Positions 1 through 64,000 of a stretch of DNA of 64,000 nt are shown in pieces. The stretch is taken from contig NZ_CP109009.1 of the NCBI RefSeq assembly GCF_036226685.1, positions 1,426,001-1,490,000 of the forward strand, in the 5' to 3' direction. The notes below the pieces were generated by a model, which was not told the origin of the DNA, did not search any database, and saw only the letters and a list, made by a program, of their open reading frames with translations. The position numbers and the translations under genes were made by a program. The number at the start of each line of letters is the position of its first letter. Within the stretch, counting starts at the first letter, position 1. Source of the stretch: Streptomyces sp. NBC_00690 (GTDB lineage: Bacteria > Actinomycetota > Actinomycetes > Streptomycetales > Streptomycetaceae).

Positions 1-1707
1 GGTTCCACCCCCGGGCATGTGCAGGTGGCGAAGGTGTCCGACGAGGATGTGTCCAATGCGGAGCTGATCGCGGCACCCATCATCCTGGTGGTGCTCTTCC
101 TGGTCTTCCGTGGGCTGGTGGCAGCGTTCGTACCGCTGCTGGGCGGCTTTGTCTCGCTGCTGCTGACCATGGCGGGACTGCGGCTGACCACCGACTTCAT
201 GAACGTCTCCGCCGGCGCGATGAGTCTGTCGTTCGCCCTGGGGCTCGGCCTGTCGATCGACTTCGGGCTGCTGATCGTCTCGCGGTTCCGCGATGAGTTG
301 GCCGCCGACAAGGATCGGGGTGAGGCGCTGCGGCAGACGGTCGCCACCGCCGGCCGGACGGTGTTGTTCAGTGCGCTGACCGTGGCCGCGGCCCTGGCCG
401 CGCTGACCGCGTTCCCCCATCCCTATCTGCGTTCGATGGGCCTGGCCGGTGTGATCACCGTACTGTCCGCCGCGCTGTTCGCGCTGGTGGGACTGCCGGC
501 GCTGCTTGCCGTGCTCGGTCACCGCATCAACTCGTTGGCACCGCGCCGCTGGCAGCGCTCCGCCGGCACGGCTGCCGCGACCGAGGGCCGTTGGCACCGG
601 ATGGCCTCGGCGGTGATGCGGCGCCCCGGCATCTTCGCCGTGGTGGCCACCGCGATCCTGCTGCTCATCGCCTCCCCGCTCGCCGGGGTGCGCTTCACCG
701 GTGTGGACCCCGCCCTCCTGCCGAAGGAGACCAGCGCCGGTCAGGTCGCCGCGGTCCTGGAGAAGGAGTACGACGACGCGGGTACCGCACCCCTCCAGAT
801 CGTGCTGGCCACCGGTGACTTGGCGCCCGACAACTCCCGGCTGAACGACTACGTCGCACGGATCAAGGACGTGCCCGGCGTTGAGGCCGTGGCAGCGCCC
901 TTCAAGCTGGACGAACGGCACTGGGAGATCGACGCCGTGGTGGCGGGCAACCCGCTGGACGACACGGCACAGGAGTCCGTCGACGCCGTACAGGACCTGA
1001 AGGCGCCCTACTCGGCGGCCTACACCGGTGTCACCGCCGACTTCCTGGCGCAGCGTTCGACGATCGGTGACAGTCTGCCGCTCGCCGCCGCCATCCTGGC
1101 GGGAGTCACCCTGCTGTTGCTGTTCGCGTTCTCCGGTGCCGTGGTGTTGCCGCTGATGGCGCTGGTGATGAACCTGCTGTCGACCGGTGCCGCCTTCGGA
1201 TTCCTGGTCTGGGTGTTCCAGGACGGCAACCTCGGCTTCTCGCCGCAGAATGGTCTGGAGGCCACCACTCCGCTGTTGGTCTTCGCCCTCGCGTTCGGTC
1301 TGTCGACGGACTACAACGTCTTCCTGCTGAGTCGGATCAAGGAGGCCCGGGCGCAGGGCATGGACGATCGGGCCGCGGTGGCGTACGGACTGTCACGGAC
1401 CGGGTCCATCGTGACCTCTGCCGCCGTGTTGTTCTGCGTGCCCGTGGGTGCGCTGGCGCTGTCCCGACTGGTTTTCATCCAGGAGTTGGGGCTCGGTGCC
1501 GCGTTCGCCGTACTGCTGGACGCAACGCTGGTCCGGGCGCTGTTGGTGCCGTCGCTGATGGCACTGCTCGGTGCTGCCGCGTGGTGGGCGCCGGCGCCGT
1601 TGCGCAAGCTCCACCAGGCTGTCTTCCCGCACCGCTCGAAGAGCGAATCCCCCGTGGCCAGCGATGAGTCCGAGCCGCGCGAGCCGGTGGCCGCTCCCGT
1701 CGGCTAG
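1..1707 (+). CDS. MMPL/RND-family membrane transporter, 3' part
   Basis: This is the C-terminal 568 codons of an MMPL-family transporter; the reading frame is open at the left edge, so the true start lies outside the window. These proton-driven inner-membrane exporters move lipids or drugs. What is visible: a first bundle of hydrophobic segments with the FALGLGLSIDFGLL sequence (an MMPL-type transmembrane motif), a cytoplasmic linker, one extracytoplasmic domain (about residues 215-335), then a second bundle with FALAFGLSTDYNVFLLSRI, the duplicated counterpart. The conserved Asp residues of both motifs (SIDF, STDY) are present. The last 30 residues are charged and probably cytoplasmic. A strong hairpin follows the stop, so this looks like the end of a transcript. 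The substrate cannot be inferred. Confidence 0.9.
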   Translation, partial: GSTPGHVQVAKVSDEDVSNAELIAAPIILVVLFLVFRGLVAAFVPLLGGFVSLLLTMAGLRLTTDFMNVSAGAMSLSFALGLGLSIDFGLLIVSRFRDELAADKDRGEALRQTVATAGRTVLFSALTVAAALAALTAFPHPYLRSMGLAGVITVLSAALFALVGLPALLAVLGHRINSLAPRRWQRSAGTAAATEGRWHRMASAVMRRPGIFAVVATAILLLIASPLAGVRFTGVDPALLPKETSAGQVAAVLEKEYDDAGTAPLQIVLATGDLAPDNSRLNDYVARIKDVPGVEAVAAPFKLDERHWEIDAVVAGNPLDDTAQESVDAVQDLKAPYSAAYTGVTADFLAQRSTIGDSLPLAAAILAGVTLLLLFAFSGAVVLPLMALVMNLLSTGAAFGFLVWVFQDGNLGFSPQNGLEATTPLLVFALAFGLSTDYNVFLLSRIKEARAQGMDDRAAVAYGLSRTGSIVTSAAVLFCVPVGALALSRLVFIQELGLGAAFAVLLDATLVRALLVPSLMALLGAAAWWAPAPLRKLHQAVFPHRSKSESPVASDESEPREPVAAPVG

Positions 1708-1753
1708 CCACGAATGACGTGCCGTCATGGGGCGGCATAAGAGTCCATGGGTT

Positions 1754-1788
1754 GGTGCGCAAGAGTCCAAACGGGGCTCTTGCGCACC
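1754..1788 (+). terminator. Strong hairpin after the MMPL gene
   Basis: Arms at 1754-1768 and 1774-1788 pair over 15 bp (one G-U if transcribed rightward) around a 5-nt loop. There is no U-run, as is usual in Streptomyces. It lies 47 nt after the transporter stop. Confidence 0.65.
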
Positions 1789-1863
1789 GTGCGTCCCAGC
1801 GGCCAGGGTCCTTCACGAGGTCGAGATGACCGGCAGCGCACCATCAGCTCTCGTGGAGGCTCG

Positions 1864-3348
1864 ATGAACGACGCAGCATCCTTCCCCGCCGAGGGGAACC
1901 ACCTCGAAACCCCGGGCGAGCTGCCCGACACCACCGCGGGCGGCACCGACGGCCCGCCGAGCCGTCGCTCCGTGCTGCGGACCTCGGCGGGAGTCGCCGG
2001 CGCGGGACTCGCCTTCGGCGCCCTGGGAACCGGGACGGCCGCTGCTGCTGCGACCGACGGCGCCGGGGCGGCAGGCACGGCCGAGAAGACACCCGCCCGG
2101 GCGGGCCGCACCATGGTGGGCGTACCGTTCGAGCGCCGCAGTACGGTCCGCGTGGGGATCATCGGTCTCGGCAACCGCGGTAGCAGCATGATCGACCTCT
2201 TCCTCGCCCTGCCCGGCGTCCAGGTGCGCGCCTTGTGCGACCCGGTGCGGGCCAAGACGGAACGGGCCGCGGCCAAGGTGCTGGCGGCCGGCCAGCCGGC
2301 CCCGGCCGTCTACTCCCACGGCGAGGAGGACTACGAGAACCTGTGCCGCCGCGGCGATCTCGACCTCGTCTATGTGGCGACCCCTTGGGAGGCCCACTTC
2401 GAGATGGCGAAGTCGGCGCTGTCGAACGGCAAGCACGTCGGTGTGGAGTGCCCCGTCGCCATGCGCCTCGACGAGTTGTGGGAGCTCGTCGATCTGTCCG
2501 AGCGCACCCGACGGCACTGCATGCAGCTGGAGAACTGCTGCTACGGCAGGAACGAGATGCGGGTGCTGCGCATGGCGCACGCGGGCAAGTTCGGCGAGTT
2601 GCTCCACGCCGCGGGCGCCTACAACCACGACCTGCGCCAGTTGATGTTCGACCCGGACTACTACGAGGGCCCCTGGCGGCGGCAGTGGCACACCCGGTTG
2701 CGCGGTGACCTCTACCCCAACCACGGCTTCGGCCCGGTGGCCAACTACCTGGACGTCAACCGCGGCGACCGGGTGGTGAGCATCTCCAGTTTCGGGACCC
2801 CCGCGCTGGGCCTCGCGGAGTACCGCGAGGCGAACATGCCTGCGGATGACCCGAGTTGGAAGGAGTCGTACATCAGCAGCGATCGGACGATCAGCATGCT
2901 CCGCACGGCTCGGGGGCGGGTCATCCGGTTGGAGCACGACGTCTCCACCCCGCACCCCTACAGCCGCATCAACAGCCTCGGCGGCACCAAGGGCGTCTTC
3001 GAGGACTATCCCGCGCGCATCTACGTCGAGCCCGATCACACCAACCACCAGTGGGGCAGCTTCGCACGGTACGCCGACTGGGACCACTGGCTGTGGAAGG
3101 AGCACTCCAACCCGCCCGGCGGCCACGGCGGCATGGACTACATCATGATCTTTCGTCTGATGCAGTGCATGCAGCTGGGTCTGGTGCCCGACTTCGACGT
3201 GTACGACGCGGCCACCTGGACGGCTCCCGTACCGCTCAGTCACACCTCGATCCGGGCCAAGGGCACACCACTGCCTATTCCCGACTTCACGCGCGGGGAG
3301 TGGAAGAAGCCTCGCACCGGTGTGGATTCGGTCAAACCTTCGAGCTGA
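1864..3348 (+). CDS. Tat-exported Gfo/Idh/MocA-family protein, GH109-type
   Basis: A 494-residue protein starting at ATG 1864, which has GGAGG at 1855-1859; an in-frame opening further upstream has no such support. Residues 37-70 form a twin-arginine signal (SRRSVLR, then a hydrophobic Ala/Gly stretch), so the folded protein is probably exported. The nucleotide-binding fold follows at once ([12 protein letters not shown]), and the later YPNHGFGPV...NRGDR region resembles GH109 enzymes, which remove alpha-N-acetylgalactosamine by an NAD+-dependent redox mechanism with the cofactor held tightly. Tat export fits a protein that folds around its cofactor before leaving the cell. It appears to be a single-gene unit between two hairpins. 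Family assignment is strong; the exact sugar substrate is inferred from family resemblance. Confidence 0.85.
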
Positions 3349-3415
3349 TTCGATGGGTCAACACACTCCGTAGGCAGGGGGAGATCGCCTACGTATCGGC
3401 CCAGTCGTCGAATGG

Positions 3416-3439
3416 ACCCGGTGCTTCCGCGCACCGGGT
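3416..3439 (+). terminator. Hairpin after the GH109-type gene
   Basis: Perfect 9-bp arms (ACCCGGTGC / GCACCGGGT) around a 6-nt loop, followed by a moderately T-rich stretch. It separates the GH109-type gene from the ABC exporter operon. Confidence 0.6.
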
Positions 3440-3542
3440 TCTGGCGTGTTCTGTCCTGTCAGTTAATGAACGAGTTTGCCTATTAGGCGTCAGTACGGCG
3501 AGCCTTGCCGCGTGCACCAACCTCGACTTGTGCTGGGACGTC

Positions 3543-5450
3543 ATGCAAATTCGCGACCTTCCGTATCTTGACCCAGGTGACCCAGACGTCCGGTCCGGAA
3601 CCCGCTTGTTGATCTGGCTCGGCCGTCGCCAGTGGCGCGGCCAACTCGCCGGCCTCGGCTGGGCGTTGGTCAACCAACTGGGCGTGGCCGCACTGCCGTT
3701 GGGCGTGGGCCTCGCCGTCCAGGCCGTGGTGGACGGCTCTGGGAGACGACTGGCGTACGCCAGCGGACTGCTCCTCCTGCTGGGCGTGATCATCGCGCTC
3801 GGTGACACCATGGTCCACCGGGCGACCATCACCAACTGGACCACGGCCGCCGCCCGCATCCAACAGTTGCTCTCCCGCAGCACGGCGGAGCTCGGCTCCC
3901 TGCTCACCCGCCGTGTTCCGGCCGGTGAAGTGGTGGCGATCTCGACCGCGGACGCGGAGAAGATCGGTTGGTTCGTCGAAGCGCTCTCACGATTCGCCGC
4001 GGCGGCCATCGCCCTCCTCACCATCGGCACCGGACTGACCCTCTACCAACCCTCCCTCGGCATCATCGTGGCGATCGGCCTGCCCGTGCTGGCACTGGCC
4101 GTACTGCCCCTGCTGCCCATAGCCACCCGTCGGGCGGACCACCAACGCGAAAAGGCCGGCTACGCAACGGAGTTGGCGGCGGACACCGTCGCCGGGCTGC
4201 GGGTGCTGCGCGGCATCGGCGGCGAAGACCTCTTCCTCAGCCGCTACCGCAGGGCCTCCCAAGACGTGCGCGGCGCCTCGGTCCGCAGCGCCAGCATGTG
4301 GGCCCTGATCTCGGCGATCCAAGTCCTCCTCCCCGGCGCCCTCCTGTTGACGATCGTCGTGTACGGGGCGCAATTGGCCCTGGACGGACACATCGCGGTC
4401 GGTGAACTGATCACCGTCTACAGCGCCGTTCTGCTCACCGCCCATCCACTGCGCAACTTCGCGGAGATGGCCATGGCCTACTCCTACTCCAAGCCCTCGG
4501 CCGAGAGGGCGGCGCGGGTGTTGGCACTGCGCCGCACCGCCGACGCCGCACCGGCATCGGCCGCCCCCGTCGAATCCGACCCGTCGGAACGCCCCCTCGG
4601 CGGCGACCTCCACGATCCCGTCAGCGGGATCCTCGCCGCGGAGGGCCTTTTGACCGCCGTCGTCTGCGGCGACCCCGACCTCGCCGGAAGGCTCGCCGAA
4701 CGGCTCGGCGGGCATCCGGCCACCGATGACACCAACGATTCCGTGCTGCTCGGTGGAGCGGCCCTGGACGGGATGCCCCTCCTTCGCGCCCGGGCGAACG
4801 TCCTGGTCCAGGACAAGGAGCCGGTACTGCTGTCCGGCACCCTGCGGGAACTGCTCGACGTGCCCTCGTCCGGCCGGGTCTCCGCCGCCGCCGCACTCGA
4901 AGCCGCCCACTGCGCCGATGCCCTCGCCGCCCTCGCCCTCGCCGGCGGGGACACCGGTGAGGACCCCATGGAGGCACGCATCACCGAACGCGGCAGATCC
5001 CTCTCCGGGGGGCAGCGCCAACGGCTCGCGCTCGCGCGGTCCCTGGTGGCCGACCCCGAGGTGCTCGTCCTGGACGAGCCCACGTCAGCCGTCGACTCCC
5101 ACACCGAGTCCCGGGTCGCGGCCGGCATCAAACGCGTGCGCGCCGGGCGCACCACCGTGGTCTTCGCCTCGTCACCACTCCTGCTCGACCTCGCCGACCG
5201 AGTGGTCCTGGTGGACGAGGGGCAGGCGGTGGCGTGCGGCACCCACCGTGAACTCCTGCGCAGCGAACCGCGCTATCGAGCCGTGGTCACCCGGGAGACA
5301 CAGGACGAGATCGAACAACGACTGGCCGCGATGGGCACCGACGGCTTCACCGGGGCAGCGATGAAGCGCACCGGCAAGATCCGCGGGCCGCTCGACACCG
5401 GTCCGTCGCCGCAGCACCGCGCCTACGGGGGGAACGAGGAATCCAGATGA
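3543..5450 (+). CDS. ABC exporter half-transporter A (degenerate Walker A)
   Basis: A 635-residue fused membrane/ATPase half-exporter. The start is ATG 3543 (MQIRDLPY...); open frame further upstream overlaps the previous gene out of frame and is not used. Six transmembrane helices precede the ATPase domain. Its Walker A is destroyed: where GxxGxGKS should be (about residues 375-382) the sequence reads CGDPDLAG. The ABC signature LSGGQRQR (487-494) and Walker B LVLDEP (Glu512) are intact, but the H-loop His is replaced (FASS, Ser543). It can therefore offer only the signature half of an ATP site, to a partner. It overlaps the partner gene by 4 nt (ATGA), implying translational coupling. Substrate unknown; probably a drug, lipid or peptide exporter. 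Confidence 0.9.
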   Translation: MQIRDLPYLDPGDPDVRSGTRLLIWLGRRQWRGQLAGLGWALVNQLGVAALPLGVGLAVQAVVDGSGRRLAYASGLLLLLGVIIALGDTMVHRATITNWTTAAARIQQLLSRSTAELGSLLTRRVPAGEVVAISTADAEKIGWFVEALSRFAAAAIALLTIGTGLTLYQPSLGIIVAIGLPVLALAVLPLLPIATRRADHQREKAGYATELAADTVAGLRVLRGIGGEDLFLSRYRRASQDVRGASVRSASMWALISAIQVLLPGALLLTIVVYGAQLALDGHIAVGELITVYSAVLLTAHPLRNFAEMAMAYSYSKPSAERAARVLALRRTADAAPASAAPVESDPSERPLGGDLHDPVSGILAAEGLLTAVVCGDPDLAGRLAERLGGHPATDDTNDSVLLGGAALDGMPLLRARANVLVQDKEPVLLSGTLRELLDVPSSGRVSAAAALEAAHCADALAALALAGGDTGEDPMEARITERGRSLSGGQRQRLALARSLVADPEVLVLDEPTSAVDSHTESRVAAGIKRVRAGRTTVVFASSPLLLDLADRVVLVDEGQAVACGTHRELLRSEPRYRAVVTRETQDEIEQRLAAMGTDGFTGAAMKRTGKIRGPLDTGPSPQHRAYGGNEESR

Positions 5451-7261
5451 CCGATACGACCGATACGACCGGAGCAAGGCTCTTCCGGCCGGTGCCGCCG
5501 GAGTTCGACCCGGCAGCACCAGAGTCGGCAGCCACCCTCCCGGTCGCCGGCCGTACGACGGTACGGGCGTACGGCCGGCGCATGCTGCGGAGGCACCGGC
5601 GGGCCTTCGGCGCCCTGGTCCTCTTCAACACCCTCGCCGTGATCGCCTCCATGGTGGGCCCCTATCTGCTGGGCTCCGCCGTGCAGAAGCTGACCGACGG
5701 GGTGCGGGAGCTCCCGTTGACACGCACGATCGCCCTGTTCGCGATCGCGCTGGTGATCCAGGCCGTCTTCGTCCGGATGATGCAACTGCGCGGCGCGATG
5801 CTCGGGGAGGAGATGCTCGCCGATCTGCGCGAGGACTTCCTCGTACGGTCCGTGCGCCTGCCTCCGGGAGTGCTGGAGCGCGCCGGTACCGGTGATCTGC
5901 TCTCCCGCATCACCACCGACATCGACCGGCTCTCCAACGCCATGCGGGAGGCCGTTCCGCAACTCGCCATCGGCGCGGTGTGGGCGGCGGTGCTGATCGG
6001 CGGCCTCGCCGTGACCTCACCTCCGCTGGCCCTCGCCGTGGTGGTGGCGGCACCCCTGCTGATCGTCACCTGCCGCTGGTACTTCCGTCGGGCACCCGCC
6101 GCCTACCGCTCCGAAGCCGCCGGGTACGGCGCGGTCACCGCCGCGCTCACCGAGACCGTCCAGGCGGGTCGCACGGTGGAGGCGCACCGCCTCGGCGCCC
6201 GTCGGGTCGCCCTCTCCGACCAGCGGATCAAGGAGTGGACGGCGTGGGAGCGCCATACGCTCCATCTGCGCTCGGTGCTCTTCCCGGTGATCACCCTGAC
6301 CCACACCACGGTCCTGGTGTCCGTCCTGCTGATCGGCGGCAGCCTGGCCCTCCAGGGCTGGCTCACCATCGGCCAGCTGACGACGGGCGCACTCCTGGCA
6401 CAGATGTTGGTCGACCCGGTCTCGCTGGTACTGCGCTGGTACGACGAGCTCCAGGTGGCCCAGGTCTCCCTGGCCAGGTTGGTCGGGGTGCGGGAGATCG
6501 AACCGGACGCGGGTGACGGGGCGGTTCGACCCGATGGGCGCGCCGTAGAGGCACACGGGGTGCACTTCGGCTATCGCGAGGGGGTGGACGTCCTGCGCGA
6601 GGTGTCCCTCTCGGTCACCCCGGGTACGCGGCTCGCCCTGGTGGGTCCCTCGGGCGCGGGCAAGTCGACCCTGGGGCGGCTGCTCGCGGGCATCTACGCC
6701 CCGCGCAAGGGCAGTGTCTCGCTCGGTGACGCGGAGCTGTCCCAGATGACCGCCGAGCGGGTGCGCGAGCACGTGGCCCTGGTCAATCAGGAGCACCACG
6801 TCTTCGTGGGCTCGCTCCGGGACAATCTTTTGCTCGCCCGGTCCGACGCGGACGAGTCAGAACTGTGGGCGGCGCTCTCCGCGGTCGACGCGGACGGCTG
6901 GGCGAGCACGCTGGAGGAGCGGCTCGACACCGTGGTCGGCTCCGGTGGTCTGGCGCTGACTCCGGCGCAGGCGCAGCAGATAGCGCTGGCCCGATTGGTG
7001 TTGGCAGATCCGCACACCCTCGTCCTGGACGAGGCGACCTCGCTGCTGGACCCGCGGGCCGCCCGTGACCTGGAGCGTTCGCTCTCCCGTGTGCTGGAGG
7101 GCCGTACGGTCGTCGCGATCGCGCACCGGCTCCACACCGCCCATGACGCGGATGTGATCGCGGTGGTGGAGGAGGGCAGGATCAGCGAGTTGGGCAGCCA
7201 TGACGAACTGGTGGCGGCCGATGGTGCGTACGCCGCGCTCTGGCGGTCCTGGCACGGCTGA
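5447..7261 (+). CDS. ABC exporter half-transporter B (degenerate signature)
   Basis: A 604-residue partner of the preceding half-transporter. It has a membrane domain (about 50-330) and an ATPase domain with perfect Walker A GPSGAGKS (400-407), Q-loop (NQEHH), Walker B VLDEATS (Glu529) and H-loop His560. The signature is lost: LTPAQAQQ (from 504) replaces LSGGQ. Together the two proteins would make one complete ATP site (Walker A, Walker B and His from B, signature from A) and one dead site, an extreme form of the asymmetry known in heterodimeric exporters such as TmrAB and BmrCD. The start overlaps the upstream stop. No regulator gene is adjacent. Confidence 0.92.
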   Translation: MTDTTDTTGARLFRPVPPEFDPAAPESAATLPVAGRTTVRAYGRRMLRRHRRAFGALVLFNTLAVIASMVGPYLLGSAVQKLTDGVRELPLTRTIALFAIALVIQAVFVRMMQLRGAMLGEEMLADLREDFLVRSVRLPPGVLERAGTGDLLSRITTDIDRLSNAMREAVPQLAIGAVWAAVLIGGLAVTSPPLALAVVVAAPLLIVTCRWYFRRAPAAYRSEAAGYGAVTAALTETVQAGRTVEAHRLGARRVALSDQRIKEWTAWERHTLHLRSVLFPVITLTHTTVLVSVLLIGGSLALQGWLTIGQLTTGALLAQMLVDPVSLVLRWYDELQVAQVSLARLVGVREIEPDAGDGAVRPDGRAVEAHGVHFGYREGVDVLREVSLSVTPGTRLALVGPSGAGKSTLGRLLAGIYAPRKGSVSLGDAELSQMTAERVREHVALVNQEHHVFVGSLRDNLLLARSDADESELWAALSAVDADGWASTLEERLDTVVGSGGLALTPAQAQQIALARLVLADPHTLVLDEATSLLDPRAARDLERSLSRVLEGRTVVAIAHRLHTAHDADVIAVVEEGRISELGSHDELVAADGAYAALWRSWHG

Positions 7262-7426
7262 CCACCGACGCCGCTGGGCGCAGAAGTGATCATGGGGGGC
7301 CGCTCGGACACCGGGCGGTCCCTCCACGCTTACGGGCGGGGTCAAACTCAGGGCCGACGGGCCACAGGATCACCCCAGCGGGCGACGGACACAGCCGCAG
7401 TCGTTCCCGAGCGCCCCCGGTCGGCG

Positions 7427-8218
7427 TCAGATCACATTGAGCGCCGCTGCCCCGCCCACTCCCCCGAGCAGCATGAACGCCGGCATCAACACCTTCAGCT
7501 CCACCCAGCTGCCCGCCCGGAACCGCATCGCCTTCGGCGGCCCGATCGGATACCAGCGCTTCCGGCCCAGCGGGATCGGCCACAGGATGGGGCAACCGGA
7601 GACGGTCAGCGCATCGCCGATGCAATGGACGAGGGCACCGAGCACGATGGGCAGCCCGAGCCAGAGGTACTCCTGCCCGGGGGCGCTGAACAACCAGTCC
7701 GCGCCGTTGCCCGGCTTGTCCAGCAGCCCCGCCAGGATCCATGCGCTCGTGGCCCCGAGCAACCACACCAGGACATCGCTGGAGACCCGGGCCGCGCGCC
7801 ACAGCAGGCCCTCGACCGCCAGCACCAGATGGACGAAAAGCAGTCCCAGAACGGCCCAGCGGCCACCGGTGACCGCCAGCGCGGAGGCGCCGCCACCGAT
7901 CATCACCGCCCAGAGCCAGGTGTGGGTCAGGGTGCGGTGACCGCCGGTCCTGCGCTTGTCACCCGGCTTCTTCGTCGCCTGGTAGACGGCGAACGAGAGT
8001 TTGTCGACGATCTCGCACAGACCGCGGGATATCGGTCCGAAGGCCCGGGATATCGTCGCCGCCTTGTGGTCCAGATCGGGAGCGAGTGCCGCTCCCGCGC
8101 AGATCAGGGCGCCGACGACGAGCACGGGCCAGGGCATCGGATGTCCCGCTGCGGCGGTCGCCGCGCCCACCCCCAGCCACGCCGCGGCTCCCGACAGTGA
8201 GTGCGCAGGCCCCATCAT
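7427..8218 (-). CDS. DUF457 (YdjM-like) metal-dependent hydrolase-type membrane protein
   Basis: A 263-residue membrane protein starting at ATG 8218 (a second ATG follows directly), behind an A/G-rich ribosome site. Six or so hydrophobic segments carry the family marks: AHSLSGAAAW near the start, PDLDHK (about 44-49), HRTLTH (about 92-97) and a later ALVHCIGDALT. These His/Asp clusters define the DUF457/YdjM group of presumed inner-membrane metal hydrolases; the physiological substrate is unknown. It is transcribed away from the helicase gene, with 159 bp between the two starts. Confidence 0.8.
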   Translation of the reverse strand: MMGPAHSLSGAAAWLGVGAATAAAGHPMPWPVLVVGALICAGAALAPDLDHKAATISRAFGPISRGLCEIVDKLSFAVYQATKKPGDKRRTGGHRTLTHTWLWAVMIGGGASALAVTGGRWAVLGLLFVHLVLAVEGLLWRAARVSSDVLVWLLGATSAWILAGLLDKPGNGADWLFSAPGQEYLWLGLPIVLGALVHCIGDALTVSGCPILWPIPLGRKRWYPIGPPKAMRFRAGSWVELKVLMPAFMLLGGVGGAAALNVI

Positions 8219-8377
8219 GATCTTTTCCCCGCCCCCGCCGCTCGCGCGCCGTTCCCACCGCCGCAGCGGCCATCGCTCCTGCTGGTCAAGCCCAGTTGAC
8301 TGGTCAGCGTATCGTTCGTGATCTTCCGTCCACCGGCCGGTTCCCTCATCGGGGCGGAAGACAGGCAAGATGGGGGC

Positions 8378-10891
8378 GTGACCCTTATCGATCAGCTGCC
8401 GCCGGATGCCGACCCCGATGCCCTCTTCGAGACCTTCTCCTCGTGGGCCGAAGACCGGGGCATCACGCTCTACCCGGCGCAGGAGGAAGCGCTGATCGAG
8501 GTGGTGTCCGGGGCGAACGTGATCCTCTCCACCCCCACGGGCTCCGGAAAGAGCCTGGTGGCGGCCGGAGCGCACTTCACCGCCCTGGCGAAGGACGAGG
8601 TCACCTTCTACACGGCGCCGATCAAGGCCCTGGTGTCGGAGAAGTTCTTCGACCTGTGCAAGATCTTCGGCACCGAGAACGTGGGCATGCTCACGGGCGA
8701 CGCATCCGTGAACGCGGACGCACCGGTGATCTGCTGCACCGCCGAGGTGCTGGCCTCGATCGCCCTGCGCGACGGCAAGGACGCCGACATCGGCCAGGTC
8801 GTGATGGACGAGTTCCACTTCTATGCCGAACCGGACCGCGGCTGGGCCTGGCAGATCCCCCTGCTGGAACTGCCCCAGGCACAGTTCATCCTGATGTCGG
8901 CCACCCTCGGTGACGTCTCCCGCTTCGAACAGGACCTCACCCGCCGTACCGGCCGCCCCACCGCGGTCGTGCGCTCGGCCAGCCGACCGGTTCCGCTGTC
9001 GTACGAGTACCGGCGCACGCCGATCACCGAGACCTTGACGGAGCTGCTGGAAACCCGTCAGGCACCCGTCTACATCGTCCACTTCACCCAGGCGGCGGCC
9101 GTGGAGCGGGCGCAGTCCCTGATGAGCATCAACATGTGTTCGCGGGAGGAGAAGGAACAGATCGCCGACTTGATCGGCAGTTTCCGCTTCACCACGAAGT
9201 TCGGTCGCAACCTCTCGCGCTATGTACGGCACGGCATCGGTGTCCATCACGCCGGCATGCTCCCCAAGTACCGACGACTGGTGGAGAAGCTCGCCCAGGC
9301 GGGGCTGCTGAAGGTGATCTGTGGCACGGACACGCTGGGCGTCGGGGTCAACGTGCCCATTCGCACGGTGCTGTTCACCGCGCTCACGAAGTACGACGGC
9401 ACCCGGGTCCGCACCCTGCGGGCGCGCGAGTTCCACCAGATCGCCGGCCGCGCCGGCCGGGCGGGATTCGATACGGCGGGATTCGTCGTCGCGCAGGCGC
9501 CCGAGCACGTCATCGAGAACGAGAAGGCGCTCTCCAAGGCGGGCGACGACCCCAAGAAGCGCCGCAAGGTCGTCCGGAAGAAGGCCCCCGACGGCTTCGT
9601 CGCCTGGTCCGACACCACCTTCGAGAAGCTCATCGATTCCGATCCGGAGCCGCTGACCTCACGCTTCCGGGTCACTCACACCATGCTCCTGTCCGTGATC
9701 GCCCGCCCCGGCAACGCCTTCGAAGCGATGCGCCGGCTCCTTGAGGACAACCACGAGCCGCGCCGCAACCAGCTGCGCCACATCCGGCGGGCCATCGCGA
9801 TCTACCGCTCGCTACTGGATGGCGGAGTGGTCGAGCGGCTCGACGAGCCGGACGAGCAGGGGCGGATCGTTCGGCTGACGGTCGACCTCCAGCAGAACTT
9901 CGCGCTGAACCAACCGCTCTCCACGTTCGCGCTCGCCGCCTTCGAACTTCTGGACCCCGAGTCGCCCTCGTACGCGTTGGACATGGTCTCCGTGGTGGAG
10001 TCCACCCTGGACGATCCGCGCCAGATCCTGGCCGCGCAGCAGAACAAGGCGCGCGGCGAGGCGGTCGCGCTGATGAAGGCCGACGGCGTGGAGTACGAGG
10101 AGCGCATGGAACGGCTCCAGGAGGTGACCTACCCCAAGCCGCTGGAAGAGCTGCTCTGGCACGCGTACGACGTCTACCGCAAGAGTCACCCCTGGGTGGG
10201 TGACCACCCGGTGTCCCCGAAGTCCGTCATCCGGGACATGTACGAGCGGGCGCTGTCGTTCACCGAGTTCACCTCGTTCTATGAACTGGCCCGCACTGAG
10301 GGCATCGTGCTGCGCTATCTCGCGGGCGCCTTCAAGGCCCTGGAGCACACCATCCCGGACGACCTCAAGTCCGAGGACCTGGAGGACCTGACGGCTTGGC
10401 TCGGCGAGATGGTGCGCCAGGTGGACTCCAGTCTGCTCGACGAGTGGGAGCAGTTGGCCAACCCCGAGGTGGAGACCGCCGAGGAAGCCCAGGAGAAGGC
10501 CGATCAGGTCCGTCCCGTCACCGCGAACGCCCGTGCCTTCCGCGTGCTGGTGCGCAATGCGATGTTCCGCCGGGTGGAGCTCGCGGCCCTCGACAAGGTC
10601 GCCGAACTCGGCGAGTTGGACGCCGAATCGGGCTGGGGCGAGGACGCCTGGGGCCAGGCGATGGACGCGTACTGGGACGAGTACGAGGACCTCGGCACCG
10701 GCCCCGACGCCCGTGGGCCCAAGCTGCTCCTGATCGAGGAGGACGAACAGCACGGGCTGTGGCGCGTCCGGCAGATCTTCGCCGACCCGAACGGCGATCA
10801 TGACTGGGGCATCAGTGCGGAGGTCGATCTGGCGGCCTCCGACGAGGAGGGCCGGGCGATCGTCCGGGTCACCTCGGTGGGTCAGCTCTGA
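8378..10891 (+). CDS. DEAD/DEAH-box (Ski2-like) helicase with DUF3516
   Basis: An 837-residue superfamily 2 helicase. I use GTG 8378 (MTLIDQLPPD...), the start that gives the usual N-terminus. Motifs in order: Walker A STPTGSGKS, APIKALVSEK (Ia), DEFHFY (DEAD-box variant), MSATLG (III), then the C-terminal RecA fold with GIGVHHAGMLPKYR, GTDTLGVGVNVP and QIAGRAGRAG (VI). These are typical of Ski2/Lhr-like RNA helicases. The last 400 residues match the actinobacterial DUF3516 region. It probably remodels RNA in the cytoplasm; direct functional evidence for this subfamily is thin. It seems to lead a short co-directional run with tesB and the peroxidase. Confidence 0.9.
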   Translation: MTLIDQLPPDADPDALFETFSSWAEDRGITLYPAQEEALIEVVSGANVILSTPTGSGKSLVAAGAHFTALAKDEVTFYTAPIKALVSEKFFDLCKIFGTENVGMLTGDASVNADAPVICCTAEVLASIALRDGKDADIGQVVMDEFHFYAEPDRGWAWQIPLLELPQAQFILMSATLGDVSRFEQDLTRRTGRPTAVVRSASRPVPLSYEYRRTPITETLTELLETRQAPVYIVHFTQAAAVERAQSLMSINMCSREEKEQIADLIGSFRFTTKFGRNLSRYVRHGIGVHHAGMLPKYRRLVEKLAQAGLLKVICGTDTLGVGVNVPIRTVLFTALTKYDGTRVRTLRAREFHQIAGRAGRAGFDTAGFVVAQAPEHVIENEKALSKAGDDPKKRRKVVRKKAPDGFVAWSDTTFEKLIDSDPEPLTSRFRVTHTMLLSVIARPGNAFEAMRRLLEDNHEPRRNQLRHIRRAIAIYRSLLDGGVVERLDEPDEQGRIVRLTVDLQQNFALNQPLSTFALAAFELLDPESPSYALDMVSVVESTLDDPRQILAAQQNKARGEAVALMKADGVEYEERMERLQEVTYPKPLEELLWHAYDVYRKSHPWVGDHPVSPKSVIRDMYERALSFTEFTSFYELARTEGIVLRYLAGAFKALEHTIPDDLKSEDLEDLTAWLGEMVRQVDSSLLDEWEQLANPEVETAEEAQEKADQVRPVTANARAFRVLVRNAMFRRVELAALDKVAELGELDAESGWGEDAWGQAMDAYWDEYEDLGTGPDARGPKLLLIEEDEQHGLWRVRQIFADPNGDHDWGISAEVDLAASDEEGRAIVRVTSVGQL

Positions 10892-10927
10892 CCCGTCCCG
10901 ACGGCACCTGACGAAGGAGAGCCCCCG

Positions 10928-11806
10928 ATGACCAATGCGGCCGAGCGCCTGGTGGATCTGCTCGATCTGGAGCGGATCGAGGTGAACATCTTCCGCGGGC
11001 TGAGTCCGAACGAGTCTCTGCAACGGGTCTTCGGCGGACAGGTGGCCGGGCAGGCGCTGGTCGCCGCGGGGCGCACCACGGACGGCGAGCGTCCGGTGCA
11101 CTCGCTGCACGCCTACTTTCTGCGGCCGGGGCGGCCGGGTGTGCCCATCGTCTACCAGGTGGAACGGGTACGGGACGGTCGGTCGTTCACCACGCGCCGG
11201 GTCACCGCGGTGCAGGAGGGGCGGACGATCTTCAACCTGACCGCGTCCTTCCACCGGCCGGAGGAGGGCGGCATCGAGCACCAGCTGCCGCCGCGGCTGG
11301 AGTTCCCCGACCCCGAGACCCTGCCGACCCTGCCCGATGAGATCCGCGCCCATCTGGGTGAGCTGCCGGAGGCGCTGGAGCGGATGGCACGACGTCAGCC
11401 GTTCGACATCCGCTATGTGGAGCGGCTGCGCTGGACCCCGGAGGAGATCGAGGAGAAGCGCACGGACCCCAGGAGCGCCGTGTGGATGCGGGCGGTGGGC
11501 CCGTTGGGGGACGATCCGCTGGTCCACACCTGCGCGCTGACGTACGCGAGCGATATGACCCTGCTGGATGCGGTCCGCATTCCGGTGGAGCCGCTCTGGG
11601 GTCAGCGGGGCTTCGACATGGCATCGCTGGATCATGCGATGTGGTTTCACCGTCCGTTCCGCGCCGATGAGTGGTTCCTCTATGACCAGGAGTCCCCGAT
11701 CTCCACGGGCGGCCGGGGGTTGGCGCGTGGACGGATCTACGATCGGGAAGGCAGGCTGCTGGTGTCCGTGGTGCAGGAGGGCCTGTTCCGCACATGGGGC
11801 GGCTGA
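10928..11806 (+). CDS. tesB: Acyl-CoA thioesterase II
   Basis: A 292-residue double-hotdog thioesterase that hydrolyses acyl-CoA to free fatty acid and CoA in the cytoplasm. The first hotdog holds VFGGQVAGQALVAA and HSLHAYFLRPG; the second holds the SLDHAMWFHRPF...DEWFLYDQESP region with the catalytic Asp and the neighbouring Gln/Ser network of TesB. Length is normal for the family. ATG 10928 follows AAGGAGAG by about 7 nt. It lies 36 nt after the helicase and 23 nt before the peroxidase, so the three may share a transcript; the acyl-CoA dehydrogenase nearby on the other strand also handles acyl-CoA. Confidence 0.93.
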   Translation: MTNAAERLVDLLDLERIEVNIFRGLSPNESLQRVFGGQVAGQALVAAGRTTDGERPVHSLHAYFLRPGRPGVPIVYQVERVRDGRSFTTRRVTAVQEGRTIFNLTASFHRPEEGGIEHQLPPRLEFPDPETLPTLPDEIRAHLGELPEALERMARRQPFDIRYVERLRWTPEEIEEKRTDPRSAVWMRAVGPLGDDPLVHTCALTYASDMTLLDAVRIPVEPLWGQRGFDMASLDHAMWFHRPFRADEWFLYDQESPISTGGRGLARGRIYDREGRLLVSVVQEGLFRTWGG

Positions 11807-11829
11807 GCCGCCAGCAAAGGAGATCAACG

Positions 11830-12321
11830 ATGACAACGGTGCATGACATTCCTGTGAACACGCTCGCCGGTGAGTCGACCTCGCTCGGCGCCTACCGGGG
11901 CCAGGCGGTCCTGGTGGTGAACGTGGCGTCGAAGTGTGGTCTCACACCTCAGTACGCCGGGTTGGAACGTCTTCAGAAGAGTTACGCCGATCAGGGCTTC
12001 ACGGTGGTCGGCGTACCGTGCAACCAGTTCGCCGGCCAGGAGCCTGGCAGTGCGGAGGAGATCCAGACCTTCTGCTCGACGACGTACGGCGTCAGCTTCC
12101 CGATGTTGGAGAAGGTCGACGTCAACGGTGCTGGGCGGCACCCGCTGTACACGGAGTTGACGAAGGCGGCTGACGCGGACGGCGCGGCCGGGGACGTCCA
12201 GTGGAACTTCGAGAAGTTCCTGCTCAACGGGGATGGTGAGGTGGTGGCCCGCATCCGGCCGAGGACCGAGCCGGAGGCCCCTGAGGTGGTTGCCGCCATC
12301 GAAGGTCTCCTCAAGTCCTGA
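11830..12321 (+). CDS. Glutathione peroxidase-family thiol peroxidase (Cys form)
   Basis: A 163-residue peroxidase with start ATG 11830 and ribosome site AAAGGAG. The peroxidatic residue is Cys36 (NVASKCGLTPQY), not selenocysteine. The other tetrad elements are present: Gln in CNQFAGQEPGS, Trp and Asn in QWNFEKFL. Actinobacteria lack glutathione, so bacterial members usually work as thioredoxin- or mycothiol-linked peroxidases removing hydrogen peroxide and lipid hydroperoxides. A strong hairpin lies downstream between this gene and the convergent acyl-CoA dehydrogenase. Confidence 0.92.
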   Translation: MTTVHDIPVNTLAGESTSLGAYRGQAVLVVNVASKCGLTPQYAGLERLQKSYADQGFTVVGVPCNQFAGQEPGSAEEIQTFCSTTYGVSFPMLEKVDVNGAGRHPLYTELTKAADADGAAGDVQWNFEKFLLNGDGEVVARIRPRTEPEAPEVVAAIEGLLKS

Positions 12322-12395
12322 TGGTCGACGGCTGAGGACGGCCGAGCGCCGGGAGCGGCCCGCGATGACGGGCGGGCGGCAGCTGGGAGCAACGT

Positions 12396-12431
12396 CCGGT
12401 GGGGCGGTGGCAGGACGTGCCGCCCCACCGG
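12396..12431. terminator. Bidirectional hairpin between peroxidase and acyl-CoA dehydrogenase
   Basis: Perfect 12-bp arms (CCGGTGGGGCGG / CCGCCCCACCGG) with a 12-nt loop, placed between two convergent genes, so it can end transcription from both sides. Confidence 0.6.
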
Positions 12432-12535
12432 CCACAGCCCCCTCGCCCGTGTCGCCGCTCCCGCCAATCGGACGGGCAGGGTATCGCTTTCCTCCAACGG
12501 GTTTGATGGGCCGCCTGGTTGACGCGCGCCGCAGC

Positions 12536-13762
12536 TCAGCGGATCGGTACCCCGGCCAGTGTTCGGGCGATGACCAGCCGTTGGATCTCGCTGGTCCCCT
12601 CGAAGATCGTGTAGATGGCGGCGTCCCGGTGCATGCGTTCCACCGGGTACTCACGGGTGAAGCCGTTGCCGCCGAGGATCTGGATGGACCGGGCGGTGAC
12701 GTGTTGGGCCGTCTCGCTCGCGTACAGCTTGGACATCGACCCTTCGGCCGAGGTGAACGGCCGGCCGGTCGCGGCCATCCAGGACGCACGCCACACCAGG
12801 AGCCGGGCCGCGTCGATCCTGGTGCGCATGTCGGCGAGTTGGAAGGCGATGCCCTGGTTGTCGATGATGGGGCGGCCGAACTGGTGACGGGTTTTGGCGT
12901 AGTCGAGGGCGACTTCGTAGGCAGCCCTGGCGGTGCCTACGGCCATGGCCCCCACCGCTGGCCGCGATGCCTCGAAGGTGGCCATCGCCGCGTTCTTGAC
13001 GCGCTCGTCGTTCGTGACCGCCCGTTCGCGTGCTCGCGCGAGGCGCTCGTCCAGCTTCTCCTTGCCGCCGAGGAGGCACTCACCGGGGACACGTACGTCG
13101 TCGAGGACCACTTCGGCGGTGTGGGAGGCGCGGATGCCGTGTTTGTGGAACTTCTGCCCCTGGGTCAGCCCTTGGCTACCGGGCGGGACGATGAACGAGG
13201 CATGGCCCTTGGAGCCGAGCGCGGGGTCGACCCCCGCGACGACGACGTGCACATGGGCGATACCACCGTTGGTGGCCCAACTCTTGGTGCCGTTGAGGAC
13301 CCATTCGTCCGTGGACTCGTCGTAGACGGCCCGGGTGCGCATCGCAGCGACGTCGGATCCGGCGTCCGGCTCCGACGAGCAGAAGGCGGCCAGTTTGACG
13401 TCGGCAGCGTCGCCGTACATCTGGGGTATCCAGGTGCCGATCTGCTCGTCGGTCCCATTGGCGAGGACGCCGACGGCGGCGAGTCCGGTACCGACGATGG
13501 AGAGGGCGATGCCCGCGTCGCCCCAGAAGAGTTCCTCCATCGCCAGGGGTATCCCGAGGCCCGTCGGGTCAAGGTGCTGCTGGGCGTAGAAGTCGAGGGA
13601 GTAGATCCCCACTTTGGCCGCTTCCTGGATGATCGGCCAGGGCGTCTCCTCGCGCTCGTCCCATTCGGCCGCTGCGGGACGCATCACCTGGGACGCGAAG
13701 CCGTGCAACCAGTCGCGGACCTGCTTCTGATCGTCATTGAGTTCCAAGGTGAACCCGGCCAT
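12536..13762 (-). CDS. Acyl-CoA dehydrogenase
   Basis: A 408-residue FAD-dependent acyl-CoA dehydrogenase oxidising acyl-CoA to enoyl-CoA. I chose ATG 13762 (MAGFTLELNDDQ) because GGAGG sits just upstream; an in-frame GTG 24 nt earlier is weaker. The family signatures are present: AFCSSEPDAGSDVAAMRT and QILGGNGFTREYPVERMHRD, followed by YTIFEGTSEIQRLVIART, where the Glu of FEGTSE is the usual catalytic base. It is divergent from a TetR regulator, and the 166-bp gap holds a perfect palindrome. This is the classical layout of a TetR-controlled fatty or branched-chain acid catabolic gene. Confidence 0.95.
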   Translation of the reverse strand: MAGFTLELNDDQKQVRDWLHGFASQVMRPAAAEWDEREETPWPIIQEAAKVGIYSLDFYAQQHLDPTGLGIPLAMEELFWGDAGIALSIVGTGLAAVGVLANGTDEQIGTWIPQMYGDAADVKLAAFCSSEPDAGSDVAAMRTRAVYDESTDEWVLNGTKSWATNGGIAHVHVVVAGVDPALGSKGHASFIVPPGSQGLTQGQKFHKHGIRASHTAEVVLDDVRVPGECLLGGKEKLDERLARARERAVTNDERVKNAAMATFEASRPAVGAMAVGTARAAYEVALDYAKTRHQFGRPIIDNQGIAFQLADMRTRIDAARLLVWRASWMAATGRPFTSAEGSMSKLYASETAQHVTARSIQILGGNGFTREYPVERMHRDAAIYTIFEGTSEIQRLVIARTLAGVPIR

Positions 13763-13793
13763 GTCCCCTCCAACGCTCCCAGCCAACCCGGAT

Positions 13794-13822
13794 GTTACCT
13801 CTGGTAACGGCAGTCTGTTACC
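13794..13822. promoter_or_regulatory. Candidate TetR operator between acdH-type gene and tetR
   Basis: GTTACC-TCT-GGTAAC is a perfect inverted repeat at 13794-13808, and the same half-site GTTACC recurs at 13817-13822, 23 bp further. It lies 32 bp from the dehydrogenase start and about 110 bp from the regulator start. Binding by the adjacent TetR is inference. Confidence 0.55.
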
Positions 13823-13928
13823 GGGTGGTAGAGCGTGTCAACCGCCGATGAGCCGGGCCGCCCGGGAGAGCTTCGAGGTGTTAGCTTTCGCAGGCGTCAC
13901 GCAATCGCTCGGGCGGGGAGATACACGC

Positions 13929-14576
13929 ATGGAGACCACACAGCAGTCCTCCGACCAGGATCGGCCGGCACAACAGCGCCGCCGGGAACTACTGGAGGCG
14001 GCGGACCGGGTGGTGCTCCGGGACGGCCCCCACGCATCGATGAACGCGATCGCAGCCGAGGCCGGCATCACCAAGCCCATCCTGTACCGGCACTTCGGGG
14101 ACAAGGGCGGCCTCTACCGGGCACTGGCCAAGCGTCACACCGACGCCCTGCTCGGCTCGCTGCGAGCGGCCCTCGACGCGCCAGCCGAGCGACGGGAGCG
14201 GGTCGAAGCAACGCTGGACACCTATCTGGCCGCGATCGAGATGCGACCCCAGGTCTACCGCTTTCTGATGCATCCTGCGGAGGACACCCAGATTCCCGAG
14301 GGCGGCTTCGACGTGGGCCGCCACTCGGTGCCCCTGCTGCGGAGGATGGGCGAGGAACTGGCGGAGGTCATCCACGAGCGGGTCGAACTCGGGCCGGACG
14401 GCGAGCGGCTGGCCCGGGTGTGGGGGCACGGCATCGTCGGGATGATGCACGCGGCCGGTGACTGGTGGCTCGGCGAACGCCCCTGCTCCCGGGCGGAATT
14501 GGTCCGCTGCCTCGCGGACCTGTTGTGGGGCAGGCTCGCCGCGGTGGCCGACCGCGCGGGCGGCCCGGGGTTCTGA
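13929..14576 (+). CDS. TetR-family transcriptional regulator
   Basis: A 215-residue repressor; ATG 13929 is preceded by GGGGAG. The N-terminal helix-turn-helix is clear (about residues 38-62: MNAIAAEAGITKPILYRHFGDKGGLYRAL). The C-terminal ligand domain is helical, with a MHPAED...GFDVGRH segment and a WWLGE motif near the end that often occurs in actinobacterial fatty-acid TetR proteins. Divergent placement and the shared palindrome suggest it represses the acyl-CoA dehydrogenase gene and itself, with an acyl-CoA as plausible inducer (inferred). Confidence 0.92.
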   Translation: METTQQSSDQDRPAQQRRRELLEAADRVVLRDGPHASMNAIAAEAGITKPILYRHFGDKGGLYRALAKRHTDALLGSLRAALDAPAERRERVEATLDTYLAAIEMRPQVYRFLMHPAEDTQIPEGGFDVGRHSVPLLRRMGEELAEVIHERVELGPDGERLARVWGHGIVGMMHAAGDWWLGERPCSRAELVRCLADLLWGRLAAVADRAGGPGF

Positions 14577-14673
14577 GTCGAACGCATCCTTGGGTTTTGG
14601 GCACGGCAACGCCCCAGCCACCGGCATCGGGACGCGCACCGGGTCGTCTCGGGGTGGCTGGGCCAAAGGCCCC

Positions 14674-14698
14674 TAGTGACCTGAGTCTTAGGTCACTA
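14674..14698. terminator. Inverted repeat overlapping the deformylase stop codon
   Basis: Perfect 9-bp arms TAGTGACCT / AGGTCACTA with a 7-nt loop, between convergent tetR and def. The right arm contains the stop codon of the deformylase gene (read on the minus strand). Confidence 0.5.
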
Positions 14699-15265
14699 CG
14701 ACAAAGGCGGCTGCGGTGGCAGTGTCGCCGGGGCCCACGGCGCCCGACGCACCGAACGCAACAACCGTCTCCGACGCCACCCCGTGACCCGGTCCGCGTA
14801 CACCACGCCCTCCAGATGGTCGCACTCGTGCTGGAGGCAGCGGGCGAAGAAGCCCGTGCCCTCCACGCGTACGGGGGCACCGTCCCAGGTCACCCCCTCC
14901 ACCACGGCGAGGTCGTGGCGCTCGGTGCCCGCTTCGAGCCCTGGTAGCGACAGACAGCCCTCAGGCCCTCGAAATGTCATGCCGTCCACCGTCACGAGCG
15001 TCGGATTGACGACATGTCCGAGATGGCGTACATCGTCATCGTCGGGGCAGTCATACACGAACACCCGCAGTCCGAGCCCCACCTGATTCGCCGCAAGTCC
15101 CACTCCGCGGGCCGCGTACATCGTGGCGAACATGTCCTCGACGAGCCCCTTCAGCTCAGGACCGAAGTCGGTGACACTCTCGCAGGGCGTGTGCAACACC
15201 GGATCGCCGATGAGACTCATCGGCCTCACGCGTCCGGTACTGCCGGGGATCAGCCGTTTTCGCAT
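14696..15265 (-). CDS. def: Peptide deformylase
   Basis: A 189-residue metalloenzyme that removes the formyl group from nascent N-terminal Met at the ribosome exit. All three class motifs are present: GVGLAANQVG (motif 1), EGCLSLPG with the metal Cys (motif 2), and QHECDHLEG with the two metal His and catalytic Glu (motif 3). I use ATG 15265; a later in-frame ATG (...RPMSLIGDP) would also leave the fold intact, so the N-terminus is uncertain by about 15 residues. The tail is Arg/Pro-rich. The gene is divergent from murT with 115 bp between starts. Confidence 0.93.
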   Translation of the reverse strand: MRKRLIPGSTGRVRPMSLIGDPVLHTPCESVTDFGPELKGLVEDMFATMYAARGVGLAANQVGLGLRVFVYDCPDDDDVRHLGHVVNPTLVTVDGMTFRGPEGCLSLPGLEAGTERHDLAVVEGVTWDGAPVRVEGTGFFARCLQHECDHLEGVVYADRVTGWRRRRLLRSVRRAPWAPATLPPQPPLS

Positions 15266-15380
15266 GGCGGTAAGCGTACGTTCGGCAGGAGTCGGCCCCA
15301 TCACCGGCGGTGCCGAGGTAGGGCCGCCCGGCCGGACCTGGATAGGCTGGGCGGGACCAATGCAAGGAGGATCAAGGACG

Positions 15381-16619
15381 ATGTCAGGCAACTCGGAGCC
15401 ACTGACGCCGCGCGCCAAGCTCGCCGTGACCGCCGGTAGAGCCGCGGCCGCGGTCTCGCGCGCCGCTGGACGGGGCAGCGGTTCGGTGATCGGAGGCCGG
15501 GTCGCGCTCAAACTCGACCCCGATCTCCTGGGGCGGCTGGCGCAGCACCTGGACGTCGTTCTCGTGTCGGCGACCAACGGCAAGACCACCACCACCCGAC
15601 TGATCGCCGAAGCCCTGCGGGCCGCGGGGCCGGTCGTCTCCAATGCGCTCGGCGCCAACATGCCCGCCGGCATCACCTCGGCCCTCGCCGGCGGCACCGA
15701 CTCCAAGTTCGGTGTGATCGAGGTGGACGAGAAGTACCTCGCCGGAGTCGCCCGGGACGTGACGCCCAAGGCGATCGCCCTCCTCAACCTCTCCCGTGAC
15801 CAACTCGACCGTGCGGCCGAGACCCGGATGCTCGCCGAGAAGTGGCGCGAGGGTCTCGCAGGCTCCAAGGCGATCGTCATCGCCAACGCCGATGACCCGC
15901 TCATCGTCTGGGCCGCATCCTCCTCCCCCAACGTGGTGTGGGTGGCCGCGGGACAGGAGTGGAAGGACGACGCCTGGTCCTGCCCCTCCTGCGGCGGCGT
16001 GATGCAGCGACCCGGTGACGACTGGTTCTGCGGCGAGTGCGGCTTCCGCCGTCCCGCCCCGAGCTGGGTGCTCCGCGGTGACCACGTCCTGGACCCGCAC
16101 GGATCGGCCTGGCCCATCCGGCTCCAGCTGCCCGGTCGCGCCAACAAGGCGAACGCCGCCACCTCCGCCGCGGTCGCCGCCTGCTTCGGCGTCCCGCCGC
16201 AGGTGGCCCTGGAGCGCATGTACTCGGTGCAGGCCGTCGCCGGCCGCTATGACGTGGTCACCTTCATGAACCGCGAACTACGGCTGCTCCTCGCCAAGAA
16301 TCCGGCCGGCTGGCTGGAGACGTTCTCCTTGATCGACCCGCCGCCGACGCCGGTGATCCTCTCGGTGAACGCCCGCGGCGCGGACGGCACGGACACCTCG
16401 TGGCTGTGGGACGTCGACTACACCCGGCTCGCGGGCCACCCGATCTTCGTCATCGGTGATCGCCGGCTCGACCTCGCGGTCCGTCTTGAGGTCGCCGGTC
16501 TGGACTTCCGGGTGTGCGACACGGTCGACGACGCGGTGAACAGCGCCCCGCCCGGGCGCATCGAGCTGATCGCCAACTACACCGCTTTCCAGGACGTGCG
16601 CCGCCGCGTCGGCAACTGA
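15381..16619 (+). CDS. murT: Lipid II isoglutaminyl synthase, MurT subunit
   Basis: A 412-residue Mur-ligase-type protein. With GatD it amidates the alpha-carboxyl of D-Glu in lipid II, using ATP and glutamine. ATG 15381 follows GGAGGATCAAGG. The ATP loop is SATNGKTTTTRL; a Cys4 zinc ribbon (CPSCGG...CGECGF, about residues 203-225), the hallmark of MurT, is inserted in the central domain; the C-terminal part is the DUF1727 region with a GIELIANYTAF-like end. gatD follows after 57 nt in the same direction, as in other Gram-positives. The product would be membrane-proximal in the cytoplasm, and amidation is needed for efficient crosslinking. Confidence 0.94.
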   Translation: MSGNSEPLTPRAKLAVTAGRAAAAVSRAAGRGSGSVIGGRVALKLDPDLLGRLAQHLDVVLVSATNGKTTTTRLIAEALRAAGPVVSNALGANMPAGITSALAGGTDSKFGVIEVDEKYLAGVARDVTPKAIALLNLSRDQLDRAAETRMLAEKWREGLAGSKAIVIANADDPLIVWAASSSPNVVWVAAGQEWKDDAWSCPSCGGVMQRPGDDWFCGECGFRRPAPSWVLRGDHVLDPHGSAWPIRLQLPGRANKANAATSAAVAACFGVPPQVALERMYSVQAVAGRYDVVTFMNRELRLLLAKNPAGWLETFSLIDPPPTPVILSVNARGADGTDTSWLWDVDYTRLAGHPIFVIGDRRLDLAVRLEVAGLDFRVCDTVDDAVNSAPPGRIELIANYTAFQDVRRRVGN

Positions 16620-16676
16620 TCGAGCAGGACCACGGCAGACCGGTAGCCGACCGGAGAAGGACCTCAGAGGACTCCC

Positions 16677-17411
16677 ATGAGAATGAGCGACAACAGTCTG
16701 CGGCTGGTCTGGGTCTACCCGGACCTCCTCAGCACCTACGGCGACCAGGGAAACGCACTGGTCGTGGAGCGTCGGGCCCGGCAGCGCGGCCTCGACGTGA
16801 TGCGCATCGACGTGCGCAGCGACCAGCCGATCCCCACCTCGGGTGACATCTATCTGATCGGTGGCGGTGAGGACCGTCCCCAGCGGCTGGCCGCCGAGCG
16901 GCTGCGACGTGATGGCGGACTGTCCCGAGCGGCGTCCAACGGAGCGATCATCTTCTCCGTCTGCGCCGGCTACCAGATCCTGGGCCACGAGTTCATCAAC
17001 GACCTCGGTGAGCGGGAGCCCGGACTCGGTCTGATCGATGTGATCTCCACCCGTGGCGAGGGCGAGCGGTGCGTCGGCGACGTCCTCGGGGACATCGACC
17101 CCCGGTTCGGCCTGCCGCAGCTGACCGGTTTCGAGAACCACCAGGGGATCACCCACCTCGGTCCCACGGCCCGGCCCTTCGCCCGTACGGTCATCGGCCG
17201 GGGCAACGGCACGGGCGACGGCACCGAAGGCGCGTACAACGACACGGTCTTCGGCACCTATATGCACGGCCCGGTCATGGCCCGCAATCCGCAGATCGCG
17301 GATCTGCTGCTGAAGCTGGCCCTCGATGTGAACGCCCTGCCGCCGACGGACGACCGGTGGTTCGAGGCGCTGCGTGCGGAGCGGATCACGGCGGCGACCC
17401 AACCGGCGTGA
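16677..17411 (+). CDS. gatD: Lipid II isoglutaminyl synthase, GatD glutaminase subunit
   Basis: A 244-residue class I-like glutamine amidotransferase of the CobB/CobQ type that makes ammonia from glutamine for MurT. The nucleophile is Cys in FSVCAGYQILG and the catalytic His is in GTYMHGPVMARNP. Substrate-positioning sequences TGFENHQGIT and YPDLLSTYGDQGN match GatD. ATG 16677 or the ATG two codons later could start translation. A short hairpin 47 nt after the stop probably ends the murT-gatD transcript. Confidence 0.94.
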   Translation: MRMSDNSLRLVWVYPDLLSTYGDQGNALVVERRARQRGLDVMRIDVRSDQPIPTSGDIYLIGGGEDRPQRLAAERLRRDGGLSRAASNGAIIFSVCAGYQILGHEFINDLGEREPGLGLIDVISTRGEGERCVGDVLGDIDPRFGLPQLTGFENHQGITHLGPTARPFARTVIGRGNGTGDGTEGAYNDTVFGTYMHGPVMARNPQIADLLLKLALDVNALPPTDDRWFEALRAERITAATQPA

Positions 17412-17457
17412 TCGCCGCGGGCCGTACGGTCTCGGTGCCCGGGGATGCGACCGCACC

Positions 17458-17477
17458 CCGGGCACTGTCATGCCCGG
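17458..17477 (+). terminator. Short hairpin after gatD
   Basis: 7-bp arms CCGGGCA / TGCCCGG around a 6-nt loop, before the phosphofructokinase promoter region. Confidence 0.4.
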
Positions 17478-17569
17478 CCGACGAGTGGAACGTCCCCACT
17501 CGTACGCAAGTGGGATGTGAGCCGTCCATCACTCGGACGCTCGGTTCGATTCTCGCCACCTCCCGCCGG

Positions 17570-17575
17570 TAGGGT
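17570..17575 (+). promoter_or_regulatory. Possible -10 box for pfkA
   Basis: TAGGGT, 64 nt before the pfkA ATG, resembles the Streptomyces vegetative -10 consensus TAGNNT. No convincing -35 is placed 17-18 nt upstream (TTCGAT is 19 nt away). Confidence 0.3.
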
Positions 17576-17639
17576 GGTGGTGATACAACCGGACGACGTG
17601 GTCCGGGAGTCGGCCCACGTTGCAAAGGTATATCGGGCA

Positions 17640-18665
17640 ATGCGCATTGGTGTACTCACCTCCGGCGGCGACTGCCCCGGTCTGAACGCCGTCATCCGCT
17701 CCGTCGTGCATCGCGCGGTCGTTGACCACGGTGACGAGGTCATCGGCTTCCACGACGGTTGGAAGGGCCTTCTGGAGTGTGACTACCGCAAGCTCGATCT
17801 CGATGCGGTGGGCGGCATCCTGGCCCGTGGCGGCACGATCCTTGGATCTTCCCGGGTCCGCCCGGAGCATCTGCGCGACGGAGTGGAACGCGCCAAGGGG
17901 CACGTCGCCGATCTTGGCTTGGACGCCATCATCCCGATCGGCGGCGAAGGTACCCTCAAGGCGGCGCATCTGCTGTCCGAGAGCGGACTGCCCATCGTCG
18001 GGGTGCCGAAGACGATCGACAACGACATCGCCTCGACCGACGTCACCTTCGGGTTCGACACCGCGGTCGGCGTCGCCACCGAGGCCCTGGACCGGTTGAA
18101 GACCACCGCCGAGTCCCACCAGCGGGTTCTGATCGTCGAGGTCATGGGCCGGCACACCGGGTGGATCGCCCTCCACTCCGGCATGGCGGCCGGGGCGCAC
18201 GCCATCGTCGTCCCCGAGCGGCCCTTCGACATCGCGGAGCTGACCAAGCGGGTCTCCCAGCGCTTCGACGCCGGCAAGCGGTTCGCGATCGTCGTCGTCG
18301 CCGAGGGCGCCAAGCCGCGCGAGGGCTCGATGCGCTGGGACGAGGGCGGCAAGGACATCTACGGTCACGAGCGCTTCGCGGGAGTGGCCCGACAGCTGTC
18401 CATCGAGCTGGAGCAGCGGCTCAACAAGGAAGCGCGTCCCGTCATCCTCGGCCATGTGCAGCGCGGCGGCACACCGACGGCGTACGACCGGGTGCTCGCG
18501 ACCCGGTTCGGCTGGCACGCGGTGGAGGCGGCGCACCGCGGCGAGTTCGGCAACATGACCGCGCTGCGGGGCACGGACATCGTCATGGTTCCCCTCAAGA
18601 GCGCCGTGGAGACCCTCAAGACCGTCCCCGACGACCGCTACGCCGAGGCTCAGGTCGTGCTCTAG
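17640..18665 (+). CDS. pfkA: 6-phosphofructokinase, group III type
   Basis: A 341-residue enzyme phosphorylating fructose 6-phosphate in glycolysis. ATG 17640 has AAAGG upstream. Sugar and nucleotide motifs are clear: TSGGDCPGLNAVIR, PIGGEGTLKAA, VPKTIDNDIASTD, EVMGRHTGWIAL and LGHVQRGGTPTAYDR. Gly104 in GGEGT predicts ATP as phosphoryl donor (PPi enzymes have Asp there), while Lys124 in PKTIDND is the residue usually seen in PPi enzymes. That mixed signature marks the actinobacterial group III enzymes, which are ATP-dependent. It is a single gene ended by a very strong hairpin. Confidence 0.95.
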   Translation: MRIGVLTSGGDCPGLNAVIRSVVHRAVVDHGDEVIGFHDGWKGLLECDYRKLDLDAVGGILARGGTILGSSRVRPEHLRDGVERAKGHVADLGLDAIIPIGGEGTLKAAHLLSESGLPIVGVPKTIDNDIASTDVTFGFDTAVGVATEALDRLKTTAESHQRVLIVEVMGRHTGWIALHSGMAAGAHAIVVPERPFDIAELTKRVSQRFDAGKRFAIVVVAEGAKPREGSMRWDEGGKDIYGHERFAGVARQLSIELEQRLNKEARPVILGHVQRGGTPTAYDRVLATRFGWHAVEAAHRGEFGNMTALRGTDIVMVPLKSAVETLKTVPDDRYAEAQVVL

Positions 18666-18680
18666 CCCGATTGCCGTGAG

Positions 18681-18720
18681 AGAACCGCCCCCGGTCGAAG
18701 CTGCGACCGGGGGCGGTTCT
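18681..18720 (+). terminator. Strong terminator after pfkA
   Basis: A perfect 17-bp stem (18681-18697 with 18704-18720) and 6-nt loop, 16 nt after the pfkA stop. It is among the strongest hairpins in the window. Confidence 0.85.
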
Positions 18721-18769
18721 ACTCTGGTGCAGGCGAACGGACAACCCAGTACGAATCAGGAGCCGGCGG

Positions 18770-19780
18770 ATGGATCACAGCGGGCACGGCACGATGATGG
18801 ATCTGCCGCCGTTCACGCTGGGGCGTGGTCTGGAGTTCTCCCCGGACCTCTTCTTCCTCGTCGGCAGCGCGCTCGCGCTGGTCCTGTACGCCTGGGGCGT
18901 GCTGCGCCTTCGCAGGCGCGGTGACCGTTGGCCGATCAGCAGGACCATCTTCTTCGTCATCGGTGTCCTGAGCGTGGCACTGGTGACCTGCACCAAGCTC
19001 AATGACTACGGCATGGTCATGTTTAGCGTGCACATGGTGCAGCACATGGTGATCAGCATGCTCTCGCCGATCGTGTTGCTGTTGGGTGCGCCGGTGACGC
19101 TGGCTCTGCGCGCGCTCCCGGTCGCCGGCAGGGGTCGCAAGGGCCCGCGCGAATTGCTGCTCGCCCTGCTCCACAGCCGCTACATGCGGATCGTGACACA
19201 CCCTGTGTTCACCATCCCGCTCTTCATCGCGAGCCTCTACGGTCTCTACTTCACCCCGCTGTTCGACTTCCTCATGGAGTCCAAGCCGGGGCACGTGGCG
19301 ATGATGGTGCACTTCCTCGCCGTCGGCCTGATCTTCTTCTGGCCGATCATGGGGGTGGACCCGGGGCCGCATCGGCCGGGCTACCTCATGAGGATGCTGG
19401 AACTGTTCGCGGGAATGCCGTTCCACGCCTTCTTCGGCATCGCCCTGATGATGGCGAGCGAGCCGATGATCAAGGCGTACGAGAACCCTCCGGTGTCGCT
19501 GGGGATCGATGCGCTCACGGATCAGAACGCGGCCGGCGGCATCGCCTGGGCGTTCAGTGAGATCCCGTCCGTGCTGGTGTTGATCGCGTTGGTGTTCCAG
19601 TGGTACCGCTCGGAGGAGCGGCAGGCGCGCCGCACGGACCGGGCCGCCGACCGCAACGGGGACAAGGAGCTGGAGGCGTACAACGCCTATCTCGCCTCGC
19701 TCCACGCCCGAAGCGGTACGGGTCGTACCGGGAGCGGGACCGGCTCGACCGGCGATCGCGAGAACGCCACCTCTCCGTAG
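18770..19780 (+). CDS. CtaG-type cytochrome c oxidase assembly protein
   Basis: A 336-residue integral membrane protein of the caa3 CtaG family, thought to help copper insertion into cytochrome c oxidase. ATG 18770 follows AGGAG. The start MDHSGHGTMM is rich in His and Met, as expected for copper handling. Seven or so membrane helices follow, with HMVQHMVISML, MMVHFLAVGLIFFWPIMGVDP and GMPFHAFFGIALMM carrying conserved His and Met residues. The last 50 residues are hydrophilic and charged. No oxidase subunit gene is adjacent. Confidence 0.88.
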   Translation: MDHSGHGTMMDLPPFTLGRGLEFSPDLFFLVGSALALVLYAWGVLRLRRRGDRWPISRTIFFVIGVLSVALVTCTKLNDYGMVMFSVHMVQHMVISMLSPIVLLLGAPVTLALRALPVAGRGRKGPRELLLALLHSRYMRIVTHPVFTIPLFIASLYGLYFTPLFDFLMESKPGHVAMMVHFLAVGLIFFWPIMGVDPGPHRPGYLMRMLELFAGMPFHAFFGIALMMASEPMIKAYENPPVSLGIDALTDQNAAGGIAWAFSEIPSVLVLIALVFQWYRSEERQARRTDRAADRNGDKELEAYNAYLASLHARSGTGRTGSGTGSTGDRENATSP

Positions 19781-19916
19781 TCACCCGCTGCCCGAGTTCC
19801 GTCCGACCTGCGGGGCCCGGGCGCGAACCGACCCCGTCAGCTGCCCGGCGGTGGCGCGGAGCCCCTCCTTCGGGTGAGGATGACGTGAAGACACCGCGGT
19901 CGTCGAAGGAGGGCAC

Positions 19917-20084
19917 ATGTCCGGATCGACGAAGTCGACGAAAGCAATGGGAGTGCTCACGGTCACCGCACTGGTGGTCGTGAGCGCCTACACCGCCGCC
20001 CTCGGCAGCAACGGCTGGCTGTGGTTCGGCTGGGTGGTGCTGGGGCTGGTGACCATCGGAATGGCGACGTCCCGGAGCACATGA
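19917..20084 (+). CDS. 55-residue membrane peptide
   Basis: ATG 19917 is preceded by an excellent ribosome site (GAAGGAGG, 5 nt spacing) and opens 55 codons ending at TGA 20082-20084. The peptide has a Lys/Ser/Thr-rich N-terminus (SGSTKSTKAMG), then two short hydrophobic stretches (VLTVTALVVVSAYTAAL and LWFGWVVLGLVTIGMA) separated by a Gly-Asn turn, so it may form a helical hairpin in the membrane. Third positions are strongly G/C, which supports coding. Function unknown; it lies 136 nt downstream of the CtaG-like gene and is followed by a strong hairpin. Confidence 0.7.
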   Translation: MSGSTKSTKAMGVLTVTALVVVSAYTAALGSNGWLWFGWVVLGLVTIGMATSRST

Positions 20085-20099
20085 GTCCATCCGAGCGAA

Positions 20100-20129
20100 C
20101 CCGGACTCCGGCCCGGGGCGGAGTCCGGG
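20100..20129. terminator. Hairpin between the 55-residue gene and the HATPase gene
   Basis: Perfect 11-bp arms CCCGGACTCCG / CGGAGTCCGGG with an 8-nt G/C loop, between convergent genes. Confidence 0.65.
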
Positions 20130-20144
20130 AGCGGTGAATCCGGG

Positions 20145-20639
20145 TCAGACCACCGACGTCGTCGTTGGCACTCCTCCGGGCGGGGTGCTGGGCAGCGGAT
20201 TGGCCTCCGGCGCCGCAGGAGCGGTGCTGGCATCGCCGAGCCCGACCCGCTGGGCCTCCTTGATGTACCGGCTGAACCAGACCACCTTGCCCGACGGCGT
20301 CGCACAGGTACCCCAGCTGTCGCTGAGCAGGGCGACAGTGGCCAGTCCGCCCTTGGGCGGGCAGCAGCCGGTCAGCTGGGGCATCCGATGGTCCCGATCG
20401 GCCACCGACACCACCAGTTGGCGGCCGGTCCAGCGCAGCTCGACCTCACAGGTCTTGTCACCGCGGGTATGACGGATGACATTGCCGATCAGCTCGTCGA
20501 CCGCTCTGCAGACGGGCGACACATGTGCGTCCAGGGCCCAGTGCCGCAGATGGGCGGCGAGGATGCGGCGGACCTGCGGAATGCGCTGCGGCGACGCCTG
20601 CACCTCCAGGACGTATCGGCAGGCTGGCTGATCGTGCAT
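20145..20639 (-). CDS. ATP-binding anti-sigma-type regulator (HATPase_c_2)
   Basis: A 164-residue protein with one GHKL ATPase domain of the RsbW/SpoIIAB kind. The N-box is VDELIGNVIRHT (Glu and Asn that bind Mg-ATP) and the later DRDHRMPQL and KGGLATVALLSDSWG cover the G-boxes. A 30-residue Pro/Ala-rich tail follows. ATG 20639 has GAGGAGCC upstream. In Streptomyces such stand-alone kinases are very numerous and may bind sigma or anti-sigma partners; this one has no sigma gene beside it, so its target is unknown. Confidence 0.88.
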   Translation of the reverse strand: MHDQPACRYVLEVQASPQRIPQVRRILAAHLRHWALDAHVSPVCRAVDELIGNVIRHTRGDKTCEVELRWTGRQLVVSVADRDHRMPQLTGCCPPKGGLATVALLSDSWGTCATPSGKVVWFSRYIKEAQRVGLGDASTAPAAPEANPLPSTPPGGVPTTTSVV

Positions 20640-20654
20640 GACCTCGGCTCCTCA

Positions 20655-20756
20655 TCACCGCTTGACCAGATCCTCGACGCTGCCCGGCTCGATCACCGTG
20701 CGCGAAGAGGCAGCACCCATCACCTCCGGGTCACTGATCAGCGTGACCCGGAGCAT
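20655..20756 (-). CDS. Possible 33-residue peptide upstream of the HATPase gene
   Basis: ATG 20756 has GCGAGG about 5 nt upstream and the frame ends at 20655, 15 nt before the HATPase start. The peptide (MLRVTLISDPEV... ending EDLVKR) has no recognised domain. Spacing suggests a leader or small co-translated peptide, but the frame is also open far upstream through poor sequence, so chance is likely enough to keep this tentative. Confidence 0.2.
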   Translation of the reverse strand: MLRVTLISDPEVMGAASSRTVIEPGSVEDLVKR

Positions 20757-21277
20757 CACACCTCGCAACTTCGCCCGCCTGGGGCAGGGGGCATCGCGCA
20801 CGTTCCGCCGGTTGAGGAGCCCCTCCCTACCCACTGCCCGGCTCGGTGGGTACGTGTCGTTGCATCCGGTAGCGGGCAGCAGAATCACGTGCTCTCGATG
20901 ACGGACCGGTGTCGGTGACAGCGAGGCGGCGGGGCGACCTGCTCGTGGCGCGGGCAGGGACCTCCGTGGATCGGTGGACCCATCGTGCCGACGCTGCACG
21001 CGCGCCTCTCGAACCCCGTCCGGGAGGCCGAAGCGCCGTGTTGCACTCGTACCTCGCGGGTGGTGCGGGGCACACATGAGCGGGCTACGATCGATCGCCG
21101 CAGTCGCCTGCGGACGCTCGCCCCACCGCCAGGATCTGACTGCCCGTCACCCGTGTCGACCCACCAGCGACCTCGGTTGACAGCAGGCCCGGAACCATCG
21201 GGTCGAGCGGTCAGTGCACCCCCGTGACCTCGATGAACGCGGCTCCAGGGCCGATCCGGTAGAGATAGGAACTCCCC
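20757..21277. other. Intergenic region upstream of plsC, no gene seen
   Basis: About 520 bp between the HATPase unit (-) and plsC (+). Several long frames cross it on the minus strand but show low third-position bias and Arg/Pro-rich translations. TTGACA at 21178 could be a -35 for plsC, but no good -10 is seen. I find no repeats or RNA motifs. Confidence 0.5.
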
Positions 21278-21985
21278 GTGTTCTATTACCTGCTCAAGTA
21301 CGTCGTCATCGGGCCGCTGCTGCGCCTGCTGTTCCGCCCCCGGATCGAGGGCCTTGAGCACGTACCGGAAGAAGGGGCGGCCATCGTCGCGGGAAACCAT
21401 CTGTCGTTCTCCGACCACTTCTTGATGCCCGCCATCCTCAAGCGGCGGATCACCTTTCTGGCGAAGGCCGAGTACTTCACGGGCCCGGGCCTCAAAGGAA
21501 GGCTGACCGCCGCATTCTTCCGCAGCGCCGGACAGATCCCGGTCGACCGTTCGGGCAAGGAGGCGGGCCGGGCGGCGATCAGGGAAGGGCTCGGCGTGCT
21601 CGCCAAGGACGAGCTCCTCGGCATCTACCCGGAGGGAACCCGCTCGCACGACGGCCGGTTGTACAAGGGGAAGGTCGGGGTGGCGGTGATGGCACTCACC
21701 GCAGGGGTGCCCGTCATCCCCTGCGCGATGGTGGGCACCTTTGAGATCCAGCCGCCCGGCCAGGTCCTCCCCAAGATCAAGCGGGTGACCGTGCGGTTCG
21801 GGGAGCCTCTGGACTTCTCCCGCTACACGGGCCTGGAGAACCAGAAGGCAGCCATCCGCGCCATCACCGACGAGATCATGTACGCGATCCTGGAACTGTC
21901 CGGGCAGGAGTACGTGGACCGGTACGCGGCTGAGGTCAAGGCCGAGGCGGAGCAGGCGAAGAAGGCTGCGCGCCGCAAGGATTGA
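21278..21985 (+). CDS. plsC: 1-acyl-sn-glycerol-3-phosphate acyltransferase
   Basis: A 235-residue PlsC-type acyltransferase that adds the second acyl chain to lysophosphatidic acid at the membrane. GTG 21278 is used, with AGGA upstream. Motif I NHLSFSDHF carries the catalytic HX4D; motif II around GQIPVDRSG, motif III YPEGTRS and motif IV VPVIPCAMVG are all present in order. An N-terminal hydrophobic stretch (FYYLLKYVVIGPLLRLLF) would anchor it. The Lys/Ala-rich C-terminus is usual for actinobacterial members. It is convergent with the antitoxin gene, 43 nt apart. Confidence 0.93.
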   Translation: MFYYLLKYVVIGPLLRLLFRPRIEGLEHVPEEGAAIVAGNHLSFSDHFLMPAILKRRITFLAKAEYFTGPGLKGRLTAAFFRSAGQIPVDRSGKEAGRAAIREGLGVLAKDELLGIYPEGTRSHDGRLYKGKVGVAVMALTAGVPVIPCAMVGTFEIQPPGQVLPKIKRVTVRFGEPLDFSRYTGLENQKAAIRAITDEIMYAILELSGQEYVDRYAAEVKAEAEQAKKAARRKD

Positions 21986-22028
21986 GGGTCGCGGCCCTCC
22001 ACCCAGGTATAGCGGTCGCCGAGGCGCT

Positions 22029-22319
22029 TCAGCCGTGCACGCCGGGGCGGTGGTGCTCCGCCGTGAGGCCATAGCCTCCACCCCCCGGGGGACGGCTCCC
22101 GGGGGCGCCCAGCGAGGAGACGGAGCTGATCACCGGAGCCTCCTCGCCCTCGGTCTCCGCCGTCGGGTGTTCGAGTCGCTCCAGATCAGCTGCCGACACG
22201 AGGGCCACGAGCGGCTTCCCGTGCCGGGTCACGACGACGCGTTCGCCGCCGTAGACGACGCGATTGATCAGTTCAGCCAGCTCCGCGCGGGCTTGCGTCA
22301 CCGGGATCTCGTAGGCCAT
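22029..22319 (-). CDS. Phd/YefM-family antitoxin, without adjacent toxin
   Basis: A 96-residue protein with the Phd/YefM fold at its N-terminus (YEIPVTQARAELAELINRVVYGGERVVVTRHGKPLVALVSAADLERLE, about residues 3-51). ATG 22319. The remaining 45 residues are acidic, then Gly/Pro-rich and probably disordered, where antitoxins normally hold their toxin. No RelE/YoeB/Doc-type toxin frame is found next to it; its neighbours are plsC and a clpP-like gene. It may be a solitary regulator or the survivor of a broken toxin-antitoxin pair. Confidence 0.85.
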   Translation of the reverse strand: MAYEIPVTQARAELAELINRVVYGGERVVVTRHGKPLVALVSAADLERLEHPTAETEGEEAPVISSVSSLGAPGSRPPGGGGYGLTAEHHRPGVHG

Positions 22320-22644
22320 GGGCCCAGCTTAGTCGGCGCGTCGCGCCCCGCTCCGAGACGTCCGGTCCGGTCGAAGTCCAGGTCAAGGGCTCTCCACGGA
22401 TTGCGCACGAAGGTCGTCGGCCTTCGCTCGTGCCGCTGAGCGACCGATGCGGATGCCGCCGTGCCAGTGTGCAGCCGTCGCGGGGCCTCGATCCGCTCTG
22501 CCCCCCGAGGGCGTTTCACAGCGGCTCGCCACACCAACCCGGCCGCGCGACCGGGGTTGCTGGCGATACGTCACCACGCCTTCTCCAAGGGTGGTTCACG
22601 CACCACCGGAGTGAGCGGCCTGCCAGAGAGCCGGTCGCGCTCCC

Positions 22645-22676
22645 TCAAGGATCTGCGACTTCAAGGATCTGCGACT
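22645..22676. repeat. Tandem 16-bp direct repeat upstream of the clpP-like gene
   Basis: TCAAGGATCTGCGACT occurs twice head to tail with no mismatch, and TCAAAGGGTATGCGA (22677 on) looks like a decayed third copy. Confidence 0.8.
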
Positions 22677-22773
22677 TCAAAGGGTATGCGATGAAATCGT
22701 GCCCCATAGGTGAAGAAATCGCGATGTTTCATAGCTGACTGAAACTCATCTCTCCGCCAAGCCCTCCCTCGAT

Positions 22774-22792
22774 AATGTACGTCCTGTACATT
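22774..22792. promoter_or_regulatory. Candidate operator before the clpP-like gene
   Basis: AATGTAC-GTCCT-GTACATT is a perfect inverted repeat with 7-bp arms, ending 31 bp before the ATG. It does not resemble the ClgR or PopR sites known to me for Streptomyces clpP operons. The regulator is unknown. Confidence 0.5.
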
Positions 22793-22823
22793 TCTTGGAA
22801 TCGAGACCTCGGAGAGGCACCTC

Positions 22824-23471
22824 ATGGAGAGCCACCACACCAGCCCCAATGCCCGTTATGTACTGCCGGAGTTCACCGAGCGCTCCAGTACGGGCACCCG
22901 CACCCTGGACCCGTACGCGAAGCTGCTGGAGGAGCGCATCGTCTTCCTCGGGACCCATGTCGACGACACGGCGGCCAATGACGTCATCGTGCAGTTCCTC
23001 CACTTGGAGCACGCCGATCCCGACCGGTGCATCTCGCTGTACATCAACTCCCCGGGCGGCTCGTACAGCGCGATGACCGCGATCTACGACACGATCCAGA
23101 GCGTGATCTGCGAGGTGGAGACCGTCTGTCTCGGTCAGGCCGTCTCCACGGCAGCCCTCTTGCTCGCCTCCGGCACGCCGGGCAGGCGCATGGCCCTGCC
23201 CGGGGCCCGGCTCGTCCTGAAGCAACCCGCATCGGAGGGAGAGCAGCACGGCCAGCTCTCCGATCTCGACATCCAGGCGAAGGAACTCCTGCGACAGCGG
23301 GAGCAGTTCACCGCACTGATGGCGCGCCACACCGGCCGGGAGCCGGCACGGGTCGCAGAGGATCTGGAACGGGACGCCTTCTTCACCGCGACAGCCGCCC
23401 AGGAGTACGGATTCGTCGACCACGTCATCATGAATCGCGGAGCCACCCCGTCCGGGCCCGGAAGCCGTTGA
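22824..23471 (+). CDS. ClpP-family protease paralog lacking catalytic His
   Basis: A 215-residue ClpP homolog, ATG 22824, ribosome site GGAGAGG. The fold marks are present: [31 protein letters not shown] (oxyanion GG), the nucleophile Ser108 in GQAVSTAA, and Asp184 in ERDAFF. The catalytic His, normally in a HQP motif, is replaced: the segment reads [13 protein letters not shown] with Lys133. A two-residue triad cannot work in the normal way, so the protein may be inactive like ClpR, a structural partner in a mixed ring with active ClpP subunits, or regulatory. Genuine clpP1P2 would lie elsewhere. A 101-residue gene follows at 6 nt. Confidence 0.9.
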
Positions 23472-23476
23472 CCGCG

Positions 23477-23782
23477 ATGGTTCCGGAACTGCCTCCCTTG
23501 CCCGCTCTCACCCGCGCCGAGGGCGAGTTCATCGACGCCTATCTCGCGGTCGTGGATCAGGTCGGACGCATCAACCCCGCTCGTTCCACCCATACCTATG
23601 GAGCGCTGCGTGCCGCGCAGGCACTGGTCTCCCGGGCCGTTGCTCTCAAGGACGCGCTGACCGTGATGCACCAACGGGGCGAGAGCGACGTCCATGTGCA
23701 GACGCTCGCCCGCGCGCTGCGCATCCTCGACGGCGAACGCAGATCACTTCGGGTTACTTTGCCCCCTTCCGTAACTCTCTAA
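23477..23782 (+). CDS. 101-residue protein coupled to the ClpP paralog
   Basis: ATG 23477 is 6 nt after the clpP-like stop, and an alternative TTG 23468 would overlap that stop (TTGA), so translation is probably coupled. The product is predicted almost all-helical, with no membrane segment or Cys: TRAEGEFIDAYLAVVDQVGRINP, then two amphipathic helices (TYGALRAAQALVSRAVALKDALTVMHQ and VQTLARALRILDGE). Third-position G/C is high until the last ten codons, where it falls. I do not recognise a family. Position suggests a partner, adaptor or substrate of the altered ClpP. Confidence 0.65.
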   Translation: MVPELPPLPALTRAEGEFIDAYLAVVDQVGRINPARSTHTYGALRAAQALVSRAVALKDALTVMHQRGESDVHVQTLARALRILDGERRSLRVTLPPSVTL

Positions 23783-24111
23783 CGACCCCTGACGGCGGGC
23801 CGGAACGACCTCCGTCCAGACCGTCAACCGCCAAAGGAGTAGTGGTTGGGCTACCCCATTTGAAGTACGCGCAGGAGAGCCAGCAGCTACGGTCGAGTTG
23901 CGCACAAGGATGACGCGTCGAACGGAATGCCTTATTCCGGTGCTGGTGCGGGCATCCTCACCTGTCGAGGGCCGATCGCGCGACGAGCATGTCCACCCGA
24001 TCAGACCAATGGTGTGAAAACTCACATATCGCCGTTTCCGCTCGGCAATTTGACAGGCCGTGGGTCAAGATCCCTGGGACGACAAGCCCCCGTCACCTCG
24101 GCGGGGCAGCC
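23783..24111. other. Region upstream of the riboswitch, promoter zone
   Basis: About 330 bp with no gene. It contains an inverted repeat TGTGA-AAAC-TCACA at 24013-24026 and TTGACA at 24050-24055 just before the riboswitch, which are the likely regulatory elements for the hydrolase gene. Confidence 0.5.
24050..24055 (+). promoter_or_regulatory. Possible -35 box for the riboswitch-NlpC/P60 transcript
   Basis: A consensus TTGACA about 60 nt before the conserved riboswitch sequence. The -10 is not clear, so only the -35 is proposed. Confidence 0.3.
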
Positions 24112-24293
24112 CGGGCGGACGCCGAGTCCTGCCGCCGCCGGGGCGACTGGTCGACAGGAGTGCTTCGGCAGGAGTGGAGGACCCAAGCAGTACGGGGCGC
24201 CCGGAAATTCCGGACGTTCCTTGGGGTGAAGCCGCGAAAGCGACCGGGCACCTTCGTCCGCCCGAACCCGACAGGTCATCCTTCACAGGCGGC
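24112..24293 (+). ncRNA. c-di-AMP riboswitch (ydaO/yuaA type)
   Basis: The leader of the NlpC/P60 gene carries the conserved blocks of the ydaO class: GCCGAGTCCTGCCGCC near the 5' side, GGTCGACAGGAGTG, GACCCAAGCA, TTCCTTGGGGTGAAGCCGCG with CGAAAGCG, and the 3' block CCCGAACCCGACAGGTCATC followed by CAGGCGG. This class binds cyclic di-AMP and in actinobacteria sits upstream of cell-wall hydrolases such as rpfA and NlpC/P60 proteins, usually turning expression off when c-di-AMP is high. Edges are approximate. It ends about 16 nt before the ATG, close enough for control of ribosome access or termination. Confidence 0.9.
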
Positions 24294-24309
24294 TGACGAA
24301 GGGTCGCGC

Positions 24310-24786
24310 ATGAGTGCGCAGAACAACGTCCCGTTCCTGCTGGGTCGGGCGGGAGCGGTATCCGCTCTCACCCTCGCCGCTCTCGGAGGGTCGCTGCTCG
24401 TACCGGGCGGCACACCCGAGGCACACGCCGCGTCGAGCCACGCGGGCGCGGCACTGAAGGTGGCGGCATCCAAGAAGGGCGCCCCTTACAAGTACGGCGC
24501 AGTAGGACCGTCCCGTTTCGACTGCTCGGGGCTGACGCTCTACTCGTACAAGAAGGCCGGCAAGAAGCTCCCCCGTACCGCACAGCAGCAGTACAACAAG
24601 ACGCGCCGCATCTCTGCGTCCGCGCGTCAGGCCGGCGACCTGGTGTTCTTCTACTCCGGCCGGAACGTCTACCACGTGGGCATCTACGCAGGTAAGGGAA
24701 AGATCTGGCACTCCCCCAAGACGGGGTCCTGGGTGAAGTTGGACAAGATCTGGTCCAAGAGCGTCAAGTACGGCCGCGTGGGGTGA
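24310..24786 (+). CDS. Secreted NlpC/P60 cell-wall hydrolase
   Basis: A 158-residue secreted peptidase of the NlpC/P60 family that cleaves peptidoglycan stem peptides. ATG 24310 is preceded by GAAGGG. A signal peptide spans residues 1-40, with a hydrophobic core (AVSALTLAALGGSLLVPGG) and AHA-A cleavage site. The mature part is essentially one catalytic domain: Cys72 in FDCSGLTLYSY, His122 in YHVGIYAGKG, and a polar third residue around HSPKTG. The surface is very Lys-rich, which fits binding to acidic wall polymers. It sits directly under a c-di-AMP riboswitch, linking it to wall growth or spore germination control. Confidence 0.94.
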   Translation: MSAQNNVPFLLGRAGAVSALTLAALGGSLLVPGGTPEAHAASSHAGAALKVAASKKGAPYKYGAVGPSRFDCSGLTLYSYKKAGKKLPRTAQQQYNKTRRISASARQAGDLVFFYSGRNVYHVGIYAGKGKIWHSPKTGSWVKLDKIWSKSVKYGRVG

Positions 24787-24815
24787 CGATCCCGCGCTGA
24801 GTCCTGGTACTCGAT

Positions 24816-24855
24816 CCGCGCCGGCCCCGGGTGTGGCCCCCGGCGGTCGGCGCGG
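24816..24855. terminator. G/C-rich hairpin after the NlpC/P60 gene
   Basis: Outer arms CCGCGCCG (24816-24823) and CGGCGCGG (24848-24855) enclose further complementary G/C runs. It lies between convergent genes. Confidence 0.45.
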
Positions 24856-24959
24856 AGCTCTGTCAGGTCAACGGCTGGAAGCGGACGTCGGCACCGGACA
24901 CCGAGCCCGGTCGACACCACCACGCCGCAACCGAGCCGACCTCCTTGCGGCGGCCGGCG

Positions 24960-25391
24960 TCAACCGGGCACCGATGCGGTCCAAGGAAGGGCGACCCATA
25001 CGGTCTTGCCCCCCTCGTCCGTCGGAGTGACGTGCAGCTTTCCGCCGAACTCCGCGATGAGGGTGCGCACGATCACCATGCCTCGGCCGTTGTCTTGCCG
25101 TACGGCGGCGGGAAGCCGTTGCGGCCAGCGCGGATGACTGTCCGTCACCCCCACCATCAGCTCCTCCTCCCGCGCCAACCTCAGTTCCAGCGTGAAGGTG
25201 GGCGACTGGCCGAAGGTGTGCTGTACGGCGTTGGTGGTCAGCTCCGAGACGATCAGCCGGACCGTGTCCACTTCGCCGCTCCGCGCCGGCAGGCCCCACT
25301 CGGTCACGATGTCGATGGCGAACTTTCGCGCCACCGACACCGAGGCGGGATCGCTCGGCAGAGTGACGGATGCTTCCTGGTGATCTGCCAT
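24960..25391 (-). CDS. ATP-binding anti-sigma-type regulator of the WhiJ-like module
   Basis: A 143-residue single-domain GHKL ATPase. ATG 25391 is preferred (AAGGGA upstream) over GTG 25412. The N-box is IVSELTTNAVQHT; the G-boxes are VTDSHPRWP and NGRGMVIVRTLIAEFG, ending in KTVWVALP. In actinobacteria such kinases commonly sit beside an XRE-DUF5753 gene and a DUF397 gene, exactly as here, with the kinase on the opposite strand. Its partner could be either neighbour; the biochemistry of such trios is poorly known. Confidence 0.88.
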   Translation of the reverse strand: MADHQEASVTLPSDPASVSVARKFAIDIVTEWGLPARSGEVDTVRLIVSELTTNAVQHTFGQSPTFTLELRLAREEELMVGVTDSHPRWPQRLPAAVRQDNGRGMVIVRTLIAEFGGKLHVTPTDEGGKTVWVALPWTASVPG

Positions 25392-25515
25392 GGCGATGCT
25401 TCCCTTTCCCACCGCGGCCGGGCTCCGACTCGAAGCGGAGGGATGCTTGAGCGGCCACGGACTGCGCTGCCGTCAGAGTGCCACTCATCGTGCCGCGAGG
25501 GGGGCCGATCCCCCA

Positions 25516-25531
25516 AGATATGCATATATCT
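25516..25531. promoter_or_regulatory. A/T-rich palindromic site in the divergent WhiJ-module promoter
   Basis: AGATAT-GCAT-ATATCT has perfect 6-bp arms and contains the nested palindrome TATGCATA. Such A/T-rich sequence stands out in this genome. It lies between the divergent HATPase and XRE genes, so it may be an operator or overlap a -10 box. Confidence 0.45.
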
Positions 25532-25641
25532 GTCGCTCAATACGGTGAACTCTGCGACGCGAGAACGTATTTTGCGACCCGCAGGGACTTTGATCTCGGG
25601 CGGACCACACGGCCCGTACAGATCAACCGGAAGGAGCGTCC

Positions 25642-26499
25642 ATGCGTCAAGGACCCGTGGTGCGCCGCCGCCAATTGGGCGAGGAACTCCGCAAGCTGCG
25701 CTTGGCGTCCGGACTCACCAGTCGTCGCGCTGGAGAGCTCGCCGACTGGCACCAGTCGAAGGTGAGCCGGATCGAGACGGGGGCCAGCGGCGTCAAACCG
25801 GACGACGTCAGACTGCTGCTCGACCTCTACACCGTGACCGACCCCCAGTTGCGCACCCTCCTGGAGACCCTGGCGGGGGCCGCCGACGGGGGTGGCGGCG
25901 GCTGGTGGCACGCCTACCGCGGCGTGCTTCCGCCCGAGTACCGCGACTTCATCAGTCTGGAGTCCCAGGCGAACCGGGTGCGTTCGATGGAGACCTCCGT
26001 GGTGCCCGGACTGCTCCAGACCGCCGAGTACGCCCGGGCGATCACCCGGGCGACCCTGGAAGAGCTGCCCGAGAACACCGTCGATCAGTTGGTCGAGGTG
26101 CGGATGACGCGTCAGGCGGTCCTGCGGCGGGACGATCCGCTTGAGCTGAGCGTGATCCTCGACGAGGCCGCGCTGCGGCGCGAGATCGGCGGCACCCGGG
26201 TAATGAAGGAACAGTTGCGGGTACTGGCGGACTGGGCCGTGCTCCCCCATGTCCGGCTCCAGGTCATGCCGTTTTCGGCCGGGGAGTATGTGGGCCTGGC
26301 CGGTTCTTTCGTTATCTTCTCTTTTTCGACCACTTCTGATCTAGATGTGGTCGTTCTCGACCACCTCGCGAGTAGCCTTCATATCGAACGGGCAGAGGAT
26401 CTGGCGGTGTACGGGACCGCGTTCGCAACGATGCAGACGCTCGCCCTGTCACCGGTCGAATCCTTGGATCTCATCGCCGGCATCCGCGTCGGCGCATAG
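25642..26499 (+). CDS. XRE-type regulator with DUF5753 (WhiJ-like)
   Basis: A 285-residue DNA-binding protein, ATG 25642, ribosome site AAGGAG. The N-terminal helix-turn-helix spans about residues 8-62 (LGEELRKLRLASGLTSRRAGELADWHQSKVSRIETG). The C-terminal DUF5753 domain has the usual marks: SMETSVVPGLLQTAEYARA, RMTRQAVLRRDDP, ILDEAALRR and VRLQVMPFSAGEY...GSFVIFSF. Proteins of this kind, for example WhiJ in Streptomyces, pair with a DUF397 protein and influence development. The DUF397 partner starts 9 nt downstream. It probably binds its own divergent promoter. Confidence 0.93.
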   Translation: MRQGPVVRRRQLGEELRKLRLASGLTSRRAGELADWHQSKVSRIETGASGVKPDDVRLLLDLYTVTDPQLRTLLETLAGAADGGGGGWWHAYRGVLPPEYRDFISLESQANRVRSMETSVVPGLLQTAEYARAITRATLEELPENTVDQLVEVRMTRQAVLRRDDPLELSVILDEAALRREIGGTRVMKEQLRVLADWAVLPHVRLQVMPFSAGEYVGLAGSFVIFSFSTTSDLDVVVLDHLASSLHIERAEDLAVYGTAFATMQTLALSPVESLDLIAGIRVGA

Positions 26500-26508
26500 G
26501 GAGGCTCC

Positions 26509-26715
26509 ATGTCCAATCACATCGACCACCCCGGCTTAGCCTGGCGGCGCAGCAGTCACAGCACGGCGGCGAACAACTGTGTCGAGGCCGCCCGACTGCC
26601 CGACCGCACCCTTTCCGTACGGGACTCCAAAGACGTGGCCCGTGAAGCTCTGCACTTCTCCCCGCAGGCGTGGTACCGGTTCCTGATCGCCGTGGAGGCG
26701 GACAGCATCAACTGA
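26509..26715 (+). CDS. DUF397 protein with a TTA codon
   Basis: A 68-residue DUF397 protein, the small partner of the preceding XRE regulator; GGGAGG precedes ATG 26509. The family core is complete: WRRSSHSTAANNCVEAA, then VRDSKD and LHFSPQAWYRFL. Codon 10 (26536-26538) is TTA, the only in-frame TTA I found in this window. In Streptomyces TTA is read only by the bldA tRNA, so this partner would be made mainly in developed cultures. Its last 8 bases overlap the convergent end of bioF. Confidence 0.92.
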   Translation: MSNHIDHPGLAWRRSSHSTAANNCVEAARLPDRTLSVRDSKDVAREALHFSPQAWYRFLIAVEADSIN

Positions 26716-27874
26716 CGGCGTCCCGGGCGCGAAGCGGAGCGGTCCGCGCGATCGTGTCCACCGCCCAGGCGATCTGCTCATCGGTCAGATCGGCGCGAGC
26801 CGTCAGTCTGATCCGCGAGACACCGTCCGGGACCGACGGCGGACGGAAACAGCCCACCGCGAGACCCGCCCTTCGGCACTCGGCCGCCCACTCCACCGCC
26901 GACCGTGGCGACGGTGCCTTGATCGAGACCACTGCGGCGTCGGGGCGTACGGCCGTCAGACCCCGTGCCGTCAACAGACGGTGCAGGGTCTCGGCGACCG
27001 TACGCACCCGACCGGCCAGCTCCGGCGTCCGCTCCAGCAACCGGACGGACGCCAGCGCGGCCCCGGCCGCGGCGGGCGCGAGCCCGGTGTCGAAGATGAA
27101 GGTCCGCGCGGTGTTGATCAGATGGGCGATGACATCGGCCGGCCCGAGGACCGCACCGCCCTGGCTCCCGAGGGCCTTGGAGAGGGTGAGCGTGGCGACC
27201 ACCCCTCGTTCACCCGCGATCCCCGCGGCGTTCAGCGCACCCCGACCGCCGGCGCCGAGGACTCCGAAGCCGTGGGCGTCGTCGACGAGGAGGGCGGCCC
27301 CCCGCGAACGACAGATCTCCGCGAGATCGACGAGTGGGGCGGCGTCGCCGTCCACGGAGAACACCGCATCGGTGACCACCAGCGCCCGCCCGTCGCCGTA
27401 CGCCTCCAGCGCCATACGCACGGCCCGAGGATCCGCGTGCGGCACGATCGCCGTCCGTGCGCGTGAGAGTCGACACCCGTCCACTATGGAGGCGTGGTTG
27501 CCCGCGTCCGAGACGAGCAGGGAACCACTCGCGGTCAGTGCCGTGAGCGCGGCGAGATTGGCGGCGTAGCCGGAGGACAGGACGAGGGCCGCCTCGAACC
27601 CGCAGAAGGAGGCGAGTGCGCCTTCGAGTTCGGCGTGGAGTTCGGTGCTGCCGGTGACCAGCCGCGATCCGGTGGCGCCCGCGCCCCAGCGGCGCGCTGC
27701 CGAGGCAGCGGCCCCGGTGACCTCCGGGTGGCGGGTCAAGCCCAGGTAGTCGTTGCCCGCGAGGTCCAGCAGGTCGGTGTCGAGGGCCCGGGGACGGAGC
27801 GTACGGGTCAGCCCCATGCGCTCCCGGTCGAGGGACTCCTCGTCGATCCAGCCAAACGGGTCCTGAGTGATCAT
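26708..27874 (-). CDS. bioF: 8-amino-7-oxononanoate synthase
   Basis: A 388-residue PLP enzyme condensing pimeloyl-thioester with alanine in biotin synthesis. ATG 27874 (MITQDPFGWID). Family marks: NDYLGLTRHPEV, GAGATGSRLVTGST, SSGYAANLA, the Asp loop VDDAHGFGVLG, and the PLP lysine in TLSKALGSQGG. It is divergent from bioB with 168 bp between the starts, a region containing nested inverted repeats. Its stop overlaps the convergent DUF397 gene by 8 bp. With bioB, bioA and bioD it completes the late biotin pathway. Confidence 0.95.
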   Translation of the reverse strand: MITQDPFGWIDEESLDRERMGLTRTLRPRALDTDLLDLAGNDYLGLTRHPEVTGAAASAARRWGAGATGSRLVTGSTELHAELEGALASFCGFEAALVLSSGYAANLAALTALTASGSLLVSDAGNHASIVDGCRLSRARTAIVPHADPRAVRMALEAYGDGRALVVTDAVFSVDGDAAPLVDLAEICRSRGAALLVDDAHGFGVLGAGGRGALNAAGIAGERGVVATLTLSKALGSQGGAVLGPADVIAHLINTARTFIFDTGLAPAAAGAALASVRLLERTPELAGRVRTVAETLHRLLTARGLTAVRPDAAVVSIKAPSPRSAVEWAAECRRAGLAVGCFRPPSVPDGVSRIRLTARADLTDEQIAWAVDTIARTAPLRARDAVS

Positions 27875-27926
27875 GACGGTCGGGTCCTTCGCTAGGCCGT
27901 GCGCGGGCCCTTTTGTAGGCAGCGCA

Positions 27927-27990
27927 CAGACCCTAACCGGGCCCCCACCTGGAACGAGTGTGGTCATGCACACACCTCGGCAAGGGTCTG
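27927..27990. promoter_or_regulatory. Nested inverted repeats in the bioF-bioB divergent promoter
   Basis: Outer arms CAGACCCT (27927-27934) and AGGGTCTG (27983-27990) are perfectly complementary, and their centre is the exact midpoint between the two start codons. Inside lies GTGTG-GTCATG-CACAC (27958-27973). One or both may bind a biotin regulator; neither matches a known BirA or BioQ site that I can recall. Confidence 0.4.
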
Positions 27991-28042
27991 TTGTGGGGTT
28001 CGGCCTTTCGCCTTGGCTGCCCCGTGCGTCAGGATCTGCGCC

Positions 28043-29320
28043 ATGGACCTGCTGAAGACGCTGGTGGAGAAGGGGCTGCGGCGCGAGCTGCCGACCCGTG
28101 AAGAGGCCCTCGCCGTACTGTCGTCCACGGACGACGAGCTGCTCGACGTGGTGGCCGCAGCCGGCCATGTGCGCCGCCAGTGGTTCGGCCGCCGGGTGAA
28201 GCTGAACTACCTCGTCAACCTCAAGTCGGGGCTCTGCCCGGAGGACTGCTCGTACTGTTCACAGCGGCTCGGGTCCAAGGCGGAGATCCTCAAGTACACC
28301 TGGCTGAAGCCGGACGAGGCCGCGGGGGCGGCGGCGGCCGGGGTCGCCGGGGGAGCCAAGCGGGTCTGTCTGGTCGCGAGCGGGCGCGGTCCGACGGACC
28401 GGGACGTCGACCGGGTCTCCCGGACGATCGAAGCGATCAAGGAGCAGAACGAGGGCGTCGAGGTCTGCGCCTGTCTCGGGCTGCTGTCGCAGGGCCAGGC
28501 GGAGCGGTTGCGGGACGCCGGCGCCGATGCGTACAACCACAACCTCAACACGTCCGAAGGCACGTACGGACAGATCACCACCACCCATACCTATGAGGAC
28601 CGGGTGGACACCGTCCAACAGGCTCAGGCCGCGGGTCTGTCGGCGTGCTCCGGTCTGATCGCCGGCATGGGCGAAAGCGATCAGGACCTGGTCGACGTGG
28701 TCTTCGCACTGCGCGAGCTCGACCCCGACTCGGTGCCGGTCAACTTCCTCATCCCCTTCGAGGGCACTCCCCTGGCGAAGGAGTGGAACCTCACCCCGCA
28801 GCGCTGCCTCCGCATCCTCGCCATGGTCCGCTTCGTCTGCCCGGACGTGGAAGTGCGGTTGGCCGGTGGGCGCGAGGTCCATCTGAGGTCCCTCCAGCCG
28901 CTCGCCCTGCACCTGGTGAACTCCATCTTCCTCGGCGACTACCTGACGAGCGAGGGCCAGGCGGGCCAGGCCGATCTGGACATGATCGCGGACGCCGGCT
29001 TCGAGGTGGAGGGCGCGGGGACGACCACACTGCCCGAGCACCGGGCGGGCGGCTGCGGTTCGGTCTGCGGCAGTGCCGCAACCTCGGAAGATTCCCTCGA
29101 CGGCGGTACGACGGCCCCGGATGAGACGGCAGCGGTCTGCGGCAGCGCGGCGCCGTCGGGGGAATCGGCCACCGGATGCGGGGGCGGCGCGCCGTGCGGA
29201 TCCGAGCCGCAATCCCCGCCCGCGGCCCAGGAAGACCAGTCGGGGGTACCCGTACCGCGTACCGACCTGGTCACCGTTCGCCGCCGCGGCGCCGGTACGG
29301 ACCTCGCTCCCAATGCCTGA
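28043..29320 (+). CDS. bioB: Biotin synthase with Cys-rich C-terminal tail
   Basis: A 425-residue radical SAM enzyme inserting sulfur into dethiobiotin. ATG 28043. The cluster motif is [26 protein letters not shown] and the [13 protein letters not shown] region are typical BioB. The catalytic domain ends near residue 325. About 95 extra residues follow, rich in Gly, Ser, Ala and acidic residues, with five Cys in CGS-type repeats (two VCGSAA units about 25 residues apart, plus GCGS and PCGS). The tail may be disordered or bind metal. The gene overlaps bioA by 8 nt, so the two are translationally coupled. Confidence 0.94.
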
Positions 29321-30632
29321 GCCCCGTCCGTTCGACCTCGCCCCGGGACCGCTGTCGGCGGGCGAACTGGTGGCGCTGGACCGCGCCCATGTCTGGCACC
29401 CGTACGGCCCCATGCCCGGACGCGCCGATCCCCTCGTGGTGGAATCGGCTGCCGGGGTGCGCCTGCGATTGGCGGAACCCGCCCACGGCCACGCGGAACT
29501 GATCGACGGGATGTCGTCGTGGTGGTCGGCGATCCACGGCTACAACCATCCCGACCTCAATGCGGCGGCCCAGAGCCAACTGGGGCGCATGAGCCACGTC
29601 ATGTTCGGCGGACTCACCCATGAGCCAGCCGTCCGACTGGCCGCCCGGCTCGTCGAGATCACCCCGGAGCCGCTCCAGCACGTCTTCCTCTGCGACTCGG
29701 GCTCGGTCTCGGTCGAGGTCGCGGTGAAGATGTGCCTCCAGCACTGGCAGTCCGTCGGCCGACCCAACAAGCGGCGGCTGCTGACCTGGCGCGGTGGCTA
29801 CCACGGAGACACCTGGCAGCCGATGTCGGTCTGCGACCCCGAGGGCGGAATGCACCACCTCTGGTCGGGGGCGCTGCCTCTCCAGGTCTTCGCCAGCGCG
29901 CCGCCGCAGGAGTTCCAGCAGGAGTACGCGGATGCCCTGCGCGATCTGATCGCGCGGCACGCCGATGAACTCGCCGCGGTGATCGTGGAGCCCGTGGTGC
30001 AGGGTGCCGGGGGCATGCGGTTCCACTCCCCCGAGTATCTGCGGGTGCTGCGGGACGCCTGCGACGAACACGAAGTGCTGTTGGTGTTCGACGAGATCGC
30101 GACCGGCTTCGGACGGACGGGCGAACTGTTCGCGGCCGACTGGGCAGGGGTCTCGCCCGATGTGATGTGTCTGGGCAAGGCCCTGACGGGCGGCTATCTG
30201 ACGATGGCGGCGACCTTGTGCACCAGTCGGGTCGCCGAAGGCATCTCCCGGGGCGAAGTTCCGGTGCTGGCCCACGGCCCGACGTTCATGGGCAATCCAC
30301 TGGCCGCATCGGTGGCCAACGCCTCGATCGATCTGCTGCTGGCGCAGGACTGGCGCGGTGAAGTGCGGCGCTTGGAGTCGGGGCTGCGGACGGGGCTCGC
30401 ACCGGCCGAGGGCGCACCGGGGGTCAAGGACGTCCGGGTGCTCGGGGGCATCGGTGTGATCCAACTCGATCATGAGGTCGACATGGCGGCGGCGACGGCA
30501 GCGGCCGTACGGGCGGGGGTTTGGCTGCGCCCCTTCCGGGATCTGGTGTACGCGATGCCGCCCTACGTCACTGATGACGACGATCTCGCCCGGGTGTGCA
30601 CGGCACTGTGCGAGGCTGCGGCAGCCGGCTAG
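29313..30632 (+). CDS. bioA: Adenosylmethionine-8-amino-7-oxononanoate aminotransferase
   Basis: A 439-residue class III PLP aminotransferase that uses SAM as amino donor to form 7,8-diaminononanoate. ATG 29313 lies inside the end of bioB. Motifs: [11 protein letters not shown] near the N-terminus, [16 protein letters not shown] (substrate Trp pair), [33 protein letters not shown], and the PLP lysine in [11 protein letters not shown]. Length and sequence match BioA rather than a diaminobutyrate aminotransferase. bioD follows after 194 nt that include a palindrome, so bioD may also have its own promoter. Confidence 0.95.
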
Positions 30633-30782
30633 TTCGTGTCGTCGAAGTCCCGCGAGTTCGTCCGAAGGCGGTGCCCGTCTGCGGGTCCGGCCCCGGGCGA
30701 CTTGCCGAACGCCGATCGGTGACGGGGTCCCTTCCGCTCCTGCGACCGGTCGGCGGCACGACCGACCGCCGTATCGTTCGCA

Positions 30783-30796
30783 CGGTCGTACGACCG
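30783..30796. promoter_or_regulatory. 14-bp perfect palindrome upstream of bioD
   Basis: CGGTCGTACGACCG is fully self-complementary and sits 30 bp before the bioD ATG, where a repressor would overlap the promoter or leader. No copy is seen in the bioF-bioB region. Confidence 0.45.
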
Positions 30797-30826
30797 AACC
30801 ATCGAGAGAGGGTCATCGCCACCACC

Positions 30827-31540
30827 ATGGGCATCATCGTCGTCTCCGGCACGGGGACCGAGATCGGGAAGACCGTTGTCACCGCTGCGCTGGTCGCCGT
30901 TGCACGAGCCCGGGGCCAACGCGTCGCCGTGGTCAAACCCGTCCAGACGGGGGTGTCGGCGAGCGATCCGGGCGATCTCGATGAGGTGAGCCGGCTCGGC
31001 GGCGGTGTCCGCGGTGTGGAGCTGGCCCGCTACAGCGAGCCATTGGCTCCGGCCACAGCGGCTCGACGGGCCGGCGTCGCTGGTGTGGGACCCGCTGAGA
31101 CGGCCGCGGCGGTGAAGCGGTTGGCCGACGAGTACGACCTGGTGTTGGTCGAGGGCGCCGGTGGACTGCTGGTGCGTTTCGACGAGGACGGCGGAACGCT
31201 CGCGGACGCGGCTCGACTGCTCGCCGCGCCCGTGCTGGTCGTGGCCCCCGCGGGCCTGGGCACCCTCAACTCCGTGGCGCTGACGGCAGAGGCCCTCACC
31301 GCGCGGGGCATAGCGCAGCTGGGGGTCGTCGTGGGGAGTTGGCCGCACCGACCGGATCTGGCGGCGCGGTGCAATGCACTGGACCTACCGCAGGTCGCGG
31401 GTGCTCCACTGCTCGGTGCGGTCCCTGAGCGGGCGGGGCAGCTGCGACCGGTGGACTTCCGGGCGCAGGCGGCCCGGTGGCTGGCTCCTCGGCTCGGTGG
31501 GGTGTGGGACGAAGGGGCGTTCACCCGAACGGCCGAGTGA
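30827..31540 (+). CDS. bioD: Dethiobiotin synthetase
   Basis: A 237-residue ATP-dependent carboxylase-type enzyme closing the ureido ring of dethiobiotin. The P-loop is GTGTEIGKT (residues 8-16), followed by VVKPVQTGV, the substrate loop LVEGAGGLLVRFD and VVVAPAGLGTLNS. ATG 30827 gives the normal N-terminus. The best ribosome site (GAGAGAGG) is rather far upstream, about 15 nt, so translation may be weak or structured. It completes the bioFBAD set. Confidence 0.94.
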   Translation: MGIIVVSGTGTEIGKTVVTAALVAVARARGQRVAVVKPVQTGVSASDPGDLDEVSRLGGGVRGVELARYSEPLAPATAARRAGVAGVGPAETAAAVKRLADEYDLVLVEGAGGLLVRFDEDGGTLADAARLLAAPVLVVAPAGLGTLNSVALTAEALTARGIAQLGVVVGSWPHRPDLAARCNALDLPQVAGAPLLGAVPERAGQLRPVDFRAQAARWLAPRLGGVWDEGAFTRTAE

Positions 31541-31663
31541 CGGCCGTCATTCGCTGAACGACCCCGTCTGAACCGGCCGGCCGCTGCTGTCGCTGGTACT
31601 CGCGTCCGCTCGTGCGTGGTGGAGATCCCCGTCCGCTGGACGCGGCTGACCTACCCTGGTCGG

Positions 31664-32017
31664 ATGCGAGCGCGGATCGACGAAATCGTCTTCGACTGTC
31701 ATGACCCGGCCCTTCTGGTGCGCTTTTGGGCCGCGCTGCTCGGGGGCGCACCGGTGGACCGCGACTCCGGCTGGTCCTTCGTCGATCCGCCCGGCTCGGT
31801 GCGCGTCGCGTTCCAGCAGGTCCCTGAGGGGAAGGCGGCCAAGAACCGGTTGCACCTCGATCTGGCCGCGGGGGACGTCGAAGCGGCGTCGGACGAGGCC
31901 GTCACCCTGGGTGCGGTACGACTCGGTGGGGTCGTCGCGGATCCGCAGGGGCGGTTCCAGGTGCTGGCAGACCCGGAGGGGAACGAGTTCTGCTTCGTCC
32001 AGGGTGGCGGAGAATAG
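31664..32017 (+). CDS. VOC-superfamily glyoxalase-like protein
   Basis: A 117-residue single VOC (vicinal oxygen chelate) domain, ATG 31664. The pattern ARIDEIVFDCHDPALLVRFWAALLGG, then NRLHLDL and VLADPEGNEFCFVQ, is that of the short Streptomyces Glyoxalase_6-like family. His and Glu that could bind a metal are present (HLDL, EGNEF). Such proteins act as glyoxalases, dioxygenases or antibiotic-binding resistance proteins; nothing here decides among these. The methyltransferase gene follows 32 nt downstream, so they may be co-transcribed. Confidence 0.82.
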   Translation: MRARIDEIVFDCHDPALLVRFWAALLGGAPVDRDSGWSFVDPPGSVRVAFQQVPEGKAAKNRLHLDLAAGDVEAASDEAVTLGAVRLGGVVADPQGRFQVLADPEGNEFCFVQGGGE

Positions 32018-32049
32018 GGAGGAAGGGACACCTTCGTCAGGAGGCCGTG

Positions 32050-32712
32050 ATGGGAACATGTGGCGACACCTCTCCCGATGCCGTCCATCACCCCCTGTTC
32101 GCACGCTTCTACGCCAGGTTCAGCGTGGCCGCCGATCAATCCGCGGGCATCGCGGCCATCCGCGCTGAGCTCCTGGCCGCGCTCTCGGGTCGGGTGATCG
32201 AGATCGGTGCCGGCAACGGTCTCAACTTCCCGCACTATCCGACCTCGGTCAGCGAGGTGGTCGCGCTGGAACCGGAGCGTTCGCTACGGACCCTGGCGGT
32301 ACGGGCCGCAGACGGCGCCGGGGTCCCGGTGGAGGTCGTGCCCGGAGTGGCCGAGGCGCTGCCGGTCGAGAGCGCGTCCTTCGACGCGGCCGTCATGTCC
32401 CTGGTGCTCTGTTCGGTACGGGACGTTCCGCGGGCGCTCGGCGAAGTCCGCCGGGTCCTGCGACCCGGTGGTGAACTGCGGTTCTTCGAACACGGACTGG
32501 CCCGGACGCCGGGGGCAGCACGGGTGCAGAGGGTGTTGGACCGTACGGTCTGGCCCCGGTTGTTCGGCGGCTGCCACACCTCACGGGACACGGTTGCCGC
32601 ACTGGAGGAGGCCGGGTTCCAGGACATCCGGTACGAGCGCTTCCGGGTCCCGGAGCGCGGGCTCGCCGCTCCGACCTCGCCCTGTGTGCGAGGGGTCGCG
32701 CACAACCCTTGA
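32050..32712 (+). CDS. Class I SAM-dependent methyltransferase
   Basis: A 220-residue methyltransferase. ATG 32050 is favoured over GTG 32047 because AGGAGG at 32039-32044 is only 2 nt from the GTG. SAM-binding motif I is VIEIGAGNGLNFPHYP, motif II EVVALEPE, and the post-I region ALPVESASFDAAVMSLVLCSV resembles UbiE/Methyltransf_11 and the human METTL7 type. The LRPGGELRFFEHGLA motif is typical. Substrate unknown; a small hydrophobic acceptor is plausible. Confidence 0.88.
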   Translation: MGTCGDTSPDAVHHPLFARFYARFSVAADQSAGIAAIRAELLAALSGRVIEIGAGNGLNFPHYPTSVSEVVALEPERSLRTLAVRAADGAGVPVEVVPGVAEALPVESASFDAAVMSLVLCSVRDVPRALGEVRRVLRPGGELRFFEHGLARTPGAARVQRVLDRTVWPRLFGGCHTSRDTVAALEEAGFQDIRYERFRVPERGLAAPTSPCVRGVAHNP

Positions 32713-32774
32713 GGCGAACGCTGGCCGGGGGCTCAAACGGATCACGGCAGGCTGGTGGGTTGGTGGGTCGGGGG

Positions 32775-33146
32775 TCAACTGCTCCAGAGGCGCAGTTCGT
32801 CGGCGATCACCCGGACATCGGCCTTGCCGGACTTCACCAGCCGGGCCAGATCGCGCACCCGCTCGGGTGAGGTGTCGACCTGCTCCCCACTGGCTACGAG
32901 ATAGCCGTAGGCGACGGCTGACGCGTACAGCGCATTGGAGTGCTCCAGGGCCGGCACGTGCAGCAGCAGTTGGAGCAGCGAAGCCGCCCGGGTGTGCGGA
33001 TCGCTGTACACGGGGATGCCGAAGATCTCTGCCTCGTGCCGGCTGACGGCGGCGACGAGCGCACCCCAGTCGGCGACCTGAGGATCACCTGGGGTCCGGT
33101 ACTCGGCGACCATCAACAGCCAGGCGAGGTCGATCTGAAGGGTCAA
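32775..33146 (-). CDS. Fic/Doc-like toxin component with degenerate active site
   Basis: A 123-residue protein starting at TTG 33146, overlapping the antitoxin stop (TTGA). The helical pattern resembles Doc: HVPALEHSNALYASAVAYGYLVASG aligns with the Fic/Doc motif region, but the canonical HxFx(D/N)(A/G)N(K/R) is not intact; the Asn is kept while the following basic residue and the spacing from His differ. Streptomyces proteins of this sort are usually labelled Fic-family toxin components. Doc phosphorylates EF-Tu; whether this one is active is doubtful. It is encoded behind an RHH antitoxin. Confidence 0.7.
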   Translation of the reverse strand: MTLQIDLAWLLMVAEYRTPGDPQVADWGALVAAVSRHEAEIFGIPVYSDPHTRAASLLQLLLHVPALEHSNALYASAVAYGYLVASGEQVDTSPERVRDLARLVKSGKADVRVIADELRLWSS

Positions 33147-33514
33147 CGCGGGCCTTCAGCCGCGGCGGGGTCGTACTCGCCCGGTGCGCGCGTGGCGGCA
33201 GGGCCGGCAGTCGTGGGGCTCGGGTGGGGATCGTCCGCCGGGGGTCGGTGACGACCGGCGGGTGGTTCATCGAAACCGTGGACGTCCTTGACCGGGCCCG
33301 CAACACCGTCGTTGGCGTCCTCCGCGAAGACGGCGGCATAACGCTTCATGAAGTCGGCGGCGGCCTCCACGAAGGTGCGGCCCGCCTCCCCCGCGTCCTG
33401 TCGGACCAGTTCTTCGATGTAGCGGTTGACGCTCATCCCGCGCTGCTGGGCCCGATCGCGGGCGGCCTGTGCGGTGGATTCGTCCACGCGCACGTTCAAC
33501 TGGGTCTTGGCCAT
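33143..33514 (-). CDS. Ribbon-helix-helix antitoxin
   Basis: A 123-residue protein with an N-terminal Arc/CopG ribbon-helix-helix (AKTQLNVRVDESTAQAARDRAQQRGMSVNRYIEELVR, residues 2-38). The middle (FVEAAADFMKRYAAVFAED) is an amphipathic helix that probably holds the toxin; the last 50 residues are Pro/His-rich and disordered. ATG 33514. The next gene overlaps by 4 nt. A perfect inverted repeat 8 bp upstream of the start is a natural autoregulatory operator. Confidence 0.85.
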   Translation of the reverse strand: MAKTQLNVRVDESTAQAARDRAQQRGMSVNRYIEELVRQDAGEAGRTFVEAAADFMKRYAAVFAEDANDGVAGPVKDVHGFDEPPAGRHRPPADDPHPSPTTAGPAATRAPGEYDPAAAEGPR

Positions 33515-33522
33515 ATCAGAAA

Positions 33523-33542
33523 GCTAGCGCGGTTGCGCTAGC
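33523..33542. promoter_or_regulatory. Candidate autoregulatory operator of the RHH antitoxin
   Basis: GCTAGCGC-GGTT-GCGCTAGC, perfect 8-bp arms, ends 8 bp upstream of the antitoxin ATG. RHH antitoxins typically bind such repeats. Confidence 0.6.
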
Positions 33543-33687
33543 GCCCGCAAGCAATACCGCCGACCGGTGCGGGTGCCCCCTACATGGACCCCGAATGCGC
33601 GACCTCCGAGGGATGTTCACCCGGCTCGACAGTCGCCTACTCTCCTCGGACCATCGAGTGAGGAACGGCCCTGTCCGGAAGGCGGCC

Positions 33688-34530
33688 ATGTCCACACCTG
33701 CCCCTGCACCACCGCACGGCCTGGCACCGGGGTTGCCCCTCGCGGCCAGAGCACGGTCCCTGACCAAGGCGTACGGCAGTGGCGAGACGACCGTACGGGC
33801 CCTCGACAGCGTCGACGTCGACATCGCACGCGGGCGCTTCACCGCGGTCATGGGGCCTTCGGGATCGGGCAAGTCGACCCTGATGCACTGTCTGGCCGGG
33901 CTCGACACGGTCTCGTCCGGCCAGGTCTGGCTGGGCGAGACTGAGATCACCCCGCTGCACGACCGCGACCTGACCCAACTGCGGCGGGACCGGGTCGGCT
34001 TCGTGTTCCAGTCCTTCAATCTGCTGCCCACCTTGACCGCCGCCGAGAACATCACGCTCCCGATGGACATCGCCGGGCGCAAGCCCGACCGGTTGTGGGT
34101 GGAGCGGGTGATCGATGCACTGGGGCTACGGGATCGGTTGCACCATCGACCGGCGCAGTTGTCGGGCGGTCAACAACAGCGGGTCGCGTGTGCCCGCGCC
34201 TTGGCCTCCCAGCCCGAGTTGATCTTCGCCGACGAGCCCACCGGCAACCTCGACTCACGCGCGAGTGCCGAGGTGTTGGGTTTCCTCCGGGACGCGGTGG
34301 ACCGTTTGGATCAGACGGTGGTGATGGTGACCCATGAGCCCGTCGCAGCGGCATATTCCGATCTGGTGCTGTTCCTCGCCGACGGCAGGATCGTCGACAC
34401 CATCCATCGACCGACGGCGGAGACGGTCCTGGAGCGACTGAGGTCGTTCACCCGTACGGGCCACGTGCCCCGGCCCCACGAGCGAGACCCGGACCCCACC
34501 CAGGAAGCGCGAGAACCCAGAGACCACTAA
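33688..34530 (+). CDS. LolD/MacB-type ABC transporter ATPase, no permease partner
   Basis: A 280-residue ATPase of the MacB/LolD/FtsE group, ATG 33688. Walker [10 protein letters not shown]-loop [16 protein letters not shown] (typical of this group), signature [15 protein letters not shown], Walker [13 protein letters not shown] and H-loop VTHEP are all intact. In this family the next gene almost always encodes an FtsX/MacB-type permease; here a long palindrome and then an acetyltransferase gene follow, so the permease is absent. The 40-residue C-terminal tail is charged. It may serve a permease encoded elsewhere or be a remnant. Confidence 0.9.
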
Positions 34531-34632
34531 GGGTATTGAGACCGCTGAGCACCCCGAGAGCACCAAGTGCATCTCAGAATCCCGACGAGGCCGTCCCGTC
34601 GTACGTACCGCGATGGGTCCGGTGGAGACCGA

Positions 34633-34662
34633 TGCCGCAGGGCGACCGGTCGCCCTGCGGCA
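34633..34662. terminator. 30-bp perfect palindrome after the ABC ATPase gene
   Basis: The left half TGCCGCAGGGCGACC is followed directly by its reverse complement with no loop. As RNA it would form a stable hairpin with a small opened loop. It most likely ends the ATPase transcript. Confidence 0.55.
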
Positions 34663-34738
34663 CTCGCGCGCACTCCGCTGACCAGGGACGATCGGCGAAA
34701 AAGGTGGTGGCAGCCGGCGACCCTGCCGTGCTTGGCTC

Positions 34739-35212
34739 ATGGTCATGACTTCAGCGATCGACCGTGACGCCCCCACCGGAATGGGGATACGAACCGCCCG
34801 GGCGGAAGAGGCGCGGGCCGTGCTCGCGTTCTGGGCCGAAGCCGCCGAGGGCACCAGCATCACCGATGACGTGGCCGGAGTGACCCGACTGATCAAGCGG
34901 GACCCCGAGGCCCTGATCCTCGCCGAGTGGGACGGCGTCCTGGTGGGGTCGGTGATCGCTGGGTACGACGGCTGGCGCTGCTCGCTCTACCGACTCGCCG
35001 TGCTGCCCGCCTACCGGCGTCGCGGGGTCGCCACCGCCCTGCTGGAGGCGGCCGAGGCGCGTTTTCTCGCCGCGGGCGGGCGCCGCGGCGACGCTATGGT
35101 GTTGGAAGCCAATGAGCGGGCTCAGCATGCATGGGCGGCGGCGGGGTACCGGCGCGAAGACCACTGGCGACGCTGGGTGAAGCCTTACCCATGGCCCGTC
35201 AAAGGCGACTGA
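34739..35212 (+). CDS. GNAT-family N-acetyltransferase
   Basis: A 157-residue single-domain GNAT using acetyl-CoA. ATG 34739 and ATG 34745 are both possible starts; neither has a strong ribosome site. The acetyl-CoA motif is LYRLAVLPAYRRRGVATALLEAAEARF (V/I-x-x-x-x-R-x-x-G-x-A), after VGSVIAGYDGWR, and the end WAAAGYRREDHWRRWVKP is typical of a widespread actinobacterial group. The acceptor is unknown. Confidence 0.88.
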   Translation: MVMTSAIDRDAPTGMGIRTARAEEARAVLAFWAEAAEGTSITDDVAGVTRLIKRDPEALILAEWDGVLVGSVIAGYDGWRCSLYRLAVLPAYRRRGVATALLEAAEARFLAAGGRRGDAMVLEANERAQHAWAAAGYRREDHWRRWVKPYPWPVKGD

Positions 35213-35378
35213 GTACGTCAGCCACCTATTCATCGAGCGGTTTTGCCGATCCTTTACCATGGGTGGACCATCACTCTCCGTAGGAAAGGTGTGAGCGTCC
35301 ATCCATGGGCGAGCCTCCCAGTAGTAGACATCGAGCGTTCCTCCTGCCCCTGCCCGACCATGGGACGGAGGTGACCCG

Positions 35379-36800
35379 ATGACCGAAGTGCTCCTCCTGT
35401 TCGTGGCAGTGCTGCTCTCGCTGGCCTGCGGAGTGTTCGTCGCGGCAGAGTTCTCCCTCACCACCGTCGAGCGCAGCGATCTGGAACGCGCCGTCGAGCG
35501 CAATGAGCGAGGCGCCGCCAGCGCCCTCAAGGCCGTACGCGGCCTCACCTTCCAGCTCTCCGGCGCACAGCTCGGCATCACCGTCACCAACCTGGTCGTC
35601 GGCATGCTCTCCGAGCCCTCCATCTCCAAGCTCATCCGTGGTCCCGTCGAGGACCTCGGACTCTCCCCGTCCGTGGCGTCGTCCGTCGCCCTGGTTCTGG
35701 GCACCGCCCTCTCCACGGTCGTTCTGATGGTCGTCGGCGAGTTGGTCCCCAAGAACTGGGCAATCTCGTCCCCACTGGCCGTGGCCAAGGTCGTCGCCCC
35801 CGCGCAGCGACTGTTCACCGCAGCCTTCAAACCCCTCATCAGCCACCTCAACAACACCGCGAACCGCATTCTGCGGCGGCTCGGGATGGAGCCGACCGAA
35901 GAACTGGCATCGGCCCGCAGCCCCCAGGAGCTGGTGGCGCTCGCACGCCACTCCGCCAAGGAAGGCGCACTGGAGGCGGACACCGCCGAGCTGTTCGTGC
36001 GCACCCTGAACCTCGCCGATCTCACCGCGGAGAACGTGATGACCCCGCGGGTGCAGGTCACGGCCCTCGAAGTACAGGCCACCGCCGAGGACGTCGCCAA
36101 CGCCACCCGCGCGACCGGCCTGTCCCGCTTCCCCGTCTACCGCGGGAACCTGGACACGGTCGTGGGAATCGCGCACATCAAGGACGTGCTGGCCGTACCG
36201 GCCGAGCAGCGTCACCGCCGCAGCGTCTCCGAGGTGTTGCGGGAGCCGCTCCTAGTCCCCGAGACCCTGACCGTGGACAGGCTGATGGACCGCTTGGGCG
36301 GCAAGTCGACCATGGCCGTCGTCATCGACGAGTACGGCGGCACGGCCGGCGTGGTCACCATGGAGGACATCGTCGAAGAGGTCGTCGGCGAAGTGCGGGA
36401 CGAGCACGATCCGCACGAAACGCCTGACCTCGCCGCGGCCGGTCATGACGCGGACGGCCGCTCGCTCTGGTCGGCCGACGGTGCCGCGCGCACCGATCAG
36501 CTGGAGCGGGTCGGCCTGCGCGTTCCGGAAGGCCCGTACGAGACCCTCGCAGGTCTCATCGCAACTGAGCTCGGCCGCATCCCGGCGGAGAACGACCGCA
36601 TCGACCTCCAGGGCTGGCGGCTCGATGTGGTGGACGCGTCCGGACGGCGGGCGGCACGGGTGCTGATGCACGCCCCGCTCCCCTCCGACGATCCAGACGA
36701 GCACCACGACCCGCACGCCGAGCGCGCTGCAAACAGGGAGACGACCGCCCCCACCGTGGACGGATCGAACTCCCAGCGCCACGAGGAGACCGGACGATGA
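35379..36800 (+). CDS. CNNM/CorC-family membrane protein 1 (hemolysin-like)
   Basis: A 473-residue protein with ATG 35379 and GGAGGTGACC upstream. The N-terminal CNNM (DUF21) domain has three to four membrane segments and the conserved SGAQLGITVTNLVVGMLSEP and VGELVPKNWA sequences. A CBS pair follows (about 205-330, including VMTPRVQV and IDEYGGTAGVVTMEDIVEEVVGE), then a CorC_HlyC domain (about 365-445) and a disordered tail. The family exports or regulates Mg2+ (CNNM/CorC). It overlaps the second CNNM gene by 4 nt. Its 166-nt leader contains three CCATGGG copies. Confidence 0.93.
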   Translation: MTEVLLLFVAVLLSLACGVFVAAEFSLTTVERSDLERAVERNERGAASALKAVRGLTFQLSGAQLGITVTNLVVGMLSEPSISKLIRGPVEDLGLSPSVASSVALVLGTALSTVVLMVVGELVPKNWAISSPLAVAKVVAPAQRLFTAAFKPLISHLNNTANRILRRLGMEPTEELASARSPQELVALARHSAKEGALEADTAELFVRTLNLADLTAENVMTPRVQVTALEVQATAEDVANATRATGLSRFPVYRGNLDTVVGIAHIKDVLAVPAEQRHRRSVSEVLREPLLVPETLTVDRLMDRLGGKSTMAVVIDEYGGTAGVVTMEDIVEEVVGEVRDEHDPHETPDLAAAGHDADGRSLWSADGAARTDQLERVGLRVPEGPYETLAGLIATELGRIPAENDRIDLQGWRLDVVDASGRRAARVLMHAPLPSDDPDEHHDPHAERAANRETTAPTVDGSNSQRHEETGR

Positions 36801-37810
36801 TCGCGATCCAACTCCTCATCGGCTTTGCGACCCTCGTGGTCAACGCGTTCTTCGTGGGTGCCGAATTCGCCCTGATCTCCGTGCGCCGCAGCCAGATCGA
36901 GCCGGCGGCCGAGGCGGGCGACCGCCGCGCCCGCAGTGTGCTCTGGGGCCTTGAGCACGTGTCGGCGCTGCTGGCGGCGGCACAGCTGGGCATCACCCTG
37001 TGCACCCTGATCCTCGGCATCGTCGCCGAGCCGGCCATCGCCCATCTGCTGGAGCCGGTGTTCGACTCGATCGGGGTGCCTGAGGGCGCTGTCCACCCGA
37101 TCTCGTTCGTGATCGCGCTGTCCCTGGCGACCTATCTGCACATGCTCCTCGGCGAGATGGTGCCGAAGAACATCGCCCTGGCCGAGCCCACGCGCAGTGC
37201 GCTCCTGCTCGGCCCGCCGCTCGTGGCCATCGCCAGGGCCCTGCGTCCGGTGATCTTCACGATCAACGCCTTTGCCAACGCCCTGCTCAAGCTGTTGCGG
37301 GTGGAGGCCAAGGACGAGGTGGCAGCGACGTACTCGGACGCCGAGCTCGCCCGGATGGTGCGGGACGCCGGCGATGCCGGCCTCTTGGACGACCGCTCGG
37401 CCGAGCGGCTGCGCGATGCTCTGGAGCTGGGCCGACGCCCGGTGCGCGATGTGATCATGCCGGTCGAGCAGATCGTGTACGCACGTGTGGGCACCACGCC
37501 CGAACAGTTGGAGGCGCTTTCCGCGGAGTCCGGCTTCTCGCGCTTCCCGGTGATCGACACGGGCCGCAACATCCTGGGCTACCTCCATGTGAAGGACGCC
37601 CTGGACGCGACCCCGCGCGATGTTGCGTTCCCGGTGACGGCGATGCGGCCGATCGCCCGGGTCCGTGGCACGACCCCGCTGGACGACGCATTGACGGCGA
37701 TGCGGCGCAGCCGCACCCATCTGGCGGCGGTCCTGGACGAGGACGGCCGGCCCGAGGGCCTGGTGACCATGGAGGACGTACTCCGCGAGCTGGTGGGCAC
37801 CCAGGACTGA
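36797..37810 (+). CDS. CNNM/CorC-family membrane protein 2
   Basis: A 337-residue second CNNM-type protein whose ATG lies in the stop of the first (ATGA). The membrane domain keeps AAAQLGITLCTLILGIVAEP and LGEMVPKNIALAEP; a CBS pair (about 195-330) has VIMPVEQIVYARV and AVLDEDGRPEGLVTMEDVLRELVG. It lacks the C-terminal CorC_HlyC domain that the first protein has. Two unequal paralogs in one coupled operon suggest a heteromeric cation transporter or a transporter plus modulator. A good hairpin follows. Confidence 0.92.
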   Translation: MIAIQLLIGFATLVVNAFFVGAEFALISVRRSQIEPAAEAGDRRARSVLWGLEHVSALLAAAQLGITLCTLILGIVAEPAIAHLLEPVFDSIGVPEGAVHPISFVIALSLATYLHMLLGEMVPKNIALAEPTRSALLLGPPLVAIARALRPVIFTINAFANALLKLLRVEAKDEVAATYSDAELARMVRDAGDAGLLDDRSAERLRDALELGRRPVRDVIMPVEQIVYARVGTTPEQLEALSAESGFSRFPVIDTGRNILGYLHVKDALDATPRDVAFPVTAMRPIARVRGTTPLDDALTAMRRSRTHLAAVLDEDGRPEGLVTMEDVLRELVGTQD

Positions 37811-37830
37811 CCCCGGCGCACGACAACGGC

Positions 37831-37867
37831 ACGGCCTCGATCCTCGATCCTTGAGGGTCGGGGCCGT
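37831..37867 (+). terminator. Hairpin after the CNNM operon
   Basis: Arms 37831-37845 and 37853-37867 pair over 15 bp with two G-U wobbles in the rightward transcript and a 7-nt loop. Confidence 0.65.
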
Positions 37868-37976
37868 TCCCATCCCGGGACACCGCCCGTGCGACGCCGG
37901 CCGCCTCGGAAGAGCACGGTCACTCCCGCTCCGCGGGGGCACCTACGGGACCTCGAACCAAGCCCCTACTGCACGG

Positions 37977-37982
37977 TAGTAT
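37977..37982 (+). promoter_or_regulatory. Possible -10 box for the SGNH hydrolase gene
   Basis: TAGTAT ends 9 nt before ATG 37992, a good match to the Streptomyces -10. If used, the transcript would have an extremely short leader. No clear -35. Confidence 0.3.
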
Positions 37983-37991
37983 CGCTGCGCC

Positions 37992-38771
37992 ATGGAGATG
38001 AGTGCCCACTACACAAGCTTCGTCGCGATCGGCGACTCCTTCACCGAAGGCATGTCCGACCTCCAGCCGGACGGCAGCTACCGCGGCTGGGCGGACCTCC
38101 TCGCCGCCCGGCTCGCCCTACGGACCGAAGGGTTCAGGTACGCCAACCTCGCCGTGCGCGGCAAGTTGATCGGCCAGATCGTCGACGAGCAGGTCGGGCC
38201 CGCCGCAGCGATGCGAGCGGACGTGGTGACCCTGGTCGGCGGCCTCAACGACGCCTTGCGGCCGAAGTGCGACATGGCCAGGGTGTGCGGCCTACTGGAG
38301 GAGGCCGTGGAGCAGCTGGCCCCCACGTGCGGGCGGCTGGTCCTGATGCACAGCCCCGGACGTCAGGGCCCGGTACTGACCCGGTTCCGTCCGCGCATGG
38401 AGGTGCTGTTCGCCCACATCGACGCACTGGCGGCCCGGCACGGCGCCCTGGTGGTGGACCTCTACGGCTCCGGCGCGCTCGGCGATCCCCGGCTGTGGGA
38501 CGCGGACCGACTGCACCTGACGACGGAAGGACACCGCCGGGTGGCGGAGGCGGTCGCCCAGGTGCTCGGGCTGGACCCCGAGGACGATTGGCGAACGCCC
38601 CTGTCATCCGCACCGCTCACCGGCTGGGCGGTGCGCCGCACCGCGGACCTCCGCTTCGCCCGACAGCACCTGGGGCCCTGGATCGGCCGCCGGCTGACCG
38701 GACGCTCGTCCGGCGACGGCCGCTCTGCGAAGCGCCCCGATCTCCTGCCCTACGAACCGCCCCGGCCCTGA
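37992..38771 (+). CDS. SGNH/GDSL-family hydrolase
   Basis: A 259-residue esterase/lipase-like enzyme. Block I VAIGDSFTEGM has the nucleophile Ser, block II has NLAVRGK (Gly), block III GGLNDALRP (Asn), and block V DADRLHLTTEGH supplies Asp and His. There is no signal peptide, so it acts in the cytoplasm. The last 50 residues are Arg-rich. ATG 37992 or the ATG two codons later may be the start. The natural ester substrate is unknown. Confidence 0.92.
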   Translation: MEMSAHYTSFVAIGDSFTEGMSDLQPDGSYRGWADLLAARLALRTEGFRYANLAVRGKLIGQIVDEQVGPAAAMRADVVTLVGGLNDALRPKCDMARVCGLLEEAVEQLAPTCGRLVLMHSPGRQGPVLTRFRPRMEVLFAHIDALAARHGALVVDLYGSGALGDPRLWDADRLHLTTEGHRRVAEAVAQVLGLDPEDDWRTPLSSAPLTGWAVRRTADLRFARQHLGPWIGRRLTGRSSGDGRSAKRPDLLPYEPPRP

Positions 38772-38842
38772 GCGGGGTCGCTGGGGAGCTCTCGTAGCAA
38801 CCTACAACCGAGGCCGGGGCGCTGGCCTGCACAAACCGCCAG

Positions 38843-38848
38843 TAGAAT
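38843..38848 (+). promoter_or_regulatory. Probable -10 box of purB
   Basis: TAGAAT ends 8 nt before the purB GTG, which would put the transcription start at or next to the start codon. This predicts a leaderless mRNA, in keeping with the absence of a ribosome site before GTG 38857. Confidence 0.45.
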
Positions 38849-38856
38849 CAGGCCGT

Positions 38857-40299
38857 GTGACTGCTGTGTCTGCGAAGCCTCGCATCCCCAATGTCCTGGC
38901 CGGCCGCTATGCCTCGGTAGAGCTGGCCGCCCTGTGGTCCCCCGAACAGAAGGTGAAGCTGGAGCGTCAGCTCTGGCTCGCCGTGCTGCGCGCCCAGAAG
39001 GACCTCGGCATCGAGGTCCCCGACGCGGCTCTGACCGACTACGAACGCGTACTCGACCAAGTCGACCTGGCGTCGATCGCCGAGCGGGAGAAGATCACCC
39101 GCCACGATGTGAAGGCGCGGATCGAGGAGTTCAACGACCTCGCCGGCCATGAGCAGGTCCACAAGGGCATGACGTCCCGCGATCTCACCGAGAACGTGGA
39201 GCAGCTACAGATCAGGCTCTCACTGGAGCTGATGCGTAACCGCACGGTCGCCGTGCTCGCCCGTCTCGGCAAGCTGTCGGCGGAGTACGCGGAGCTGGTG
39301 CTGGCGGGGCGTTCGCACAACGTCGCGGCGCAGGCCACCACGCTCGGCAAGCGCTTCGCCACGGCAGCTGATGAGTTGCTGGCTGCCTACGGACGCCTGG
39401 AAGACCTGCTGGAGCGCTATCCGCTGCGCGGGATCAAGGGACCGGTCGGCACCGCACAGGACATGCTCGACCTGCTCGGCGGGGACGCCGCGAAGCTCGC
39501 CGACCTGGAGCAGCGGATCGCCGGCCACCTGGGCTTCGCCCAGGCGTTCACCTCGGTCGGCCAGGTCTACCCGCGCTCGCTCGACTACGAGGTGGTCACG
39601 GCGCTGGTACAGCTCGCCGCCGCCCCCTCTTCACTGGCCAAGACGATTCGTCTGATGGCCGGGCACGAGTTGGTCACCGAGGGCTTCAAGCCGGGCCAGG
39701 TCGGTTCGTCGGCGATGCCGCACAAGATGAACACGCGCTCCTGCGAGCGGGTGAACGGATTGATGGTGATCCTGCGCGGCTACGCCTCAATGACGGGGGA
39801 GCTGGCGGGCGACCAGTGGAACGAGGGCGACGTGTCCTGTTCCGTGGTGCGTCGGGTGGCGCTGCCGGACGCCTTCTTCGCCTTCGACGGGCTGTTGGAG
39901 ACCTTCTTGACCGTGCTGGACGAGTTCGGCGCCTTCCCGGCCGTCATCGCGCGGGAACTCGACCGCTATCTGCCGTTCCTCGCCACGACCAAGGTGCTGA
40001 TGGGCGCGGTACGGGCCGGGGTGGGCCGGGAGGTCGCCCACGAAGCGATCAAGGAGAACGCCGTGGCCTCGGCACTGGCGATGCGCGAGCAGGGCGCGGA
40101 GCGCAATGAGCTCCTCGACAAGCTCGCCGCGGACGAGCGCATCCCGCTGAGCCGTGACGAGCTGGACGCCCTGATGGCGGACAAGCTGTCCTTCACGGGT
40201 GCCGCCGCCGACCAGGTGGCCCAAGTGGTCTCGCGCATCGAGGAGATCGTCAAGCGTCACCCGGAGGCCGCGAGCTACACCCCGGGGTCGATCCTCTGA
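38857..40299 (+). CDS. purB: Adenylosuccinate lyase
   Basis: A 480-residue fumarase-superfamily enzyme with two steps in purine synthesis: SAICAR to AICAR and adenylosuccinate to AMP, each releasing fumarate. GTG 38857 is the start and has no Shine-Dalgarno, but a -10-like box abuts it. The signature loop is GSSAMPHKMN; HKGMTSRDLTEN and RSHNVAAQATTLGKR carry the catalytic residues, and GIKGPVGTAQDML follows. The next gene (mug) overlaps or abuts its stop. Confidence 0.96.
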   Translation: MTAVSAKPRIPNVLAGRYASVELAALWSPEQKVKLERQLWLAVLRAQKDLGIEVPDAALTDYERVLDQVDLASIAEREKITRHDVKARIEEFNDLAGHEQVHKGMTSRDLTENVEQLQIRLSLELMRNRTVAVLARLGKLSAEYAELVLAGRSHNVAAQATTLGKRFATAADELLAAYGRLEDLLERYPLRGIKGPVGTAQDMLDLLGGDAAKLADLEQRIAGHLGFAQAFTSVGQVYPRSLDYEVVTALVQLAAAPSSLAKTIRLMAGHELVTEGFKPGQVGSSAMPHKMNTRSCERVNGLMVILRGYASMTGELAGDQWNEGDVSCSVVRRVALPDAFFAFDGLLETFLTVLDEFGAFPAVIARELDRYLPFLATTKVLMGAVRAGVGREVAHEAIKENAVASALAMREQGAERNELLDKLAADERIPLSRDELDALMADKLSFTGAAADQVAQVVSRIEEIVKRHPEAASYTPGSIL

Positions 40300-40310
40300 C
40301 CCCCGACGAG

Positions 40311-40844
40311 TTGGAGGCCGCCCGCGACCGCGTCATCGATGACGTGGTCGCGGGCGGCCTGTCCGTACTCTTCTGCGGGATCAACCCGGGACTGATGTCA
40401 GCGGCGACCGGACATCACTTCGCCCGTCCCGGCAACCGGTTCTGGCCCGTGCTGCACCGATCCGGATTCACTCCCCACCAGTTGCAGCCCGCGCAGCAGC
40501 GGGAGTTGCTGACGTACGGACTCGGGATCACCAATGTGGTGGCGCGGGCGACCGCGCGGGCCGACGAGTTGAGCCGTGAGGAGTACGTGGCGGGCGGACG
40601 ACTGCTGACGGCCAAGGTGGAGCGGTTGGAGCCCCGCTGGCTGGCCGTGGTGGGTGTGATGGCGTACCGGACGGCCTTCGGCGAGCGCGCCGCACAGGTG
40701 GGGCCGCAGAAGCGGACGATCGGCGCGACGCGGATCTGGGTGCTTCCCAACCCCAGCGGTCTCAATGCGCACTGGAGCACCGCTGCCATGGCGGAGGAGT
40801 ACGCCATACTGCGCGAGGCCGCCGAGCCCGGGCCCACGGCCTGA
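40311..40844 (+). CDS. mug: G/U mismatch-specific DNA glycosylase
   Basis: A 177-residue uracil-DNA glycosylase of the Mug/TDG family that removes U or T mispaired with G. Motif 1 is CGINPGLMSAATGHHFARPGN and motif 2 NPSGLNAHW; both match Mug, whose catalytic Asn lies in GINPG. I list TTG 40311 as the start. An in-frame CTG at 40296 would overlap the purB stop as CTGA and encode LTPDELEAARDR; relatives usually begin MTPEEL, so this rare start codon deserves attention. Coupling to purB looks likely in either case. Confidence 0.9.
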   Translation: MEAARDRVIDDVVAGGLSVLFCGINPGLMSAATGHHFARPGNRFWPVLHRSGFTPHQLQPAQQRELLTYGLGITNVVARATARADELSREEYVAGGRLLTAKVERLEPRWLAVVGVMAYRTAFGERAAQVGPQKRTIGATRIWVLPNPSGLNAHWSTAAMAEEYAILREAAEPGPTA

Positions 40845-41226
40845 GGCCCCTCTCCCCCTCTCCCCTTCTCCGCTGTCTCCACCGTCTCCACTGCCGTCTT
40901 CTCCCTCCCGAGCGACGGCCCCGTACGGGGTGGGCACTTCCTTGGTCGCTCCCGCGTTCTGTGGTGAGGGCGGGCGTTCCGACGCACCGCACCGACAGCG
41001 CGCCGGGTGACCGACACCGAAAGTGCGGGCAGGCTCTCGAAGTCGCTGCGCACCGCTTCGGTACGGGCGTCGACCCGCGATAACACCGCCTCGGCCGTCT
41101 CCGTTGGTCAGTGAACGAACGCGCTGCGTTGCAGCCTGCGCAGCAATCGTGCACGTCGTTCGACCAACGAGTACGATCCGGCAGACACACGCGCCCGAAC
41201 TGCACGAGTGAGGGCTGGAAGGACAC
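40845..41226. other. Intergenic region between mug and the ROK gene
   Basis: About 380 bp with no convincing gene. It begins with a roughly 60-nt pyrimidine-rich tract (from about 40851), and the half near the ROK gene has an inverted repeat CGTTGGTC (41102-41109) / GACCAACG (41162-41169), a candidate operator for the ROK regulator. Confidence 0.5.
41102..41169. promoter_or_regulatory. Widely spaced inverted repeat upstream of the ROK gene
   Basis: Perfect 8-bp arms CGTTGGTC and GACCAACG, 52 bp apart. They could be two half-operators joined by looping, or chance. Confidence 0.3.
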
Positions 41227-42387
41227 ATGGTGGGGCGGCTGACCGGCGGTGATCCGTCGCTGCTGCGGCGGATCAACTCCGCGGTGGTACTCCATGCTCT
41301 GCGAGGCGCGGGCTCTCCGACGCTGACGGATCTCACCCGCGTTACCGGCCTGTCACGGCCGACGGTCGAGGGTGTGATCGAAGGGCTCATCGAGGCGGGA
41401 CTGGTCGCCGAGTCGGTTCCCGAGGAGGGCGAGGCGCGCCGCCAGGGCAGGCCGGCGAGACGGTTCCGGTTCCGGGTAGAAGCCGGGCACCTCCTGGGCG
41501 TCGAAATCGGCCCCCACCGGGTCGCCGCGCTGGTCTCGGGGCTGGACGGCCGCATCATCGGTGCGGGCTCCCGGGAGGTGTCGGAGACGGCGTCCGCGGA
41601 CGACCGGTTGGACCGGGTGCGGCTGGTGATCGCGGACGTGCTGCGGCGGACGGGGATCGCCCGCACCAGCTTGCGCGCCGTCGGTGTCGGCTCCCCCGGC
41701 ATCGTTGAAGCTGACGGCACCGTACGGCTGGGCACGGCGCTGCCCGGTTGGACCGGACTGGCGCTCGGGCAGCGGCTCCAGCGTTCGTTCCGCTGCCCGG
41801 TGCTCGTGGAGAACGATGCCAACGCCGCGGCAGTCGCCGAGCATTGGAAGGGCTCCGGCAAGGACTCCGACGACATCGTCTTCGTCCTCGCGGGCCTGAG
41901 TCCGGGTGCCGGATCGCTGATCGGGGGCCGGCTGCATCGCGGGTTCGGTGGTGCGGCGGGTGAGATCGGGGCCCTGCACCTGTTGGGGCGCGAGGTCTCG
42001 CCCGAGAAGCTGCTGTCGCCGACGGACGAACCGTTGCACCCGCTGGACGAGCAGGCGGTGGCCAATGTGTTCGCGCTGGCGCGGCAGGGGGACGTCCGGG
42101 CTCAGGCAGCTGTGGAGCGCTTCATCCAGCGACTGGTCCACGATGTGGCGGCACTGGTGCTTGCGCTCGATCCCGAGGTCGTGGTGGTCGGGGGCTGGGC
42201 CGCCGGGCTGGACGGGGTGCTGGACCCGCTCCGGGACGAGTTGGCGCGCTACTGCCTTCGACCGCCGCGTGTGACGCTCTCCCTCCTCGGTGAGGCCGCC
42301 GTGGCCACGGGCGCGCTCAGGCTGGCGCTCGACCACGTGGAGGAGGAGTTGTTCGCAGTGCAGGGAACGGTGACGGCCCGCCACTGA
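41227..42387 (+). CDS. ROK-family transcriptional regulator
   Basis: A 386-residue NagC/XylR-type regulator. ATG 41227 follows GGAAGG. The N-terminal winged helix spans about 10-75 (RRINSAVVLHALRGAGSPTLTDLTRVTGLSRPTVEGVIEGLI). The ROK domain has VGVGSPGIVEADG, ENDANAAAVAEHW, and GGRLHRGFGGAAGEIG. The usual GHxxxxPxGxxCxCGxxGC zinc cluster is absent (LHLLGREVSPEKL follows the GEIG), so it is unlikely to be a kinase and may not bind sugar in the normal way. A GntR regulator is convergent downstream. Confidence 0.9.
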   Translation: MVGRLTGGDPSLLRRINSAVVLHALRGAGSPTLTDLTRVTGLSRPTVEGVIEGLIEAGLVAESVPEEGEARRQGRPARRFRFRVEAGHLLGVEIGPHRVAALVSGLDGRIIGAGSREVSETASADDRLDRVRLVIADVLRRTGIARTSLRAVGVGSPGIVEADGTVRLGTALPGWTGLALGQRLQRSFRCPVLVENDANAAAVAEHWKGSGKDSDDIVFVLAGLSPGAGSLIGGRLHRGFGGAAGEIGALHLLGREVSPEKLLSPTDEPLHPLDEQAVANVFALARQGDVRAQAAVERFIQRLVHDVAALVLALDPEVVVVGGWAAGLDGVLDPLRDELARYCLRPPRVTLSLLGEAAVATGALRLALDHVEEELFAVQGTVTARH

Positions 42388-42413
42388 GCTGATGCTCGGT
42401 GCGGCGGGCCGTC
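42372..42413. terminator. Hairpin spanning the ROK stop codon
   Basis: Perfect 11-bp outer arms GACGGCCCGCC / GGCGGGCCGTC; the stop codon is in the loop region. Confidence 0.55.
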
Positions 42414-42429
42414 AAGGTCCGGCTTGTGT

Positions 42430-42459
42430 CCCTCGGGGCCGTGTGAGCGGCCCTGAGGG
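42430..42459. terminator. Second hairpin between ROK and GntR genes
   Basis: CCCTCGGGGCCG pairs with CGGCCCTGAGGG over 12 positions with one mismatch around a 6-nt loop. Together with the preceding hairpin it insulates two convergent genes. Confidence 0.55.
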
Positions 42460-42475
42460 CATGGAATGCGCCTGC

Positions 42476-43240
42476 TCAGGAAGCGCGGCGCTCCTCCACG
42501 GGGTGGCTGATCTCCACATCGCCGGTGTCACCGAAGGTGAGCCGGCAGGTGTCGGCGCGGTAGGTGGCGACGGTCACGGCCGCGGTCCTGCCCTGGGACA
42601 GATACCGGGTGGTGACCACCAACACGGGTGCGCCGGGCAGCCGATCGAGTTCCTTGGCGTCGTCAGCGCGGGCCGAACCCAACTCGACCGAACGGTCCTG
42701 GCCGTCGAGGTCGAGTCGCTGGAGCTCCCGCAGGACAGCGCGGGCACGGGACGGACCGGACGGCGCGTCTATGGCCGACAGGTCGGGCACGGACGCCACC
42801 GGAACGTAGAGCAGTTCCGCGGCGACTGGGTGACCGTGGGAGACCCGCAGTCGGCGCAGGGCATAGGTCTGATCTTCGGTGCCGGTGCCGAGCATGCGGG
42901 CGACCGCGGCCGGCGGGATCGCCTTGGCGCAGTCGAAGGACTGCCAGGCGTCCTGGGCCGCGCCCGGCCAAGCCTGGCGGCCGGTCGAGACGTCCACCCC
43001 GACGCGCGGCGGCGCGACGGTGGTACCGACTCCGCGGCGACGCTGGAGCCGGCCTTCTAGTTCGAGTTGTTCGAGAGCCTGCCGGAGCGTGGCCCGGGCA
43101 ACTCCGAAGCGAGCGGCGAGATCACGCTCGTTGGGCAGGACCTCACCCACTGAGAAGTCAGAGTCGAGTGCCTCTCCGATCACGTTCTTCAGGTGCCAGT
43201 ACTTCGGTTCCGGCACTGATTCCAGCTGCGTGGTCCCCAC
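42476..43240 (-). CDS. GntR/HutC-family transcriptional regulator
   Basis: A 254-residue regulator. I choose GTG 43240 because GGAGG lies 6 nt upstream; an in-frame ATG 43255 has no ribosome site. The winged helix is at about 10-75 (YWHLKNVIGEALDSDFSVGEVLPNERDLAARFGVARATLRQALEQLELEGRLQRRRGVGTTV). The C-terminal UTRA domain (about 85-245) puts it in the HutC group, whose ligands include sugar phosphates. A TTGGTCAAGACCAA palindrome about 100 bp upstream matches the operator type of this group, so autoregulation is likely. Confidence 0.92.
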   Translation of the reverse strand: MGTTQLESVPEPKYWHLKNVIGEALDSDFSVGEVLPNERDLAARFGVARATLRQALEQLELEGRLQRRRGVGTTVAPPRVGVDVSTGRQAWPGAAQDAWQSFDCAKAIPPAAVARMLGTGTEDQTYALRRLRVSHGHPVAAELLYVPVASVPDLSAIDAPSGPSRARAVLRELQRLDLDGQDRSVELGSARADDAKELDRLPGAPVLVVTTRYLSQGRTAAVTVATYRADTCRLTFGDTGDVEISHPVEERRAS

Positions 43241-43342
43241 CCTGATCCTCCGCATTTCGCCGTGTCAGCGGCGGCTTTTCCGCGCCCTTGTTTATTAAAG
43301 GTTCCTGCACTATCTCAGCCGACGATAAGGCGACGCGGCACC

Positions 43343-43356
43343 TTGGTCAAGACCAA
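43343..43356. promoter_or_regulatory. HutC/DasR-like operator upstream of the GntR gene
   Basis: TTGGTC-AA-GACCAA is a perfect 14-bp inverted repeat around AA. Its core TGGTCAAGACCA differs at one position from TGGTCTAGACCA, the DasR (dre) consensus. It may bind the adjacent GntR protein or DasR itself. Confidence 0.6.
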
Positions 43357-43497
43357 TCCTGCCTCGCCACACCAGGAAAATCGGCTGCCTTATACAAGCG
43401 TTCATGGGGCGTTCGCACCGCGGAACAGTGCGCCTTATGCACACTCCACGCGTTTTCGACTTTTCGGACCATGGCCTCTGACGTGCGAAGCCATGCA

Positions 43498-44400
43498 TCA
43501 AAGCGATGTGATCGCGGCGAATTTGTCGGGATTGCGCACGATGTAGATGCACTGGACGAGTCCGTCCGCGATCTCCAGCTGGACGACGGTGTCCGGCTTT
43601 CCGGCGGAACGAAGAACGATGCCCGGTGCGCCGTTGATCTCGTTGATCTGATATTCGGCGGCCGGGACCGGCGTCTGCCCGACGGCCAACAGGAAGCGGC
43701 CAACCTTGTCTGCGCCCACCATGACCCGCAGCGGCGCCTTGCTCTTGCCCCCACTGTCTCCGACCAGTCGCACGCCGGGTGCCAGCAGGCCCAACAGGTC
43801 CTCCAGATCACCTCCGGAGGCGGCTGCGAGGAAGCGCTCGGTGAGGTCGCGACACTCATCGGGATTCGCGCGGTAGCGAGGTTTGCGCTCGTCGACCCGC
43901 TGACGGGCCCGGACCGCCAGTTGACGCACGGCCGCCTCGGAGCGATCAAGCGTGTTAGCGATCTCCGCGTGAGGAAAGCCGAACGCCTCACGGAGCACGA
44001 ACACGGCCCGCTCCAAGGGCGAGAGCGACTCCAAGACCACAAGGACGGCAAAGGAGACCGATTCGGCCAGAATCGTACGTTCGCCAGGGTCGGACGGCGT
44101 GGCTGCGAAGTCCGTGACGATCGGTTCAGGGAGCCACGGCCCGACGTACGACTCGCGGCGGGAGCGGATCTGACGGAGCCGGTCGATCGCGAGCCGGGCG
44201 GTGATGCGGACGAGATAGGCGCGCGGCTCACGCACCTCAGCGACTGCTGCAGCACCGTCCGCCGCCCGCGCTGACCAGCGCAGCCACGCCTCCTGCACCA
44301 CGTCCTCTGCGTCCGCCGCCCGACCCAGCATGCGGTAGGCCACGCCGGTCAGGACAGGGCGGTGCTCTTCGAAGACGTCGGTGAGGGTATCGGTCGACAC
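43498..44400 (-). CDS. sigJ: ECF sigma factor, SigJ type
   Basis: A 300-residue extracytoplasmic-function sigma factor with a SnoaL-like C-terminal domain. GTG 44400 is used (MSTDTLTDVFEEHRPVL). Region 2 (about 8-75) holds AYRMLGRAADAEDVVQEAWLRW; region 4 (about 120-170) holds LSPLERAVFVLREAFGFPHAEIANTLDRSEAAVRQLAVRAR. The C-terminal 120 residues replace a separate anti-sigma and may sense a ligand, as proposed for the SigJ/ECF41 group. ECF41 genes usually neighbour an oxidoreductase or carboxymuconolactone decarboxylase; here a divergent alpha/beta hydrolase gene may be the target. Confidence 0.92.
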   Translation of the reverse strand: MSTDTLTDVFEEHRPVLTGVAYRMLGRAADAEDVVQEAWLRWSARAADGAAAVAEVREPRAYLVRITARLAIDRLRQIRSRRESYVGPWLPEPIVTDFAATPSDPGERTILAESVSFAVLVVLESLSPLERAVFVLREAFGFPHAEIANTLDRSEAAVRQLAVRARQRVDERKPRYRANPDECRDLTERFLAAASGGDLEDLLGLLAPGVRLVGDSGGKSKAPLRVMVGADKVGRFLLAVGQTPVPAAEYQINEINGAPGIVLRSAGKPDTVVQLEIADGLVQCIYIVRNPDKFAAITSL

Positions 44401-44559
44401 CCACCCATCCCAACCGACCGGGCACCCGGGTGTCCAGCCGGACCCAAAGGCCCCGGCTGGAAGTGTCGGTCCTCTTGAACCAGAAGCTACTGGAGGGTAA
44501 TCATTGCTGACACCCCGTCTACAGCGCTCACGCAGGGGTGACACGAGGGAGTGGGAGAC

Positions 44560-45393
44560 ATGGTCGCAAGTATTTCGTTCTCCGTCGCATCACCTCAGGG
44601 CAGCCGAAAACTGTCTGTTTCATATGAAAGGGCGGGAGCGGGAGAACCCCTCCTGCTTCTCCACGGCATAGGACATCACTGGCAGGCATGGGAACCTGTC
44701 ATGGGCGTTTTGGCCGCCGAACGCGATGTGATCGCCGTTGACCTGCCCGGATTCGGGATCTCCCCACCATTGGCCGGTGGGATTTCTTATGACTTGCCCA
44801 CCATTGGTGCCGTACTCGGTTCCTTCTGTACCGCGCTGGCCATCGAGCAACCCCATGTCGCGGGCAATTCCCTCGGCGGACTGCTGGCGCTGGAGTTGGG
44901 GCGGGGAAAGATCGCCCGTTCGGTCACGGCGCTGTCGCCAGCCGGTTTCTGGAACGAAACCGAACGCAGGTACGCATTCGGCACGCTCAAGGCGATGCGA
45001 AGCGCGGCCCGGGCACTGCCGCTGCCCATGATCGAGGGCCTGTCCAAGACGGCGGCCGGGCGCACCGCCCTGACCGGCACCATCTACGCCCGCCCCGGAC
45101 GGCGTTCACCGGACGCGGTCGTCGCGGAGACCCTGGCGCTGCGCGAGGCCACCGGCTTCCAGCAGACCCTGGCCGCAGGGGGCGGTGTCAGGTTCACGGA
45201 CGATGTGCCGGACGTGCCCGTGACCATCGCCTGGGGCACCCGGGACCGACTGCTGTTGCGGCGCCAGGGCGTCCGGGCCAAGGGCATCATCCCCGGAGCG
45301 CGCCTGGTGCGGTTGCCGGGCTGTGGACACGTACCCATGAACGACGATCCGGCACTGGTCGCCCGGGTGTTGCTCGACGGCAGCAGTCGATGA
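44560..45393 (+). CDS. Alpha/beta-fold hydrolase
   Basis: A 277-residue hydrolase divergent from the sigma factor gene (160 bp between starts). ATG 44560 has GTGGGAG upstream; GTG 44551 is an alternative. The fold marks are LLLLHGIGHHWQAWEPV (oxyanion HG), VDLPGFG, the nucleophile elbow GNSLGG, Asp in WGTRDRLL, and His in GCGHVPMNDDP. Codon use at the start is less G/C-biased than in neighbours (TCA, AAA, TAT codons in the first 30), then becomes normal. Substrate unknown. A strong bidirectional hairpin follows. Confidence 0.9.
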   Translation: MVASISFSVASPQGSRKLSVSYERAGAGEPLLLLHGIGHHWQAWEPVMGVLAAERDVIAVDLPGFGISPPLAGGISYDLPTIGAVLGSFCTALAIEQPHVAGNSLGGLLALELGRGKIARSVTALSPAGFWNETERRYAFGTLKAMRSAARALPLPMIEGLSKTAAGRTALTGTIYARPGRRSPDAVVAETLALREATGFQQTLAAGGGVRFTDDVPDVPVTIAWGTRDRLLLRRQGVRAKGIIPGARLVRLPGCGHVPMNDDPALVARVLLDGSSR

Positions 45394-45412
45394 GCTCGCC
45401 CCGGACGGCCGG

Positions 45413-45449
45413 CGTTCCTGGTGCACCGCGGTCGGGTGCACCAGGAACG
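45413..45449. terminator. Strong bidirectional hairpin between hydrolase and EamA genes
   Basis: A perfect 15-bp stem (CGTTCCTGGTGCACC with its complement at 45435-45449) and 7-nt loop, between convergent genes. Confidence 0.8.
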
Positions 45450-45454
45450 GCAGG

Positions 45455-46474
45455 CTAGCGTCCGGAGCGACCGGTCTCCTTGGGCGGTCCTGCGGTGTCG
45501 GTTGTTGATGTCGCTGATATCGCTGGGCCTGCTGGGCCTGCTGGCGCCAGTCCCCTCCGGGCCCGACGGCCGAACACCCCGGACCCCAGCGCCGCGCCGC
45601 ATCCGACGAGCACTCCACCGGCGGCCTGTGCCGCACCGAAGGTGCCGGCGCCCACAAGTGGCGCCGTCAGTGCCGCGGTCACGGGGATGACACCGGTGAA
45701 GAGGGTCGCGCGTTCGGTGCCGATGCGCTGGATGCCCATGTACCAGGTCACAAATCCGATCACGGTGACGATGGCGGCCTGCCAGAGCAGCGCTGCGGCC
45801 TCCGCCCCGTCGGGCATCCGGACGAAGCCGGAACCATCCAGTACCAGGCCGATGATGGTGGACTCCACGGCCGCGACGGCGCAGACGCACGCCGTCAGGA
45901 GCCGGGGTCCGAGCGGGCGCAGCACCGGAGCGGCGAGGACCGCGAACCCGACTTCCCCGATCAGCGCCGCCACCGACCAGACGATGCCCGCGGTGTCGGT
46001 TCGGCCCCACCCTTGAACCGTCAACGCCCCCACCGCCACCAGCAGGGCTCCCCAGAGGACGGGACGGGTGGGGCGTCGACGGTCGACGAGGGGTACCAGG
46101 ACGGCGACGACCACCGGGGCACACCCCACGAACACACCGGGAACAGCGGGTTCGGCGGTACGTTCCGCAGCCAGGATGGCCAGGTTGAAACCGACCATGC
46201 CGACCCCTGCGAGCAGGGCGATGCGTCCCCACTGGCCGGGCCTCAGCGCGGCCACCGGACCGAGTGCCGCCCTACCGCCCAGCAGAGGGAGGAGCAGCAG
46301 GAAGGCGAGTGCGTACCGTACGGCTTGACCACCCGCGTACGGATACTCCCCCAGCACGCTGTTGGCGGTGAATGAGGCTCCCACCAGGCAGTAGGCGAAG
46401 GAGACGAGGAGTACGCCGCGGAGGGCGTCGGAGTTGGCACGATGCGGTGGTCGGTGGTCCATGGCCATGGCCAT
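45455..46474 (-). CDS. EamA/DMT-superfamily exporter
   Basis: A 339-residue membrane protein with ten hydrophobic helices arranged as two EamA repeats; a small-metabolite exporter. The start has three in-frame ATGs (46474, 46468, 46462: MAMAMDHRP), of which I take the first. Repeat 1 includes GVLLVSFAYCLVGASFTANSVL and QAVRYALAFLLLLPLL; repeat 2 starts near TAGIVWSVAALIGEVGFAVLAAPVL. The C-terminus is Ala/Gly/Thr-rich and cytoplasmic. It is divergent from a MocR regulator, a very common pair in which MocR controls the exporter. Confidence 0.9.
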   Translation of the reverse strand: MAMAMDHRPPHRANSDALRGVLLVSFAYCLVGASFTANSVLGEYPYAGGQAVRYALAFLLLLPLLGGRAALGPVAALRPGQWGRIALLAGVGMVGFNLAILAAERTAEPAVPGVFVGCAPVVVAVLVPLVDRRRPTRPVLWGALLVAVGALTVQGWGRTDTAGIVWSVAALIGEVGFAVLAAPVLRPLGPRLLTACVCAVAAVESTIIGLVLDGSGFVRMPDGAEAAALLWQAAIVTVIGFVTWYMGIQRIGTERATLFTGVIPVTAALTAPLVGAGTFGAAQAAGGVLVGCGAALGSGVFGRRARRGLAPAGPAGPAISATSTTDTAGPPKETGRSGR

Positions 46475-46492
46475 GACGCTAGGGAGCCGGGC

Positions 46493-46509
46493 GGTCCCCT
46501 TTAAGGTCC
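46493..46509. promoter_or_regulatory. Direct repeat in the EamA promoter, candidate MocR operator
   Basis: GGTCC occurs twice in the same orientation, 12 bp centre to centre, separated by CCTTTAA, 19-35 bp upstream of the EamA start. MocR regulators commonly bind direct repeats over the partner promoter. Confidence 0.45.
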
Positions 46510-46746
46510 ACTTTCCTGGTGTCATCGAGGACCAATTCAGCAGCCCGGATCTCTCGCCGCGGGCCTTGGCGGCAGTTGGTGCTCGATCACGTGGAGGGGA
46601 ACCATCCGGTGGGCGTACGGCGTTCGGCGATCGGAGGCCACCGCCGCGCGGCGAGCGGACCAGCACGACCCATGGCACGTCATGACAGGTCGTATCAGGC
46701 AACGACGGATCATCGACGGCAGACGACATCGAAGGAAGCGGGCGCG

Positions 46747-48345
46747 ATGGCGGAACCCCTTGAAGGCGCGGACCGCCATCGGTCGGCTCCTGCGGGAGGA
46801 GGGCCCTGGTCGACCGCTTGGGAACTGCTGCTTCCCGCTACGACGGCACCCGCGCGTCAGCGCGGACGGGCGCTTCAGTCCGCCCTGCGTGAGGCGGTTC
46901 GGGCGGGCCGGCTGGCGGCCGGCACCCGTCTGCCCTCCAGCCGGGACCTCGCTGCCGACCTCGGTGTTTCCCGCGGTCTGGTGACCGAGGCGTATGAACA
47001 GCTGACGGCCGAGGGATATCTGCGCAGTGACCGGGGTTCGGGCACCTGGGTGGGCGAGGCCGCGCGTGGAGGCGTCCGTTCGGCGCACGCCCCAGCTCCC
47101 CGGTCCGTTGCCGCGCAGGTGAACTTCCGGCCGGGCACACCGGACCTCTCCCTCTTTCCGCGGAGCGCGTGGGCGGCGACGCACAAGTCCGTCCTCGCGC
47201 GGCTGCCCCACCGGTCCCTCGGCTACCCCGACCCCCGTGGGTTGCCGGCCCTGCGCGAGCAGTTGGCCGCACTCCTGACCCGACGGCGAGGAGTGGTGGC
47301 CGACCCTGGCCGTCTGGTGGTGTGCTCCGGCGTCACCCAGGCGACGGCCCTGCTCGGGTCCGTCCTGTACGCCCACGGCCTGCGGAGCATCGGGGTCGAG
47401 GACCCGGGGAGTCCCAGTCACGGACCCGTCTTCACCGGCGTCGGCCTGCGGATGGCGGCACTCCCGCTCGATGCCGAGGGACTGTCGATGGGGCCGTTGC
47501 GCGCATCGGGCGTGCGCGCGGTGATGACGACACCGGCCCATCAGTTCCCCACCGGGATCGCCTACTCTGCGCGGCGGCGCATCGAACTCCTCGACTGGGC
47601 ACGTGCCGTGGACGGGTTGATCTTCGAGGACGACTACGACGGCGACTTCCGCTACGACCGGGCCCCCGTCGGTGCGCTCCAGGGCCTCGACCCCGACCGG
47701 GTCGCCTACAGCGGCTCGGTCAGCAAGTCGCTGGCGCCGGGGCTGCGGCTCGGTTGGGTCGTCGTACCGCCGCGGCTCCTGGAGGAGGTCGTGGAGCGCA
47801 AGCGCACGATGGATCTGGGCAATCCGGCGCTGGACCAGGAAGTGTTGGCAGACTTCGTCGACCGCGGAGACTATGACCGACAGTTGCGCCGCTGCCAGCG
47901 GGCCTACCGGGAGCGAAGGGATGCCCTGGTCCGGGCCCTCGACGAGCACTTTCCCGGTACCCGGGTGAGCGGCATCGCCGCCGGGCTGCACATCATCGCG
48001 CAGCTGCCGGCACGGTATGGACCCGAGGAAGCGTTCCGGAAGCGGGCGGCGGACGCGGGGGTCGCCGTGCGACTGCTGTCGGACCATCGGATGACCGGCG
48101 GCGATGTGCAGACCACGGACGGGGCAGGGATGGCGGCTGCCCGATTGCCGACCGAGCCCGCGGACGGCACGGTGAGCGCCGCGGGCGAGGCGGGCATGTC
48201 GGACGTGGCGGGCGGGATGGCAGTGCTGGACACAGCGAGTGGGTCTGGGGATGGGGGCGTGGACCTGGTGTTGGGGTACGCCCATCTCAGCCCGGCCGAG
48301 ATCGCCCGGGGCGTGGGGTTTTTGGCACGGGCCGGCACACCCTGA
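46747..48345 (+). CDS. MocR-type regulator (GntR helix-turn-helix fused to PLP aminotransferase)
   Basis: A 532-residue fusion, ATG 46747. The GntR winged helix covers about 40-105 (ALQSALREAVRAGRLAAGTRLPSSRDLAADLGVSRGLVTEAYEQL), followed by an aminotransferase-like domain with PLP lysine in SGSVSKSLAPGLRLGW and EDDYDGDFRYDR. Near the C-terminus, between LLSDHRM and VDLVLGYAHLSP, about 55 Ala/Gly/Thr-rich residues replace what is normally a short loop. MocR proteins sense PLP or amino compounds and regulate a divergent gene, here the EamA exporter. Confidence 0.93.
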   Translation: MAEPLEGADRHRSAPAGGGPWSTAWELLLPATTAPARQRGRALQSALREAVRAGRLAAGTRLPSSRDLAADLGVSRGLVTEAYEQLTAEGYLRSDRGSGTWVGEAARGGVRSAHAPAPRSVAAQVNFRPGTPDLSLFPRSAWAATHKSVLARLPHRSLGYPDPRGLPALREQLAALLTRRRGVVADPGRLVVCSGVTQATALLGSVLYAHGLRSIGVEDPGSPSHGPVFTGVGLRMAALPLDAEGLSMGPLRASGVRAVMTTPAHQFPTGIAYSARRRIELLDWARAVDGLIFEDDYDGDFRYDRAPVGALQGLDPDRVAYSGSVSKSLAPGLRLGWVVVPPRLLEEVVERKRTMDLGNPALDQEVLADFVDRGDYDRQLRRCQRAYRERRDALVRALDEHFPGTRVSGIAAGLHIIAQLPARYGPEEAFRKRAADAGVAVRLLSDHRMTGGDVQTTDGAGMAAARLPTEPADGTVSAAGEAGMSDVAGGMAVLDTASGSGDGGVDLVLGYAHLSPAEIARGVGFLARAGTP

Positions 48346-48574
48346 GCAAGCGGAGATAACACCGCGCGCCGGGCCCTTGCCCGCTTCGATGTCGCTGATG
48401 GGCGATGGGTCGGCCGTCATGACGTGGGGCGCCCCATCGACGCACACCCGCCCTGTGGATAACGTCGGTTGGTGCCGTTGACCAGGGACTCTTCCGCCGT
48501 CGCAGCCTGTCAGATGCACCCCGGCACCGCTCGTGGCGGATCGAATGTCAGTGCCTGCGCCTACGGTCTTTTGC

Positions 48575-49981
48575 ATGACGCGATCCATGCAGGCACTCGC
48601 CTACGCACGCCCGTCCACCCTTGAGTCATCGGCCGACGGACCCCTCCTCGGGCTGGAGACTTCGGGGGGCCTGACACCCGTCGGCGCACAAGCGCACCCC
48701 CACTTCTTCTCGGGCTTCTTGACCTCGCCCCACACCGCGGCGCGTGGTCTGTTGGCGGTCGCGGACGTGGCAGCCGCCCGCTATGTGGACCCCACGCCTC
48801 GCCCCCTGCTGGATCCCGTGGTGACCGGCAACGGCGATCGTTTGCGGTTTGAGTCCTTCTCGGGGTGTTGTGGGGTCTACGCCCGGCTGGACGTGTTGAG
48901 CGCGGGGTTGGACGGCAGGGAGACCGGGCGGGGCACCACCAACGTGGACGTCAACAATCCGTTGCGCGATGCCCTGTCCCGCATGACCGGTGACAGTCCG
49001 CTCCATCTGCGGGTGGGTCCGGAAGAGTTGGCCGTCACCACGCTCGACGGATCGGTGGTGGAGAAGAAGGTACCGCTGCCGGACCGTTGGCTGCGGGGGT
49101 TCGCCGAGGCCCAGGTGGCGACCGCGGGCTTCGATCTGCGAGCAGAGCTGTCCGCGACGGAGGCCGTGCGTTTTCTGCGCTCGCTGCCCACGTCGACGGG
49201 TCGGGCTTCCCTGGGCGCGAAGTGGGTGGTGCCGGCCGGCAAGACCCTGCGGCCGACCACGCGTCCGGTGGCCGGCGCGGTCTGTCTGCCGGGGCCGGAG
49301 CGGCTGACGGCGCTGCGCCGGGTCCTGCGCCACGCGATCGCCCTGCGCGTGTACGGGCCGGCGACGCCCGGCGGCTCGAACTCCCCCACCTCGACGGCAT
49401 GGGAGGTGGTGCTGCCCGGTATGCGGCTGACGCTCACCCTTTCGCCCGACACCCGTAGGGGATTCTCCGGCGAGGGCGGGGTGCTCGAAGCCCTGGCCAC
49501 CGAGGAGGCGGCCCAGGACGCCGAGTTGATCTCGGTGTTGCTCGCCTGGGAGCCGACCATCGATCCCGCGGATCTGGCGAGCCGCTCCGGTCTGTCGGTG
49601 GCCCGGGTACGAGCGGCCCTGGTGCGGCTGGGAACCGCCGGACGGGTGGGCTACGACGTGGCTGACGCGGCGTACTTCCACCGCGAACTCCCCTATGACG
49701 CGGACCGGGCCGAGCGGCACAACCCGCGTCTGGTGGCGGCCCGGAAGCTGGTGTCGTCCCGGGCCGTCGCCCTACATGCCGAAGGCGCGTCGGTGACCTC
49801 CGGCGAACGGGTGTACCAGGTGCGCGAGGAGGACGGACGGCTGCGGTGCACCTGCGCCTGGTGGTCCGACCACCTGGGCCAGAGAGGGCCGTGCAAACAC
49901 GCCCTGGCCGTACGTATCACCCGACGCGAGGCCACCGTCTCCGCCACCGCCGATCACCCGGTGTCAGGAGCTGCCCGATGA
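48575..49981 (+). CDS. SWIM zinc-finger protein
   Basis: A 468-residue protein; ATG 48575 gives MTRSMQALAYARPS, with no clear ribosome site. Only the C-terminal SWIM finger is recognisable: Cys425, Cys427, Cys440, His442 (CTCAWWSDHLGQRGPCKH), the CxCxnCxH pattern that binds zinc and often DNA or protein. Before it is a winged-helix-like segment (LAWEPTIDPADLASRSGLSVARVRAALVRLGTAGRVGYDV). The rest is not similar to anything I can name. The next gene starts inside its stop (ATGA), so the two proteins very probably work together. Confidence 0.85.
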   Translation: MTRSMQALAYARPSTLESSADGPLLGLETSGGLTPVGAQAHPHFFSGFLTSPHTAARGLLAVADVAAARYVDPTPRPLLDPVVTGNGDRLRFESFSGCCGVYARLDVLSAGLDGRETGRGTTNVDVNNPLRDALSRMTGDSPLHLRVGPEELAVTTLDGSVVEKKVPLPDRWLRGFAEAQVATAGFDLRAELSATEAVRFLRSLPTSTGRASLGAKWVVPAGKTLRPTTRPVAGAVCLPGPERLTALRRVLRHAIALRVYGPATPGGSNSPTSTAWEVVLPGMRLTLTLSPDTRRGFSGEGGVLEALATEEAAQDAELISVLLAWEPTIDPADLASRSGLSVARVRAALVRLGTAGRVGYDVADAAYFHRELPYDADRAERHNPRLVAARKLVSSRAVALHAEGASVTSGERVYQVREEDGRLRCTCAWWSDHLGQRGPCKHALAVRITRREATVSATADHPVSGAAR

Positions 49982-52900
49982 ACACACTCCTGGAAGCCGT
50001 GCGCGCGGGACACCCCACGAAGGTCCCGACGTTGCTGAAGCGCTTGGGTCCCGCCGAGCGGAAGACGATGCTGACCGAGCTCAAGACCCTGCGCAACGAG
50101 TTGCGCCAGGGCGATCCGAGCCGCTGGCCCAGTTGGCGGGAGCGCAACGACGTGGGGGCCGCCCTGTTGGTTGCGGGCGCAGGCTGCCACACCGGAGCGG
50201 CAGCCGCTGCCCTCTGGTTGGGGTCCAGGGATCTGCGCACCGGGTCCGGCACGCCCCGTGATGCGCTCGTCGAGGTGCTCAAGGAGCGGGACGCCGACTG
50301 GCTCGGGGACGTTGCCCACCGGCTGGCCGCACGTGCCTCCACCGCCGAAGAGGACTACTGGCTGATCCGCCGCCTGGTGGATCTAGCCGGCTGCCCGGTG
50401 CCTGTCACCGACGGCTATGTGTACGGCTGGATCAACGAGTTGAGCCGTATGCGATCCGGCACGCTCCATCGACTGCGTCAACGGCTCACCGAGGACCCGC
50501 AGACGCCGATCCTGGTGCCTCGGCTCTTCGAAACCCCGCAACTGCCCGGCCCACTCGCCTGGTACGCGGACCCTGATACGCCCGCCCACTGGCCCTCGGT
50601 GCTCGTCGGCCTCACCGAGGACGGGGTGGTGGAACGCGCGGTGGTGGTGGACGCCTGTGTCGCCCGACTCCTGCGCGGCGGCAAACCGGGTGACCTGCGC
50701 TTCTTCCTGGCCCTGCTGCGGCGGCTGGAGCTGACCGGACACGAGGAAGCGGCCCGTGTTCCCGACTGGCTGGGCATGGCCGCCGACGGCCCGACCTCCG
50801 TCGCGACGGTTGCTCAGGGCGTGCTCGCCCGGCTCGCCGAGAGCGGGGCACTGTCGACGTCGGCCCTCGCCGAAATGTCTGGCGCCGTTCTCTTTCGCAC
50901 CGAGAAGAAGTTGGTCACGGCTCAACTGTCGCTGCTGGGGAAGGTGTTGCGGTCGCACACCCAGCTCAGGAAGAAGCCCGGCACCAAGAGCGCAACGCCC
51001 ACAACAGACGCGACCGGCGCGACCGACGCAACGAACGCAGTGAACAGAGAGCGTGCGGAGAGTTCGGCGGCTGTTCGTGAACTCCTGCCGGTGGTCGCCG
51101 AAGCCTTCGGCCATGACGACGTCATCATCCAGGGGCGGGCGCTGAAAGTGGTGTCACGTCATCTGCTGCCGGCGGACGACGACCTTCGGAAGGAACTGGC
51201 CGCGTCGGCATCGCTCCTGAGCCCGGTCCACCATGCGGCGGCGGCAGATCTGTTCGGCGCGGTGACGGTGGCGACGGACCCGAGCACCCATGAGGAGCTC
51301 CTGCCCGCCGTACCCGAGCCGATCAGGCTCGCTCCCCCGGCCACATCGGTCGCCGAACTCGTGGCGGAGCTCTCGGTGGTACGAGGAGGCACCACGGACC
51401 CCTCTGCGTTCGAACGGGCGCTGGACGGTCTGGTCCGCCTCGCGCACCGCGAGCCGGAGGCACTGGTCACCGAACTGCGCAGCGCCATGGCGAACCGCTG
51501 GTGGTTGCAGTCGCACCTCTCCCGGTTCGCCGATCTCGACGCCCACTTCGAGCGGGGCGTCCACGCGGTGGACGTGGTCGCCGCCGCCTTGCTGGGACGG
51601 ATCTCCGACCGGGCGATCCGCCAGGTCCAGAACAAGGCACCCACCCAGTCCGGGTGCCCGCACAGCGGTATGGCGGCGATCACCAGGGCACGGCTCTGGG
51701 AGGCGGCCCAGCTGGTCAGGAATCGATCCGTGCCGTTCCTCCTGTCGACGCCGACATGGGAGAACGGAGTCCTCGACCCCGCCGTTCTGGTGGAGCGCCT
51801 GAGGGAGTACGGCCGGCTCGGTGTCGAGCCTGCACCGGCGGACTTCGCCCAGGCGCTGCTGCGGGTCGCCTCGGACGACGGCGAGTGGGACCCGGGTGTG
51901 GCGGCCGAGGCCGCAGCAGGACTGGGCACGGAAGAGGGCGACCGGCTCGCGCTCTGGCTCATGGGCGGCGGTCCCTTTCTGGCTGCCCTGCACCCGGGGC
52001 AGGAGGAGGATCGGGAGCCGGCCGAATCGGACTCCGAGGACAGTCTTCTGCGGCATCCGGCACGGGCGACGCGGCGGCTGCTGGACCGGGCGCGGGCCCG
52101 GCGGGCGATCCAGCGGGAGTTCCCCGCCGGATTCCACTGGCTGAGCCGACAGGTCGATCCCCGGCACCGCCACGACTACAGGTGCCTCATGTACTACGGC
52201 AATTGGCAGAGCGTGGTGCCGCACTGGCCCACCGTCGTACCGCACCACCGCGAAGCACTGGCAAGCTGGCTGTTGCCGGGGCTGCTGGAGACCATGGTGG
52301 CCGACATCCATGACAGCGATCTGCGTGGTGGCGCCTGGTGCCTGCCACGGCTGGCCGAGGGCGCGGCCCCGAGCGGGCCCGCCGGGCAGGCGATGCACCG
52401 GGCGATCGCGGCGGGCCTTGGGGTGCGGGTCGCCGACGACCGACTGGCCGCGGTGGATGCATTGTTGGTGACCGCGGCCCGTGGCCAGTTGGACCCTGCT
52501 CTCCTGGGGCGTGAGCTGGGCGAGTTGGTTGCCCACGGCCATGTGAAGCCCACCCGCATCACCGACGCCCTGGCCACGGCCGCAGCCACGGGTGCGCATC
52601 GCACGGTCTGGTCGGTGCTCGCCGGCGCACTGCCCGAGCTGCTTGGTTCACCGAAGGCGGCACGGGCCGTGGGGGGCCTCCTCGCGGTCGCCGCGGACTG
52701 CGTGGAGCAGTGCGGTCCGCGCCTCATAACCGTGAGGGTGGGGGTCGCCCAGGAGCCGGCCATCGGGCCGATGGAGGCCGACCGCGGTGTCGAGGGACCG
52801 ACGGGCCTCGACCCCCTGGACATGTCGGGTGCCAATTCGCCATCCCGGTCCGGAGCGGCACAGGCGACGCTGGTGCGGCCGACACACACTGCGCAGGCGG

Positions 52901-52995
52901 AGGGCGGGATACCGGGGCTGGCCGAGCTGGCGCGCCGCGGAGGTTCGTCCCAAGCGGTCACCCAGGCGGCGCGGCTGCTGGCGGCGCTGCGGTAG
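49978..52995 (+). CDS. DUF6493-type large helical protein
   Basis: A 1005-residue protein starting at ATG 49978 within the SWIM gene stop. The N-terminus (LLEAVRAGHPTKVPTLLKRLGPAERKTMLTELKTLRNELR) and overall look fit the DUF6493 family that accompanies SWIM proteins in actinobacteria. It is mostly amphipathic helices, suggesting HEAT-like repeats and a scaffold role. A low-complexity Thr/Asp/Ala linker (about 337-357) divides it in two. No catalytic motif, signal or membrane segment is seen. The function of this pair is not known to me. Confidence 0.75.
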   Translation: MNTLLEAVRAGHPTKVPTLLKRLGPAERKTMLTELKTLRNELRQGDPSRWPSWRERNDVGAALLVAGAGCHTGAAAAALWLGSRDLRTGSGTPRDALVEVLKERDADWLGDVAHRLAARASTAEEDYWLIRRLVDLAGCPVPVTDGYVYGWINELSRMRSGTLHRLRQRLTEDPQTPILVPRLFETPQLPGPLAWYADPDTPAHWPSVLVGLTEDGVVERAVVVDACVARLLRGGKPGDLRFFLALLRRLELTGHEEAARVPDWLGMAADGPTSVATVAQGVLARLAESGALSTSALAEMSGAVLFRTEKKLVTAQLSLLGKVLRSHTQLRKKPGTKSATPTTDATGATDATNAVNRERAESSAAVRELLPVVAEAFGHDDVIIQGRALKVVSRHLLPADDDLRKELAASASLLSPVHHAAAADLFGAVTVATDPSTHEELLPAVPEPIRLAPPATSVAELVAELSVVRGGTTDPSAFERALDGLVRLAHREPEALVTELRSAMANRWWLQSHLSRFADLDAHFERGVHAVDVVAAALLGRISDRAIRQVQNKAPTQSGCPHSGMAAITRARLWEAAQLVRNRSVPFLLSTPTWENGVLDPAVLVERLREYGRLGVEPAPADFAQALLRVASDDGEWDPGVAAEAAAGLGTEEGDRLALWLMGGGPFLAALHPGQEEDREPAESDSEDSLLRHPARATRRLLDRARARRAIQREFPAGFHWLSRQVDPRHRHDYRCLMYYGNWQSVVPHWPTVVPHHREALASWLLPGLLETMVADIHDSDLRGGAWCLPRLAEGAAPSGPAGQAMHRAIAAGLGVRVADDRLAAVDALLVTAARGQLDPALLGRELGELVAHGHVKPTRITDALATAAATGAHRTVWSVLAGALPELLGSPKAARAVGGLLAVAADCVEQCGPRLITVRVGVAQEPAIGPMEADRGVEGPTGLDPLDMSGANSPSRSGAAQATLVRPTHTAQAEGGIPGLAELARRGGSSQAVTQAARLLAALR

Positions 52996-53249
52996 GGACA
53001 CCCCCACGGTAGGACGCCACCGCCCGTGCCCATGGTGGTGTGAAGGCCGTGCGCAAGCCGGTCAGGCCCCTCGCGACAGGGCGGTAGGGCAGCACGGCAG
53101 ACGGTAGGGCGCCCGGCGTACGGTGGCGCCGCCCTGGGCCCATGCCACAGGGTCAGCAGCGGACTCGATCAAGCCCTCTCGCACCACTCTTTACCCATCG
53201 GTCACACAGCGTTCGTGGCTGGGCAATACGGCTCGGAGAGGGTGGATGC

Positions 53250-55127
53250 ATGACCGAGACGATGTCCGCGCAACGCACCCGCCGTCCGCGCCAGTGGCGG
53301 CGGAGTCTCTTCGGTCCATCTGCCGCCTTCGCTGCGGTGACGGCGGTACTCCTGCTGACCGTCAACGGCGCGATGACCCGTCACGCCACAACAGACCCCG
53401 GCGCCATGGGTGGCGCCGACGCCGGCCGTACCGCGGGGATCCACGGTGGCGACCTGACCACCCGCGGCACCTCGGGGGCGCTGGGTTCGGCACCGGCTTT
53501 CCCGGAGCCCTCGACGACCGCGGCGGTGACGATCGCCGTGGTCAGTACCGGTGTGCTTCTGCTCTGGTGGCTCGGCTGGTCCCGCCGTCGGTCCATTGGC
53601 CGCGGTGCGTCCCCGACCACCACACCGATCATCGTCACGCGCTCCGGCTCCACCCCCAGTACGAGCGGACCGACCGCGCCCCCCGGTACACCGCCGGCAG
53701 GTCCGGCCCCGTCGAAGGGCGCTACAGCCGACGACACGACCTTGGATCGCACCGAAGAGGGATCTCGCCCCGGCCAGAGCGGTACCCGCCGCGAAGAGCC
53801 CTCCGCACGGAAACCCGTACGGACGGACGGGCAGGCGGACCTGCGGGCAGATGCGCGGGAGAACCCATCGGCGGATGTGCGGAAGAGCGCGCGGACGGCG
53901 GGGAGCGCCCGTTGCGTCCAGGACATCGACACCGGAATGCGTCTCGCCCCGTCAACCTCGGATGTACCCGACCTTGCCTCTCCAGCGGCCGGCACGGTAC
54001 CGGAGCAACCGGAGACGACGCTCTGGCGGATGCGTACCACCGTGCAGGACACACCCGGCTCACTCGCCGCCCTCTGCACCGCCCTGGCGGGGTTGCGCGT
54101 CGATATCCTCACCCTCCAGACACACCCCCTCACCGATGGGACGGTGGACGAGTTCCTGCTCCGCGCCCCGGTCGCCCTGGAGGCACAACATCTGACCCGG
54201 GAGATCGCCCGCGCGGGCGGTCGTGACATCTGGACCGAGCGCGCCGACGCGCATGACGTGGTCGACACGCCCACCCGGGTCCTCGCGCTCGCCGCCCGTA
54301 CCGCCGTGGACTCCGCGGCGCTCCCCCTGTCCCTGCGACGGCTGCTGGGCCGGTGCACGATCAGGTCCCGGCCCGCGGTCTCCGCGTCAGGCCACCGCGC
54401 CCGTGACCTCCCGCCCGTCGAGGGCGTCCTGGACGGCACGGTGATGCGGTTGAGAGACGGCGAAGGCGGCGCGATCACGGTGGAACGCCCATATCTGGCC
54501 TTCACCCCGACCGAGTTCGCCCGGGCACGGGCCCTCGTGGAGTTGGACGCCGTGCTCGGATTGCGCATTCCCCGGGGCCAGGACGTCTGGACGCTCGCCG
54601 AGGGCGAGGAGATCGTCGTGGGCCGAGCCGGTCTCTCGGACGTGTCCGAGGCGACGGCACTGCACGAGCGGTGCTCCGACCGGGCCCTACGGCAGCGCTA
54701 CCACGGCCCGGTCGGCGATGCCCACCGCTATCTCAACCATCTGCTCGATCCGCGTTTCGGACAGACTCTCGCCGCCAGAACGCCTTCGGGACGCATGGTC
54801 GCCCTGGGGCACCTCCTGTGGGACGGGGACGAGACCGAGGTGGCGCTGCTCGTCGAGGACGACTGGCAGCGCCGGGGCATCGGCGCCGAACTGCTGCGTC
54901 GACTCCTCGCACTGGCCCGGGAGACCCGCTGCCGGAGCGTGTACGCGGTGACCCGGTCGTCGAACACCGGGATGGTCTCCGCCATGCGGGGCCTCGGATT
55001 GCCGCTCGACTACCAGTTGGAGGAAGGCACCCTGGTGATCACCGCGCGCCTTGAGGTGACGTCAACAGCGTCCCGTTCATCGGCCGCTCTTCCCGGCGCG
55101 CCGGCTGGGCACCGAGGGCCTGGCTGA
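53250..55127 (+). CDS. Membrane-anchored ACT-GNAT fusion (putative amino-acid-regulated acetyltransferase)
   Basis: A 625-residue protein, ATG 53250, ribosome site GGAGAGGG about 9 nt upstream. Two membrane segments (about 24-42 and 90-110) with Arg-rich flanks place both ends inside. A disordered Pro/Thr/Arg linker follows (to about 250), then an ACT domain (about 256-325: WRMRTTVQDTPGSLAALCTAL, HPLTDGTVDEFLLRAP) and a C-terminal GNAT (about 450-600) with acetyl-CoA motif VEDDWQRRGIGAELLRRLL. Soluble ACT-GNAT lysine acetyltransferases switched by amino acids are known in actinobacteria; the membrane anchor is unusual. Its 3' end overlaps the convergent PLP-enzyme gene by 89 bp. Confidence 0.82.
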   Translation: MTETMSAQRTRRPRQWRRSLFGPSAAFAAVTAVLLLTVNGAMTRHATTDPGAMGGADAGRTAGIHGGDLTTRGTSGALGSAPAFPEPSTTAAVTIAVVSTGVLLLWWLGWSRRRSIGRGASPTTTPIIVTRSGSTPSTSGPTAPPGTPPAGPAPSKGATADDTTLDRTEEGSRPGQSGTRREEPSARKPVRTDGQADLRADARENPSADVRKSARTAGSARCVQDIDTGMRLAPSTSDVPDLASPAAGTVPEQPETTLWRMRTTVQDTPGSLAALCTALAGLRVDILTLQTHPLTDGTVDEFLLRAPVALEAQHLTREIARAGGRDIWTERADAHDVVDTPTRVLALAARTAVDSAALPLSLRRLLGRCTIRSRPAVSASGHRARDLPPVEGVLDGTVMRLRDGEGGAITVERPYLAFTPTEFARARALVELDAVLGLRIPRGQDVWTLAEGEEIVVGRAGLSDVSEATALHERCSDRALRQRYHGPVGDAHRYLNHLLDPRFGQTLAARTPSGRMVALGHLLWDGDETEVALLVEDDWQRRGIGAELLRRLLALARETRCRSVYAVTRSSNTGMVSAMRGLGLPLDYQLEEGTLVITARLEVTSTASRSSAALPGAPAGHRGPG

Positions 55128-56250
55128 GGTCGCTCCAGAGGTCGTCGACGTCCTCAAGTCCCACCGACAGCCGTAGCAGTCGGTCGCTGACGCCCGCCGA
55201 GTGGCGATCGGTCTCGGCGACGATGCGATGGCTGATGGAGGCAGGATGCTGGATCAAGGTGTCCACGCTGCCGAGGCTGACCGCCGGTGTGATCAGCCGG
55301 ACGGCTGCGATGACGTCCCTGGGGTCACCGTGGACCTCGAAGGAGACCATGCCACCGCCGAGTCGTGGATAGTGGACCGCGGTCACTCGCGGATCGCAGC
55401 CGAGCCGTCGGGCGAGTTCGGCGGCCGAGGCGGAAGCCGCTGCCACACGTATAGGCAAGGTGGCCAGCCCCCGCAGCAGCAGATAGCCCGCCATCGGGTG
55501 CAGAACGCCCCCGGTCGCGAACCGCACCTGCCTCAGTCGGCCCGCGAACTCCTCGTCGCACGCCACCACCCCGCCCAGCACATCGCCGTGTCCGCCGAGG
55601 TACTTGGTCGCACTGTGCAGGACGATCTGGGCGCCGAACTCCAGGGGCCGTTGGAGTACGGGGGTGGCAAAGGTGTTGTCGACGAGCAGGGGGACCGCAC
55701 CACAGGCGTGCCGGACCGCCGCGAGATCGACTTCCGCGAGCGTGGGATTGGCCGGGGTCTCCACCATCACCAGACCGGTGTCGGGTCGGATCGCCGCCGC
55801 GATGCCAGCCGGATCCGTCCAGGTGACCTCGGTGCCCAACAGGCCCGCGGCGAGGAGGTGGTCACTGCATCCATAGAGCGGGCGCACCGCCACCACGTGC
55901 CTGAGTCCCATACTGGCGCGCACCAGCAGTACCGCGGTGAGCGCCGCCATTCCGCTGGCGAACGCCACCGCGTCCTGGGCGCCTTCGAGCCGGGCGAGCG
56001 CAGTCTCGAACCGGGCCGTCGTCGGATTGTCGAGCCGTGCGTAGACGGGCGGACCCTCCAGCCGGGCACCGGTGGTGGCGAAGGCGTCGATCCGCTCTGC
56101 TTCCTGAGCCGCGTCGTAGGACGGGTAGGTCGTGGACAGATCCAGTGGAGGTGCGTGCAGGCCGAGCTGTGCGAGGTCCTCGCGTCCGGCATGGACTGCT
56201 TCGGTGGCCAGGGCCCGGGGTGTCGGGGCGGCGAAGGCTGAGTTCTCCAT
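55039..56250 (-). CDS. Cys/Met-metabolism PLP-dependent enzyme (gamma-synthase/lyase type)
   Basis: A 403-residue trans-sulfuration enzyme of the MetB/MGL family, ATG 56250. Motifs: STTYPSYDA, YARLDNPTTARFETALARLEG, SGMAALTAVLL, the substrate Tyr region LYGCSDHL, VDNTFATPVLQRP, and the PLP lysine in LHSATKYLGGHGD. The SLGSVDTLIQHPAS...LRLSVGLEDVDDLW end is standard. It could be cystathionine gamma-synthase, cystathionine gamma-lyase or methionine gamma-lyase; Cys in LYGCSDH, at the position used by methionine gamma-lyases, makes a lyase plausible. A divergent Lrp/AsnC regulator probably controls it by amino acid level. Confidence 0.9.
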   Translation of the reverse strand: MENSAFAAPTPRALATEAVHAGREDLAQLGLHAPPLDLSTTYPSYDAAQEAERIDAFATTGARLEGPPVYARLDNPTTARFETALARLEGAQDAVAFASGMAALTAVLLVRASMGLRHVVAVRPLYGCSDHLLAAGLLGTEVTWTDPAGIAAAIRPDTGLVMVETPANPTLAEVDLAAVRHACGAVPLLVDNTFATPVLQRPLEFGAQIVLHSATKYLGGHGDVLGGVVACDEEFAGRLRQVRFATGGVLHPMAGYLLLRGLATLPIRVAAASASAAELARRLGCDPRVTAVHYPRLGGGMVSFEVHGDPRDVIAAVRLITPAVSLGSVDTLIQHPASISHRIVAETDRHSAGVSDRLLRLSVGLEDVDDLWSDLSQALGAQPARREERPMNGTLLTSPQGAR

Positions 56251-56301
56251 GACCGCAGGGTGAACACTTACCGGGAAGTTCGGGCATGATCCCGTGCTAC
56301 G

Positions 56302-56318
56302 TTCGGCCAATGGCCGAA
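56302..56318. promoter_or_regulatory. Palindrome spanning the lrp start codon
   Basis: TTCGGCC-AAT-GGCCGAA is a perfect inverted repeat whose centre includes the ATG of the Lrp-type gene. It suits autorepression of the regulator, and lies 52 bp from the divergent PLP enzyme start. Confidence 0.55.
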
Positions 56319-56810
56319 TCTATCGCTCTTGATCCGGTGGATCTCCGCATACTTCGCCTCCTACAGAACGATGCACGGACCACCTATCGCGATCTCGCGG
56401 CGGACGTGGGCATCGCCGCATCCACGTGTCTCGACCGCGTGGCCAGGCTGCGCCGTTCGGGCGTGATCCTTGGCCATCGTCTGGCACTCGACCCGGCCCG
56501 GCTCGGCCGCGGGCTCCAAGCGCTGCTCTCCGTACAGGTGCGCCCGCACCGTCGCGAGTTGATCAGTACGTTCGTGGAACGCATCCGCGCGCTACCCGAG
56601 TCCAGGGCGCTGTTCCATCTGACCGGCCCGGATGACTATCTCGTTCATGTGGCCGTGGCGGACACCGCGGATCTCCAGCGGCTGGTGATCGACGAGTTCA
56701 CCTCGCGCCCCGAGGTGGCACGGGTGGAGACCCGGTTGATCTTCCAGCAGTGGGAGTGCGGGCCGCTGCTACCGCCGGACCGCAGGGATCAGCCGGCCCA
56801 GACCCACTGA
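56310..56810 (+). CDS. Lrp/AsnC-family regulator
   Basis: A 166-residue regulator, ATG 56310 (an upstream in-frame ATG 56286 would add eight residues). The N-terminal helix-turn-helix is LDPVDLRILRLLQNDARTTYRDLAADVGIAASTCLDRVARLRRSGVI (about 7-53) and the C-terminal RAM ligand domain follows (LGRGLQALLSVQVRP...LTGPDDYLVHVAVADTADLQRLV...VARVETRLIFQQ). Lrp proteins form octamers that respond to amino acids. Divergent placement suggests control of the Cys/Met PLP enzyme. Confidence 0.93.
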   Translation: MAESIALDPVDLRILRLLQNDARTTYRDLAADVGIAASTCLDRVARLRRSGVILGHRLALDPARLGRGLQALLSVQVRPHRRELISTFVERIRALPESRALFHLTGPDDYLVHVAVADTADLQRLVIDEFTSRPEVARVETRLIFQQWECGPLLPPDRRDQPAQTH

Positions 56811-57299
56811 GCAGGGCCAGCAGTCCGTGCGAGGGGCGTGGCCCGCATAGGCAGATCCGCCCTTCACCCGCCATGACGGAGAGTAGCCATGGGGAGAGCG
56901 GCGGAGCGCTGAGAGCCGTACCCATAGCGGGCACCTCCACGGCCGCGCCCCTATCGCCGCCCCTCGAAGGACCGCCGGTCCAACACATGCCCTGGGCGAC
57001 CGAGCGGACACCCAGATCGCGCCGGGACCGACCGCCACAGACCGTCGGGAACCGCCCGGATTCCCCAGCTCGTGGCAGCCGAATCCCAGCCGAATCGCGT
57101 CCAGATGAGCCCCCGGCGACCCCTTCGAGCGGGCGTCAGGTAAGCATGTCGACTGTGACCGCTGATCGACCTTTCGGCCCGTTACCCACGACCGCTGACC
57201 GACCGCTGGCCGGTCAGTAGCGAAGGAATGGCCGGTCAGCGACACTCCCGCGGCCAGACGATGGTGACGCGGACCCCCCACTCGTATGAGGATGTGTGC
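56811..57299. other. Intergenic region before the DUF885 gene
   Basis: About 490 bp with no gene I can support. The last 110 bp hold three CTGACCG/CGGTCAG half-sites (57195-57239), listed separately. The earlier part has a frame on each strand but poor coding bias. Confidence 0.5.
57195..57239. promoter_or_regulatory. Repeated CGGTCAG half-sites upstream of the DUF885 gene
   Basis: CTGACCG (57195-57201) and CGGTCAG (57211-57217) form an inverted repeat, and TGGCCGGTCAG recurs exactly at 57207-57217 and 57229-57239, 22 bp apart (two helical turns). This looks like a tandem operator for a dimeric repressor. Confidence 0.45.
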
Positions 57300-58982
57300 A
57301 TGTCAGTAACCCCCAGCAGCCCGCTGCCCCGTCAGGTCGCCGACGCATACGTCGACGCCCTCATCGAACTGGACCCGACCGTCGGCACCTATCTGGGAGT
57401 CAAGGAGAGTTCGCCGTTCCTGCCCGACTACTCACCCGAGGGTCAGCAGGGATTCATCGAGCTCGCCCGACGGACCCTGGCCGAGCTTGACGACGCCGAG
57501 AAGCTGCCGGGTGCCCAAAGCGACGCCGAACGGCGCTGTGGTCGACTGCTGCGCGAGCGACTGACGGCCGACCTGGGTGTTCGCGAGTCCGATGAAGGAC
57601 TGCGCACAGTGAGCAACCTCCGCTCCCCGGTCCACGAGGTCCGTGAGGTGTTCACGGTCACCCCGGCGCACACCGAGGAGGACTGGGCAGCGATCGCCCG
57701 CCGCCTGCGGGCGGTGCCGAGCGCATTCGAGGGGTACCGCACCTCGCTGCAACTGGGGCTGGAGCGGAAGCTACCGGCCGGCCCGCGGGCGACGGCGACG
57801 ATGATCGACCAACTGACGGAGTGGATCGGGACGGACAGCAGTTGGTTCGAGGACTTCGTCGCGGACGGCCCCACGGCGCAGCGCGAGGACCTCGCGTCCG
57901 CCGCCCGCAGCGCCACGGATGCCCTGACCGCCCTGCGGGACTGGATGCGCGATGTGTACGCGCCCGCCGTCGCCGATGCTCCCGACACCGTGGGCCGTGA
58001 ACGGTACGCCCGCTGGTCCCGCTACTTCAACGGCACCGAGCTGGACCTCGACGAGGCGTACGCCTACGGCTGGTCGGAGTACCACCGTCTGCTCACGGAG
58101 ATGACGACCGAAGCGGAGAAGATCCTTCCGGGTGCCGGCCCGTGGGAGGCCCTTGCCCACCTCGATGAGCACGGGGAGCACATCGAAGGCGTCGAGGAGG
58201 TGCGCAGCTGGCTCCAGGGATTGATGGACGAGGCCATCGACGCCCTGGACGGCACCCACTTCGAACTCGCCGAGCAGGTCCGCAAGGTGGAGTCGCGCAT
58301 CGCACCCGCGGGCAGTGCAGCAGCCCCTTACTACACCGCGCCGTCCGAGGACTTCTCGCGGCCGGGCCAGACCTGGCTGCCGACCATGGGCGCCACCCGC
58401 TTCCCCGTGTACGACCTGGTGACCACCTGGTACCACGAGGGCGTCCCGGGTCATCACCTCCAGTTGGCGCAGTGGACGCACGTCGCCGACCAGTTGTCCC
58501 GCTACCAGGCCACCATCGGCGGGGTCAGTGCCAACATCGAGGGGTGGGCGCTGTACGCCGAGCGGCTCATGGACGAACTCGGCTTCCTCCCTGACCCCGA
58601 ACGGCGCCTCGGCTATCTGGACGCGCAGATGATGCGCGCCTGCCGGGTGATCGTCGACATCGGCATGCACCTGGAGCTGGAGATCCCGGGGGATTCGCCG
58701 TTCCACCCGGGCGAGAGGTGGACCCCCGCTCTGGCGCAGGAGTTCTTCGGCCGGCACAGCGGGCGTCCCGCGGACTTCGTGGAGAGCGAACTGACCCGCT
58801 ATCTGTCCGTCCCGGCCCAGGCGATCGGCTACAAACTCGGCGAGCGGGCCTGGTTGCTCGGTCGGGAGAAGGCACGGGAGGCCCACGGCGAGTCCTTCGA
58901 CGCCAAGGCGTGGCACATGGCGGCCCTGTCCCAGGGGTCGCTGGGGCTGGACGATCTGGTGGACGAACTGTCGCGCCTCTAG
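57300..58982 (+). CDS. DUF885 family (putative zinc peptidase)
   Basis: A 560-residue DUF885 protein, ATG 57300 (MSVTPSSPLPRQ), with GAGG upstream; upstream in-frame starts lack support. The conserved motif VTTWYHEGVPGHHLQLAQ (about 398-415) has the HExxxHH-type arrangement of this gluzincin-like group, followed by EGWALYAERLMDELGF with a further Glu, as expected for a metallopeptidase third ligand. The C-terminus has YLSVPAQAIGYKLGERAW, typical of the family. No signal peptide, so cytoplasmic. Substrates of DUF885 proteins are not established. Confidence 0.9.
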   Translation: MSVTPSSPLPRQVADAYVDALIELDPTVGTYLGVKESSPFLPDYSPEGQQGFIELARRTLAELDDAEKLPGAQSDAERRCGRLLRERLTADLGVRESDEGLRTVSNLRSPVHEVREVFTVTPAHTEEDWAAIARRLRAVPSAFEGYRTSLQLGLERKLPAGPRATATMIDQLTEWIGTDSSWFEDFVADGPTAQREDLASAARSATDALTALRDWMRDVYAPAVADAPDTVGRERYARWSRYFNGTELDLDEAYAYGWSEYHRLLTEMTTEAEKILPGAGPWEALAHLDEHGEHIEGVEEVRSWLQGLMDEAIDALDGTHFELAEQVRKVESRIAPAGSAAAPYYTAPSEDFSRPGQTWLPTMGATRFPVYDLVTTWYHEGVPGHHLQLAQWTHVADQLSRYQATIGGVSANIEGWALYAERLMDELGFLPDPERRLGYLDAQMMRACRVIVDIGMHLELEIPGDSPFHPGERWTPALAQEFFGRHSGRPADFVESELTRYLSVPAQAIGYKLGERAWLLGREKAREAHGESFDAKAWHMAALSQGSLGLDDLVDELSRL

Positions 58983-59000
58983 GTCGTGGCTGACGAACGC

Positions 59001-59039
59001 TGCTGCCGGGATCCGGGGCGAACCCCGGTCCCGGCAGCA
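59001..59039 (+). terminator. Strong hairpin after the DUF885 gene
   Basis: TGCTGCCGGGATCCGGGG pairs with its downstream complement over 17 bp with one bulged T and a CGAA tetraloop. Confidence 0.8.
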
Positions 59040-59049
59040 CACTCGAACC

Positions 59050-59071
59050 CCGGCACCGGGACCGGTGCCGG
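59050..59071. terminator. Second hairpin, convergent side
   Basis: 9-bp arms CCGGCACCG / CGGTGCCGG with a GGAC loop, between the DUF885 and SDR genes. Confidence 0.5.
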
Positions 59072-59211
59072 CAGTCCGCCGAACTCGGTGGCGTAGGGCA
59101 GCTCCGTGCCCGACGGTTCTTCCGTACGGCGACGGCGACGCGTGCGGTCGTTCCCCCGGCTCGGGGCCGCGGGTGCCCGCGCTCCGGAGCTCGCGTGACA
59201 GCTTCACGCCA

Positions 59212-60063
59212 TCAGCGCCGGAAGCCGCCCTCGGAGTCGATGACCTGACCGGTGATCCACTCCGCCTCATCGGTGGCCAGCCACGCGATCAGTCGGGCGG
59301 GATCGTCCGGCATGCCCCAACGGCCGGCGGGGAACCGCTCCTCCACGTTCCGGTACTCCTCTCCGACCAGGTAGTCGGTGTCCACCGGACCAGGATTGAC
59401 CGTGTTGACCGTCACCGCCAGATCGGCGAGGCCGGATGCGAGCGAACGGGTCACCGAGGCCAACGCACCCTTGGCGAGGGCGTAGGCGATCTCGTGCGGC
59501 ATTCCCCCCGCGATGTCCTGTCCTGAGGTCATCATCACCACCCGCCCACCGGGGGTGACGGCCGACGCGGTGGTGCGCATCCGGGCGTACGCCTGGACCA
59601 GCAGCAGCACCGAGCGGGTGTCGATCGCCCAGTGGGCGTCGAGCATCGCCGCATCGATCTCGTCCAGCGTGCCGTCATGGCCGCTGAGGGCGTGATTGGC
59701 CACGAGGATGTCGATGGTCCCGCCGAGGGCTTCGCCAGCGGCAGCGATCAGTGCGGCTGGTGCCGCCGGGTCGGCCAGATCCGCCGGGCCGTGACACACG
59801 CGGGCCGCGGGATCACCCAGGGCTTCCCTAACGCCAGCCGCCACGGCCTCAGGGCCGCCCGGATCAGCTCCCCAGGATTGGGAGGCGTCGTGCGGGATGT
59901 GGTGGTGGAGGTAGACGCTCGCCCCCAGCGCGGCCAGTCGACGCCCCACGGCGTAGCCGATGCCACCCCGTCTGCTCGCACCGGTGACCAGGGCGGTACG
60001 CCCCCGCAGGGGCAGGGGGTCGCGACGGAGGGAGGCGGTCTGCGGAGGTGGGTACTTGGGCAT
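59212..60063 (-). CDS. Short-chain dehydrogenase/reductase
   Basis: A 283-residue SDR oxidoreductase, ATG 60063. The cofactor loop is TGASRRGGIGYAVG (TGxxxGxG variant), ILVANHALSG replaces the usual NNAG with ANHA, and the active site has Ser in MMTSGQDIAGG and YALAK (YxxxK). The PGPVDTDYL and ITGQVIDSEGGFRR ends are normal. The extra Arg-Arg-Gly in the cofactor loop and RTAL before it suggest NADP(H). Substrate unknown; it resembles the FabG-like group. Confidence 0.92.
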   Translation of the reverse strand: MPKYPPPQTASLRRDPLPLRGRTALVTGASRRGGIGYAVGRRLAALGASVYLHHHIPHDASQSWGADPGGPEAVAAGVREALGDPAARVCHGPADLADPAAPAALIAAAGEALGGTIDILVANHALSGHDGTLDEIDAAMLDAHWAIDTRSVLLLVQAYARMRTTASAVTPGGRVVMMTSGQDIAGGMPHEIAYALAKGALASVTRSLASGLADLAVTVNTVNPGPVDTDYLVGEEYRNVEERFPAGRWGMPDDPARLIAWLATDEAEWITGQVIDSEGGFRR

Positions 60064-60154
60064 GGCACCCCATCCTGCGCGAGCCCGACGGCGTTGTCGC
60101 GCGAAATACCGCCCGCGGGCCGGCCGGCACCTGCCGCCCGGCCCGCCGACCTCT

Positions 60155-60251
60155 CTCGACGCCCCCCTCGACGCCCCCCTCGACGCCGGACCAACGCGGG
60201 TCGATGCGCTGCGGTTACCGTGCCGTCCAGTGCGGTTGCCGTGTCGTGCAG
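60155..60251. repeat. Two short tandem repeats downstream of sbcC
   Basis: CTCGACGCCCCC at 60155-60166 and 60167-60178, with a third copy CTCGACGCCGGA at 60179-60190. Then a 21-bp unit beginning TGCGGTTACC (60210-60230) is repeated at 60231-60251 with 18/21 matches. They lie between the SDR gene and the end of sbcC. Confidence 0.75.
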
Positions 60252-60265
60252 TGCCGGGGACGCGA

Positions 60266-63200
60266 TCAACCGCCCAGGGGTGCCGTCAGCACCCGGATGC
60301 CCGAACCACCGCGCTGCTTGACCACTTCGAGCTGTGTGGGGATGCGGCGACGCAGATCGGCGACATGGCTGACGATCCCGACGCTGCGGTCCTGCTCCCG
60401 CAGGGAGTCGAGGACGTCGATGACCTCGTCGAGGGTCTGCTCGTCCAGACTGCCGAACCCCTCGTCGATGAACAGGGTGTCGAGCCGCACCCCCCCGGCC
60501 TCATCGGTCACCACATCGGCCAGGCCGAGCGCGAGCGCAAGACTCGCGAAGAAGGTCTCACCCCCGGACAAGCTGGTGGTGTCGCGTTCCCTACCGGTCC
60601 AGGAGTCCACGACATGGAGCCCCAACCCGGCTCGCCGGGCCCCCGTGCGGGCATCGGAGTGTACGAGGGTGTAGCGGCCCGACGACATGCGCTGCAATCT
60701 GACGGAGGCAGCCGCCGCCACCTGTTCGAGCCGGGCGGCCAACACGTACGACTCCAGCCGCATCTTGCGCTCGTTGTCCGAGGATGTGCCCGCGGTGAGC
60801 CCCGCGAGCCGGGCGACCCGCTCGTACTCCTCACGCAGCGGTCCAAGTCGCCGGACCTCGGTGGACGCCGCCTGGGAGAGCCGGGTGAGTTCGGCACAGC
60901 GCTGCCGGTCGGCGGCGAGGCGGGAGGTGGCGTCACGAAGCGTCTGTTCGGCGTTCTCCCAGGCTGTCTCGGCAGCGCGGGGGTCAGCCGGGGGACGCTG
61001 GGCCGCGGCACGGGTCTCGGGTTCGGCGAGCCGGTCGGCCACGGCCGCGGCTTCCGTCTGCCAGGCGTCGATGCGCTGGCGCAGGTCCCTTCGCTCGGCT
61101 TCGCCCATGAGGGCCGCGGCGGCCTGTGCCGGGGTGTCGAATCCGGCTCGATAGGCGGCATCGGCCAGTCGGTCGTCGGCGTCCTTCAGCCGGTTGGCCG
61201 TGGCGTCGAAGGCACGTGTGGCATCGGCTGCTGCTGCCAACCTGGTCACCTGCCGCTCCAGTCGGGCGGCGAGTTCGTCGATGCCGACCTCGCCGTCATG
61301 CACGAGTGCCAACTCCGCCGAGAGCGTGGCGTGTTCCTCTTCGAGGGACTCACGGCGGGAGGTTCGGGCCGCGGCTCGCTGCTCGACCTGCTGACGCACG
61401 GTGAGCCGCTCCTGATGCTCGCGCTCGGCCCGGTCGAGGGCTTCGTGGGCGGCGTGGAGTCCGGAGGCGAGGTGATGGGCCTGTCGCTGCTCCCTCTCCA
61501 ATCGTTCGACGAGCGAGCCCAGTTCCCCGGCATCGGGGTCCGGGGGCGTGTCCTCGGAAACAACACCGGGGCCAGCGAGCGGGTCCGCGGAGGTGACGTA
61601 CGCCTCGGGTTCCGTCCGCCCGCCCGGGCTGCCGTCCGGGATGGGAAAGGTCGCCGCCTCGCCGTCCCCGAGGGCGCCCCGGGCTTCTGCCCTGGCCCTG
61701 GCCCAGGACTCCTGCAGCACGGCCAGTTCGCGTTCCGCGGTCGCCTTCGCGGCCTCGGCTTCGGTGTGCACCTCGTAGGCCGCGTCTTCGGCGGCCGGCT
61801 CCACCCGGTCGTCGTCCCGGGCCGCCGGGCGCGGGTGTTCGATCGAGCCGCACACGGTGCAGGGTTCGCCGGGAGTGAGGTTCACCGCCAGTTCGGATGC
61901 GATTCCGCGCAGCCTGCGTTCCTTGAGGTCGAGCCAGACCTCCTTCTCCGCGGTCGACAGGTCCCGAGCCGCCCGTAGGGCTTCCGTCGCCTCGTCCCGC
62001 AAGGTGACCAGGCGGTCGCGTTCCCGGGCCGCTTCGAGCCTGCCGCGGACCGGCCCGATCCTGGCGGTCAGTTGCTCGGCGCGGGTGGCCGCTTCCTGAG
62101 CTGCGGTGATGCGCTCGCGGCAGCCGTGCCGCAGCGTCTCCCAGCCGGCGAGCCACTCCCGGGCCTCCGCGAGGACGTCGTCGTCGACCCGTGCCTGCCG
62201 GTCCAACTCGGACTGCTCCTGGTCGATGGCGGCGCAGCGGCGTTCGGCCCTGCGCGCTGCCTGGAGCCCCCCGAGATCCTGGCGCAGCCGCCCCTCTCGG
62301 GCCGACAGTGCTTCCACACCGGCATCGCCCAGGTCCTGGGGCAGCCCGGTGCGGGCGTTCTGCCAGGTGGTGCTCGCTGCCGCGTGGTCCCGTTCGGCCT
62401 CATCCCTCAGCCGGAGCGCCGGGGCCAGTTGCCTGGCCCGCTCGCCGCGTTCCCAGCGCAGTCGTGCGGAATCGTGCTCGGCCTGTCGCATCGTCAGGGC
62501 GTCATTGCGGCGGCAGGCGTCGGCGTGGCGCTGCTGGCGTTGGTGCAGATCCCGTTCGTCGTCCAACCGGGAACGGGCCGCGGCCTGTCGGCTCTCGGCC
62601 GTCCGCAACGCATGAGTGGTGATGTCCAGCCGCTCGGTGGCCGCGGAGCGGGCGATGGCCGCCCAGGTCAGTACGGATTCGGCCAGTCCAGGATCTCCCG
62701 GTTGCCCAGCGGGGGCGGGCCAGTCGCCACCCGCCGCACCCGCGGCCTGTTCCATGCGGTGGGCCAGCGAGAGGAGTTGCTCGTCGCCGGTGCGCACCCG
62801 GGCCTCGGCTGCCCGCCTGCGTTCGGCAAGGCGTTCCTCGACCGCGGCGAAGCGGCTGGTGTCGAACAGTCGACCGAGGAGCTTGCCCCTGGCCTCGGCG
62901 TCCGCTCGCAGGAAGCGGGCGAAGTCGCCCTGCGGCAACAGCACCACCTGGCAGAACTGTTCGCGGTTCATACCGACCAGTTGGGTGATCTCCTCACCGA
63001 TCTCCTGGTGGGAACGGCTGAGGGCCTGCCATGTACCCGTGGTGTCGTCGTACTCGCGCAGCCAACTCTGGGCGCGATCGGTGGTGAAACCCTTGCCGCT
63101 CTTCTTGGCGCGGGGTTGGGCCGGGCGCCGGACGATCTCCAACCGCCTGTCGGCGACGGTGAGTTCGAGAAGAACCTCGGTGGGGGTGCCGGCGTCGGCG

Positions 63201-63412
63201 TGGTCGCTGCGCAGCGGTGTGCCCGGGCTCTGACGGGCGCCGGGGACGGATCCGTACAGGGCGAAGCACACCGCGTCGAGCACGGAGGTCTTGCCCGCGC
63301 CGGTGGGTCCGTGGAGCAGGAAGATGCCCGCCGATGACAGTGCGTCAAAGTCGATGTGCTGCTCGTCCGAGAAGGGACCGAAGGCGGTGAGGGTGAGCCG
63401 GTGGAGCCTCAT
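60266..63412 (-). CDS. sbcC: SbcC exonuclease subunit (Rad50-like ATPase)
   Basis: A 1048-residue SMC-like ATPase forming SbcCD, which opens hairpins and processes DNA ends. ATG 63412 overlaps the sbcD stop (ATGA). The N-terminal half has LTLTAFGPFSDEQHIDFD and Walker A HGPTGAGKTSVLDA, and the Q-loop LLPQGDFARFLRA. Long charged coiled coils run to a zinc hook CTVCGS (about residue 518). The C-terminal half has the signature SLSGGETFFASLALALGLAD and Walker B LDTLFIDEGFGSLD. Length is normal. It is the second gene of the sbcDC operon. Confidence 0.96.
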   Translation of the reverse strand: MRLHRLTLTAFGPFSDEQHIDFDALSSAGIFLLHGPTGAGKTSVLDAVCFALYGSVPGARQSPGTPLRSDHADAGTPTEVLLELTVADRRLEIVRRPAQPRAKKSGKGFTTDRAQSWLREYDDTTGTWQALSRSHQEIGEEITQLVGMNREQFCQVVLLPQGDFARFLRADAEARGKLLGRLFDTSRFAAVEERLAERRRAAEARVRTGDEQLLSLAHRMEQAAGAAGGDWPAPAGQPGDPGLAESVLTWAAIARSAATERLDITTHALRTAESRQAAARSRLDDERDLHQRQQRHADACRRNDALTMRQAEHDSARLRWERGERARQLAPALRLRDEAERDHAAASTTWQNARTGLPQDLGDAGVEALSAREGRLRQDLGGLQAARRAERRCAAIDQEQSELDRQARVDDDVLAEAREWLAGWETLRHGCRERITAAQEAATRAEQLTARIGPVRGRLEAARERDRLVTLRDEATEALRAARDLSTAEKEVWLDLKERRLRGIASELAVNLTPGEPCTVCGSIEHPRPAARDDDRVEPAAEDAAYEVHTEAEAAKATAERELAVLQESWARARAEARGALGDGEAATFPIPDGSPGGRTEPEAYVTSADPLAGPGVVSEDTPPDPDAGELGSLVERLEREQRQAHHLASGLHAAHEALDRAEREHQERLTVRQQVEQRAAARTSRRESLEEEHATLSAELALVHDGEVGIDELAARLERQVTRLAAAADATRAFDATANRLKDADDRLADAAYRAGFDTPAQAAAALMGEAERRDLRQRIDAWQTEAAAVADRLAEPETRAAAQRPPADPRAAETAWENAEQTLRDATSRLAADRQRCAELTRLSQAASTEVRRLGPLREEYERVARLAGLTAGTSSDNERKMRLESYVLAARLEQVAAAASVRLQRMSSGRYTLVHSDARTGARRAGLGLHVVDSWTGRERDTTSLSGGETFFASLALALGLADVVTDEAGGVRLDTLFIDEGFGSLDEQTLDEVIDVLDSLREQDRSVGIVSHVADLRRRIPTQLEVVKQRGGSGIRVLTAPLGG

Positions 63413-64000
63413 CCGGTCGCCTCGCCGGCGCTCGCGACGGTCTTGCGGCCGGGGTTGGATTGCCGGGGCACCGTGCGTACGCCTCCGCTGTCGTGTGCCG
63501 CCACCGCGGCCCGGATGTCGTCGAACGCCCCGCTCAGCACGGCCCGCTCCTGCTCGTCGGGGCCCTGCCCGGCGCGGACGTGCGCCACGAAGTCCTCGGC
63601 GATCTGCTGGTCGCCACGGCCTTTGAGCCGCTCGGCGTAGGAACGTGCGGTCGGCCCGTCGGGGCCGCGCTCCGGCTCGAAGACCAGGCTGAGGGTGTGC
63701 GGGAAGCGCCGGGTGAGCCTGGCCATGGGGTCGGCCGGACGGGATGCGTCGGTGAGGGTCGCCTCCACGAACGCCTCCGCATGGCGATCGAGCGACTCGT
63801 CGGTGAGCAGTTCGTCGAGTGTGCCACGCAGCCGGGCCAGCGGACGGGGCACGGGGGTGTCGATGCGCTCGGCGTGGATCTCACCCTGCGCACCGAGGTC
63901 GATCAGCCACATGGTCTTGCGGTGGTGGACTTCGGAGAAGGAGTACGGGAGCGGAGAACCGCTGTAGCGCACCCGGTCGGTGATGGTCTGGCAGCCGTGC
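63409..64000 (-). CDS. sbcD: SbcD nuclease subunit (Mre11-like), 3' part
   Basis: The C-terminal 196 codons of SbcD; the gene runs off the right edge, so the phosphoesterase motifs are outside the window. The visible start of this fragment, HGCQTITDRVRYSGSPLPYSFSE, is the conserved end of the catalytic domain in Mre11/SbcD. The rest is the capping domain and a C-terminal charged stretch that binds SbcC. The stop overlaps the sbcC start by 4 nt, the usual coupled arrangement. Confidence 0.93.
   Translation of the reverse strand, partial: HGCQTITDRVRYSGSPLPYSFSEVHHRKTMWLIDLGAQGEIHAERIDTPVPRPLARLRGTLDELLTDESLDRHAEAFVEATLTDASRPADPMARLTRRFPHTLSLVFEPERGPDGPTARSYAERLKGRGDQQIAEDFVAHVRAGQGPDEQERAVLSGAFDDIRAAVAAHDSGGVRTVPRQSNPGRKTVASAGEATG

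Follow-up and report, generated by a model that had tools for sequence, protein, structure and literature searches.

A probable membrane anchor on an asparagine-type ACT-GNAT lysine acetyltransferase of Streptomyces

Introduction

Can a lysine acetyltransferase that responds to a free amino acid be held at the cytoplasmic membrane? This question is raised by a patA-type gene of Streptomyces sp. NBC_00690. The gene is located at 53250..55127 on the + strand of a 64,000-nucleotide stretch of DNA (contig NZ_CP109009.1), which is called the window hereafter and to which all positions refer. Its 625-residue product begins with a predicted membrane hairpin and a tether, which are followed by ACT and GNAT domains. 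A preliminary description of the window had suggested a possible amino-acid-sensing ACT-GNAT acetyltransferase tethered at the membrane. The sequence supports a membrane-tethered ACT-GNAT protein that very probably senses an amino acid, and the membrane part belongs to the reading frame. With a probability of roughly 0.78, the protein would be a derived form of the Asn-activated ACT-GNAT lysine acetyltransferases (AAPatA) of Streptomyces, anchored in the cytoplasmic membrane with both ends inside. By its position, its promoter and its place in the trees, the gene is the ortholog of Sven_0867/SCO1293, which encodes the Asn-activated lysine acetyltransferase SvePatA. The enzyme itself has thus already been studied; what seems to be new here is the anchor of the Asn-type enzyme, which has apparently gone unremarked so far.

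Domain organization and conserved gene order

All features are encoded on the + strand unless stated otherwise. The ACT domain covers residues 256-331 (54015..54242) and contains the sequence DTPGSL at 267-272, which fits the ligand-loop motif DXPGXL. Since its Pfam score is under the curated cut-off, Pfam alone was rejected as evidence for this domain and the fold was predicted separately, with a clear result. The fold searches covered GNAT and ACT, and the fold is nearest to that of S. lividans Pat. The ACT domain is followed by a conserved connector, residues 332-440 (54243..54569), which includes FTPTEFARARALVELD from residue 418, and by the GNAT domain, residues 445-602 (54582..55055), in which QRRGIG at 540-545 fits the acetyl-CoA motif A, (R/Q)XXGX(G/A). 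The ACT domain is N-terminal to the GNAT domain to which it is fused, as is typical of AAPatAs.

Two neighbors of the gene are conserved. A PLP enzyme of Cys/Met metabolism (55039..56310, - strand) is convergent with it, the 3′ end overlapping the gene by 89 bases, and a regulator of the Lrp/AsnC family (56286..56810) is divergent from the PLP enzyme. The fetched flanks of 80 named loci, picked by similarity to the database protein P0120, were examined for these genes. The PLP enzyme is present in 72 of them, in all cases convergent and within 1.5 kb, a regulator of the Lrp type in 79 and a DUF885 protein in all 80; among 13 further Streptomyces loci, the PLP enzyme was not found in four. This conserved gene order indicates that the gene is the local copy of a genus-wide gene. 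The divergent pair of PLP enzyme and Lrp/AsnC regulator lies beside the amino-acid-sensing acetyltransferase in 72 of the 80 loci. The PLP enzyme itself is nearest to methionine gamma-lyase models, at scores below their cut-offs, and a search of the open-licence literature for SCO1294 together with cystathionine gave no paper.

A GlnR-type box in the promoter

A GlnR-type operator, TTTACCCATCGGTCAC, is situated at 53190..53205, 44 nt before the start codon. It follows the consensus GTnAC-n6-GTnAC, its first half-site being one base off. When up to five mismatches are allowed, a box is present at 44 nt in 55 of 64 genes (63 from the genus sample and the gene in the window) and at 45 nt in five more. 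The box guided the choice of starts, a procedure that favors starts 3′ of the box but not any single distance. When the consensus was shuffled 500 times, the mean number of genes at the best distance was 1.6 and the extreme was 42; of 1000 other shuffled strings, 51 reached 10 genes and none reached 55. Because the box-bearing genes are kin, this result shows a conserved promoter and not a series of independent events.

The box is supported by published work on S. venezuelae. In the available text of a GlnR ChIP-chip study, Sven_0867, the homologue of SCO1293, is listed with the site TTAACCCGTCAGTCAC, and its GlnR-dependent induction under nitrogen starvation is reported (PMC3087709). For SCO1293, induction by nitrogen limitation is published as well, according to the part of the source available. 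Across the 80 loci (1.19 Mb) there are 30 copies of TTAACCCGTCAGTCAC, one in each of 30 loci. Of these copies, 29 are the best match of their locus and end 44-45 nt upstream of the start of the family gene. The thirtieth is that of L099 (CP042279.1, recorded as a complete genome), where a break in the frame falls inside the hairpin and the start was taken further downstream, past the hairpin. From the conserved box, we infer that the gene in the window belongs to the GlnR regulon.

The leader at 53190-53249 is also alike beyond the box in the Streptomyces genes compared and in the genes for hairpin-ACT proteins of family f3, which are discussed below. It contains the motif GCAACA, which reads GCAATA in the window, 33 nt from where the box begins, a multiple of 11 nt, as further GlnR half-sites would be.

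The reading frame and its start codon

The gene runs from an ATG at 53250 to a stop codon at 55125-55127, and neither stop codons nor frameshifts interrupt it. As listed, the open reading frame begins further 5′, at 53142. The GC content at the third codon position is 0.50 in 53142-53249, against 0.80 in residues 1-230, 0.85 in residues 231-400 and 0.83 in residues 401-625. A start at 53142 was rejected, in view of this low third-position GC and its location 5′ of the GlnR box. Moreover, residues 1-31 are 45% identical (E 3e-5) to residues 1-31 of L168, the relative that matches SvePatA. The spacing of the GlnR box, the drop in third-position GC upstream and the N-terminal homology to L168 make 53250 a well-supported start by sequence. 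When 53142-54020 was used as a DNA query against 150 genomes of the genus, 21 others matched, all inside 53184-53303, a stretch that consists of the promoter and the first 18 codons.

The preliminary description had considered that translation might start near residue 230, in which case the membrane part would not be in the protein. The box spacing and the N-terminal homology speak for 53250 instead, despite the annotation of two relatives: P0002, which is 93% identical to the protein from the window, has an internal Met as its annotated start, and P0004 as annotated has no helices.

The predicted membrane hairpin and its topology

The N-terminal part starts with an Arg-rich segment, residues 1-19 (53250..53306), which is homologous to the N-terminus of the family and would be inside by the positive-inside rule. 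It is followed by predicted membrane helix 1, at about residues 21-43 (53310..53378), by an outer loop of about 45 residues (residues 44-88; 53379..53513), where canonical relatives have a short turn only, and by predicted membrane helix 2, at about residues 89-110 (53514..53579), after which comes the Arg-rich sequence WSRRR. Residues 117-250 (53598..53999) form the tether, which is predicted to be cytoplasmic. The Kyte-Doolittle maxima are 2.01 (residues 20-38) and 1.95 (residues 91-109), and not one of 20,000 shuffled versions of residues 1-125 attained both values. The AlphaFold model is weak as a whole (mean pLDDT 60.4, pTM 0.34) and has helices at 21-46 and 88-116. Its pLDDT is below 50 at residues 114-250, and the low confidence suggests that the tether of about 135 residues is probably disordered. 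Hydropathy, shuffles and model thus agree with the two N-terminal helices and the long disordered tether that had been proposed to precede the ACT-GNAT part.

Both helices are long and hydrophobic enough for an integral membrane protein, and their flanks obey the positive-inside rule. The hairpin would probably insert with both its N- and C-terminal ends in the cytoplasm, as judged from sequence. The Arg-rich flanks at both ends and the even number of helices would place the ACT and GNAT domains in the cytoplasm as well. This bears on an earlier suggestion that wall-associated targets could be acetylated. A membrane location would suit targets in the wall or at the outer surface, but on this topology the ACT-GNAT part faces the cytoplasm, which is also where acetyl-CoA is located, and such targets are highly improbable. 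A further point against them is that motifs of the GNAT protein SCO0988 of S. coelicolor do not occur in any of the 120 family proteins listed. In the available text of the SCO0988 study, the membrane location of that protein was inferred from hydropathy by the authors, the protein formed inclusion bodies in E. coli, and the term "ACT domain" occurs 0 times (PMC11303876). SCO0988 was considered as an ortholog and rejected: the motifs WNEDEE (near residue 73) and AMAFYH (near residue 190), obtained by translation of the primers, are those missing from the 120 proteins, a set that did not include the S. coelicolor ortholog, and the primers were absent from the loci searched.

The canonical hairpin of the genus is moderately hydrophobic and has conserved acidic residues. 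Its second segment is often weak by hydropathy alone. At the threshold used, 11 of the 64 genes from the genus sample score for a single segment rather than a pair, as do 29 of the 80 named loci. The hairpin in the window has lost residues that are conserved in the genus, is more hydrophobic and has a longer loop and tether. The closest relative that aligns over the full length is P0003 (606 aa, 56% identical), with the same order of elements and a long loop. Among the proteins compared, this layout of long loop and long tether is common to these two only. With residues 1-230 as query and E up to 10, only the protein itself was found among 7992 candidates scored, P0003 being missed. The form in the window is derived, with stronger helices, an outer loop of 45 residues, a longer tether and a hairpin sequence that has largely been replaced.

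Such changes could also mean that the N-terminus is decaying in this lineage, relaxed selection having swelled the loop and the tether, so that internal starts may give a soluble ACT-GNAT protein. The loss of conserved hairpin residues in both the window and P0003 would fit this, as would the annotations of P0002 and P0004, the deletion of the hairpin in a number of congeners (see below) and the GC contents of the three codon positions in residues 1-230 (0.66/0.70/0.80), which differ less from each other than in the domains. However, P0003 shares the layout, the frame is intact, both helices are more hydrophobic than is usual in the family, and box spacing and homology of residues 1-31 point to 53250. 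Decay is quite unlikely, and an anchor that has been rebuilt is preferred.

Relation to SvePatA

SvePatA was represented by P0107 and L168 in the comparisons. The available text of Lu et al. 2017 (PMC6434083) names the SvePatA residues Asp109, Lys112, Pro113, Glu114 and Cys139. In L168, which carries the published GlnR site unchanged, all five numbers are exact if residue 1 is set at the start that precedes the hairpin. In P0107, filed as S. venezuelae, the five residues are found at an offset of -1, and P0107 is the only one of 120 proteins with this spacing. The numbering was in conflict with P0120, an S. venezuelae protein filed as ATCC 10712 that has only three lysines; L168 and P0107 resolved this conflict. 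As the published numbers fit a protein counted from the pre-hairpin start, the characterized SvePatA has the N-terminal anchoring hairpin too.

The gene in the window resembles SvePatA in gene order, in the GlnR box at 44 nt upstream and, by residue numbering, in the N-terminal hairpin. Residues 251-601, which cover ACT and GNAT, are 75% identical to L168. An outer loop of 45 residues and a tether of about 135 residues set the protein in the window apart from the SvePatA type, in which the turn is short and the linker measures about 40-50 residues. The earlier claim that no example had been described is contradicted by the numbering of SvePatA and by the 29 of 80 loci that carry its GlnR site upstream; only the remark is missing. 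The related claim that the known ACT-GNATs are soluble fails for the Asn type, whose numbering in SvePatA includes the hairpin, and holds for the Cys type.

According to the available text of PMC6434083, Asn activates SvePatA, and AMP-forming acyl-CoA synthetases, Acs among them, become less active in vitro when the enzyme acetylates their lysines. In total, 24 AAPatAs, 17 of them of the Asn type, were overexpressed in E. coli and purified. In the same text, the word "transmembrane" is absent, "membrane" appears twice, each time in connection with blotting, and neither a membrane fraction nor detergent is mentioned for the purification (PMC6434083). Purification from E. coli argues against a firmly embedded protein. 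The hairpin could thus be peripheral, re-entrant or oligomerizing instead of a true anchor, and the enzyme cytoplasmic like the soluble Cys-type AAPatAs. The moderate hydrophobicity and conserved acidic residues of the canonical hairpin, and its repeated loss, would agree with this. On the other hand, the helices in the window are strongly hydrophobic, Arg clusters precede helix 1 and follow helix 2, and the hairpin recurs in other families. This alternative is considered unlikely, and membrane anchoring remains the preferred reading. In the open-licence literature searched, neither a membrane segment in ACT-GNAT acetyltransferases nor a membrane-bound lysine acetyltransferase was found in print.

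Other lysine acetyltransferases help to place the enzyme. The Cys-type AmiPatA (Amir_5672) and MaKat of Micromonospora, for which lysine acetyltransferase activity is in print, share the ACT-GNAT order with the protein in the window. In AmiPatA, Asp16 sits in the ACT loop in the available text of PMC6434083, so there is no room for a hairpin. The protein in the window does not group with the soluble ACT-GNATs of family f19 (see below), as would be expected of a Cys-type enzyme; in the ACT and GNAT trees it is found among the Streptomyces proteins, beside P0003. The cAMP-sensing Pat of mycobacteria (Rv0998, MSMEG_5458) uses a cAMP-binding domain and not an ACT domain. To our knowledge, it has no membrane hairpin.

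Distribution, loss and selection of the hairpin

The domain order recurs widely in other genomes, as the preliminary description had asked. In 111 of the top 120 database relatives, a canonical hairpin of two helices precedes ACT-GNAT; of the others, four are annotated from a start inside the hairpin, two have the long form (the protein in the window and P0003) and three, P0002, P0004 and P0063, lack the hairpin as annotated. A script counted 107 hairpins in this set and the remainder was sorted by eye. In the 68 Streptomyces genomes sampled, the canonical hairpin is present in 52, it is deleted in 11, often with its last residues left before the linker, and three have other N-termini (the window, L115 and L123). 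It had also been considered that relatives might carry the two halves as separate genes. This is true in part, as hairpin-ACT proteins without GNAT exist in other families and GNAT stands alone in two of the 68 genomes, but ACT and GNAT are fused in the other 66. These two, L128 and L188, whose genomes measure 5.5-5.8 Mb, share the promoter of the family but encode a GNAT domain only.

Selection on the hairpin was assessed by pN/pS in 123 of 144 genes (1500 pairs). A filter on pattern and length had removed the other 21, namely the gene in the window, hairpin-less genes and a few whose canonical hairpin did not fit the pattern. The median pN/pS of the canonical hairpin is 0.33, at an identity of 0.78. 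The linker beside it evolves without constraint in the relatives, with a median of 1.06 and an identity of 0.20. For ACT, connector and GNAT, the medians are 0.41, 0.23 and 0.22, respectively. The canonical hairpin is under purifying selection, a result that bears on the canonical form and not on the helices of the window itself.

Nevertheless, the hairpin has been lost more than once: in a tree of the ACT-to-GNAT part (66 rows), the 10 hairpin-less proteins need six changes, at least three of which are forced by well-supported branches. The 11 deletions, together with the two GNAT-only genomes, show that it is dispensable somewhere.

Proposed mechanism and its meaning

Under nitrogen starvation, GlnR would act at the box 44 nt upstream and induce the gene, as published for S. 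venezuelae and as the box suggests here. The hairpin would probably hold the ACT-GNAT part at the inner face of the membrane on a flexible tether. Free Asn is likely to bind the ACT domain and to raise GNAT activity, given the orthology and the conserved DTPGSL loop, and the GNAT domain would probably acetylate lysines of AMP-forming acyl-CoA synthetases, e.g., Acs, lowering their activity. A preference for targets near the membrane is speculative. The anchor would be general in Streptomyces, lost several times and rebuilt in the lineage of the window.

Nitrogen starvation (through GlnR), an amino acid signal (through ACT) and protein acetylation would in this way be joined at one site in the cell. 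If Asn-type enzymes sit in the membrane, kinetics measured in vitro on free Acs will have to be repeated with the anchored enzyme, as will the search for substrates. Nature already offers controls, namely the 11 deletions of the hairpin and the relatives that lack GNAT.

GNAT-less relatives and a possible origin of the anchor

Families f3 and f19 contain proteins with the hairpin, ACT domain and conserved connector of the Streptomyces family and without a GNAT domain. They have 265-319 aa, with one frame of 393, and comprise the loci L129-L138, L141 and L143-L147. A search of their fetched flanks at E 1e-10 gave no GNAT domain. Of the 11 loci of f3, eight have their best GlnR-like match, with 4-7 mismatches and weak by itself, 44 nt before the start; in the f19 loci the best match is not at this distance. 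Five f19 genomes (G075, G095, G142, G191 and G209) each have one hairpin-ACT protein and one soluble ACT-GNAT. The latter begin at the ACT domain and have no hairpin. In a midpoint-rooted tree built from ACT and connector, with 49 rows, the hairpin-ACT proteins group with the Streptomyces proteins, and a branch with 96/98 support separates the soluble f19 ACT-GNATs from the hairpin lineage. Two soluble ACT-GNATs from family f39 fall on the side of the hairpin and the window, with modest support, so the split between soluble and hairpin proteins is imperfect. By this tree, which holds no protein of known Cys response, the published division into Asn and Cys types may follow that between a membrane and a soluble lineage.

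More tentatively, the conserved unit may be a GlnR-controlled ACT sensor embedded in the membrane, with an optional output domain, although this is doubtful at present. If so, the output would be GNAT in Streptomyces and none in the related families, with the same promoter geometry, and a free amino acid would be read at the membrane, e.g., beside ammonium or amino acid transporters. Streptomyces would then convert the amino acid signal to local lysine acetylation.

Genes upstream in the window

Two adjacent genes on the + strand lie upstream, at 48533-52995. The first encodes up to 482 residues with a CxC...CxH C-terminus, SWIM-like by eye, and has no Pfam match. The second encodes a DUF7824/DUF7825 protein of about 1000 residues. 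Of the 80 loci, 46 have a relative of the first gene in their flanks and 52 one of the second.
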